Origin: Chitinivibrionales bacterium
GTDB lineage: Bacteria; Fibrobacterota; Chitinivibrionia; Chitinivibrionales; WJKA01
DNA: 38,531 nt
Assembly (NCBI GenBank): GCA_014728215.1
Contig: WJLZ01000213.1
Location: 1 to 38,531, forward strand
Direction: 5' to 3'
A model generated the notes under the pieces. The model ran no database searches. It worked only from the letters and a program-made list of their open reading frames with translations, and had not been told where the DNA came from. Every line of letters starts with the position of its first letter. Within the stretch, counting starts at the first letter, position 1. Below are positions 1 to 38,531 of the stretch, one piece after another. A program made the translations under genes and the position numbers.

Positions 1-258
1 CCAGTGCCCAAGGGCCCAGCGGTAAAAACCGGCATCAAAATGGATCTGGTTGACTCGGTAGAGAAGCGCGGGGTTGACCAGCCCCGAGGTATAATCGCCA
101 AGATCCTGGTAAAAATCGGCCTGGAAATAGGGCGCATCATACCCACCGGTTCCAACGTAGGAAAACGTATCGGAAGCGCCAATTGATAACAGGCAAAAAA
201 CAGTGAGGACTGCGATCCCCCTGCGATATTTTCGATTACAGGGTTTTCCTTGTTTCAC
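1..258 (-). CDS. Outer-membrane-type secreted protein, N-terminal part (runs off the window)
   Basis: A GTG start at 258 opens 86 uninterrupted codons to the window edge. The product begins with a basic stretch (KQGKPCNRKYRRG) and a hydrophobic core (IAVLTVFCLLSIG) followed by ASDTF, a typical signal peptide. The mature part (YVGTGGYDAPYFQADFYQDL, then LVNPALLYRVNQIHFDAGFYRWALG) has the alternating aromatic/polar pattern of the first strands of an outer-membrane beta-barrel. A purine-rich GGAAGGGGG lies just upstream of the GTG; the only nearby ATG is followed at once by a stop, which decides the start. The gene follows the secreted protein at 313-1689 after 54 bp and is probably co-transcribed with it. 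Family not recognised; the barrel assignment is inference. Confidence 0.6.
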   Translation of the reverse strand, partial: MKQGKPCNRKYRRGIAVLTVFCLLSIGASDTFSYVGTGGYDAPYFQADFYQDLGDYTSGLVNPALLYRVNQIHFDAGFYRWALGHW

Positions 259-312
259 ATTCCGCCCCCTTCCAAGGGAGATTGAATATTTTTCATGCAT
301 ATTTAAATTCCC

Positions 313-1689
313 CTATCTGGACTCTTCGATTCTGACCGGTTTATGAGCGATGTCGTCTTTATGTAAATGAAAGTACATTCCCTGAGGGAGCTTGTTGTGG
401 GGTGCCGGTGACCGGTTTTTGTTGCCGTCGAATAAAATTTTTCTTCCCAGGAGATTATATATGACCCTTTCGTGGGAAGGGAGGGGGTGTTGAGTGGAGA
501 TAGTAAGAACTTCCCGTGTTGGTGTTTGAACCGGACACTGAAAATTGTCCTCGGGAGCGACAATGAAATCATCGCAGGAAATACTCAGGTCGCCGCCCAT
601 AAAATATCCTGCAAAAGCTGGCTGAAACGAACCGTCTACGGCCATTGAATCGAGGAGGGTTCCATTAACGATAAAATGATAGGTATTCGGGCGCATCCGT
701 ATTTCGAGGGTATCGGTAGTGCCGTGGATACTCGATTCCGAAACATTCGTGGAGGTAATCGATCCGTCGGGACTCAACTTCGCATACCGTCGTTCGGCAT
801 TGATAAGAAATCCGAGCATATTGTAATTGACATTCAACATTCCTGATGCATCACGGGTATGGGTAAGCACTCCCAGGACAACGCCGTAGAGGGAGTCGGT
901 CGACCCGCTGCTCCAGGATACCGTCGATTTGACAGATGCATCATTAAAACCGCCGTCCACCCAGACACTGGTTCCCTTTCCTGTCTGGGGCGTTGATAAT
1001 TGCATGGCATTATTTGCCGCAGAAACTTCGATATCATTTGTTTTGGTATACCAGCCGGTAAAATCACCGTCGTCGAAATTATCCGCGAAGCAACCGATCG
1101 GGTCTGTCGTTACCGGGACATTGGTTATGGTGGCATCGTCGAATTCGGCTGTCGTTGAACCGGGAACGAGCAGCGCAATGTCGCCGCTGCAATCGGCGGT
1201 GTCTTCGACGGTAGCGCAGAAATGGCCGTTGCAATAGATACTGATATTCCCGTTGTATTTACTGACTGTCAGGATGTTGTCGGCAGGCTTGATATGGGAA
1301 TTGGGTGCGGCATAGAGCAATTTTCCGGTGTGCATGACCACTATACTGAATTGCTGTGAATTGTTGATTGCTGCGTAGTATCCCTGTCCCTGATCATTGA
1401 GGCAGAAACAGACACCCAGGTTTGTATAAGGGGCTGTTTTGGCATTGATTGAGATCGAAAAGGTAAAATCGTGCAGCAATGTATCGTGTTTGATGATTGC
1501 ATAGGAATTTTCACTGTTGGTAACCGTTAAAACATCTCCGGAGGTGCTCAACTGAGGATTGCCGCTGAGTATGACCCACTCACCATGGCCTGCCGAAAAG
1601 TCGTCATAAAAGAGCGGCTCTTGAGCCACAGAATTACCCGCAAGGAGTAATGAGAACAGTAAATATCCCCTAATAATGTAATTATTCAT
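313..1689 (-). CDS. Secreted protein with two jelly-roll-like domains and a T9SS-like C-terminal tail
   Basis: The 458-residue product starts with a signal peptide (LLFSLLLAGNSVAQ, probable cut after SVAQ). Two related modules follow, roughly residues 25-185 and 200-380. Both open with an acidic-aromatic pattern (FYDDFSAGHGEW and FADNFDDGDFTGWY) common in concanavalin/LamG-like jelly-roll domains. The last 75 residues (VIYNLLGRKI, LPQGMYFHLH) resemble the type A sorting domain by which T9SS cargo is secreted and anchored. No catalytic motif is visible, so a binding or adhesin role is more likely than an enzyme. AGGAGGG lies 8 bp before the ATG and a promoter-like sequence is present further upstream. 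Confidence 0.7.
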   Translation of the reverse strand: MNNYIIRGYLLFSLLLAGNSVAQEPLFYDDFSAGHGEWVILSGNPQLSTSGDVLTVTNSENSYAIIKHDTLLHDFTFSISINAKTAPYTNLGVCFCLNDQGQGYYAAINNSQQFSIVVMHTGKLLYAAPNSHIKPADNILTVSKYNGNISIYCNGHFCATVEDTADCSGDIALLVPGSTTAEFDDATITNVPVTTDPIGCFADNFDDGDFTGWYTKTNDIEVSAANNAMQLSTPQTGKGTSVWVDGGFNDASVKSTVSWSSGSTDSLYGVVLGVLTHTRDASGMLNVNYNMLGFLINAERRYAKLSPDGSITSTNVSESSIHGTTDTLEIRMRPNTYHFIVNGTLLDSMAVDGSFQPAFAGYFMGGDLSISCDDFIVAPEDNFQCPVQTPTREVLTISTQHPLPSHERVIYNLLGRKILFDGNKNRSPAPHNKLPQGMYFHLHKDDIAHKPVRIEESR

Positions 1690-1723
1690 AAATATTTCCC
1701 TCCTGTGAGATTGATACAGCTTT

Positions 1724-1753
1724 ATTGTACCATATTATAGTCGCCTGTTTCAA
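1724..1753 (-). promoter_or_regulatory. Candidate sigma-70-type promoter for the 1689 gene
   Basis: On the minus strand TTGAAA (1753-1748) is followed after 18 bp by TACAAT (1729-1724), with a TATAAT (1739-1734) overlapping the spacer. The site lies 35-64 bp upstream of the ATG at 1689. It suggests that the secreted protein and barrel gene have their own transcript besides any read-through from the sigma-factor operon. Prediction by eye only. Confidence 0.4.
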
Positions 1754-1797
1754 AGAAAAGGTTTAAAGAAGTCGGACATTTGGTCCATTTTGTGTTC

Positions 1798-2127
1798 TCA
1801 TGCCTGTGAATCCAGAACAATAACAGGCAAAGAATCTTCAAAGGCAGGGAACACCAGGTAATGAATTCCCGGCTCGGTAAATACTGAGGTTTTTCTGTGT
1901 TCCTTTATCGATCCGTCGATATAACGGATTGTAATTATAAAGGTCGTGGTATCCTCGGCATAGACTGTATCCTGTGAAATTTCGACTGATTCGATAGAAA
2001 GTGGAGATTCCTTGTAATAGGGGCTCTGCGGGTCATTGGGATTATCCCGGTGCGCGCACAGGAGGATCACGATCAGGGGCAGAAAAAAAAGAGGGCGGAT
2101 TTTTTTAGATTCTGTCATTGCACACAT
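1798..2127 (-). CDS. Small probable lipoprotein
   Basis: The product is 109 residues. A hydrophobic segment (PLFFLPLIVILLC) ends in a cysteine followed by AHRDNPNDPQSP. The Cys-x-x-x-DNPNDP pattern is common at the N-terminus of lipoproteins in this kind of genome, although ILL-C is not an ideal lipobox. The rest looks like one small beta-sandwich (SIESVEISQDTVYAEDTTT, then TFIITIRYIDGS). The ATG at 2127 lies 5 bp after the stop of the FecR/PEGA/TPR gene; a second ATG three codons on is the alternative start. Its place in the sigma-factor operon suggests an envelope function. Family not recognised. Confidence 0.6.
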   Translation of the reverse strand: MCAMTESKKIRPLFFLPLIVILLCAHRDNPNDPQSPYYKESPLSIESVEISQDTVYAEDTTTFIITIRYIDGSIKEHRKTSVFTEPGIHYLVFPAFEDSLPVIVLDSQA

Positions 2128-2132
2128 TTTTT

Positions 2133-4076
2133 TTATCTCGCCTGCATTCGTGCCGCAGCAGCCTCTTTCCAGCGTCCTTGCGGAAAATGGGAGAGATAAT
2201 ACTGATATTCCTGTTTAGCTTCTTGACTTCTTCCAAGCCGGGAAAAGCATTCAGCCCGCCAGAATACGCTATTTTCCTTATACGTACTTTGCGGATATTC
2301 CGAAATGAGCTTTGTATACCATTTCAGCGCCTCGGAACAATTATCGAGTTCGGTCCTGTAAATCTGCGCAAGTGCATAAATCGAACGGTGAACATCCTGC
2401 TTGCCCGAAAAATATTCGACATGTTTTTTATAGGTACGCGCCGCAGCCTCAGGTTTGTCAAGAAGGTATTGCATTTCCGCCAGCCGCACATAGGCTTCGA
2501 AAAGCCACAAGCCGTCGGGGTAGGCGATCAGATATTCAACAAGGTCCATTTCAGCGCCCGCATAATCCTGCAATCTATCGATTTTAATCGTAATGATTTC
2601 CCACAGCAGGTTGTCTTTTTTAACACCGCTGCCCACAATTTCATACATTGAATTGTATATCGTTAGCGCATTGTCAAATTGACGATTCTTTTTATGGCAC
2701 AGGGCCATTTTTTCCAGGACGGTTACCTTGCTTTCCGATGAGATATCATCGCTGAGAGCGAGGGAGCGAAGCCGTTCGATTGCGGTTGTATACCGTCCGA
2801 ACTGCAGATCATTCATAGCCTTGATGAATTCCGGATGTTTGCTAATTGACGCAGGTTTGGGCGCCGGAGGAACCGGTTTTTGCTCCGGTTCTTTACGGAA
2901 CAGTGAAAAGAATCCCCGTTTTTTCTTTTTCTGCGGAACCGGTTCGGGAGTTTGAGCTTTGACGGAGTCTATCACGATCGCACGCTCTAAGGAGATTGTC
3001 ATGGAATGGGATTTATCCGCTGTTACCGTCAGTATCGTATCGCAGGGATAATAATTCAGGTAAGAAAAAGTAAGGGTGTGATTCCCTGCGGGGAATTCGC
3101 TGTAAAGCGGAGTTTTTCCGGTATATTCACCATCGATAAAGACTGCAGCTCCCGGGGGATCGCTGGAAAGTGCAACTGCGCTGTTCTCTAATGGGCTCAC
3201 GGCGCGGTCGAGCGGCGCCAGAACCTGCAGAGCCTCTTTCAATGCAGACCGGTTTTCGGTAATCTGTCCGGATGTTGCAAAGCTGTCGCTCCCCTCCAGA
3301 ACCGAGAATTCTCCTTCGGTGATATCAAATACCATCTTTTTTCGGATTGAACTTCTGAATTGTACTGTACCTTCAATTACCGACAAGGTTGTTTTCGTTC
3401 GCAGGGAAACAGGATCTTTTTCAACCTGTACCTTGAATATGGTGCCGGTAATATGGCATTCTGCATTGGGGGTGACAATGGTAAACCGTTTGCCTTTCCT
3501 GGGGGGGGGCACCCGGGCGAGGATGGTTCCCTTTTCCAAAAAGGCCGAAAATTTTCCGGCGGAGGCATGAGTAATTTCAACCCTGGAATTCTCAAAAAGC
3601 GCAATACCGGTATTTTCTTCAAGGGCAATTATGCAGGAACCGTCCTTACCCGTTTCCAGAATCTCTCCTTCTCTGACCGGAAGGGAGAGAAGGTCGTTTC
3701 CGGATTCCAGGGTGCTCTCTGAAGCGCGGCCTCTGGGGTGGCCCGAGGTAACCGCTCCCTGAACGGTAACTACCCGTGCATTGGGCAGCGGCTTTGGAAT
3801 GAAGAGCATAAATGATATCTGGAAAGAAAGCGCTGCCAGAACCAGTGCCGTTGCAACGGCAAATGCCACCGATGGTTTTATCTTCAGGAAATCAGGCAAA
3901 GGGAGCTGCAGGCGAGTTTTTCCTGAGTGTACAGGGGTGTTGTCAAGAGCGGAAAAAATCTCATTCGCCATTACCGTCCACTCATGATCTTCTTTGTGCG
4001 GAACCGTGACACTTTTCAGCAGTGCGCTTACTTTCTTGATTCCGGGATCGGATTCCTGTCGGCTGATCTTATCCAT
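2133..4076 (-). CDS. FecR-like membrane protein with PEGA domain and TPR repeats (probable anti-sigma or sensor)
   Basis: The product is 647 residues. An N-terminal cytoplasmic part of about 65 residues is followed by one transmembrane segment (about 68-94), a FecR-like domain (about 135-260; VREGEILETGKDG, FTIVTPNAECHITGTIF, LSVIEGTVQF), a PEGA domain (about 301-365; LSSDPPGAAVFIDGEYTGKT), a Lys/Pro-rich linker (KKKKRGFF) and a TPR region from about 412 to the end. FecR-family proteins transmit envelope signals to ECF sigma factors, and the sigma gene directly upstream overlaps this one by a single base (TAATG), which implies coupling. The fused periplasmic PEGA/TPR part could bind peptidoglycan or a partner protein. 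The FecR coding region holds a run of nine C residues (3501-3509 on the given strand), a possible slippage site. Confidence 0.75.
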   Translation of the reverse strand: MDKISRQESDPGIKKVSALLKSVTVPHKEDHEWTVMANEIFSALDNTPVHSGKTRLQLPLPDFLKIKPSVAFAVATALVLAALSFQISFMLFIPKPLPNARVVTVQGAVTSGHPRGRASESTLESGNDLLSLPVREGEILETGKDGSCIIALEENTGIALFENSRVEITHASAGKFSAFLEKGTILARVPPPRKGKRFTIVTPNAECHITGTIFKVQVEKDPVSLRTKTTLSVIEGTVQFRSSIRKKMVFDITEGEFSVLEGSDSFATSGQITENRSALKEALQVLAPLDRAVSPLENSAVALSSDPPGAAVFIDGEYTGKTPLYSEFPAGNHTLTFSYLNYYPCDTILTVTADKSHSMTISLERAIVIDSVKAQTPEPVPQKKKKRGFFSLFRKEPEQKPVPPAPKPASISKHPEFIKAMNDLQFGRYTTAIERLRSLALSDDISSESKVTVLEKMALCHKKNRQFDNALTIYNSMYEIVGSGVKKDNLLWEIITIKIDRLQDYAGAEMDLVEYLIAYPDGLWLFEAYVRLAEMQYLLDKPEAAARTYKKHVEYFSGKQDVHRSIYALAQIYRTELDNCSEALKWYTKLISEYPQSTYKENSVFWRAECFSRLGRSQEAKQEYQYYLSHFPQGRWKEAAAARMQAR

Positions 4077-4711
4077 TACTCGGTATCCAGATATCTACTG
4101 AGATGCTTCTTCAATTCTTTGCGACCGTGAAAGAGCCGTGACTTTACCGTGCCCGAAGGCTTCTTGATTATCGCGGCAATCTCTTCAACAGTCCTCTCTT
4201 CCATTTCGTACAATACGACTACCATTCTTTTTTCTATGCTCATTTTCATCAGGGCGGAAAAGATCTTTTCGTTCAACTCCTTTTGCTGCAGCACCATCTC
4301 CGGGCTGAATTTTTCATCTTTTACCGATCCTTCAATATTATCGAATTCGACAATATTTAACTTCCGTTTCCTGTATTTTTTTCTGAGCTGATCGGTACAT
4401 ACTTTATAACTGATCCGGTAGACCCATGTATCAAAGGACGAGAGTCCTTTGAAATGCGCCAGGCTTTTAAAGAGGCTGATAAAGACCTGCTGAATAACAT
4501 CATCCCCATCAATTCCCGGCCCCAGACTCCGAAAAACAATGCCTGCAACCTTGGACTTATATCGGTTGAATAAGGCAAATTGTGCACGTCGGTCACCCTC
4601 AATGCATTTCTCGATAAGTTCCGTAACATCTTGATTTTCCACATTATGGCCTTCCCGACTATAATGATAGTCGCTATTTTGGCCAAAATGTTTCAAATTA
4701 ATTGCGTCCAA
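4076..4711 (-). CDS. ECF-type RNA polymerase sigma factor
   Basis: The 211-residue product has the two-domain layout of group 4 sigma factors. Region 2 covers roughly residues 30-105 (ALFNRYKSKV, GDDVIQQVFISLFKS, SFDTWVYRISYKVCTDQLRK). Region 4 has the helix-turn-helix EEIAAIIKKPSGTVKSRLFH. It should direct RNA polymerase to envelope or adhesin genes, perhaps those around it. The longest start at 4711 overlaps the upstream PEGA gene by 14 bp; a GTG at 4642 with GGGAAGG before it (giving VENQDVTELIEKC) may be the true start. Its stop overlaps the ATG of the FecR-like gene, the classic sigma/anti-sigma arrangement. Confidence 0.85.
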   Translation of the reverse strand: MDAINLKHFGQNSDYHYSREGHNVENQDVTELIEKCIEGDRRAQFALFNRYKSKVAGIVFRSLGPGIDGDDVIQQVFISLFKSLAHFKGLSSFDTWVYRISYKVCTDQLRKKYRKRKLNIVEFDNIEGSVKDEKFSPEMVLQQKELNEKIFSALMKMSIEKRMVVVLYEMEERTVEEIAAIIKKPSGTVKSRLFHGRKELKKHLSRYLDTE

Positions 4712-5627
4712 AGATGCGCCTCTTGAGCGAACGGTTAATAAAAAAACAGAATCCTGTACCGGTCCAGCCCACGATACTCAAATACCTGAATCCGATGCCG
4801 ATGTAGTTTGCCCGTGCATAGGATTTGTAGGCACGTTTATAATCTGATTTATTCAATCCTCCATCCAGATTCATATAATCATCATGATAATTTTTTTCAA
4901 GCACAAAGGCTATAACAGCAAGGCCGGTTAATGCGCTGGATGCCGCCAGCCAGTAGAAAGTCGGGTATCCCTTGAAATTCATTTGAACGTTGAGATCGAC
5001 TGTTTTACCGGCTTCGATAAGGACTGATTGTTCAAAGGGATCCAGAAATTCGCCGTCAAGTCGAATACGGTATTCTCCCGATTCCACCGAAAACACTTTG
5101 GGTGTCCGCCCGGTATTGACACCATCAAGCAATACATCGCATCCCGGAGGATTGGAACTCACGGTCAATTCGCCGAGTATCGGTTTTTTGAGAAAATTGC
5201 CTGTTTTAAGAATGATTGTTTCGGCGATATCGTCGATCGACATACTTCCTGCAGGAAGTTTTTTCCAGCTGCTTTCGCCTTCTTTATTATTAATTATGGT
5301 AAAGGTCAGATGATTTTCACGGGATACCGAATCGGTCTCGAATGTCCCGAAGAGGACATATTTTGAATGTCCGGCAAGTGTTGCCGTATCGGTATACGGT
5401 GAATCCCAGGCTTTGATGCGCAGCCCCGGAAATAACAGTTCATAATCGAGCCGGCGGCGGAGCAGGATATGAAAATTATCATAGCTGGAATCATTGGTGG
5501 TGTTAACGAAACGAAATATGGACAGGGTTTCGCCGAGTCTCGTGTGCTGCACATCAAAACTGTATACAGGAACGGTAAGGATAATACCGTAAAGGAGAAT
5601 TTTGATGATACTCAGCGGCCGTGTCAT
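4698..5627 (-). CDS. PEGA-domain envelope protein
   Basis: From the ATG at 5627 (preceded by GGAAGGGC) the product is about 309 residues. It begins with a signal peptide or anchor (SIIKILLYGIILTVPVYS). A region of about 140 residues includes YVLFGTFETDS, similar to the nucleotide-free folds of TolB/CsgG-like envelope proteins; this comparison is weak. A PEGA domain follows (LTVSSNPPGCDVLLDGVNTG), then two hydrophobic stretches near the C-terminus (FYWLAASSALTGLAVIAFVL and a segment near YLSIVGWTGTGFCFF). A longer reading from 5684 adds 19 residues without a better ribosome site. It is probably the first gene of the sigma-factor operon and shares the PEGA fold with the FecR-like protein, so the two may work at the same envelope site. 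Confidence 0.65.
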   Translation of the reverse strand: MTRPLSIIKILLYGIILTVPVYSFDVQHTRLGETLSIFRFVNTTNDSSYDNFHILLRRRLDYELLFPGLRIKAWDSPYTDTATLAGHSKYVLFGTFETDSVSRENHLTFTIINNKEGESSWKKLPAGSMSIDDIAETIILKTGNFLKKPILGELTVSSNPPGCDVLLDGVNTGRTPKVFSVESGEYRIRLDGEFLDPFEQSVLIEAGKTVDLNVQMNFKGYPTFYWLAASSALTGLAVIAFVLEKNYHDDYMNLDGGLNKSDYKRAYKSYARANYIGIGFRYLSIVGWTGTGFCFFINRSLKRRIFGRN

Positions 5628-5758
5628 GAAGCCCTTCCGAAATAGATTGCCCTCTATAGACAAATTAATATATTTCAGAAGCAAAAGTAAGGAGAAGCAG
5701 AAGTAAAAGTCCGGAAAAGAGGGGGGCTCAGGATTGTTCTGCGTTCATTCGGTATGAA

Positions 5759-6124
5759 TCATTCCTCTTTTTCGGGATTCTGTTCAATGAGATTGGCAAT
5801 AAAATCTCTCAGATATTTTCGTTCGGCCAAGGCCATGCTTTTGAATTGTACGCCGCAGAAAGTGGAGGTGTTGACTTTCCGGCTGTGAATGATCGTAGCG
5901 TCGTTCTTGATAATGACTTCATTGGAGGGGAGAGAGAAGGTCAGGAGTACGACCTGGCCAAGCTCATATTCCCGGTCGGAGCGGAACATCATACCGTCTT
6001 CACTGAGATTGATAACAAAACACATCTCCGGTGATTCCGGAACGCCGGGCCGGGTGTATACTTCAACGGTAACGAAACTGACATTAGCGCGAGGATATCT
6101 GCGCTTTTCTATTCCTGAATTCAC
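5759..6124 (-). CDS. PilZ-domain protein (probable c-di-GMP effector)
   Basis: The product carries both PilZ signature elements: RRYPR (the RxxxR motif) near its N-terminus and NLSEDG (the D/NxSxxG motif) about 30 residues later. These residues bind cyclic di-GMP in the family. The frame is open to an ATG at 6280, but that start would overlap the divergent GAF gene and adds 52 residues unlike any PilZ leader. The GTG at 6124 (VNSGIEKRRYPRANV) gives the usual single-domain length of about 121 residues and is preferred. No output domain is present, so it probably acts on a partner such as a motility or secretion component. Confidence 0.75.
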   Translation of the reverse strand: MNSGIEKRRYPRANVSFVTVEVYTRPGVPESPEMCFVINLSEDGMMFRSDREYELGQVVLLTFSLPSNEVIIKNDATIIHSRKVNTSTFCGVQFKSMALAERKYLRDFIANLIEQNPEKEE

Positions 6125-6264
6125 GTCTCTAAAATAGTAAATGGAGCACCATATAAACACAATTGAGTAAAATTGATGCAAACTTTTAATTGTGAACGTA
6201 TTATTTTCAAGGTATATTTTTATTTGGATGGAGATTTTCCAGGAATCAGCAAACCGGACAGGTA

Positions 6265-8058
6265 ATGCTTTTACGATCACGAAAACAGGACATTGCCATT
6301 GTAGGTATTAATAAGGAAGCTTCCACTATTCTGGGGCTGCTTCTCAATACCGATGGACCACGGGTAATTCGAGTCATTAATCCGCAGTTGGAAGACCTTA
6401 ACGAACTGACCCGGTATCCAACGCTGGATATTATCGTTAATGCCACCGACGACCAGGAGATTCTGGAGCGCCTGAAACGCCTGAATATGAAACGGGTCGA
6501 TATTATCAGCAGTCTGAGCGCCCGTATTCTCTATTTATCCGGCAGTAAGGAGCTTTCCCAGGAACAGCTCTCTCAGGAGCGGGAGCGAATCCTTAAGAGT
6601 CTGCATGAAATTAAGCAGGCGGTGCTTCTTTCGAAAAATAAAGAGGAGCTGTTGAAATTATTTCTTGAAGTTGCCATTGGTTCCTGTAATGCAGATTCGG
6701 GATCGATCATGCTGGTCGATTCGCAAAAAAGGCTGCTTAACATTGAGATGGCCGACGGACTCAATGTCGATATTGTTCGCACCACAGCTCAGAAATTCGG
6801 AAAAGGGATTGCCGGCAAAGTTGCTCAAACCGGTAAATCCTTTCTGATTAATGGAGAACCCGGAATTCTCTCTGAGGGAGAGGGGAGAAAGGATATCATT
6901 TCTTCCATATCATGTCCTCTGGTGATCGGTAATGAGGTTGTCGGGGTGCTGAACCTCAACAGCAAGCGGTATGAGCGGATATTCAATAAAGCCGATTTGC
7001 GCTATATTGAAGAGTTGACCAGTTTCGCTGCAGATGTAGTCAAGGCTTCAAAGGATTTCGAATTGACGACGACTTCGGCATTCTCACTCTCCCTCCTCGG
7101 ACGTATACAGGCCATTCTCAATCTCGAATTTCCTTTCCCGGAACGGCTTAATTTGCTGCTCATGAAAGTGGTTACCGCCTCTCACGGGGTAATCTGCAAT
7201 TACTATGAGTTCGATGATAAGAGCCGGATTTTTCTTGTCAAGGCATCGAGTTCATTCAATATGAACCTTTTGCAGGGCAAAAAAATAAAATTGAATGCTC
7301 AGTTGACAACGCAGGTTCTGAAAGCGCAGAAAACGGTTACAATTAATGTTCCCGAAAAGGATTCCTTTCAGCAAAAATGGTATATAGCCCATCCGATAAA
7401 GGTCAGGAAACAAATGGCCGGGCTTCTGTTCCTCCATTTAATTTCCCCTAAAAAGGAGGTCCATGAAGAGCAGGAGATACTGGAACGGATCGGCGAGATG
7501 ATTGCTCACGAACTGAATGCCAATGCGGAGCGGGAATTTTTAAGAATCCAGTCGGCCAAACTTTCCGCAGTATCCGAAGCATCGTTCAATATCGCTTCAG
7601 CCAAAGACATCTCCGAGCTGATCAACTTTGCCCTGCCCAATGTCTGTCTTATCCTTGAGGCCGAGGCAGGAATTTTCTGGCTTCAGAACCCAGTTGCAGA
7701 GAAACTGGAAGTTTACAAGTCCTTTGCAATCGATAATCAGGGCGGTCTGCCCCGGCTTGAAAAACTGGATGCTGAGATTCATGACGCTTTGATTCCCGGC
7801 AACGGTGTTGTTTTGATCGAAGATCTCCGTGCCGAGGGTTTTGCTCCCTCCGGCAACTATCCTCACTCGCTTCTCCGGAAAACGTTCGGAAGGGAAGGTC
7901 GGGTTGCGGGGGTTCTTTCCCTCTACGGTAAAAAATCCCTTGATCTTTTCGGTTCGCAAAAATTTACCGAACACGATAAGGAAGTGTTTCTTAAATTCTG
8001 TCTGCAGTTTTTCAAGGGGCTGTCCAAACTCATGCCCTATTTCGATGAGAAACGGTGA
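6265..8058 (+). CDS. Multi-GAF signalling protein without output domain
   Basis: The product is 597 residues. Residues 1-90 look like a Rossmann-type fold (DIAIVGINKEASTILGLLL, then TLDIIVNATDDQEIL). A helical linker (about 95-120) leads into a first GAF domain (about 125-262; SGSIMLVD, GKGIAGKVAQTGKS, CPLVIGNEVVGVLNLNS), a second (about 275-415; AHPIKVRKQMAGLLFLHL) and a third (about 430-590; GRVAGVLSLYGKKS). GAF domains bind small ligands such as cyclic nucleotides or sense redox state. No kinase, cyclase or DNA-binding domain follows, so the protein must signal through a partner. It sits 7 bp upstream of the ispE-like gene. The ribosome site is weak, but no in-frame start was found upstream. 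Confidence 0.7.
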   Translation: MLLRSRKQDIAIVGINKEASTILGLLLNTDGPRVIRVINPQLEDLNELTRYPTLDIIVNATDDQEILERLKRLNMKRVDIISSLSARILYLSGSKELSQEQLSQERERILKSLHEIKQAVLLSKNKEELLKLFLEVAIGSCNADSGSIMLVDSQKRLLNIEMADGLNVDIVRTTAQKFGKGIAGKVAQTGKSFLINGEPGILSEGEGRKDIISSISCPLVIGNEVVGVLNLNSKRYERIFNKADLRYIEELTSFAADVVKASKDFELTTTSAFSLSLLGRIQAILNLEFPFPERLNLLLMKVVTASHGVICNYYEFDDKSRIFLVKASSSFNMNLLQGKKIKLNAQLTTQVLKAQKTVTINVPEKDSFQQKWYIAHPIKVRKQMAGLLFLHLISPKKEVHEEQEILERIGEMIAHELNANAEREFLRIQSAKLSAVSEASFNIASAKDISELINFALPNVCLILEAEAGIFWLQNPVAEKLEVYKSFAIDNQGGLPRLEKLDAEIHDALIPGNGVVLIEDLRAEGFAPSGNYPHSLLRKTFGREGRVAGVLSLYGKKSLDLFGSQKFTEHDKEVFLKFCLQFFKGLSKLMPYFDEKR

Positions 8059-8065
8059 CTGTTCC

Positions 8066-8914
8066 ATGCCTTCACGGAAAGCTTATGCCCGAATTACCCC
8101 GGCTCTGGATATTGTAAAGAAGCTTGCCGACGGTGAGTGCAAGGGATTTCACGAGCTGGGGATCATCAAACATCAGATCGGTCTGTACGATATGGTGCAC
8201 CTCGAGAAAGCCGATACCATGGAGGTGGTGTGCGACCGGGATGGCGTTCCCTGTGATAAAACAAATATTTGCTGGAAAGCGGTAGAAAGTATTAAACAGG
8301 AGTTCGGGATAGGGGAGAATGCCCGGATTACCTTGACGAAAAATATCCCTGCCCGGGGCGGACTCGCCGGTGGAAGTTCCAATGCTGCGGCAACCCTGCT
8401 GCTGGCTGATGAACTATGGGGGCTTAATCTCTCGCGTAAACAGCTCTGTTCGCTGGGGGGCAAACTCGGTATGGATGTCCCTTACTTTTTTTACGGCAAA
8501 ACCGCTTTCGATACCGAATCAACCGGTATCCTCCAGCCGATTTCCACTGATATGCGCTTTTATTTTATTCTGGTAATTCCCGAAATCGGTGTATCGACAA
8601 AGGAGGCCTACGGTTCAATCGATTATTCTGCAATAAACCGTCACCGGGAGATGACCGAAAGAATGGAGCAGGCATTGGGGGAAAATAACTATGACATGGT
8701 TGTCAAAAGTATACACAACGATTTCGAACTCAGTGTTTTTCAAAGCCATCCGGAGTTGCAAAATATCAGGGATACATTGATTAACGCCGGTTGTCATGCG
8801 GCCTTTATGAGCGGTTCGGGTTCGACAATCGTGGGGGTGGTAAGGGACCAAAGGGAAGCTCTGACTGTTTGTAACCGCGTAAATTATACAACTATTATTG
8901 CATCAACCCTTTGA
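8066..8914 (+). CDS. ispE: 4-diphosphocytidyl-2-C-methyl-D-erythritol kinase (IspE-like, GHMP kinase)
   Basis: This GHMP kinase of about 282 residues matches the size of IspE, which phosphorylates CDP-methylerythritol in the MEP isoprenoid pathway in the cytoplasm. The N-terminus (AYARITPALDI, then FHELGIIKHQIGLYD) follows the IspE order of strand and the (Y/F)HEL motif. The ATP loop is PARGGLAGGSSNAA, the catalytic Asp lies in LGMDVPYFFYG, and the C-terminal glycine motif is FMSGSGS. The usual PAKINL lysine is replaced by arginine (YARIT). The ATG at 8066 is chosen because it aligns with family starts; an ATG at 8045 overlapping the GAF gene is possible. The frame is open far upstream, but that part overlaps the GAF gene and is not coding. 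Confidence 0.75.
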   Translation: MPSRKAYARITPALDIVKKLADGECKGFHELGIIKHQIGLYDMVHLEKADTMEVVCDRDGVPCDKTNICWKAVESIKQEFGIGENARITLTKNIPARGGLAGGSSNAAATLLLADELWGLNLSRKQLCSLGGKLGMDVPYFFYGKTAFDTESTGILQPISTDMRFYFILVIPEIGVSTKEAYGSIDYSAINRHREMTERMEQALGENNYDMVVKSIHNDFELSVFQSHPELQNIRDTLINAGCHAAFMSGSGSTIVGVVRDQREALTVCNRVNYTTIIASTL

Positions 8915-9016
8915 TATGCCGATGGTATATATTAAATTATAAAGAATACGGTTTTTTTCTAAGGCGTGAAAAAAAGTAGTGAGTTATCAAAACGTTTAAA
9001 TGGAAGGAGGCCTTCC

Positions 9017-9760
9017 ATGCCCACCTCAAAGAATAGGATAAAGAAACGAACCGGAAAATTCCTGTGGCTCAGCAAGCAGCTTCTTTACGATTATTTCAAG
9101 AGTCGCTACGATCTCGACAGAGAAATTGTCGACCGGGAAATCGAGGACGTCATGGCCAGGTTCAAGCCCCGTAAAGGACAGGCGATCATGACCCAGGAAC
9201 TCTGGCAGAAAGTCGGATTCAATCTCACCGAACAGTACGGCGATCTCAGTGATTTACCTTCCGAAGATGACATTGAGGAAGTTGGGGAAGTGATAATCAA
9301 TGAGGAAGATGAAGAAGAGGTCCGGGAGGTGGCGGCGCAGCTTGTGAGGGAGGAAGAGAATTCCGATGACGATGATGAGCCTGTTTTTGAAGTAAATACC
9401 TCTGATACGAAAATCGAGGCGATGCCCGCTGTTGACGACGAGAGTGATGAAGCCGTTTTTGAGATTACCATGTCATCCGAACCGGAATCGAAAGAACAGA
9501 GTACAGATTCGGAAGATGAAGAGGAGGAAGAGGCGGTATTTGAGATCGGCGGTGCGCCTCAACCCTCAGTCCAGCCGGCGGCGGATGATGATGACAATGA
9601 TGATGAATTATCTTTGGATGACGATGAAGAGGCGTTGTTTGAAGTCGGTTCTTCACCGGTCCCTGGAGCTGATGCCGGTAAATCGGCTCAAGTCAGCACC
9701 ACTACCGACGATGATGACGATGATGATGAAATAGTATTTGACGTTAAATCGCCTGATTGA
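9017..9760 (+). CDS. Acidic, probably disordered protein with five F-containing short motifs
   Basis: AAGGAGG at 9004-9010 fixes the ATG at 9017, giving 247 residues. Residues 1-75 are basic to neutral and helical (RIKKRTGKFLWLSKQLLYDY, then RYDLDREIVDREIEDVMARF), looking like a small folded or DNA/RNA-binding segment. From about 80 to the end the chain is Asp/Glu-rich and of low complexity. Five near-identical motifs are spaced 24-33 residues apart: EPVFEV (121), EAVFEI (145), EAVFEI (172), EALFEV (205) and EIVFDV (238). Such regular hydrophobic islands in an acidic tail suggest a multivalent docking platform. It follows ispE by about 100 bp. Family not recognised. Confidence 0.65.
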   Translation: MPTSKNRIKKRTGKFLWLSKQLLYDYFKSRYDLDREIVDREIEDVMARFKPRKGQAIMTQELWQKVGFNLTEQYGDLSDLPSEDDIEEVGEVIINEEDEEEVREVAAQLVREEENSDDDDEPVFEVNTSDTKIEAMPAVDDESDEAVFEITMSSEPESKEQSTDSEDEEEEEAVFEIGGAPQPSVQPAADDDDNDDELSLDDDEEALFEVGSSPVPGADAGKSAQVSTTTDDDDDDDEIVFDVKSPD

Positions 9761-9930
9761 TACACGTTCCCGAAAAAAGCTCCTGAGGGCATCTGCGGGA
9801 GAAAATACCGTATTCGTTGCACAGCCCCGGTGGAACGCTATTGTTTTATTTCTGCCTCAAGTTCAATTTCAGTAAAAAAAAATTGTAATATGAGCATAAA
9901 AATCAATGACTTATTGGTTGTTTTGCAATT

Positions 9931-9972
9931 GTTTTGTTTTCATATAGAAAACAAAACCTTCTTTTTTAATTG
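9931..9972 (+). terminator. Perfect 11-bp AT-rich inverted repeat with T-tract (terminator or operator)
   Basis: GTTTTGTTTTC (9931-9941) and GAAAACAAAAC (9947-9957) pair perfectly around a 5-base loop, and CTTCTTTTTT follows. It could be a weak terminator for the acidic-protein transcript. Because it lies 80-106 bp before the start of the TIGR02147 gene, it could instead be an operator of that gene. The rest of the 276-bp gap is AT-rich with nothing else recognised. Confidence 0.4.
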
Positions 9973-10036
9973 AATCGGGCGGCATAAGAGGGTATATTTA
10001 TAGGGAACTGAAAAATACTTGTAAAGGCCCGATATA

Positions 10037-10864
10037 ATGATTGATATTTATACCTATATAGATTTCAGGAAGCTTCTGAAAGATCTTTATGAGGAACATA
10101 AAAAGAAGCATCCTTTCTTTTCTTACCGCTACATTGCCCAGAAGGTCGGATTCAGTTCTGCGGGCTTTTTTACCAACATAATTCAGGGCAAAAGAAATAT
10201 ATCGTCGGAATATATATTTAAATTCGCTCAGCTTTTCAAATTCAACAAAGGGGAGACCGAATATTTCGAGCTCCTGGTAAATTTCGGGCAGGCCAAGAGT
10301 CACAGTCAGAAGAAATATTACTTCGAAAAGATTCTTGCCAATAAGAAATCGAAGATAACGATAACCGATGCACAGCATTATGAGTTTTACAACAAATGGT
10401 ATTACACTGCAATTCGCGAGCTTATCGATATTTTCCCGGTCAAGGCCAATTATGATGAGCTTGCGAAAATGGTTCATCCTCCGATTAAACCTGCAGAAGC
10501 AAAAAAGGCGGTGGAGTTCCTTGAGGCAATCGATTTTATCAAGCGTAATGCCGACGGTTATTTTGAGCAGACGGATAATTTTATTTCAACAGGATATGAA
10601 GCGAAGTCGGTTGCCATCACCAATTTTCTCATCAGTATGATAGATCTTGCCCGGTTCAATATCGAGCGGCTTCCACGGGAAAAACGGAGCATGTCTACCT
10701 TGACATTCAGTATATCCGAAGATGGGTATAATGCGATAATCGAGCGGTTGAAAAATATTCATCGTGAAATTCTTGAAATGGTGCGTGAAGACCGGAGCCA
10801 TAATAAGCAGGATCGAATATACCATGTTAACGTCCAGGTTTTTCCTCTTTCGAAAGTTGAATAG
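10037..10864 (+). CDS. TIGR02147 family protein (DUF4423, HTH-like N-terminus)
   Basis: The 275-residue product has the family signature start (YTYIDFRKLLKDLYEEHKK, then HPFFSYRYIAQKVGFSSAGF). The Phe-Ser-Tyr-Arg segment and the following helices (FTNIIQGKRNIS) resemble an XRE-type helix-turn-helix. A winged-helix-like middle (about 120-185) and the DUF4423 C-terminal part (SEDGYNAIIERL, ending IYHVNVQVFPLSK) follow. The family was defined from many paralogs in Fibrobacter succinogenes; its biochemical role is not established, and a transcription regulator is the likeliest reading. TAAAGG lies 9 bp before the ATG. A lipoprotein gene starts 12 bp after its stop, the same order as in the 20.5-kb module. 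Confidence 0.85.
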   Translation: MIDIYTYIDFRKLLKDLYEEHKKKHPFFSYRYIAQKVGFSSAGFFTNIIQGKRNISSEYIFKFAQLFKFNKGETEYFELLVNFGQAKSHSQKKYYFEKILANKKSKITITDAQHYEFYNKWYYTAIRELIDIFPVKANYDELAKMVHPPIKPAEAKKAVEFLEAIDFIKRNADGYFEQTDNFISTGYEAKSVAITNFLISMIDLARFNIERLPREKRSMSTLTFSISEDGYNAIIERLKNIHREILEMVREDRSHNKQDRIYHVNVQVFPLSKVE

Positions 10865-10876
10865 GGAGTGGTAACA

Positions 10877-13033
10877 GTGGTGCGAAATCGGATATATGCC
10901 CTGTTTTTAACCCTCCTTCTTTGTATCTGCACTCTGTTTTGCTGCAGCAAAAGTGGTGATGATGTGGTCACCACCGGCGGTTCGGAGGTATGGGGAACCC
11001 TTACCGATCCCGACGGCGCTGCGCTTGACAGCGTACTGGTACGTGCCGTTCCCGCCGATCAGGACAATCCCGACAGCGATAATGCTGTCGATACGGTCTT
11101 CACCGATGCATCCGGGAAATACGAATTCGGGGATCTCGGTCTTTCCGAAACACTGCTCAATATCTACGGCGCATACCGCGACAGTCAATATATCGTCTAT
11201 ATTCCCGAGGTTTCCTATCAGGAGGATGTGGTAAACGATGTGGGAACCATTGCCATGTATGCTCCCGGAAAAATCGAAGGGTATGTTCTCACGGAGCAGG
11301 CAGACCACAGCGGGGTCCGCTGTTATATTCCGGGAACTTCCTTTGCCGCCTGGACCGACAGCACGGGTTATTTCAAAATTTTCGCCGCACCGCCCGGAAC
11401 CCACACGCTCAGATATGAAAAAACCAATTACCAGGTTGCCACAGAAACAGTTACCGTTGAAAAAGGGCAGACCTCCACTATCCCTTCTTTGAGTTTGACC
11501 TATGATACCAGTTATGTACCGGTTCCTACCGGACTGAGCGCCTCCTATGATACCTTGCAGGGAAATGTTACGCTCCGGTGGAATCCTGTTAAGGTCCCGG
11601 ATCTCGAGGGATACAATCTTTACCGCGATGAGGGAACTGCGCTCAAGATCAATACATCGATAATACTCGACACCTTTTATAGTTTTACTGTTTTCACTGA
11701 TAAGTCCGATACTTCTTTGCAGTTTCTGAAAATTCAGGTCGCTGCCGAGGATTCTTTCAACAATATTGGAAACTTATCCCGTCCGGTGGAGATACATGCG
11801 GTATCTCCTGTAAAGGTGCGGACTTTCTTTGAATTTTCACTCCTCGATTCACCGTCGGTGCTCGACCCGGTACGCATCGAAGTTGGTTTTCATAATGCGA
11901 CCCGCCGTGTCGATCGCCTTATGTGGGCGGTTGACTATTCAGATTCGGTAATCAGAGATATTCAGGTTTCTTCGAGCGAAGGATTTGATACCCTCCAATA
12001 CCTCTGGCCCGATTCGGGAACCAAATCCATCTATGTTACCGCCCGCGACAACGCCGGGGATTACTGGTATGGTACCCTGGAGGTCTCAATCGATGGACGG
12101 GAGCTTAACTTGTGGCAGAGTGCGCCCTCCTGTATCGAATCCCGGCGATTTTTCTCCTGCGGCGTACTCGATTCGGTGCTCTATGCTGTCGGGGGATGTT
12201 ACGATGATCCTTTTGGTGTAACCGGCCGCAAAAGCATTGCGATAAAATCGGTTGAAGCATTCGATCCGCAGAATGGCGGGTGGACCGAACGGCAGCCACT
12301 GAACAAGGGCCGCTATAATCACGGTGTCGCCGTGGCCAACGGCAAACTATATGTGATCGGCGGAAGCAGCTATTATGAGGACTTGAAAAGCATCGAGGAA
12401 TACGACCCGGTTCTGGATACCTTTCGGATAATCGACTCGCTTCCCCACACCCGCAGCGGACTTGCGGTGGTTTCCCTGGATAACAAGCTTTATCTTATCG
12501 GTGGCCTGACTTTTGCGAATGGTGAATTCAAAATCAGTTCATCGATCGATGAATATGATCCTCAAACCAGAACGGTGACCCATAAGGCCGATATGCTGAT
12601 TCCCCGCACCAATCATCAGGCGGTGGTTATCGATGATACTATTTATATTCTCGGCGGGTTGGGTGGTAATGAAAGCCTCAGATCGTCGGAGACCGCACCA
12701 CAGAAAACGGTGGAGACATATGTTCCCGGGGAAGCACGCTGCGCGCAGGGAGTTTCCATGGGTACCGAACGGTTCAATTTTGCAGCCGCAACAGTACGGG
12801 GTAAACTTTATGTCATGGGCGGGTTTGTTTCGCAGATTAAAAATGAGATAACCGGCAGTTGTGAAGAATTCGATCTTTCAACAGGAGAATGGAGTGAAAA
12901 AGCACCGATGCCGGAGCCACGGCATGGTATGGGAGTCGGTGTCATTAATAGACGTATTTATGTTCCGGGTGGAAGCGTTAAGGGATATCCGGATCTGGGC
13001 GAAACCGAAAGAATGGAGATTTATACACCCTGA
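10877..13033 (+). CDS. Lipoprotein with carboxypeptidase-regulatory-like, Fn3-like and kelch-repeat domains
   Basis: From the GTG at 10877 (AGGGAG at 10863-10868) the product is about 718 residues. The leader (YALFLTLLLCICTLFCC) ends in a lipobox with the acylated Cys at 22 or 23. Two carboxypeptidase-regulatory-like beta domains follow (about 36-115, VWGTLTDPDGAALDSVLVRA; about 125-205, IEGYVLTEQ), then an Fn3-like domain (VTLRWNPVKVPDLEGYNLYR). From about residue 400 there are five or six kelch repeats (LYAVGGCYDD, LYVIGGSSYYED, LYLIGGLTFANG, IYILGGLGGNE, LYVMGGF, IYVPGGS) forming a beta-propeller. It is probably anchored at the outer membrane and binds a ligand or polymer. It is the partner of the TIGR02147 gene just upstream. 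An upstream GTG at 10868 overlaps the ribosome site and is less likely. Confidence 0.8.
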   Translation: MVRNRIYALFLTLLLCICTLFCCSKSGDDVVTTGGSEVWGTLTDPDGAALDSVLVRAVPADQDNPDSDNAVDTVFTDASGKYEFGDLGLSETLLNIYGAYRDSQYIVYIPEVSYQEDVVNDVGTIAMYAPGKIEGYVLTEQADHSGVRCYIPGTSFAAWTDSTGYFKIFAAPPGTHTLRYEKTNYQVATETVTVEKGQTSTIPSLSLTYDTSYVPVPTGLSASYDTLQGNVTLRWNPVKVPDLEGYNLYRDEGTALKINTSIILDTFYSFTVFTDKSDTSLQFLKIQVAAEDSFNNIGNLSRPVEIHAVSPVKVRTFFEFSLLDSPSVLDPVRIEVGFHNATRRVDRLMWAVDYSDSVIRDIQVSSSEGFDTLQYLWPDSGTKSIYVTARDNAGDYWYGTLEVSIDGRELNLWQSAPSCIESRRFFSCGVLDSVLYAVGGCYDDPFGVTGRKSIAIKSVEAFDPQNGGWTERQPLNKGRYNHGVAVANGKLYVIGGSSYYEDLKSIEEYDPVLDTFRIIDSLPHTRSGLAVVSLDNKLYLIGGLTFANGEFKISSSIDEYDPQTRTVTHKADMLIPRTNHQAVVIDDTIYILGGLGGNESLRSSETAPQKTVETYVPGEARCAQGVSMGTERFNFAAATVRGKLYVMGGFVSQIKNEITGSCEEFDLSTGEWSEKAPMPEPRHGMGVGVINRRIYVPGGSVKGYPDLGETERMEIYTP

Positions 13034-13074
13034 AGCGGATGCATGATAGGGTAAAAGGAACCAGGAATAGAAGC

Positions 13075-14853
13075 ATGAGTGGAATCGGGAAAAAAGCATT
13101 TTTTACAATTGGCATTCGGGATGCAGGGGTTCGGCTGATTGCGGCCGCACTTCTGTTTGTGGCTGCCGGTGCATTCCCGTTCCTTTCCCATGCTCAATGC
13201 GGGATCGATAGTAACGGTTACGTGTACCTCCACCCCTGGTTCACCGGCGGCCATTGGACGGCAGCCGAAAAAAAACTCGACCCTGTGGTGCTCCCCGATG
13301 CTTTCTGCACGCTCAATCCGCAAAAATTAACAACAACGCGCAGTGAAGGCAACAATACGGCTGCGTTTACAACCGCTGGTGGTGAGGTATATCTGTCTCA
13401 GGTTGACTTTATCCCTCCTTCTCCCATGTGTCTCTGCTGCATGCCGCAACTTGTTTTCAACGAACCTGCGCAACTCGATCTGAGTGGATTCGGCGTTGCT
13501 GCAAATACACCGGTCTATCTGATAAACCAGGCAGGGTATACCTATGATACGGTCAAGCTGGCACTGGCCGGCAATACAGACAGTCTGATACTGATCACTG
13601 TACCGGGAGATGCCTCACAGATCACCAATCGGGAGAGCCTTGCCTTGACCGCCAAAGGGGTTACCCAGACTGTTGCGGCCATTGAGGGAGCTTTTGATGT
13701 CGCCACCAGTCAGGATACGGGAATTTTTGTCCTCGGTTCCGGCGGGTTGATCAGGTATTTTCCTCTCTTGGGCGGCAGTGTGGGAGCCGAACAGGATCTG
13801 GATATATCCACAGACGAGACAGTCCTCTGCTACAGCGGCGGATACGCAGGAACAGAGAGCGGGGCTCTCTACCGATGGAGCGGTGATTCCTTTGTCAGAG
13901 ACACCATGTTGTCGGCAACTCCGGTACGGGCTATCGGCAATACCGCCGCAGTGGGAGATAACGGGGCGATTTTTATCCGTTCCGGGGATCAATGGAATGC
14001 CTATACGCACGGAACCGCCCAGTACCGGGCCTTTTCTCTGATGAGTCATGAAAACGGTTCCGGTATTGAGCTGCTCGATGAAAACTGGAATCACAGCAGC
14101 TTTATTTATGCAAACGTATCAACCGTCATTTCATCTATGAACCCAGCGGAAATTGAATCCTATATTAACACCGGCGATCATTATCTCTACAATCCGGCAA
14201 TCGAAAGCCTTGCTGTGACGGTGAATCTGAGCGATCCTGACGGTAATATTCAGGTACCATCGGTCTTCCTGAGCACCGGCCAGTCCTTGAATACCAACCA
14301 GGACGGTACCTTGCAAGGCATGGCGCCCGGTGACACCTGTTCCTATGGTAAAATCCGGCTGAACGATTCATCGGTTATCCTCACCCTGACCCCCGATTCA
14401 GTCATCTTTACTGCCCGGGCACTGCAGGGAAGGATCGATATCCGTTGTTATGATTGCAATTGGGCGGAATATGATTTCAGGATGGCACAGCCATGGCGGT
14501 ATCAGGAATCGGTGACCCTTGAAATCGGCAATCAGACGATAACGATCAGTCATACCGAAGGCTCCAATGTTACCTCAGGGAGAAAAACCCCTTCTCCGTC
14601 CCATACAACGCGAATGCTCTGCCGGGCACACCGGAATATACTCGAACTTACCATTCCTTCTTCATTGCAGCACCGGCTGCGAACAATTACGCTGATCAAC
14701 GCATCAGGACGGATACTTCATACTATTATGTCATGCAATCGTCCGGTGATCACGATTCCTGCAATTTCTACTTCAGGCATGCTCCTTGTCCGGTACGAAC
14801 TTACCGACGGTACTCAAAAGGTAATCTCTGTACCGGTAATTACAGAACATTGA
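13075..14853 (+). CDS. Secreted protein with T9SS-like C-terminal tail
   Basis: The product is about 592 residues from the ATG at 13075; an ATG at 13039 gives 604. A signal peptide (LIAAALLFVAAGAFPFLSHA) precedes a mature N-terminus with paired cysteines (SPMCLCCMP). The middle contains propeller-like repeats (GIFVLGSGGLIRYFPL, VLCYSGGYAGTESGALYRW, VGDNGAIFIRSGDQW). Residues from about 530 on (ILELTIPSSL, ITLINASGRILHTI, MLLVRYELTDGTQK) resemble the type A sorting domain of T9SS cargo. It begins 41 bp after the kelch lipoprotein and may share its transcript. Function not recognised; a surface or extracellular binding protein is the best guess. Confidence 0.65.
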   Translation: MSGIGKKAFFTIGIRDAGVRLIAAALLFVAAGAFPFLSHAQCGIDSNGYVYLHPWFTGGHWTAAEKKLDPVVLPDAFCTLNPQKLTTTRSEGNNTAAFTTAGGEVYLSQVDFIPPSPMCLCCMPQLVFNEPAQLDLSGFGVAANTPVYLINQAGYTYDTVKLALAGNTDSLILITVPGDASQITNRESLALTAKGVTQTVAAIEGAFDVATSQDTGIFVLGSGGLIRYFPLLGGSVGAEQDLDISTDETVLCYSGGYAGTESGALYRWSGDSFVRDTMLSATPVRAIGNTAAVGDNGAIFIRSGDQWNAYTHGTAQYRAFSLMSHENGSGIELLDENWNHSSFIYANVSTVISSMNPAEIESYINTGDHYLYNPAIESLAVTVNLSDPDGNIQVPSVFLSTGQSLNTNQDGTLQGMAPGDTCSYGKIRLNDSSVILTLTPDSVIFTARALQGRIDIRCYDCNWAEYDFRMAQPWRYQESVTLEIGNQTITISHTEGSNVTSGRKTPSPSHTTRMLCRAHRNILELTIPSSLQHRLRTITLINASGRILHTIMSCNRPVITIPAISTSGMLLVRYELTDGTQKVISVPVITEH

Positions 14854-14895
14854 CTTCAGAGCCGGTTTAGTGTTTCCTTCAGAATCCCTGTTCGA

Positions 14896-15225
14896 TCAGA
14901 AGTGGTTATATCCGAATAAATTCGCTGTTGATGTGGTGATGGATTTAACGGCCGCGGCTTGTTCATCCGTAAATTGCGGTTTATAATATAATGACGGCGA
15001 ATTCGTGGCGGCAAAGGATTCGAGGAAATCTTTTTTGACCGGAAGTGCCGTGTGTTTCACTCTTTCGGTGAGCACTGCCGCGGGATTCTCGCAGAGGTTT
15101 TCATAGGAAACGATTGTACAGGATTGTTTCACTCCAGGGAAAATTAAAAAATGTATTCCCCCGCTCCCTCCTGAAATGTAAATGCATGTGTTTTCTATAA
15201 GAAAACGAAAATATGAATCAACCAT
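14896..15225 (-). CDS. Short sulfotransferase-like C-terminal fragment (possible remnant)
   Basis: The 109-residue ORF has AAGGAG 7 bp before its ATG, so it may be translated. Its middle and end (VSYENLCENPAAVL, FTDEQAAAVKSI, ANLFGYN) resemble the C-terminal third of PAPS-dependent sulfotransferases, which usually reads (R)YEDL..P....L and ends near LGY. The N-terminal PAPS-binding loop of a complete enzyme, normally 250-300 residues, is absent. It is therefore either a truncated remnant or a small protein with chance similarity. It is divergent from the VIT/VWA transcript and shares a 118-bp palindrome-rich region with it. Confidence 0.4.
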   Translation of the reverse strand: MVDSYFRFLIENTCIYISGGSGGIHFLIFPGVKQSCTIVSYENLCENPAAVLTERVKHTALPVKKDFLESFAATNSPSLYYKPQFTDEQAAAVKSITTSTANLFGYNHF

Positions 15226-15343
15226 AGTTAACTCCTTAAAATACCGGTATATTTAAAGGTGTATGAAAGAAATATTTCTGATATTTTTGATTTTCATAGA
15301 AATCAGAGAATATTAAAGAATCACACGAGGAAAAGGAGGAGGG
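15226..15343. promoter_or_regulatory. Divergent intergenic region with short palindromes
   Basis: Between the minus-strand ORF at 15225 and the small peptide gene at 15344 lie perfect palindromes ATACCGGTAT (15241-15250) and AGAAATATTTCT (15268-15279). An imperfect stem (TCTGAT pairing with ATCAGA) follows. The region probably holds two divergent promoters, but no clear -35/-10 pair can be assigned by eye. Confidence 0.3.
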
Positions 15344-15505
15344 ATGGAGCTTAAAAAAGTCATTGCGGCCATCGCCTTGATTGCGCTGATACTGCTGCTG
15401 TCGCTGGTAAGGGCCGAGAATATAGCTGAAATGCCGATTCATGAAAATTCAGTACCATGCAAAACTGTTTCTCATTGGGAAAAAATCGGGGATGTTTTTA
15501 AATAA
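15344..15505 (+). CDS. Small secreted peptide precursor, 53 residues
   Basis: ATG at 15344 follows AAGGAGG (15333-15339) and opens 53 codons to TAA at 15503. The product has a basic start (MELKK), a hydrophobic core (VIAAIALIALILLLSL) and a signal-peptidase-like site (VRA|EN). This would leave a mature peptide of about 29 residues (ENIAEMPIHENSVPCKTV, then SHWEKIGDVFK) with a single Cys. It lies 28 bp upstream of the VIT/VWA gene and probably shares its mRNA. It may be a small envelope peptide, or a leader ORF that tunes expression of the large gene. Family not recognised. Confidence 0.5.
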   Translation: MELKKVIAAIALIALILLLSLVRAENIAEMPIHENSVPCKTVSHWEKIGDVFK

Positions 15506-15533
15506 CACACATACTTACTCTAAAGGAGGAATC

Positions 15534-17891
15534 ATGGTTTCATATAAAACCACTGTAACAGGGATGATAATGACACTTCTTTTCTGCTCGATTGCGCTTT
15601 TTGCAAAGGTCCCTTTGGACAGTTTAGGTGAAGGTACCTGTGTGGCATGGAAGCCGATATCGGCGGATACAGTCTCGGATACATCATTTGGTATTGGCGA
15701 TACGCTTTATCTGCCGAACGGAGAAATCTCAGTTAATGTGCCGGCTGATCAGCGTGAAGAGGTCACCATACCGTCGGTTGGAACGGAAGTCAGCATTATC
15801 TGTGGTGACGGCTTTGCCAATGGTAAGGTTACCCAGGTTTTTCGCAATCCTTTCGATCTTCCCATGGAGACCCAGTATGTTTTTCCTCTTCCCCACAATG
15901 GCGCTGTGCACGGCATGGATTTTCGTACGAGTACCGGTGTATTTCATGCAGATATACAGGAAAAGGAAGAAGCAAAGAAGCAATACGAGGAGGCAAAAAA
16001 AGAGGGCAAACAGGCAAGTCTCCTGCTTCAGTCGCAGGATAATATCTTTATCCAGAAACTCTGCAACATACTGCCCCATGACAGTGTGGAAGTGACGATC
16101 TATTTCAGCATGAGTTTGATCTATGATATGGGTACCTTCGAACTGGCTTTTCCAACGGTTGTAGGCCCACGGTACGATCCGGCGCCTCTGGCTAAGCAGC
16201 GTTCCAACCCGCTCTATGTTCCTCCCGGAACACGCAGCGGCAGCAGTCTTGATTTTACTATCCTTTTTATCACGCCCTATCAGATTGCCGATCTTGTCAG
16301 TCCGAATCATGACGTTACGGTGACTGAACAGGGAATCGATCAGATGACCCTGCCGACAGTCATGCTTGAAATGGACCGGCAGCTTCCTGAAGGATCGAAT
16401 ACCGTGCTGGTTCAAATGAATGATAAGGATGTGCTTCCCAATAGGGATATTGTACTCCGCTTCGGCAGAAAATCGCCGCATCGTGATGTAAGTGTTTTAA
16501 GTTACCATGACGGCAACAAAGGATATTTCGCCCTGCAGATTTATCCCGATTTACTCGATACCGCCTCTAAAAAGCCGCAGAATGTGGATCTGGTATTTGT
16601 TCTTGATGTTTCCGGATCTATGGGTGGGATTCCCCTTATGAAATTGAAAGAGATAATGAATGCCATGCTGGATAAAGCAACCCCGGGCGACCGTCTTTCG
16701 TTTTTAGCATTCAGTAACAGTACATCGAATTTCAACGAGACGCCGGTTGCGGCAACGCCGGAGAATATCGCAGCGGCGAGGCAATGGATAAGCAATCTTT
16801 ATGCAAGTGGCGGCACTCAGATGCTTTCCGGGGTACGGAAAGGATTGAGTGTTCCCCTCGAGCCTGGGCGAACCAGAATAATGACACTCATCACCGATGG
16901 ATTTATCGGAGGAATAAATGATATTTATGCTGAAATTGAGAATGATCCCAATGAAACGATTGCTTTTACTTTCGGTATCGGCAACTCGACCAACCGGGAA
17001 CTGATGGATCTGGCGGCGAATGCCGGTGAAGGCATTGCAACAATGGTATTACTCAATGATGATGTTAAACCGATTGTCGATGATTTCTGGACCCGGATTC
17101 GCATTCCTCAGCTCAAGAATATTTCAATCGATTGGGGTGGCGAAATTCCGACTGCCTTAACCCGGCAGAGTGTTGGTGATCTCTGGTATGGGCAACCGGT
17201 TCTCTTGTTCGGTATGTATCAGCAGGGCGGTCCCCGAACCATTATGCTCAATGCCGATAAAGACGGTGAAGCAGTCTCGGAGTCATATGATGTTAACTTT
17301 GTTTCCGACAACAGGACAATGGAGTGTGTTGCCCAGATGTGGGCTCGTCAGACAATAGAGAATCTTCGCAATGAACAGAGCGCTCTCTATAACGAACAGA
17401 ATAAAGATAAAATACTGGAGATCAGCCTTGCTTTCGGTGTCTTATGTGAATACACCGCATTCATTGCCGTTGCCGATTCGGTGGTAAATGAAAATGGTGA
17501 GTTGGTTTCAACCGAAACTCCTGCAGAAAATCCCGATGGAGTCGATTCCTCTATGGCGGGTTCCGAATCATGGGGACCGGGCAGTCTGGATGCTTCAGAG
17601 GCTATCAGTGTTTCAGGGACACCAAAAATTACGATAATGCCCCTGTCGCAGAACCTGATGCAGATTTATCTTGCATCCTTTACGCCCGAAGTCCTGGCCG
17701 GTAAAGCATGTATTTATGACGTCAAAGGAAGGCTTATCATGGAATGGTCGCTTGCTGAGCTTGCTGCAGCTAATTACAGATGGACATGGAATTTCACCGA
17801 TCGGGCAGGGAATCCGATAACCCGTGGATTTTTCGTGCTTGTTATAAGGACGCCGGAACTCGTTCTCAATCAACCAATAGCCTACAAATAG
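15534..17891 (+). CDS. Secreted VIT and VWA domain protein with C-terminal sorting-like tail
   Basis: A perfect AAAGGAGG before the ATG at 15534 fixes a 785-residue product. A signal peptide (IMTLLFCSIALFA) precedes a VIT domain (about 75-215; VTQVFRNPFDLPMETQYVFP, KEEAKKQYEEAKKEGKQASL). The VWA domain (about 350-520) has an intact metal-ion site: DVSGS at 358-362, a Thr near 428 in SGGTQM and Asp in LITDGF near 455. The last 90 residues (IYDVKGRLIMEW, AGNPITRGFFVLVI) resemble a FlgD/T9SS sorting fold. VIT plus VWA is the layout of inter-alpha-trypsin-inhibitor heavy chains and of many bacterial surface proteins; an extracellular adhesion or matrix role is likely. A damaged copy follows 15 bp downstream. 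Confidence 0.85.
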   Translation: MVSYKTTVTGMIMTLLFCSIALFAKVPLDSLGEGTCVAWKPISADTVSDTSFGIGDTLYLPNGEISVNVPADQREEVTIPSVGTEVSIICGDGFANGKVTQVFRNPFDLPMETQYVFPLPHNGAVHGMDFRTSTGVFHADIQEKEEAKKQYEEAKKEGKQASLLLQSQDNIFIQKLCNILPHDSVEVTIYFSMSLIYDMGTFELAFPTVVGPRYDPAPLAKQRSNPLYVPPGTRSGSSLDFTILFITPYQIADLVSPNHDVTVTEQGIDQMTLPTVMLEMDRQLPEGSNTVLVQMNDKDVLPNRDIVLRFGRKSPHRDVSVLSYHDGNKGYFALQIYPDLLDTASKKPQNVDLVFVLDVSGSMGGIPLMKLKEIMNAMLDKATPGDRLSFLAFSNSTSNFNETPVAATPENIAAARQWISNLYASGGTQMLSGVRKGLSVPLEPGRTRIMTLITDGFIGGINDIYAEIENDPNETIAFTFGIGNSTNRELMDLAANAGEGIATMVLLNDDVKPIVDDFWTRIRIPQLKNISIDWGGEIPTALTRQSVGDLWYGQPVLLFGMYQQGGPRTIMLNADKDGEAVSESYDVNFVSDNRTMECVAQMWARQTIENLRNEQSALYNEQNKDKILEISLAFGVLCEYTAFIAVADSVVNENGELVSTETPAENPDGVDSSMAGSESWGPGSLDASEAISVSGTPKITIMPLSQNLMQIYLASFTPEVLAGKACIYDVKGRLIMEWSLAELAAANYRWTWNFTDRAGNPITRGFFVLVIRTPELVLNQPIAYK

Positions 17892-17906
17892 TCAAGGATG
17901 TCGAAA

Positions 17907-19637
17907 ATGATAAAGATATTCACTCTACTGCTGATTTCTCTTCATGCCTCACTCTTTGCCCTCGGCGCGCTCTATGCGCGCCGCCCTCTCTCCAATACTC
18001 AGGGACAGCCGCTCTGGCTGACCCATTATGATGCCGAGGTGACGATTACTGATCAGATTGCGGTCACCCATGTTGATCACACCTTTAAGAACGAGTCGAG
18101 TAGTCGTCTTGAAGGTGTTTTTGTTTTCCCTCTTCCGGAAAACGCGGTGGTTACCGAATTGGCTCTGTGGATTAATGGTGAGCGGGTCATTGCCGATGTT
18201 ATGGAAAAGGATACGGCCCGGGCGGTGTATGAAAATATTGTTCGGCGGCAGATCGATCCCGCATTACTGGAATACATGGGAGGCAATGTGTTTAAGCTTT
18301 CCGTGTTTCCCATAGAGCCGGCCGGACATCTCATGAGTGAACGGCGTATTGAAATCACCTATGCGGAGCTTCTTCCCTATGAAAACAGTCAGGTTGAATA
18401 CCGCTTTTTCATGAAAACGGCAAATATGTCGTCAAAACCGGTCCAACGGGCCTCGCTTGCTGTCGACATGTCTGCAAAAAAGGATATTCTCTCCTGTTTG
18501 TCACCGAGCCATACTGAGGGAACCGGGCTGGGAATAACCCGGATAAACAGCAATGAATTCTCGATACTCTATGGTAATGAAAATACACAGGAGGAAAAGG
18601 ATTTTCGTATACATTATAACCTGAAGAATGATGCCTATGCATTAAATCAACTGACCTATGTACCTGATATGAATGATCCCATGTTTTTTGATAAGTCCGG
18701 TGACGACCCCTATTTCCTTCTGTGGGCCACGCCGCCGGATGAGATCACCCGGGCAGAAATTGTCAAAAAGAATATCGCTTTTATGGCTGATGTCCCTCTT
18801 TACATTTGGAATCGGCAACGATCTGGATGAGGCTTTTCTGAAGCGGCTCGCCTGGGAAAACAACGGCTTATATCGGAACATTAACTCTGATGATTCCATC
18901 GCAAGCATCATGGACCGGTTCATGACAAAGATTTCCTATCCCCTGATTGCCGGCATTCAAATTCATTACGAGGAGTTGGAGCCTTACGATCTTTTCCCAC
19001 GGATTTTGCCCAATTTATATGCGGGCGCGCAACTGAGTGTTCTGGGGCGCTATCGCAGTACCGGCGGCCATACTGTTACTTTCACCGGTCTCCAGGTGAC
19101 CAATGAAATTGTACTAACCGAAACGCTCGATTTTGGCAGGGGATCAAACAATCACCCCTTTGTGCCTCGCATGTGGGCATCGATGAAAATCGATCATCTG
19201 CTGGAAGAAATTGAGATGTACGGAGAACAGGATGAACTCGTGCGGAATGTGACCATGCTGGGCAAGAAATATAATATTGTCACCCCCTATACATCGATGC
19301 TTGTTGTCGATCCCGGTACGCCGGTGGTTGAGGATAAAACGGCTGTATTGCCCGAAGAGACAGCTCTTCGCATAACGCCGAATTCTTTTACGGATGCAAC
19401 AACAATCGAGTTTGCGATTCCGCGGCTGGATTCTCCCAGATCGGCAGTGCTGAAAATTTTCGATGCCCGAGGTAAGCTCGTAAAGACACTGCTCAACGAA
19501 ATAACCATGGGGGGAGTTTCTCGGTCTCATGGAACGGCACCGACAGGCATAACCGGATGCTTGGATCGGGATTTTATTTCGCTGTTCTCAATGTTGGTGC
19601 TGTCAAAAATATGGCGCGAATCAGGCTGGTGCAGTAG
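17907..19637 (+). pseudogene. VIT/VWA protein gene, broken by loss of the VWA core and by frameshifts
   Basis: From the ATG at 17907 the first frame encodes a signal peptide (IKIFTLLLISLHASLFA) and a complete VIT domain (VVTELALWINGERVIADVME, ARAVYENIVRRQIDP). It reaches the start of a VWA domain (KKNIAFMADV) near 18795 and then stops at 18830. The sequence resumes in another frame at SLFTFGIGNDLDEAFLKRLA, which in the intact paralog lies about 120 residues after DVSG. Thus roughly 350 bp, carrying the metal site, are missing. A second shift at a six-G run (19509-19514) moves the sorting-like tail (SFSVSWNGTDRHNRMLGSGF, ending IRLVQ) into a third frame, closed by TAG at 19635. The gene follows the intact paralog in the same operon. 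Confidence 0.8.
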
Positions 19638-19851
19638 TGGTTGCGGTTGTCCCTGGTGTTCGGGACTGAGCCCTTTTTGAAGAAGCTGAGAGCGCGGGAT
19701 TATCATAAGCAGCAGTTCATCGTCTGTTCCGCTCTATCCTGCGTTCTCTGCTTTAAAAAGAGGCTGGTTTAATTTATACAGAAGAGAAGCGATGCAATTA
19801 CTGCTGGAAGGAACATCTGAAGGGATGCGAAAACTATTAGGCTTTTCATGA

Positions 19852-20124
19852 TTATAACGTTGTTTCCCGGTTGGGCTGCATGGTCGCTTTTTGTGAAGTT
19901 TCATCGACAATAGTGTCGGTGCGCCGGATTATGCGGTACCGTATTGGCCATTCGGATATCATCTCATTGGGTACCCAATGGTTTATTTCGCACTGAAGAG
20001 CTCTTTTCGCCCTTTGCAAGTTAATGTATTTTCTGACTCCAAGATCACCCCATGGATCATCATAAATTTTCTGCTGGATGACATAATAAATGGATTCAAT
20101 CGTATTGTCGATATTTTTCTGCAT
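19852..20124 (-). CDS. Small hypothetical protein
   Basis: The product is 90 residues, soluble and without a signal peptide. It has a helical N-terminal half (NTIESIYYVIQQKIYDDPWG, then YINLQRAKRALQCEINHWV) and a basic, polar C-terminus (IRYRIIRRTDTIVDETSQKA). AAGGGGAT lies about 11 bp before the ATG. It stands alone, with its 3' end toward the VIT pseudogene and its start facing the 376-bp gap before the second TIGR02147 gene. Family not recognised; a real gene is likely but not certain. Confidence 0.4.
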   Translation of the reverse strand: MQKNIDNTIESIYYVIQQKIYDDPWGDLGVRKYINLQRAKRALQCEINHWVPNEMISEWPIRYRIIRRTDTIVDETSQKATMQPNRETTL

Positions 20125-20500
20125 GTGCTGAACGTATCCCCTTGATATTGGCGTCTCATTTCAAAGAAATGATCACCCGGAAGCGCAATGAAGTGAAGGC
20201 CCCTATACCTTCCTTATATAAATTAATTAATCGGATGTTTTAAAGCAAACAAAATATTCACATTTTAAAACAAAAAATTAATTGTAATTCCATAATTTAC
20301 TTAAATTCAAGATATTATAAGTTCAGCCCGGTGGAGGATAAATTTAAAAAATTAATAATCTGCATAAAAATTTTATACAGTAAGATGAAAGAAAGGGCCT
20401 GGCAATTTGGTCTTTTCGGGCACATAATTTATTTATATAGGTGCGACCATAGGATTACTGATCCCGACTCGCCAATCAGTGTACAGGCACTCATTAAATA
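20125..20500. promoter_or_regulatory. 376-bp AT-rich upstream region of the second TIGR02147 module
   Basis: The region contains GTTTTAAA (20237-20244) and TTTAAAAC (20264-20271), an 8-bp inverted repeat. Its AT-rich composition recalls the 11-bp inverted repeat upstream of the first TIGR02147 gene (9931-9957). Several AT-rich stretches could serve as -10 elements, but none has a convincing -35 partner. No ORF or RNA gene was recognised here. Confidence 0.3.
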
Positions 20501-21376
20501 ATGTCACTACCGAGCAAAACAAGACGCAGGCTTCCCCGGTTATACCGGTACATTGATTACCGGCAGTATCTCAGTGATCTTTTTGATGTGCTGCAAAGAG
20601 AGGACCCACGGTTTTCCTATCGGAATTTTGCCGGGCTGGCAGGATCTACCTCACCCAATTTTCTTCAATTGATCAAAAGCCGCAAGCTTAATATCAGTTC
20701 AAAGGCGATGGAATTTCTGGCACAAGAATTAGGCCTTACAGAAAGGGAGTTCGATTATTTTCAAACAATCGTTGCCTTTGATCATGCCAAAACCGCTGAT
20801 GAGAAGGATGCTTTTTTTCAGAAAATTCTTCGGACCCGGCGATACGAACCGATGAAACAGCTACGGAAAAAGCAGTATGATTATTTTTCACACTGGTACC
20901 TTCCGGTCATAAAGGAGCTTGTTGTATCTTCCGATTATCCTGGAGATCCATCATGGATTGGCAGGCGAATTGTGCCGGCGGTCAGTGAAAGCAGGGTTGT
21001 CAAAGGTATTACGCTGCTGGAATCACTGGGCATTATCGAAAAGGACCATTCCGGCACAAAATGGGTTGCGGTCGATTCCGTTGTCAGAACATCTTCAGAG
21101 GTGATCTCGCTGGCAATTACCAGGTATCATAAATCGGTCATTGCCCTTGGAAGAGACGCTATTGAGCGGTTTAGCGCCGGAGAACGGGATATTCGCTCAG
21201 CGACCCTCGGACTCACCGCTGAAGGGTATCGGGAAGTCAAAAAACGGATGGAATCATTCTGGGAAGAACTGCTTGCCTTTGCCGATACACAGGAAAAAAC
21301 AGAGCGGGTCTATCAGGTAAATATGCAAACGTTCCCCGTATCAAAAAGCCGGAGCAAGAGGAAAGGGAAAGCATGA
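20501..21376 (+). CDS. TIGR02147 family protein (DUF4423), second copy
   Basis: The 291-residue product follows the first copy in layout: YIDYRQYLSDLFDVLQRE, then PRFSYRNFAGLAGSTSPNFL and LIKSRKLNISSKAMEFLAQE in the HTH-like part. A winged-helix-like middle and a DUF4423 end (LTAEGYREVKKRMESF, then RVYQVNMQTFPVSK) follow. The two copies diverge strongly in sequence, so they are old paralogs, not a recent duplication. No good ribosome site is seen before the ATG at 20501; translation may rely on an A/T-rich leader. Its TGA overlaps the ATG of the next lipoprotein gene (ATGA), so the two are translationally coupled. Role unknown; a regulator tied to the cognate lipoprotein is inferred. Confidence 0.85.
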   Translation: MSLPSKTRRRLPRLYRYIDYRQYLSDLFDVLQREDPRFSYRNFAGLAGSTSPNFLQLIKSRKLNISSKAMEFLAQELGLTEREFDYFQTIVAFDHAKTADEKDAFFQKILRTRRYEPMKQLRKKQYDYFSHWYLPVIKELVVSSDYPGDPSWIGRRIVPAVSESRVVKGITLLESLGIIEKDHSGTKWVAVDSVVRTSSEVISLAITRYHKSVIALGRDAIERFSAGERDIRSATLGLTAEGYREVKKRMESFWEELLAFADTQEKTERVYQVNMQTFPVSKSRSKRKGKA

Positions 21377-22239
21377 AATTGCGCTGTCTGATTATTGCTG
21401 CATTACTTGCACTTGCCGGCTGCTCCAGCAGTGGACCGGATTCTGTTGCCGGTGGGTCGGGAGCCGGAAATCCCGGCGGAGTGGTGGCATTTTCCATGAG
21501 AATCGACTCATCACAGGCTGTCTTCGCCGACAGGGATGAGCTTCCAGTACATCCACTTTCACCCGACAACCGTTCTTCTTTACCGATCATTATCGAGAAT
21601 GACGACGGACTGAAGTTTATAACCGATCAGGTCTATGTTTTAGTTGATAACATCAGGTTCGTTCTCGGTAATTCCGATCAGGCCTTGTCAATCGACATGG
21701 ATAACTATGCTCCTCTGTATTTCGATGATGAGTCTTTTTGTCTGGATGGCCCTTTTGTCTGTAATGTTCTTTCCGGAACCGTGGAACCGTCCCTGGAAGA
21801 AATAAGAGTTCCTGATCTCCGATACAAGGGCGTAAAAATATCCCTGAAAAAGGATGCCTGTACTGGTGAGTGTGGCCTGCTCAAACCATCAACAATAGAG
21901 CTTCGAGGTACATTCCGGTATGAGGGGGAGATGCACGATTTTATTATCAGCGCGGCAACAAATATAACCCGGTTCTACAAGCAGGAGAGCAGTTCCTTTT
22001 CTGTTGACGCCGGCACAGTAACCCGTCTGCTGATAGATCTCGATCCCCGAACCTGGCTTGAGGGCGTTACAATAGAATCGTGCCTTGCAAGCGGCCGGCT
22101 GCAGTTTGATATCAGTGGAGCGCTTGTGCTCGATAATAAAACCGGACAGGAAAACTGCAGCAACATAGCCGCCGATATCCATACCAATATCGTACAGTCG
22201 GGAAAATTGAAGGTAGCAAAAGATAAGCGGAAGAACTAA
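21373..22239 (+). CDS. Lipoprotein coupled to TIGR02147 protein
   Basis: The product is 288 residues with a textbook lipobox (LIIAALLALAGC, Cys at 17), then a Ser/Gly-rich tether (SSSGPDSVAGGSGAGNPGGV). The body is mostly beta (DQVYVLVDNIRFVLG, IELRGTFRYEGEMHDFIISA, VTRLLIDLDPRTWLEGV) with two cysteine pairs (CLDGPFVC and CTGEC). No enzyme motif is seen. It resembles the DUF4382-like/beta-sandwich lipoproteins found in several environmental bacteria, but this match is weak. It overlaps the TIGR02147 stop by 4 bp, and its own stop overlaps the 3' end of the convergent DUF4404 gene by 4 bp. Confidence 0.7.
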   Translation: MKLRCLIIAALLALAGCSSSGPDSVAGGSGAGNPGGVVAFSMRIDSSQAVFADRDELPVHPLSPDNRSSLPIIIENDDGLKFITDQVYVLVDNIRFVLGNSDQALSIDMDNYAPLYFDDESFCLDGPFVCNVLSGTVEPSLEEIRVPDLRYKGVKISLKKDACTGECGLLKPSTIELRGTFRYEGEMHDFIISAATNITRFYKQESSSFSVDAGTVTRLLIDLDPRTWLEGVTIESCLASGRLQFDISGALVLDNKTGQENCSNIAADIHTNIVQSGKLKVAKDKRKN

Positions 22240-22511
22240 ATTCCCAGATTATTTAATGTATAAACTATTCTTCGGGCAACCTCAGTCAACGTGGGATGAG
22301 AGACTTCAAAGTAATCGATTGAGTCGGAGAGCTCATCACGGAGAGAATGGTGTTCCTTTGACGGTCTGGTGTGATCTTTTTCGATGACATTGTTGATTCT
22401 ATTGGTTAGATCAGATATTTTCTGCTGGGTTTCCGCATTCTCGGTTTCTACTTTCGAGAGTTCGTCGTTAAGGTCTTTCAGTGATCGATCGAGTTCTTCG
22501 TTGTTACCCAT
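22236..22511 (-). CDS. DUF4404-like small coiled-coil protein
   Basis: The product is 91 residues. Residues 5-45 form a coiled coil (LDRSLKDLNDELSKVETENA, then ISDLTNRINNVIEK), and the end (FEVSHPTLTEVARRIVYTL, NNLGI) matches the FE..HPTL.....I...L..+GI pattern of DUF4404 proteins. Family function is unknown. GGAGG lies 6 bp before the ATG. TATAAT at 22548-22543 on the same strand, 32 bp upstream, is a candidate -10 element. Its 3' end overlaps that of the convergent lipoprotein gene. Confidence 0.6.
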   Translation of the reverse strand: MGNNEELDRSLKDLNDELSKVETENAETQQKISDLTNRINNVIEKDHTRPSKEHHSLRDELSDSIDYFEVSHPTLTEVARRIVYTLNNLGI

Positions 22512-22585
22512 AGTATCCTCCGGATTTTCATTTCAAGGTTACATTATAAAAATAATTTATACCAATACTTACGGCGATGTATGAA

Positions 22586-22599
22586 AGGCATTAATGCCT
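22586..22599. promoter_or_regulatory. 14-bp perfect palindrome between divergent genes
   Basis: AGGCATTAATGCCT reads the same on both strands and lies in the 236-bp space between the DUF4404 gene (minus) and the OmpA-family gene (plus). It could be an operator for either gene. No second copy was noticed in the window. Confidence 0.3.
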
Positions 22600-22747
22600 G
22601 AAATGCATACCACGATTTTCAGAACGATGATTGTAACGACTCTCTACCGGATCCGTCTCAAAGGGTTGATCATTACCGGCATTTTTACTTTTTATTATTT
22701 TATTATTAATTCCTCAGCGTTAGTGGGCTTTAAAACAGGACTTCTCA

Positions 22748-23659
22748 ATGCAGAGACTTCATTATCCATTCCAGGGATCTTTCTTACGATATTTTCTCAG
22801 AGCATGGGTGTTCTTTTTTCTTCTTGGTATGACGGCGGGGGCAAAGGAAGATTCATCCACTGCAGATCCACAACAATTGCTCGAGGCAGTGGAAACCTAT
22901 GTGGACCGGGCCTATTCCAATCTGGGAAAAAATCATATCGGTGAAAGTCGTCTTGATGTTCTGACTGCTTCTTTGTATCGTAAAAAATTCAAAAAGCTCG
23001 GTTGGTCATCCACGACTCGAAAGCAGCGGTGGGAAGCCCGGGGATTCTGGTTGAAGATCCGAAAGGCCAGACGGGCAATATCCCGTAAAGAGCGGGCCCT
23101 TGTCAAAGAGGCTTTTGCTGTCCTTAAAGAGCAGGGGCCGCGTAATGCTCTTGATTTCCGGAAAAATGTAATTGCTCCGGCAGAAATATCCTATCGTGAA
23201 TATGCCCGAATCGATCGTGCTATCATACGAGCCATGTACCGAAACAGGGGACAGGAGCCGGATCGTAATCCCGATGCACGAAATTCAAAAAGCAGGCGAT
23301 TACCCCCCGGTCTTAATCCGGGTAGCACAGTGCTTACGAAGGTTAAATTTCAATCCGGCAGCGCGGAACTGAAACCCGGCGCCCGGACACAACTGGAGCG
23401 TTTTGCCCGGATTCTCGTCGAATATCCTCAGGTGCATGCTGAAATACATGGCTATACCGATAATGTAGGTAATGCTGAACTCAACCGGAACCTCTCCTAT
23501 AAGCGTGCCCGGAGTGTGGTGAGCTATTTAATAAAAAAAGGTGTCAAGCGTTCCCGCCTCAGGGCCGTGGGAATGGGTGAAAAAAATCCCATCGCCGGTA
23601 ACGATACCCCTCAGGGGAGGGCAAAAAACCGGCGCGTTGAGCTGATTATTCTCGATTGA
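22748..23659 (+). CDS. OmpA-family peptidoglycan-binding protein
   Basis: The product is 303 residues with an N-terminal hydrophobic leader (FLRAWVFFFLLGMTAGA). A basic helical region of about 150 residues (SLYRKKFKKLGWSSTTRKQR, RKARRAISRKERALVKEAF) follows. The C-terminal OmpA-like domain (about 195-303) has KFQSGSAELKPGARTQLERF, the peptidoglycan-contact motif HGYTDNVGNAELNRNLSYKR and NRRVELI. Such domains bind diaminopimelate and tie envelope structures to the wall. The strongly basic middle section is unusual and may contact the inner face of lipid or nucleic acid. AGGA lies 7 bp upstream of the ATG. Confidence 0.75.
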   Translation: MQRLHYPFQGSFLRYFLRAWVFFFLLGMTAGAKEDSSTADPQQLLEAVETYVDRAYSNLGKNHIGESRLDVLTASLYRKKFKKLGWSSTTRKQRWEARGFWLKIRKARRAISRKERALVKEAFAVLKEQGPRNALDFRKNVIAPAEISYREYARIDRAIIRAMYRNRGQEPDRNPDARNSKSRRLPPGLNPGSTVLTKVKFQSGSAELKPGARTQLERFARILVEYPQVHAEIHGYTDNVGNAELNRNLSYKRARSVVSYLIKKGVKRSRLRAVGMGEKNPIAGNDTPQGRAKNRRVELIILD

Positions 23660-24020
23660 ACCAGGCACTAACCATATCCCTCCACCACGTTATTCAAATC
23701 AGCCGAAGAAATAATCGGTGGGGGCGGAAACACATGTTCCGGTCACTTTTTTTTGTTTTTTGTGCTGAAATCGGGCTGAATTCTTGCTGTTGAGGAGATT
23801 TTGAAAATATTTTCACAATATCCGGAAATGGTTGCTTATTATGGATACTGCATCCACCCCGATCAAGCGTGTTGCCACATGGAAAATTCTCCACTGGTGA
23901 GGTGAGGGCTGCTTGCTTTTCACGCAGAATATGAAAGATCTTGCTGATACTGAAGAATTGCAGAAAATGAAGGATACAAACAAGAAATAATCACCTGCCA
24001 GGTAAAGGACGGCATTCTCT
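23660..24020. other. 361-bp gap with terminator-like hairpin and possible gene remnant
   Basis: CGGAA (23725-23729) and TTCCG (23737-23741) can form a short stem followed by CAC and a run of eight T, a plausible terminator of the OmpA-family gene. At 23931-23990 a 19-codon ORF reads MKDLADTEELQKMKDTNKK. This is similar to the last residues of sulfatases (NLADDPEY..L..L), but no sulfatase body is present, so it may be a trace of a lost gene. Nothing else was recognised. Confidence 0.3.
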
Positions 24021-24836
24021 ATGCGATGGAAGAAAAGGGACATAATCAAGTACTACAAAGACAACGCATTCGCTTACGGTCTCTGGGGCAAGAACATGCA
24101 TTATGGTTACTGGGATGAGACGACAAAGACCCAGCGTGAAGCGTCGCTTCGATTCAATGAAGTGGTCGCCGAGACGGCAAAGGTAACAAAGGATGACCAT
24201 GTTCTCGATGCCGGATGCGGAGTTGGCGGATGCAGTATCTTTCTGGCAACAACATTCGGGTGTCGGGTCACCGGTATTACTATCTGTCCCAATCAGGTGG
24301 AACGGGCCCGCAAAAATGCCAAAAAAGCTGGCGTTGCCGATCTCTGCGAATTCCATGAAATGGACTATGAGCATACCCGGTTCGACGATAAATCCTTTTC
24401 GGTGGTATGGGGATTCGAAAGCATCTGTTACGCCGAGAGCAAGGCTCAGTTTATCGCAGAGTCATCCCGCGTCCTTAAAAGCAACGGGCGCCTGGTCGTT
24501 GCCGACGGTTTTGCATCACGGGAACACTATGAAGGCAAAGACAAGAAGCTCATGCAGCGCTGGCTTGATGGATGGTTTGTCAATCATCTCAATACCCCCG
24601 GTCAATTTGCAAATTTTGCAAAGGATTCCGGTTTTAGCATAACCGACTACCGGAATGTGACCAGGCAGGCGTTCAAGACCTCGAAACTGATGTTATACGT
24701 TTCGCTCCCTTTCCTTCCTCTTCACCTGCTCGATAAAATCATATTTTTCCAGCATCCCTGCGATGCGCTTTATAATCAGTACTTTGCCATGAAAAAGGGA
24801 TTGTGGGAATACGGGATTTTTTATGCAGAAAAATGA
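24021..24836 (+). CDS. Class I SAM-dependent methyltransferase
   Basis: The 271-residue product has the class I fold in order: motif I HVLDAGCGVGGCSIFLA (about 57-73), the acidic post-motif region (RVTGITICPNQVERARKNA), motif II/III (FSVVWGFESICY, LKSNGRLVVADGF). The N-terminal lead (YYKDNAFAYGLWGKNMHYGY) and the central methyltransferase domain are like those of cyclopropane-synthase-like and tocopherol/sarcosine methyltransferases. The C-terminal 60 residues (LMLYVSLPFLPLHLLDKIIF) are hydrophobic and may contact a lipid substrate or membrane. Substrate cannot be named from sequence. It is convergent with the EamA gene. Confidence 0.75.
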   Translation: MRWKKRDIIKYYKDNAFAYGLWGKNMHYGYWDETTKTQREASLRFNEVVAETAKVTKDDHVLDAGCGVGGCSIFLATTFGCRVTGITICPNQVERARKNAKKAGVADLCEFHEMDYEHTRFDDKSFSVVWGFESICYAESKAQFIAESSRVLKSNGRLVVADGFASREHYEGKDKKLMQRWLDGWFVNHLNTPGQFANFAKDSGFSITDYRNVTRQAFKTSKLMLYVSLPFLPLHLLDKIIFFQHPCDALYNQYFAMKKGLWEYGIFYAEK

Positions 24837-24918
24837 GAAGAGATGCTGTAACAGACCCCTGCAGTGACTTTGGCACTTCGACAAAGACGGATCATCGCCT
24901 TTGGACCTTTGGCCATAG

Positions 24919-25806
24919 CTATTCCATCATCGCCAGCACAATAGCGGCTACAATCAGGACCGCCCCGATAAGGCGGCGGATAAATACCGTTGTGCTGTGT
25001 GATTCGGTGTTTTTGAACCAGGAGCCAAGGAGCCATACGACGAGTACACCCCAGATTGCACGGGAGCTGTAGAGAATATTGATGCGGGTTGCATTGGCCT
25101 GGGCAAAGGCGGTGAGGCCCAGTGAGATCCCCAGGGCCTGGACTGCGTTGAGTATCGAGGCAGCAGTGAGCCAGTACCATTGAGTCCGGCTGAGTGCTCC
25201 CAGGGATTTATGAAAGAAGGGGAGCATGGTACACGACAGGAGGGCAACCGCCCAGAAGAGCAGGGGAAGGAGCCATCCGAATGACCAGAAGGGGGAGAAG
25301 TTCCGCACCACGACATCGCAGAGGGCAAAGGATCCTGCTGAAATGAGGGCAAAGCCGATGGACAGGGCAAATTTACCCCTGTTTTCCTCTCTTTCAGCCC
25401 GGGGTGGGCGCATGAGCGCCAGGGCGATGACCACCAGTACGGCGCCGATCCATATCCGGCCGGTGAGTCCGATACCAAAGATAAGCCGGGAAAAGAGCGC
25501 AACAAAGAGGGTCTTGGTTCCCAGCACCGGTGTTGCAACGGAAACATCACCATTATAGAGAGCAAAGAAATTGGTCGAAATGCCGCTGAGAAAAAGCACT
25601 GCCGCAAGCCCGATCTGCCACCATGCCGCCGGTTCCTGAACCGGCTCCCGCCAGACGAGCATGGGCATATAAAGAATGGCCATCGCCCAGCAGGCAGTAA
25701 AACTCATCTGCCACGGATCGATCCGGAGCTGCAAAGAACGCTTGATCGCCATGGCTGTAAAGGCATAGAAAAATCCACTCGCCAACGGCAGAAGGGTCAG
25801 TAACAT
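24919..25806 (-). CDS. EamA/DMT-family membrane transporter
   Basis: The product is 295 residues with about ten hydrophobic segments in two halves, the EamA tandem repeat layout (first half LLTLLPLASGFFYAFTAMAI to IWIGAVLVVIALALM; second half FALSIGFALISAGSFAL to LIGAVLIVAAIVLAMME). Members export or import small metabolites across the inner membrane. The signature small residues at helix ends (for example FFALYNGDVSVATPVLG) are present. A weak AGGA lies 11 bp before the ATG. Substrate is unknown. Confidence 0.75.
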   Translation of the reverse strand: MLLTLLPLASGFFYAFTAMAIKRSLQLRIDPWQMSFTACWAMAILYMPMLVWREPVQEPAAWWQIGLAAVLFLSGISTNFFALYNGDVSVATPVLGTKTLFVALFSRLIFGIGLTGRIWIGAVLVVIALALMRPPRAEREENRGKFALSIGFALISAGSFALCDVVVRNFSPFWSFGWLLPLLFWAVALLSCTMLPFFHKSLGALSRTQWYWLTAASILNAVQALGISLGLTAFAQANATRINILYSSRAIWGVLVVWLLGSWFKNTESHSTTVFIRRLIGAVLIVAAIVLAMME

Positions 25807-26230
25807 GGATATTTATCCTGATGGTTTATTAGTAAACATGGACAATAATTTGAATCATTTGATGGGTTAAAATAGGTTATTGCAGCGAAAGGAAGAAGCC
25901 CGGCATCATTTTCATCGGCTGCAGGGTTCGGCTGAAAGGGTTGAGCACCAGGCCGAGTATTTCAAGGGGTACCACATCCACCATTTTCAAAGGCAGAAGC
26001 GTACAGGTTGCAGCGCTATCGACCAGAAAGGTGACAGTATTTTTTTATCTGTTGCGCCGCAAAAGAAATTGCTGCCTTGCTATCATTGGGACAGAACGAG
26101 TTTGATGTTCATCGATTGCTGGATTCTTGCGGCTGGCTTGCATTTCCGGATGTGCATGCTGACTTTGATCTTGCTTTGCGCATCTTCTCAGGGCGATTAG
26201 GACCGCAAGCGATTCAAAGGAAGAAAACCT

Positions 26231-26246
26231 ATTGTCTATAGACAAT
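26231..26246. promoter_or_regulatory. 16-bp perfect palindrome, copy 1 of TGTCTATAGACA site
   Basis: ATTGTCTATAGACAAT is perfectly symmetric and lies 18 bp upstream of a -35 hexamer (26265). Its 12-bp core recurs exactly at 29797-29808, on the other side of the third VIT gene. It looks like an operator of a dimeric regulator. Confidence 0.45.
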
Positions 26247-26264
26247 GGAAAATTGCTCTATGCG

Positions 26265-26293
26265 TTGATACTGCGCAGTTTTTCATGTATACT
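26265..26293 (+). promoter_or_regulatory. Strong sigma-70-like promoter with no intact gene behind it
   Basis: TTGATA (26265-26270), a 17-bp spacer and TATACT (26288-26293) form a near-consensus promoter. It points toward the decayed T9SS-tail fragment at 26366, so it may be the surviving promoter of a lost gene. Confidence 0.5.
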
Positions 26294-26365
26294 TAACACC
26301 AGGAACGTGTCCGTTGTTGGAATACCGGTGCGAAAAGCGGTTAAAAAGCTATCCTTGGTCAGTGA

Positions 26366-26668
26366 TCAGGAGGGTTTGTTTTTTCTAATATTAGTGTCAA
26401 TGAGCCGATTGACAGTACATTTTTCGAGCAGATATCAGGCGTACTCGAAAATTACCGGGCACGGAATTTGGATTTTAGCGGTCCCGAGTATGCCACCATA
26501 TTCCAGGGGCGGCATCTGTTCGATCTCAGGGGCAGGAAAATCATCGACAAAATAGAATCCGACAGCCGGCATTTCGCAGGAAGAACTATTTCCAAAGGCT
26601 TTTATTTCCTTGGAGCGCCCGACGTCACCCCGGACTCATATACGATCATTCTCCGGCAGGATAATTAA
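26366..26668 (+). pseudogene. C-terminal remnant of a T9SS-type secreted protein
   Basis: An open frame of 101 codons without a good start encodes NISVNEPIDSTFFEQISGVL and then a sorting-tail pattern (HLFDLRGRKIIDKI, GRTISKGFYFLGAP, SYTIILRQDN) ending in TAA. The body and signal peptide of the parent protein are missing. The tail resembles those of the secreted proteins elsewhere in the window. Confidence 0.55.
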
Positions 26669-26908
26669 AGAGAGGCCCGGTATCGCATGGGCCAGCGTCT
26701 TTTTCTTGTGACAGAAGGCAATGACATACCAACTGTTCCCGTTACTGCACAACACTAACGGATCGATTCTCTGCAGCTCGGTATTCTTTCCGGCAATACC
26801 GCGGTATTCCAGTTCAATCCGTTTACGCGCCATAATGTCTTCAAGAACAGTCGAGAATTTTTTGCTGAAATCATCTGTTGTGCCAAACGGGCTGAAAAAA
26901 TCACCGAT
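26636..26908 (-). pseudogene. WYL-domain transcription regulator remnant
   Basis: The minus-strand frame reads DDFSKKFSTVLEDIMARKRI, then ELEYRGIAGKNTELQRIDPL and NSWYVIAFCHKKKTLAH. This is the first half of a WYL domain, including the WY(V/L) signature. Upstream the frame is closed by TAA at 26911 and no helix-turn-helix is found. It overlaps the end of the T9SS-tail fragment by 33 bp in the opposite direction, another sign of decay. Confidence 0.55.
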
Positions 26909-27312
26909 TTAAAAGGCATTAAGGACCATAAAAAGATCATTAACTGGTGGATGCATCCGGATAAGAGCGAACGGAATGGCGTTTTTACATTGTGGTGTAA
27001 AAAGTTCATAGGGCAGTCAACTGGTCAGGTTAAACTCATTTTTATACTGTTTCTAAACCCTCTATAATGTAATAGTGTCAAGGTGCATTGCATTGTTCTC
27101 AAAAAGCCGATCCCGATCATCCAGGACTCTTTTTCCTTGTATTAATAGCGCTTCAATCCGCCATATAATGACGGAATGCGCAGAATATTTACTTTGCCTG
27201 GGGAAAAAAGTCAGAGTCAGGATGCCGCCAATAAAAATTGAACCTTTCCGCGTAATAATGCGACTGAGATAGACAGACGCAACCTACCAGACCCTTTAGA
27301 AGGAGCGATCAA

Positions 27313-29745
27313 ATGAAAAAAGCCATTCTTTTCACCAATGCGATCTGTTGCTTTTTTGTTGGTGCACATGCAATCGGAATGCAGCATGGATTGTTTCGAA
27401 GCCAGTCCACCCAGGGAGCGCCCTGGCAGGGAACTGCAACCATTGTCAACGAACAGTATCATATCACGGTCCATGCGGACTATCTGGACGTGGAACTGGC
27501 CTGGACGATTGAAGTTGGAGGAAACGAGCCCGACTCTTTCAAAAACGCACTGGAGATTGTGGGAAATCTTAACCTGGAAGACAAATCGGTTGTGGTGGGA
27601 ATGGTCACCTGGTACAAGGACATGATACTCAAGGCAAAGCTTAAAACCAATGACGTCGCCAGGGAGCAGTATGAGAATGTCGTGCAGCGAAGCTCGGATG
27701 TGCCGCCTCCGCCCCGTGATCCCGTGCTGCTGGAGTGGATCTGGGATGACAACTACGACATCTCAATATTCCCCGTGACATTCGGCCAGACCAGAAGGGT
27801 GCGTATTCGCTACCTCATTCCTGCTTACTGCAGCAATGGAGTGAACAAAATCGCCTATCCCCATGCGTTTACCGATCATGCGCAGGTTTTGATCAGGAAA
27901 GGCCCCGGAGTCGATTCCTATCGGGTGGAGACACCTTCGGCTCAGAACATTTTCGAAAACCGTTTGTACGAATCACTCTCCGGCGCCGATTATAATTTTG
28001 AGGCTCACGGCCTCAGGCACGAAAAGAGAATTTCGCACATTATACCAATTCTTGCCCAGGCGCACGAAGGGTCACTATTCTATGAGGGAGATTTTTCCAC
28101 CTCAAAATTCAGCGGACAAATGCTTCATGTCACTACAATGAGCGGCCAGGAGGCATTGAAGAAGAGCATTATCGGCCATGACTATGTGATTTTGTGGCGA
28201 TGGAACCATCCTCAGATACTGGAAAAGTACGCGCGTCAAATTGTGGAGCAGTCCACGCTCCTTCAGGAGTTTCTCGAAAACCTTGATGCGGCGCACATGA
28301 GAGCCGCGTTGATTATCGACAAAGAGGGGGGCGAGCGGATTACCTTCTCTCTCGACACAAAAGGAGGCCGTGAATATAACAGGATGATCGCCTGGCTTAC
28401 CGAACTGAGCAGACGGGAAATCGTTGATCCGCCCATGAGAGATACCCCGCGCACACAGGACATTCCCTTTGATATCCAGCAGGCCTTTCAGGAGTTTCAG
28501 AATGCCTTGAAAGCTGCACAAGAGTTGTTTGACACACAACGCACTTCACTCAAACACTTGTTGATTCTCTGCGCCGGCCCCCGACTTGTCACCAGCTCTA
28601 TTGCAGATCAGACAGTGGAGTGGGACGGGCAGATCGATGTGAGCATGCTGGAATCCTCTGTTTTCAGCAACGGCTCCCCGGCCCCGGATCCCGGATTGTC
28701 CACACATCGAGCCTATTGGCCCGGTGTCAATATGAAGCAGTTTCTGCACACGCACCGCGCAGACATTCAGGTCTTTGCCATGGTGGGCAACGGTGTCGAC
28801 ACGAACCGGATCGCCGTAATTGCGGAATCAGAGGGTAGTTCCTACTGTCAGCCTGTCGGCTGCCGTCAGATGCACCTCTACTCAAACCGTCCGATGAATA
28901 ACCAGATACAATGGAGTGTGTATCGAGGAGACGATTTGATTGCAGAATATACGGAAACACCGCAGATCGTGCCCATGGATGACGGCATGCAATATGCACG
29001 GCTTATCGGCTCTTCGCCGCACCTCACGCCCCTTGCTCCGGTCATGCCCTCTTCCATGGCTTCAACGCTCGGATTTGTCGATGAAAAATATTCGCTGGTG
29101 GCTCTGGAAGAGGACGCACTTCCCCCCTCTGTTGTCCGCCGTCTCAGAGACAACGGAGTGCCGCTTCTGAACAGCGCGGATATTTTTCCTGCCGCCGACC
29201 AGCGTGCGGACATTCCTGTCGCGGAATGGCTTTATGTCAACCCGCCCGAACCGATGACGGAGTATGTGTGCGGATTGAATAGAGAGATAATACCAGTTCC
29301 CCTTGGCGCTCCCGTGATGTGGGCGCCCGAGGACGTTGACATATTCGTAGTGCCGGATATGCAGCCCGCTCCGGCCCGGATCGCTCCGCCGCAGGCACCG
29401 ATAATGTATGCTGTCGATCCCGAAGCCTATGTCGACTACGAGTCCGCACTTTTTGCCGCACCTCCGGCCGCTCACGTGCAAACAGCCGGAGGCTTTGAGT
29501 GCTTTATCATCAATAGCAGTCTCGTAATCGAGTCCGGTGCATTATCTTCCGGTACAAAAACTGATTTACAAATAGTCCTCTACGATCTCTCGGGACGTGT
29601 TGTGCGCCGATGGAGCTTTGCCGCGAGTTCGTCACGGAACCGGCTGATCGTTCCGCTTGAGAACACAGTGCTCGGTCGGGGCACTTATATTTGTCGCATT
29701 ACAGGTGCGGACAAGCCGATGAGCCGAAGGTTCGTTACCAGGTAG
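27313..29745 (+). CDS. Secreted VIT-domain protein with T9SS-like tail; VWA-like region without metal site
   Basis: AAGGAG 8 bp before the ATG supports this 810-residue product. A signal peptide (AILFTNAICCFFVGAHA) is followed by a VIT-like domain (about 45-170; VELAWTIEVGGNEPDSFKNA, NDVAREQYENVVQRSSDVPP, YDISIFPVTFGQTRRVRIRY). Between about 290 and 500 lies a region at the VWA position (MRAALIIDKEGGERITFSLD, SLKHLLILCAGP, VFAMVGNGVDTNRIAVIAES) in which the DxSxS metal-site motif is absent. A Pro-rich spacer (PDMQPAPARIAPPQAPI) leads to a type A sorting-like tail (LQIVLYDLSGRVVRRW, LGRGTYICRIT). It is flanked on both sides by decayed DNA, and its codon use appears more GC-rich than that of neighbouring genes. 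Confidence 0.75.
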   Translation: MKKAILFTNAICCFFVGAHAIGMQHGLFRSQSTQGAPWQGTATIVNEQYHITVHADYLDVELAWTIEVGGNEPDSFKNALEIVGNLNLEDKSVVVGMVTWYKDMILKAKLKTNDVAREQYENVVQRSSDVPPPPRDPVLLEWIWDDNYDISIFPVTFGQTRRVRIRYLIPAYCSNGVNKIAYPHAFTDHAQVLIRKGPGVDSYRVETPSAQNIFENRLYESLSGADYNFEAHGLRHEKRISHIIPILAQAHEGSLFYEGDFSTSKFSGQMLHVTTMSGQEALKKSIIGHDYVILWRWNHPQILEKYARQIVEQSTLLQEFLENLDAAHMRAALIIDKEGGERITFSLDTKGGREYNRMIAWLTELSRREIVDPPMRDTPRTQDIPFDIQQAFQEFQNALKAAQELFDTQRTSLKHLLILCAGPRLVTSSIADQTVEWDGQIDVSMLESSVFSNGSPAPDPGLSTHRAYWPGVNMKQFLHTHRADIQVFAMVGNGVDTNRIAVIAESEGSSYCQPVGCRQMHLYSNRPMNNQIQWSVYRGDDLIAEYTETPQIVPMDDGMQYARLIGSSPHLTPLAPVMPSSMASTLGFVDEKYSLVALEEDALPPSVVRRLRDNGVPLLNSADIFPAADQRADIPVAEWLYVNPPEPMTEYVCGLNREIIPVPLGAPVMWAPEDVDIFVVPDMQPAPARIAPPQAPIMYAVDPEAYVDYESALFAAPPAAHVQTAGGFECFIINSSLVIESGALSSGTKTDLQIVLYDLSGRVVRRWSFAASSSRNRLIVPLENTVLGRGTYICRITGADKPMSRRFVTR

Positions 29746-30459
29746 CGGCAAGGAATACGGCAGAAGGTACTCCACGCTAAAGGCTTGCTATAATTATGTC
29801 TATAGACAGAATGGCAACGGCGCTGCATTCAAACAACTTGGTTACATTGTTGAATCATTCGCTATTAATGCTCCCAAAATAGCATGAGCCGGAATGTGAA
29901 ACTGAAGAATATCAAGCCCGAGGAGGTTTGGGGAGCGCTTGAGGAGATACTCTCGAATTATGAAATAAAGCTTCCAGGAAAGGGGCATGGCAGAGAGGAG
30001 AGGAAAACCGGTATGGAAAATCAGAAAAAGGCGTTTCGGCTGCTCTTTGTTTCGTTTTTTACTGTATCTGATATCTTCCGGGTCGACCTTTTATCCGCAG
30101 CATGTTTCTTTAAACCGGTCTTCACTTTGGCAGGTTTGGCACGTTTGGCGTGTTTATGGCCGGTTTCGAAGGCAGTTGATATGCCGCTCCTCTAAATTTA
30201 GCCGCTTAATACAAACTTTCCTCTTGACAAAGCTAATTGATCAAGTCAAAAATTAAATGGGTTGCCGCTTCCATTCTGCATCCTATTGCTTTCGGCTGCA
30301 AACAAAGGAAGATGACTGATAGTGTGTATGTTTCCCGCATACCGGAGCCAGGTGCAAAGATGGGACTTCCAGTGATGCAAGGGGCCGTGGAGCGTGTTCC
30401 GGGCATGGGGGAGTGGATTGTTGGGAATGCAGGTGCAATTTACAAAAAAAGGATAGATT
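29746..30459. other. 714-bp stretch with decayed fragments, including an AbiEi-like antitoxin end
   Basis: An open frame ending at 29887 reads YSTLKACYNYVYRQNGNGAA, then FKQLGYIVESFAINAPKIA. This is like the Ya.R.gN.A..KRLGYLLE segment of AbiEi-type antitoxins. Its stop overlaps (ATGA) an ORF at 29884-30195 that begins plausibly (KNIKPEEVWGALEEILSNYE) but continues as low-quality sequence. From 30200 to 30459 only short unrelated frames remain. No complete gene is supported. Confidence 0.4.
29797..29808. promoter_or_regulatory. 12-bp perfect palindrome, copy 2 of TGTCTATAGACA site
   Basis: TGTCTATAGACA lies 1 bp after a TATAAT (29790-29795), about where transcription would begin. It repeats the core of the 26231-26246 palindrome. 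A position over the start site would fit a repressor operator. It also overlaps the AbiEi-like remnant frame. Confidence 0.4.
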
Positions 30460-30816
30460 ATGTCGCAAAAAGAAAATCCGATTTATCATGCGGGATATGA
30501 CTTCATATCCACCGAACCCGGAAAATATAAATCCAAGAAGTGTAATGTCTGTGGTACGAAATGCAATGTCAAGAGGGATTCAGATGGAGCGACATCATTT
30601 GCGGGAGCATGGGCAAGGGCTCGTGGACATGTTTAAAAGAATTTGCAGGATGTTTTTACCTGCCCGAATGCAGGCAAGAAGTGGCATGATAAAACATACA
30701 GACTTGCAGAGCAAATGTATGGCACGCAAAGCAAGAAGGTTAAAGCGTTGATTAAGGAAGATCTGGATGAGTCAACTTATGTCATCTATTGCAGCATCAC
30801 CTCAGAATCAAGATGA
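30460..30816 (+). pseudogene. Cys-rich zinc-ribbon-like protein gene with one internal TAA
   Basis: ATG at 30460 (AAAGGAT upstream) opens a frame of 118 codons ending at TGA 30814-30816, broken only by TAA at codon 59 (30634-30636). Before the stop it reads YHAGYDFISTEPGKYKSKKC, then NVCGTKCNVKRDSDGATSF; after it, DVFTCPNAGKKWHDKTYRLA, then EQMYGTQSKKVKALIKEDLD in the same frame. The C-x-x-C, C and C-P-N cysteines suggest a metal-binding fold spanning both halves. Frame is kept on both sides, so the loss looks recent (or the stop is a sequencing error). Family name not known to me. Confidence 0.6.
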
Positions 30817-30909
30817 GATATTTGAAAATGCAGTTATCACTACTTTAAAATGGATGACCGGGCGTTGTTCCGATCCTGATTCCGGCATTTGTTCCTCTCT
30901 ATCCAGTCA

Positions 30910-32121
30910 TCATCGGCCCATTCGGTCCGTCGTTTTGCGAATATGCTCGATAACCTGCTTGGCAAGGTCATCATCAATCCCCGCAGCTTCGGCAAGCGCA
31001 TGCAGATCGAAAGATTTCTTTTTGTTATGGTATGGAAGGAAACTTCTGATGAATGAGTTGATTTTATCTAATTCCTTCTGGTGCTCTGGCGATACCGGTT
31101 CAGCAAAGGTCTTCTCATAAGGAACCAATTCAGGTTCTGTCTTGAAGATCTCTTTCGCGGTGAATATCATTGCCATTGTGGCCCTGATCTCAGGCGTGTG
31201 AGGCACTTTGTTGCCTGCTGTCTCGAATGCTTCGATGATCTTCGTGTAGCCACGGTCGGTCATGGCGGTAAAGACCAGCCGTTTTCTTTTCGCGTGATAG
31301 AAGCATACTGAAAAGTGCGGATGCGAGCTCCATCGCTTGAGCTGAAGCCGATACACTGGGTGTTTCTTCGTAATCACGAACTGCTCCGCGTATTTCTCAG
31401 GAACAAAATCCGCATCATGGAATTCCGACTTGTTGAAAACAACAAGATCCTTTCCATGCACTGCAAGAGGGATCTCGCCGCCACGCCAGAGAAGCATGAA
31501 GGGGATTGGATCTTTTGCGAGTATCTCAGGTATTGAATTCAAGAAATCAGCCGAATGCCCCAATTGACGGGCGAAATACAAGAGATCAAATGGCTGCATG
31601 CTTCGGAAATAGGCAAGATTGCCGTAGGTCTGCCAGCACTCTCCGTTGAATCCAACCAGAAGAAGTAACATCTGTATGGGACCGTGCTGATCGAGGATGT
31701 TCGCAATTCCCGGCGAATGGAGAAGAATCTCTTCGCCGATCAATTCATCGGTCATTACAAAGAAATCCCGGTCGGGCTGTTCTTTAATAGTAAAGAATGA
31801 GAAACGCCAGGGATGCTCGGTTTGGAAGGCAAGCCAGCTCAGTTCATCTTCGGAGCGATCATTGAGCAGACCACGCTCAAGATAGGTCTGGGCAAAGCCG
31901 CCCTCCCGAAACAGCCGATGAGCGATATACTGCGATGCAATCATGAACGGCCAACGTTCAGGCATCTTCTGTATCACCTCACGAAACTCTCTAAGCCTGC
32001 GAGCCATGATCGGATTCAGCCGCTCATGCTCCGCGCAGTAGTTGATAAGGAAATCGTCAACGAGCGATTCTGAGATCGAACTGCTTTGTTTGCAGTGGGA
32101 TCTGATCTTTTTGAAGTTCAT
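30910..32121 (-). CDS. Hypothetical cytoplasmic protein, 403 residues
   Basis: A long uninterrupted frame with AAGG 12 bp before its ATG. No signal peptide or membrane segment is seen. The first 150 residues look helical (VDDFLINYCAEHERLNPIMA, MARRLREFREVIQKMPERW). The middle is mixed (ILLHSPGIANILDQHGPIQM, MLLWRGGEIPLAVHGKDLVV), and a basic stretch follows (YHAKRKRLVFTAMTDRGYTK). The C-terminal 60 residues (FDLHALAEAAGIDDDLAKQV) resemble a small helical DNA- or protein-binding module. No catalytic motif was recognised. It lies between the stop-interrupted gene and the IS21 scar, at the edge of the right-hand island. Function unknown. Confidence 0.6.
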   Translation of the reverse strand: MNFKKIRSHCKQSSSISESLVDDFLINYCAEHERLNPIMARRLREFREVIQKMPERWPFMIASQYIAHRLFREGGFAQTYLERGLLNDRSEDELSWLAFQTEHPWRFSFFTIKEQPDRDFFVMTDELIGEEILLHSPGIANILDQHGPIQMLLLLVGFNGECWQTYGNLAYFRSMQPFDLLYFARQLGHSADFLNSIPEILAKDPIPFMLLWRGGEIPLAVHGKDLVVFNKSEFHDADFVPEKYAEQFVITKKHPVYRLQLKRWSSHPHFSVCFYHAKRKRLVFTAMTDRGYTKIIEAFETAGNKVPHTPEIRATMAMIFTAKEIFKTEPELVPYEKTFAEPVSPEHQKELDKINSFIRSFLPYHNKKKSFDLHALAEAAGIDDDLAKQVIEHIRKTTDRMGR

Positions 32122-32273
32122 TACGGAGACCTTTTTCCGATTGATGTTATAACAAAAAATCTCAATAATTATCCATTTTGCGTATTCTCGTCGGTTCGGC
32201 AGGTTAAAATTGTTTCATTCGGCTTGACCACAAGCGACAGAGCGATTTTTAAATAAAATAAATCAGGGTGCCG

Positions 32274-32369
32274 AACGGCGATTGTTTGATCACCGAAAAC
32301 ATCATACCACTGCTCGAATGGTAGTTGGCTGGTAATTATTGTAGGCCAAAATTGCCCACAATCGCCGTT
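32274..32369 (-). mobile_element. IS21-family IstB remnant within a 12-bp inverted repeat
   Basis: On the minus strand the sequence reads PTIITSQLPFEQWYDVFGDQ, then TIA. This matches the conserved stretch near the C-terminus of IstB, the ATPase helper of IS21 transposases (TIITSQLPV.KWH..IGD.TIADAILDR). The match breaks off where the conserved DAILDR should begin. AACGGCGATTGT (32274-32285) and ACAATCGCCGTT (32358-32369) are perfect inverted copies that bound the fragment. No other transposase part is present. It is a scar of an old insertion or deletion. Confidence 0.55.
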
Positions 32370-32578
32370 GAACGGTGAAATTTGATTTTCAGAAATAATA
32401 CCGTTTATTAGAAATGATGGCTATGTATTGTACAGGATTGTTTGCCGGATTTTATGTGGATAACCGCTTTTATTTACCGCTATTTTTTAAATTGAATAAA
32501 AAAAATACATTTCAATTTGAGTCAAATTCATCATACTTTTTTTATGGGGGGATAAAATATTGATCTAAAATTATCTGG

Positions 32579-32593
32579 CGACAACTATTGTCG
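32579..32593. promoter_or_regulatory. Palindrome CGACA-N5-TGTCG, site 1
   Basis: GCGACAACTATTGTCGC (32578-32594) has 7-bp arms around CTA. It lies 56 bp before the ATG of the 32650 gene. A TATTTT further downstream could be a -10 element, which would place the palindrome at the -35. Sites of the same 15-bp core occur at 34771 and 36536. Confidence 0.55.
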
Positions 32594-32649
32594 CATTCTT
32601 CCTCTATTTTACCTGCGAGAAGCCATTTGAAATTTCGCAGGAAAATAGC

Positions 32650-33141
32650 ATGACGCTTAAAGGTATCCATAAAAAAATCAAATCTGCCCGGCAAACACTC
32701 AAAGAAATCAATCCTTCGATAGAATGCTCTATTGTTGCAATGTTCGGCACGATTCAGTTACCGTTAAGTGATTTGCATGCCGGTAATACAACACTTTTTT
32801 TCCATAAGGAGATTTTTGAACCGTCTCAGAGAATCAGCCGTTTCACTGCAAAGGCGCGGGATCTCGACAAGCTAGAAAGAGATAAGGAAAAACTGCAGAA
32901 GAGAAAGCTGATTGGGGAAAAAACGCGCAGAAAAATGGAAAAAATCGCAAAGATAACAGGGGAACAGAGGGCTTTTCTTGAACATGCATTGAATACAATC
33001 GAATTTACTGAGCCGGAACTTGAGCTCAGGTTTTATGATCTTGATATAGATGAAGTCCAGAGGCTGAAGGTGCATCCTGAAATTGCAGAGTTGAATTCTG
33101 AAAATGTATCACAAGCGAGTATACGGGTTGTAATAGGATAA
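32650..33141 (+). CDS. Hypothetical coiled-coil protein behind palindrome site 1
   Basis: The product is 163 residues, with AGGA before its ATG. Residues 1-60 include IHKKIKSARQTLKEINPSIE and CSIVAMFGTIQLPLSDLHAG. A highly charged helix (about 68-105; DLDKLERDKEKLQKRKLIGE, KTRRKMEKIA) is probably a coiled coil. The end (ELELRFYDLDIDEVQRLKV) is acidic. No family was recognised. Its promoter region contains the CGACA-N5-TGTCG palindrome shared with two other island genes, so it is probably co-regulated with them. A 19-codon ORF starts directly after its stop. Confidence 0.6.
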   Translation: MTLKGIHKKIKSARQTLKEINPSIECSIVAMFGTIQLPLSDLHAGNTTLFFHKEIFEPSQRISRFTAKARDLDKLERDKEKLQKRKLIGEKTRRKMEKIAKITGEQRAFLEHALNTIEFTEPELELRFYDLDIDEVQRLKVHPEIAELNSENVSQASIRVVIG

Positions 33142-33201
33142 ATGTTCTCAGAAATACAGCCCTGGCTATGCGAACAGCTTTATGAAAAATATGGTTTTTA
33201 A
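33142..33201 (+). other. 19-codon ORF directly after the coiled-coil gene (possible truncated gene)
   Basis: ATG at 33142 follows the TAA of the preceding gene without a gap. The product reads MFSEIQPWLCEQLYEKYGF and stops at 33199-33201, overlapping the end of the DUF2779 gene by 4 bp. It looks like the start of a normal cytoplasmic protein cut off by a rearrangement, or a very small partner protein. Confidence 0.3.
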
Positions 33202-34688
33202 TTACTCGATACAACATACAAAACCCTTAAAATCTCGACCATAGCCAGCGTATCCAGCTTGCAGTATTCCTGCAAAGCGGCATATACCTGTTTCCATTCT
33301 TTGCCGTCAATCTGATTGTCGTACCACAGCTCTGCCTGTAAACTCGCAGTCGTGCCTTCCTGGATTTCAAGCTCATTATACGACAATTTCGGCGCCAGGG
33401 CAGGGAGGACATACTTCAGGCTTGCACTGCCGTGCATTTTATGATGAGCATAATGGCCGTTTCGAAACGGCACGATGAGGTCCCGCATCCGGGGAATCAG
33501 GGACAGGAGCCATTTCCTGTATTTCGGGAAATCATCAGCCATCGATTGAATACACCTGATCTCGAATGACTGGTTGAATGCGACAATAGAGCCGGTATCA
33601 CCGAGATGCTTCTGCATTGCCTGGATAAGTCGTTCGCGCGGGTCAGAACGATCGGACGGAAGAAATTCGTGATGCGCGCAGGGGCCGCAGGGCTTTTTCT
33701 GGACATGGAGCGAAAATTGAAAGGGAATATTCTGCCACGGACGGGAGTTGTCAAACAGTGGGACCGCACAACTTACAGTTTCAAAGTCGAAATGGTAGAG
33801 GGGATAATCCAGTTTTTCAAGAAAAGAATGCAAACCTGCCTTGTTTATTACCGGCTTTTTACGCTTAACCGATTCGACAAAGGCCTGGTTCCGGTCGGAT
33901 AATAGAACTGTTGCAGGAATATCTTTCAGAAGTGTTATCCCCATTTTTTCGAGCTGTGCAATTGTTTTCTCGGCGCGGCAAAGCTCACCTATTGCATACT
34001 CTGGTCCCGGTTTATTGCAATGATCAGAATATGCGCAGATATAGGGCTGCGAACAGTGGGGGCCCGGTTCGATTGCCGGCTCATTCTTCTGCGCCATTAT
34101 ACGCAGAAATCCGGCTGCATTTTGCCTGACTTTTTTGAGATCTTCTTCAATTTCTTCTGTGATGTCTTCGGCGACTAAAAGCTCCCTGGGGACAATTTCG
34201 CCTTTGCGAACATACTCCCTGTTACAGTGCATGAGAAATGCTTTCCGGATTGGAAATCCTGCGCCTTCACAACAGTATTTCTGAACAGCAACATCCGGAT
34301 AATGCTTTTTCTTGTTGACCGAGTTGCTGCTTTTGACTTCGTACAGGTCCCACAGGTTCTTTTTTCCTCTCACCCGTTTGAAAATATCTATCCGGCACAG
34401 GATTTTATCATAATCGACGGTGGCTTCGAAGATAGCCGGAACGCCCTGCCCGGCAAGCTCGCCGGTTTTCCGGATCGCCGATGCCAGGTTATCAGATGGT
34501 TCATTGACAAGCACCCCACCGGGAAAGAGCGATTGTGCGTGCTCCCCGATCCGATGACCGATATCGAATATCCGCCGGGTAGCGGGATCGATTCCGGCTG
34601 CTTCATCCGGAAAATTAACCCCCATCCAGAGGATTTTCGGACATTGTATCCCCGCTACGTATCTGGATTTCGACAGACGATGTGACAT
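33198..34688 (-). CDS. DUF2779 nuclease: Cas4/RecB-like domain fused to a DEDD exonuclease
   Basis: The product is 496 residues. The N-terminal part has RecB-family nuclease motifs: GHRIGEHAQSLFPGG (His 50), RIDIF (Asp 101) and EVKSS (Glu 117, Lys 119). Cysteines at 16, 212, 218 and 224 (QCPKILW; CSQPYICAYSDHC) are placed as in Cas4/AddB iron-sulfur nucleases. The C-terminal DUF2779 part has DEDD exonuclease motifs: YHFDFET (301-303), IVAFNQSFEIRCI and EYCKLDT (475-480). The protein should degrade or trim DNA or RNA ends. GGAGGG precedes the ATG. A promoter (34749-34721) and palindrome site 2 (34771-34785) lie upstream, marking it as part of the same island. Confidence 0.8.
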   Translation of the reverse strand: MSHRLSKSRYVAGIQCPKILWMGVNFPDEAAGIDPATRRIFDIGHRIGEHAQSLFPGGVLVNEPSDNLASAIRKTGELAGQGVPAIFEATVDYDKILCRIDIFKRVRGKKNLWDLYEVKSSNSVNKKKHYPDVAVQKYCCEGAGFPIRKAFLMHCNREYVRKGEIVPRELLVAEDITEEIEEDLKKVRQNAAGFLRIMAQKNEPAIEPGPHCSQPYICAYSDHCNKPGPEYAIGELCRAEKTIAQLEKMGITLLKDIPATVLLSDRNQAFVESVKRKKPVINKAGLHSFLEKLDYPLYHFDFETVSCAVPLFDNSRPWQNIPFQFSLHVQKKPCGPCAHHEFLPSDRSDPRERLIQAMQKHLGDTGSIVAFNQSFEIRCIQSMADDFPKYRKWLLSLIPRMRDLIVPFRNGHYAHHKMHGSASLKYVLPALAPKLSYNELEIQEGTTASLQAELWYDNQIDGKEWKQVYAALQEYCKLDTLAMVEILRVLYVVSSN

Positions 34689-34720
34689 GAATCCCTCCTT
34701 GTAATAAATAGCCTGGCTTT

Positions 34721-34749
34721 ATTATACCGCTCCTGTTCGATTTTCTTAA
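34721..34749 (-). promoter_or_regulatory. Candidate promoter of the DUF2779 gene
   Basis: On the minus strand TTAAGA (34749-34744), a 17-bp spacer and TATAAT (34726-34721) lie 33 bp upstream of the ATG. The palindrome at 34771-34785 is 21 bp further upstream, a position suited to an activator or to a distal operator. Confidence 0.45.
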
Positions 34750-34770
34750 AAGAAATCTACTGTTTCTTTG

Positions 34771-34785
34771 CGACAATAATTGTCG
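34771..34785. promoter_or_regulatory. Palindrome CGACA-N5-TGTCG, site 2
   Basis: CGACAATAATTGTCG is perfectly symmetric, with 7-bp arms around a central A. It lies between the divergent DUF2779 gene and the nuclease pair at 35008 and could serve either. The 15-bp core has the same length as in sites 1 and 3. Confidence 0.55.
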
Positions 34786-35007
34786 TGTTGGGATAATATA
34801 TTTTACCTGTATACAAATAGGGAAAAAAGGCTGGTTTGCCGAACCCATAGAATTAGCAAAAAATGACACTTCTGTCGGAACAGGGGTTTATTATAGAATT
34901 TATGTCATGCTACAAGATTTAGAAGTATTCTCTATACTATCGCGTGAAGGACCTAAAATGAGTAAAACTGCTGTTGGTATTTGAAATTTTAAAAAGGAAA
35001 GGAAAAT

Positions 35008-35739
35008 ATGTACAAGGCGATTGTAAATGGAAAGGTTCGTAATAATTTTTCGTTTTTTGAAGAGGGGAAAAGCTGGCGGACGTTTTATAAAGAAAGAGAG
35101 GATTTCCTGACAGCCGCCATAATATCTCGTTTGCTCTATCTGCCATCTGAAGTGGTATGGCGAATAATCAAATCCAATATGAGCAATAAAGCTTCTTCAT
35201 TTTTGCCTGTACACCCGGGCAAGATAGATGATTATCAATTCTGGCCTCGTTATTGGTTGGGTGGAAACTATGTTGAACCGGATTGTGTTATCCATTTTGA
35301 AAATGTGGCGATTATTATCGAAGCCAAATTATCAGATTCTTCAATGAATCAAAGCTCGGATCAACTGGTTAGAGAATACAATGCTTATATCGAAAACAGA
35401 GCGAGAGAGGAACAAAGGCCTGTGCTTATTCTGGCAGTTGGCGGTTTAGATTCAGACAGAGAACAGGAAATTGATGAATTGATTGGAGCTGTTAATGAAA
35501 ACCTCAGGGCCAAAGGTCGTAATGATTTTCTGGTACATGCATTACCATGGAAAACCCTGAGAGATTCACTTAATAATTTGCCGGTTCCTGACGAAGATGA
35601 AAAACGTTTTTTAATAGAAGATATTAAAGAAATATTTGATTTTCATGATATTAATTTGCTGGCTGATATTTCTTGTGTAGTAAACTTTTGTAAAAAAATA
35701 TCAATTGATTTATCCGTACTTTCACTAATGAGAGGGTAA
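35008..35739 (+). CDS. PD-(D/E)XK nuclease-like protein
   Basis: The product is 243 residues; AAAGGAAAGG precedes the ATG. A first helix with Glu (KEREDFLTAAIISRLLYLP, Glu 29/31) is followed by the core motif: Asp 92 in EPDCVIHFENV, then EAK (Glu 105, Lys 107) in VAIIIEAKL, and Gln 119 in SSDQLVREY. These are the metal-binding and catalytic residues of PD-(D/E)XK nucleases, and all are present. The remainder (RPVLILAVGGLDSDREQEID) completes the alpha/beta fold. It is the first gene of a pair; the next ATG follows after 4 bp. Such nucleases are common in phage-defence islands, but no named system was matched. Confidence 0.65.
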   Translation: MYKAIVNGKVRNNFSFFEEGKSWRTFYKEREDFLTAAIISRLLYLPSEVVWRIIKSNMSNKASSFLPVHPGKIDDYQFWPRYWLGGNYVEPDCVIHFENVAIIIEAKLSDSSMNQSSDQLVREYNAYIENRAREEQRPVLILAVGGLDSDREQEIDELIGAVNENLRAKGRNDFLVHALPWKTLRDSLNNLPVPDEDEKRFLIEDIKEIFDFHDINLLADISCVVNFCKKISIDLSVLSLMRG

Positions 35740-35743
35740 TGCT

Positions 35744-36385
35744 ATGACTTTTGAAGAAGAAATTAAATATTCACTTATTGAAATACGCAAAGCATACAGG
35801 GCTCTTGCGGTATATCATCGTTTCTGTCTGGATTTGTGCAAAAAAATTGATACCATGTTGAATACTATTATAACAACAGGCATGACAAATTATATGTGGG
35901 ATTCCAATGTCGGCAAACCACCCCAGAGTGGGGACAATCTTCATAAATCAAAAGCCGTGGCATTTTTGCCGCTTTGGGATTTTGTTCGTCTGCTCTTGCC
36001 GGAAAAAACAGATCGAAATTATCCCATTATTGAAAAAAATGATTGGTTATTTGTTATGAGATTATCCAGCGATACCGGTTTTGAAGGTGACATGAATAAG
36101 GACGTTAATGTCGATTTGCTTAAAGATCCTGAAGAATGTGAAAGCACACTGAAATTGTATATTTATTATGCTAATGAAACCGTTCAATGTGATTGGAAAA
36201 GATTGTTTTCGCATAATGAATGGCCGAAAACAGGAGTGAAAACGTTTGTAAAACAAGCCCCAGAAATTTTGGCATATTCTGAAAAATACCACCTTAGTGA
36301 ATTAACCGACGACAGCCGGATTAAAATTAAAGTGTCTGAGTTTTTAAAAGGGGCTAAAAGAGAATTGAACGTTGTTTTTGGATAA
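35744..36385 (+). CDS. Hypothetical partner of the PD-(D/E)XK protein
   Basis: The product is 213 residues. It starts 4 bp after the nuclease stop, with AGAGGG 8 bp before the ATG, so the two are almost certainly co-translated. The N-terminal helix (IKYSLIEIRKAYRALAVYHR) contains an amphipathic segment. The rest is mixed alpha/beta (FLPLWDFVRLLLPEKTDRNY, DWLFVMRLSSDTGFEGDM, TLKLYIYYANETVQCDWKRL). No signal peptide, membrane segment or enzyme motif is seen. It may be a specificity, inhibitor or sensor subunit of the nuclease. Family not recognised. Confidence 0.6.
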   Translation: MTFEEEIKYSLIEIRKAYRALAVYHRFCLDLCKKIDTMLNTIITTGMTNYMWDSNVGKPPQSGDNLHKSKAVAFLPLWDFVRLLLPEKTDRNYPIIEKNDWLFVMRLSSDTGFEGDMNKDVNVDLLKDPEECESTLKLYIYYANETVQCDWKRLFSHNEWPKTGVKTFVKQAPEILAYSEKYHLSELTDDSRIKIKVSEFLKGAKRELNVVFG

Positions 36386-36535
36386 TTTTCAATAAGGCGA
36401 ACTGAGGATCTAAACTCAATGCTGGGAAAGTTATAAGAAAGTAATTCAATGCTGAAAATTTTGGTGCATTAAATCCGGAAAGCAGCAATTGAGGTAATAA
36501 CTTCGCCCCACGTTTTTAATATATTCTAATAGTGA

Positions 36536-36550
36536 CGACACTTTTTGTCG
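36536..36550. promoter_or_regulatory. Palindrome CGACA-N5-TGTCG, site 3
   Basis: CGACA (36536-36540), CTTTT and TGTCG (36546-36550) keep the 15-bp length of the other two sites, though only the outer 5 bp of each arm match. It lies 132 bp before the PcfJ-like gene. TATATT at 36562-36567 is a possible -10 element, placing the palindrome around the -35. The rest of the 297-bp gap (36386-36682) holds a short direct repeat, TCAATGCTG (36417 and 36447), and nothing else recognised. Confidence 0.45.
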
Positions 36551-36682
36551 CCAATAATTTTTATATTCTCCATACAGGTACACTTTATAGCCAGAGCATA
36601 TTCGCGTGCGACTCAACGTCACGTTTCTGAATATAATTAATATGGCTAAATTAACATATTCAACTACGCGGCCTGAAAAAAT

Positions 36683-37948
36683 ATGTGCAAATGTCTTTGT
36701 AAAAACAATCAACTAAAGGCCTCTTTTACAATTTTTGAAAAAAGAGATACGATATACAGACTATCATCATGGGAGGCTGGACTTGCAATCGAACAGTTTA
36801 ACAAAAATATTGGATACTGGTCACTTTATACGGGTAATGCCGATTATCTTCTGAAAAATGCAGAGTTTGATATGGAAAATACAATTGTTTTCTCAAAGAT
36901 AATAAACACCATACCAATCCATTTTCAGAGTTGTGCAAGCCGGGCTACTTTTCTGAGGTTCACCTTATTAATGATTATGCGAAGGGCAGCGGGTTTCTTT
37001 GATATTATGAAAGATAATCCTGCTCTGGCGCTATTGCTGGCTTACAAGGTGGCCCAAAAGGTAATAACCATCGATACTGCGGCCAATCTTGTTTGGCGGA
37101 AGCGCCATGAATTACTAAATGCGATTAATGGTTCCTGTTCAGAGGCCGAGGTAAGAGCACTTGGAAGGATTTCTTTCAATACATTGAAAATTGAAAACCT
37201 TTTATGGCTTAATCTTTTTGTACAGCAAAAAACAGGCTATTTAAAACACTTCAGCCAATACTTAACCGTTGATATGCCGATTGAAATGCTCTGGTTTGTT
37301 ATTGAATATCCCGGATTATTTGCGTGCCGGTTTTTTAGGCGGCTCCATAATAAAATGAAAAAGAAGCTTAAAGAAAATAGTATGTCTATATCAATTTTCT
37401 GGCAGACTCTTTTTAGCAAAAACATAGTGGATACGTATACTGAGGCTGTTTTTCTGGGAAAGGCCCTGCATATTTCAGATTATTCAAAGAATATTGAGCG
37501 AAAAAAAACACTAAAGAGCCTCCATAAACTTACTGACAAGTGGGGACGGTTACTTAAAAAATGGCACCGGCAGCGGATAATAGATTCTGTTAAGAAACAA
37601 GCGGAGAAATCCGCTTGCGATAATGATTTTCCGCCTTTTCCGTTGCCTGCAAATTTGCATGTGGAACCTATAACGACATTGCATGATTTATGTAAAGAAG
37701 GTGATGAAATGAATAAATGTATATCGTTTTATGAAGATGATATTTATTCAGGAAGCGTGTATTTCTATCGTGTACTCTTTCCTCATCGAGGCACGCTAAT
37801 CATTGACTTAACGAAGGAGTCCCCTGTAATAAGAGAATTTACAATTAGCACAAGCTGTTGTCCTTCTCCGGAATCACGCAGAGTCGTTGAAGAATGGATA
37901 AATTCCGGGTTATATTGGATGAAAGCCAGCAGTAATAATGGTAATTAA
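36683..37948 (+). CDS. PcfJ-like domain protein
   Basis: The product is 421 residues. About 310 residues are helical and carry basic patches (FRRLHNKMKKKLKENSMSI, KWGRLLKKWHRQRIIDSVKK). The C-terminal 110 residues follow the PcfJ-like pattern: VEPITTLHDLCKEGDEMNKC and ISFYEDDIYSGSVYFYRVLF, then GTLIIDLTKESPVIREFTI and a C-terminal helix (RRVVEEWINSGLYWM). PcfJ-like proteins occur on conjugative plasmids and in accessory islands, and their function is unsettled. The start at 36683 lacks a good ribosome site, so the true start may be internal. Palindrome site 3 lies upstream. The gene is convergent with the WYL regulator. Confidence 0.6.
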   Translation: MCKCLCKNNQLKASFTIFEKRDTIYRLSSWEAGLAIEQFNKNIGYWSLYTGNADYLLKNAEFDMENTIVFSKIINTIPIHFQSCASRATFLRFTLLMIMRRAAGFFDIMKDNPALALLLAYKVAQKVITIDTAANLVWRKRHELLNAINGSCSEAEVRALGRISFNTLKIENLLWLNLFVQQKTGYLKHFSQYLTVDMPIEMLWFVIEYPGLFACRFFRRLHNKMKKKLKENSMSISIFWQTLFSKNIVDTYTEAVFLGKALHISDYSKNIERKKTLKSLHKLTDKWGRLLKKWHRQRIIDSVKKQAEKSACDNDFPPFPLPANLHVEPITTLHDLCKEGDEMNKCISFYEDDIYSGSVYFYRVLFPHRGTLIIDLTKESPVIREFTISTSCCPSPESRRVVEEWINSGLYWMKASSNNGN

Positions 37949-37990
37949 GGTTTAATGTTCAATATTCGGATTCCTGTGGTATTTTTTTTG

Positions 37991-38531
37991 TCAATATATT
38001 GAGACCATATGTCTTCCGAGAGCCCTTAGTTTATCCTTAAGCGCTTTTGGCTTTATAACCGTTGCACTCTCACTCCAGCCAAGCACCCACTGGATAAGCT
38101 CCCGGTCAACAGGAGCATCCATGGTGAGGATTACATCACCATCTTTATCGACACGCGTTTTCTGACTGGCATGAAACCGTCGTTCATTGAGGATCAGTTG
38201 GAAATAATAGGGAAATTTGATCATGATTTTCTGCGGTTTGGGCACGTCTTCATCTAAAATGCCGAAACTTTTCGAAAGACGGTTCTGGATCCGCCGGATC
38301 CTTTTTTCACCAACAGTAAACGTTTCATCGAGCAGTTCCGCAGAGACGATTCGACATAATTTAATGTAGTAATCACGGTTCTCATGCCTTTCCGAAATGC
38401 AGATAAAGTACAGCTCCTGTTTGAATAAGATGAGCTTGACCGGGCAGATTGTCCGCTCCACCGGATTGTCATGGTCCACGGTCCGGTATGTGATCCTGAG
38501 CTTTTGTCGCCCGGCAAGTGCAGTGCAGAGA
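37991..38531 (-). CDS. WYL-domain transcription regulator, C-terminal part (runs off the window)
   Basis: The minus-strand frame is open from the window edge to 37991. It reads LCTALAGRQKLRITYRTVDH, then RTICPVKLILFKQELYFICI and YYIKLCRIVSAELLDETFTV, the WYL-domain order with the signature altered to LYF. A WCX-like C-terminal extension follows (GDVILTMDAPVDRELIQWVL, GWSESATVIKP, LKDKLRALGRHMV). A GTG at 38479 is internal to the domain and not the start. The N-terminal helix-turn-helix should lie beyond 38531. WYL regulators of the BrxR/CapW type control defence islands through inverted-repeat operators. This one may bind the CGACA-N5-TGTCG sites nearby; that is inference. Confidence 0.75.
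   Translation of the reverse strand, partial: LCTALAGRQKLRITYRTVDHDNPVERTICPVKLILFKQELYFICISERHENRDYYIKLCRIVSAELLDETFTVGEKRIRRIQNRLSKSFGILDEDVPKPQKIMIKFPYYFQLILNERRFHASQKTRVDKDGDVILTMDAPVDRELIQWVLGWSESATVIKPKALKDKLRALGRHMVSIY

Follow-up and report, generated by a model that had tools for sequence, protein, structure and literature searches.

The three CGACA-N5-TGTCG palindromes in the DNA analysed here (the window: 38,531 nucleotides, contig C213 of a Chitinivibrionales genome) are likely to be WYL-boxes, the binding sites of a WYL regulator whose gene is split at the right end of the window. Each palindrome, together with a -10 element, would form an activator promoter of candidate defence genes. 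The best reading of the locus is a DriD-like WYL activator regulon, undescribed in the papers searched, that serves a defence island with a PDC-M15 pair, a DUF2779 nuclease, PcfJ proteins and an AAA ATPase.

The window holds three exact copies of the palindrome, at 32579-32593, 34771-34785 and 36536-36550, and no others. All three sites are intergenic, as the preliminary description of this DNA had claimed, and the small ORFs that overlie site 2 (84 aa) and site 3 (88 aa) are spurious antisense frames. None of 100 shuffled windows contained any match. When up to two mismatches were allowed, 17 palindromes were observed against 13.1 expected, which is the background level; the signal is therefore confined to the exact sites, and the loose matches were left out of the analysis. 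A pattern search of the whole source genome (G000; 5,002,880 bases in 229 contigs) found eight exact palindromes versus four for the reversed pattern. Four of the eight lie within long ORFs (contigs C9, C36, C84 and C141), and the other four, namely the three window sites and C59:41893-41907, are intergenic and all belong to a single island. For four copies inside these 13.4 kb, the Poisson probability is 9e-9. The repeat is real rather than a product of chance, and across the genome the palindromes are not spread at random, as every intergenic copy falls in the island. The features of the island are as follows.

32579..32593, + strand: putative WYL-box 1, CGACAACTATTGTCG (17 bp palindrome GCGACAACTATTGTCGC); exact match, intergenic, faces CC163.
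32605..32610, + strand: -10 element TATTTT, 11 nt past box 1.
32650..33141, + strand: CC163, coiled-coil protein of 163 aa.
33198..34688, - strand: DUF2779 protein, putative DNA nuclease (Pfam E 2.7e-41); N-terminal half weakly Cas4-like.
34754..34759, - strand: weaker -10 element TAGATT toward DUF2779, 11 nt off box 2; one mismatch to TATNTT.
34771..34785, + strand: putative WYL-box 2, CGACAATAATTGTCG, bidirectional; exact match.
34797..34802, + strand: -10 element TATATT toward the PDC-M15 pair.
35008..35739, + strand: PDC-M15A-like protein, PADLOC phage defence candidate (E 8e-37).
35744..36385, + strand: PDC-M15B-like protein, PADLOC phage defence candidate (E 3e-24).
36536..36550, + strand: putative WYL-box 3, CGACACTTTTTGTCG; exact match.
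36562..36567, + strand: -10 element TATATT, 11 nt past box 3.
36683..37948, + strand: PcfJ-like protein, paralogue of the PcfJ-like gene of C59 (Pfam E 1.1e-5).
37991..38531, - strand: C-terminal WYL+WCX part of the WYL regulator, truncated by the contig end.
G000:C59:41969-42451: N-terminal HTH part of the WYL regulator.
C59:41893-41907: putative WYL-box of the WYL gene itself.

The leader between the -10 element of box 2 and the start codon of PDC-M15A is unusually long (about 205 nt, 34803-35007) and holds two very short ORFs. Elsewhere in the window, three large neighbours (15441-17891, 17898-18830 and 27313-29745) are alike in their N-terminal parts and by eye resemble VIT/vWA-like surface proteins; the reading frame of the second breaks near 18830 and resumes in another frame from about 18673. 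Two similar regulators of about 280 aa (10037-10864 and 20501-21376) look by eye like members of the Fibrobacter TIGR02147 family.

The fourth intergenic palindrome lies 62 bp upstream of an ORF truncated by the end of contig C59. This ORF is the HTH half of the WYL regulator, and the WYL+WCX half stands at the right end of the window. The intact WYL gene of a related genome (G030) aligns to both halves with 50-52% identity and 6 bp between them, and the two halves cover positions 2-155 and 160-338 of the family profile. By this homology, contigs C59 and C213 are very probably adjacent, which would place the fourth site in the WYL gene's own promoter. On its other side, the site faces a divergent AAA ATPase-PcfJ operon.

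The palindromes are only one half of the regulatory unit. At all four intergenic sites of the source genome, TATWTT follows TGTCG after exactly 11 nt. This spacing, first noticed on these four sites, was then tested on 44 unique intergenic sites from the source and related genomes (the four included). TANNNT was found at +11 in 40 of 87 flanks, and at other offsets of the same set in 0-9 (mean 1.8); at +11 of coding sites it was found in 3 of 84 (P about 1e-39). In 168 Fibrobacterota genomes, the complete pattern CGACA-N5-TGTCG-N11-TANNTT was matched 190 times, versus five times for the reversed control, and 63 of these genomes contain it. When one mismatch was allowed in the full module, every match in the source genome lay in the island, including an additional one before a TPR-like gene of 411 aa on C59, and the control gave none. 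The consensus drawn from 99 unique non-coding promoters is R-CGACA-N5-TGTCG-Y, with a TATATT-like -10 element and a -10-proximal half-site that reads TTGTCG in 86%. No -35 box was visible in these 99 promoters, 94 of which have two or fewer of six matches at that position. The regulatory unit is thus a promoter module, in which the palindrome and a -10 element stand at fixed spacing, and this architecture favours activation, in place of the repressor action described for WYL regulators of defence. A copy of the palindrome (AGGCGACAATAATTGTCGC, or AGGCGACAATAATTGTCGCGG) is also conserved within a coding gene of 260 aa in many Fibrobacter (L098, L109, L111, L119, L135 and L147), where the -10 geometry is absent; this copy, being coding, was rejected as a member of the regulon.

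The regulator has the HTH, three-helix bundle, WYL and WCX architecture typical of DriD. Because of the split between contigs, the structure was predicted for a Fibrobacter homologue (mean pLDDT 74.7) and not for the window protein; the closest match to the predicted fold is DriD (E 2e-14), followed by PafBC, CapW and BrxR. Among 14 WYL proteins taken from motif-scan loci, most of them with the module in their own promoter, R42 and R46 are the only invariant residues of the HTH domain. They align to R46 and R50 of PafB, which are essential in vivo, their loss being equivalent to deletion of pafBC (PMC6789036). The K/R and R of the ssDNA-binding loop are retained in the Fibrobacterota WYL proteins; the first arginine of this pair is a lysine in the window protein and a glycine in Chryseobacterium, which counts against the proposed reading.

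DriD of Caulobacter crescentus is an ssDNA-activated WYL activator of an SOS-independent DNA damage response and binds ATACGAC-N7-GTCGTAT, an operator whose complex has been solved structurally; its sites lie over a poor -35 and keep a constant distance from the -10 (PMC12340889). The core of this operator, CGAC-N7-GTCG, equals that of the island palindromes, and the position over a non-consensus -35, the constant distance from the -10 and the bidirectional promoter at the regulator locus are likewise shared; DriD is also the best structural match. When the published didA and driD promoters are aligned with N11 spacing, G-14, which the authors call conserved, and A-11 fall in register between the two. 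However, the outer ATA and TAT of DriD are reduced to R (-1) and Y (+15) in the 99 promoters, so that the full consensus is not present in the island module. The island -10 is a strong TATATT, identity to DriD is about 16%, and candidate defence genes take the place of didA, bapE, recJ and dnaG as targets.

Mycobacterial PafBC, likewise a WYL activator triggered by ssDNA, recognizes tTGTCRgtg followed after 8 nt by TannnT (PMC5656591), and thus shares with the module a TTGTCR half-site 11 nt upstream of TANNNT (as in the RecA-NDp promoter, with sigma adaptation) as well as the two recognition arginines. However, PafBC is a heterodimer that acts on a non-palindromic site and on more than 150 genes, whereas in the island one WYL gene and a true palindrome serve a handful of targets, and the second subunit is lacking. 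The predicted mode of action is that of DriD and PafBC, but because of the incomplete DriD consensus, the lack of a PafBC-type heterodimer and the putative nature of activation and ssDNA sensing, the regulon was filed under neither system. SiwR of Mycobacterium smegmatis, a homodimeric WYL activator that binds a palindrome between -35 and -10, also carries recognition-helix arginines at i and i+4 (PMC10693628), but its 19 bp palindrome is imperfect, with GGA at -26, and it controls one adjacent operon with dinB-like genes.

The WYL protein could instead be a repressor of the BrxR/CapW type, which would block RNA polymerase at the palindromes until a ligand frees it during phage infection; we consider this unlikely. 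The WYL phage-defence regulators described in the literature that we located are all repressors, with palindromic operators close to the regulator gene (PMC9122601, PMC9122588), a setting shared by the island; moreover, a palindrome over the -35 region is in a classical repressor position, and a box at the regulator gene would fit autorepression. However, the operator is placed downstream of the promoter for BrxR and overlaps the -10 for CapW (PMC9122601, PMC9122588), whereas boxes of the island type end 11 nt upstream of it in nearly all cases. A repressor would require neither the fixed spacing nor the missing -35, and the fold and recognition arginines are nearer to those of the activators DriD and PafB. 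Activation by the WYL protein is favoured because of this likeness to DriD and PafBC and the different operator position of the WYL defence repressors.

The distribution of the module links it to this WYL protein. It is present in 58 of 66 genomes with the WYL clade (defined by E below 1e-35) versus 5 of 102 others (P=4e-30); the remaining eight genomes have the clade and no exact module. The relative G040 has only a distant WYL protein (E 6e-15) and no AAA module, and all ten of its palindromes are coding. In G030, sites lie upstream of the WYL, AAA and CC163 genes (with one mismatch) and of a DUF2779 operon; many Fibrobacter have them upstream of the WYL and AAA genes, and several families of the phylum at AAA or WYL genes. 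AAA homologues were also found in places with no WYL gene or module, which, like the eight genomes, counts against the reading. A scan of GTDB genomes by the module alone, with no protein information, gave at least 118 stretches; the gene directly downstream encodes a WYL protein in 51 of the 118 matches listed, in Fibrobacter, Chryseobacterium, other Flavobacteriia and Duganella, many of the 51 being one orthologous Chryseobacterium promoter. In dozens of Chryseobacterium species (L194, L209, L211, L216 and others), a perfect module precedes the start of the orthologous WYL gene by 19-57 nt. By these genome comparisons, the regulon type is phylum-wide and partly cross-phylum. The earlier prediction that the genes share an operator controlled by the WYL regulator is thus supported: the same site recurs at homologous loci, and the idea outlived tests for random spread of the motif and for its absence upstream of orthologues. 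Single matches were also found before uvrB in Chengkuizengella (L287), ruvB in Psychrobacter (L244) and a DNA polymerase IV gene in Chitinophagales (L249). They may be due to chance or may mark further DNA damage regulons; in 257 Gb of sequence a 16-base pattern is matched by chance at a high rate, and these matches were therefore left out of the count.

It is quite improbable that another regulator or a special sigma factor binds the boxes and that the WYL gene is merely one of its targets. The source genome does encode a canonical LexA, but the lexA locus has no module and the box core is that of the DriD operator, by which an SOS/LexA reading was ruled out; the co-occurrence of module and WYL clade, and the WYL genes directly behind the module in several phyla, speak against any other such factor. 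A non-regulatory role, as terminator hairpins, cassette recombination sites or chance repeats, is the least credible: the palindromes are perfect inverted repeats able to form hairpins, and in Fibrobacter a few copies are found between convergent genes, but divergent genes flank sites 1 and 2 as well as the C59 site, no window site is followed by a T run, and the fixed -10 spacing, the excess over the control and the WYL link would be meaningless for terminators or recombination sites, which were ruled out.

In the activator mechanism that we propose, the WYL regulator, probably as a homodimer, would bind the WYL-boxes and read their TGTCG half-sites with its recognition-helix arginines. It would thereby cover the -35 position of a promoter that has no usable -35, and would recruit or adapt the housekeeping RNA polymerase once its WYL domain binds a ligand. 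To judge from the likeness to DriD, this ligand is probably ssDNA, most likely released by damage or phage attack. The activated regulator would turn on its own gene, the AAA ATPase-PcfJ operon and the TPR-like gene of C59, and also CC163, DUF2779, the PDC-M15 pair and the second PcfJ-like gene of the window.

These module-linked genes, of which the preliminary description had regarded the window members as unrelated, look like a defence arsenal, a role that is here assigned by annotation, as many of the cargo genes have no known function. The nearest defence relative of the AAA protein is IetA/IteA, far under the curated cut-off. A homologue of CC163 (33% identity) stands between the WYL and AAA genes in G030. 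DUF2779 recurs as a target: in G030, where it lies on another contig (L152); in two Fibrobacter, beside the AAA-WYL genes; and in Salinimicrobium. Other genes preceded by the module encode PLD-type and PD-(D/E)XK nucleases, Fic proteins, septin-like GTPases, a topoisomerase-A-like protein and DUF1232 proteins. A decayed second copy of the C59 AAA ATPase is seen at G000:C160:4822-4935, where a fragment of 38 residues, 79% identical to it, lies in a frame of 47 aa. None of the papers searched names both WYL and Fibrobacter, and those on WYL and Chryseobacterium were unrelated.

The 32-bp module by itself serves as a predictive promoter code that locates members of the regulon, together with their WYL regulators, in raw genomes of several phyla. 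It gives the little-known families CC163, the PcfJ-like proteins, PDC-M15, DUF2779 and the two-domain AAA ATPase a testable context, in which a single regulator would induce them upon DNA damage or phage attack. We give about an even chance to the reading that the module marks a widespread, undescribed WYL activator regulon responsive to ssDNA, in which every mobile cassette of candidate defence or DNA-processing genes brings along a compact CGACA-N5-TGTCG-N11-TATATT promoter of its own. If so, new cassettes would plug into a common alarm, and a distributed antiviral arsenal would be under positive, damage-triggered control, whereas the known WYL regulators of defence act by repression. The finding suggests that ssDNA-sensing activation of the DriD and PafBC type has an earlier origin and a broader range than the two DNA damage responses described so far, and that it commands defence genes as well.
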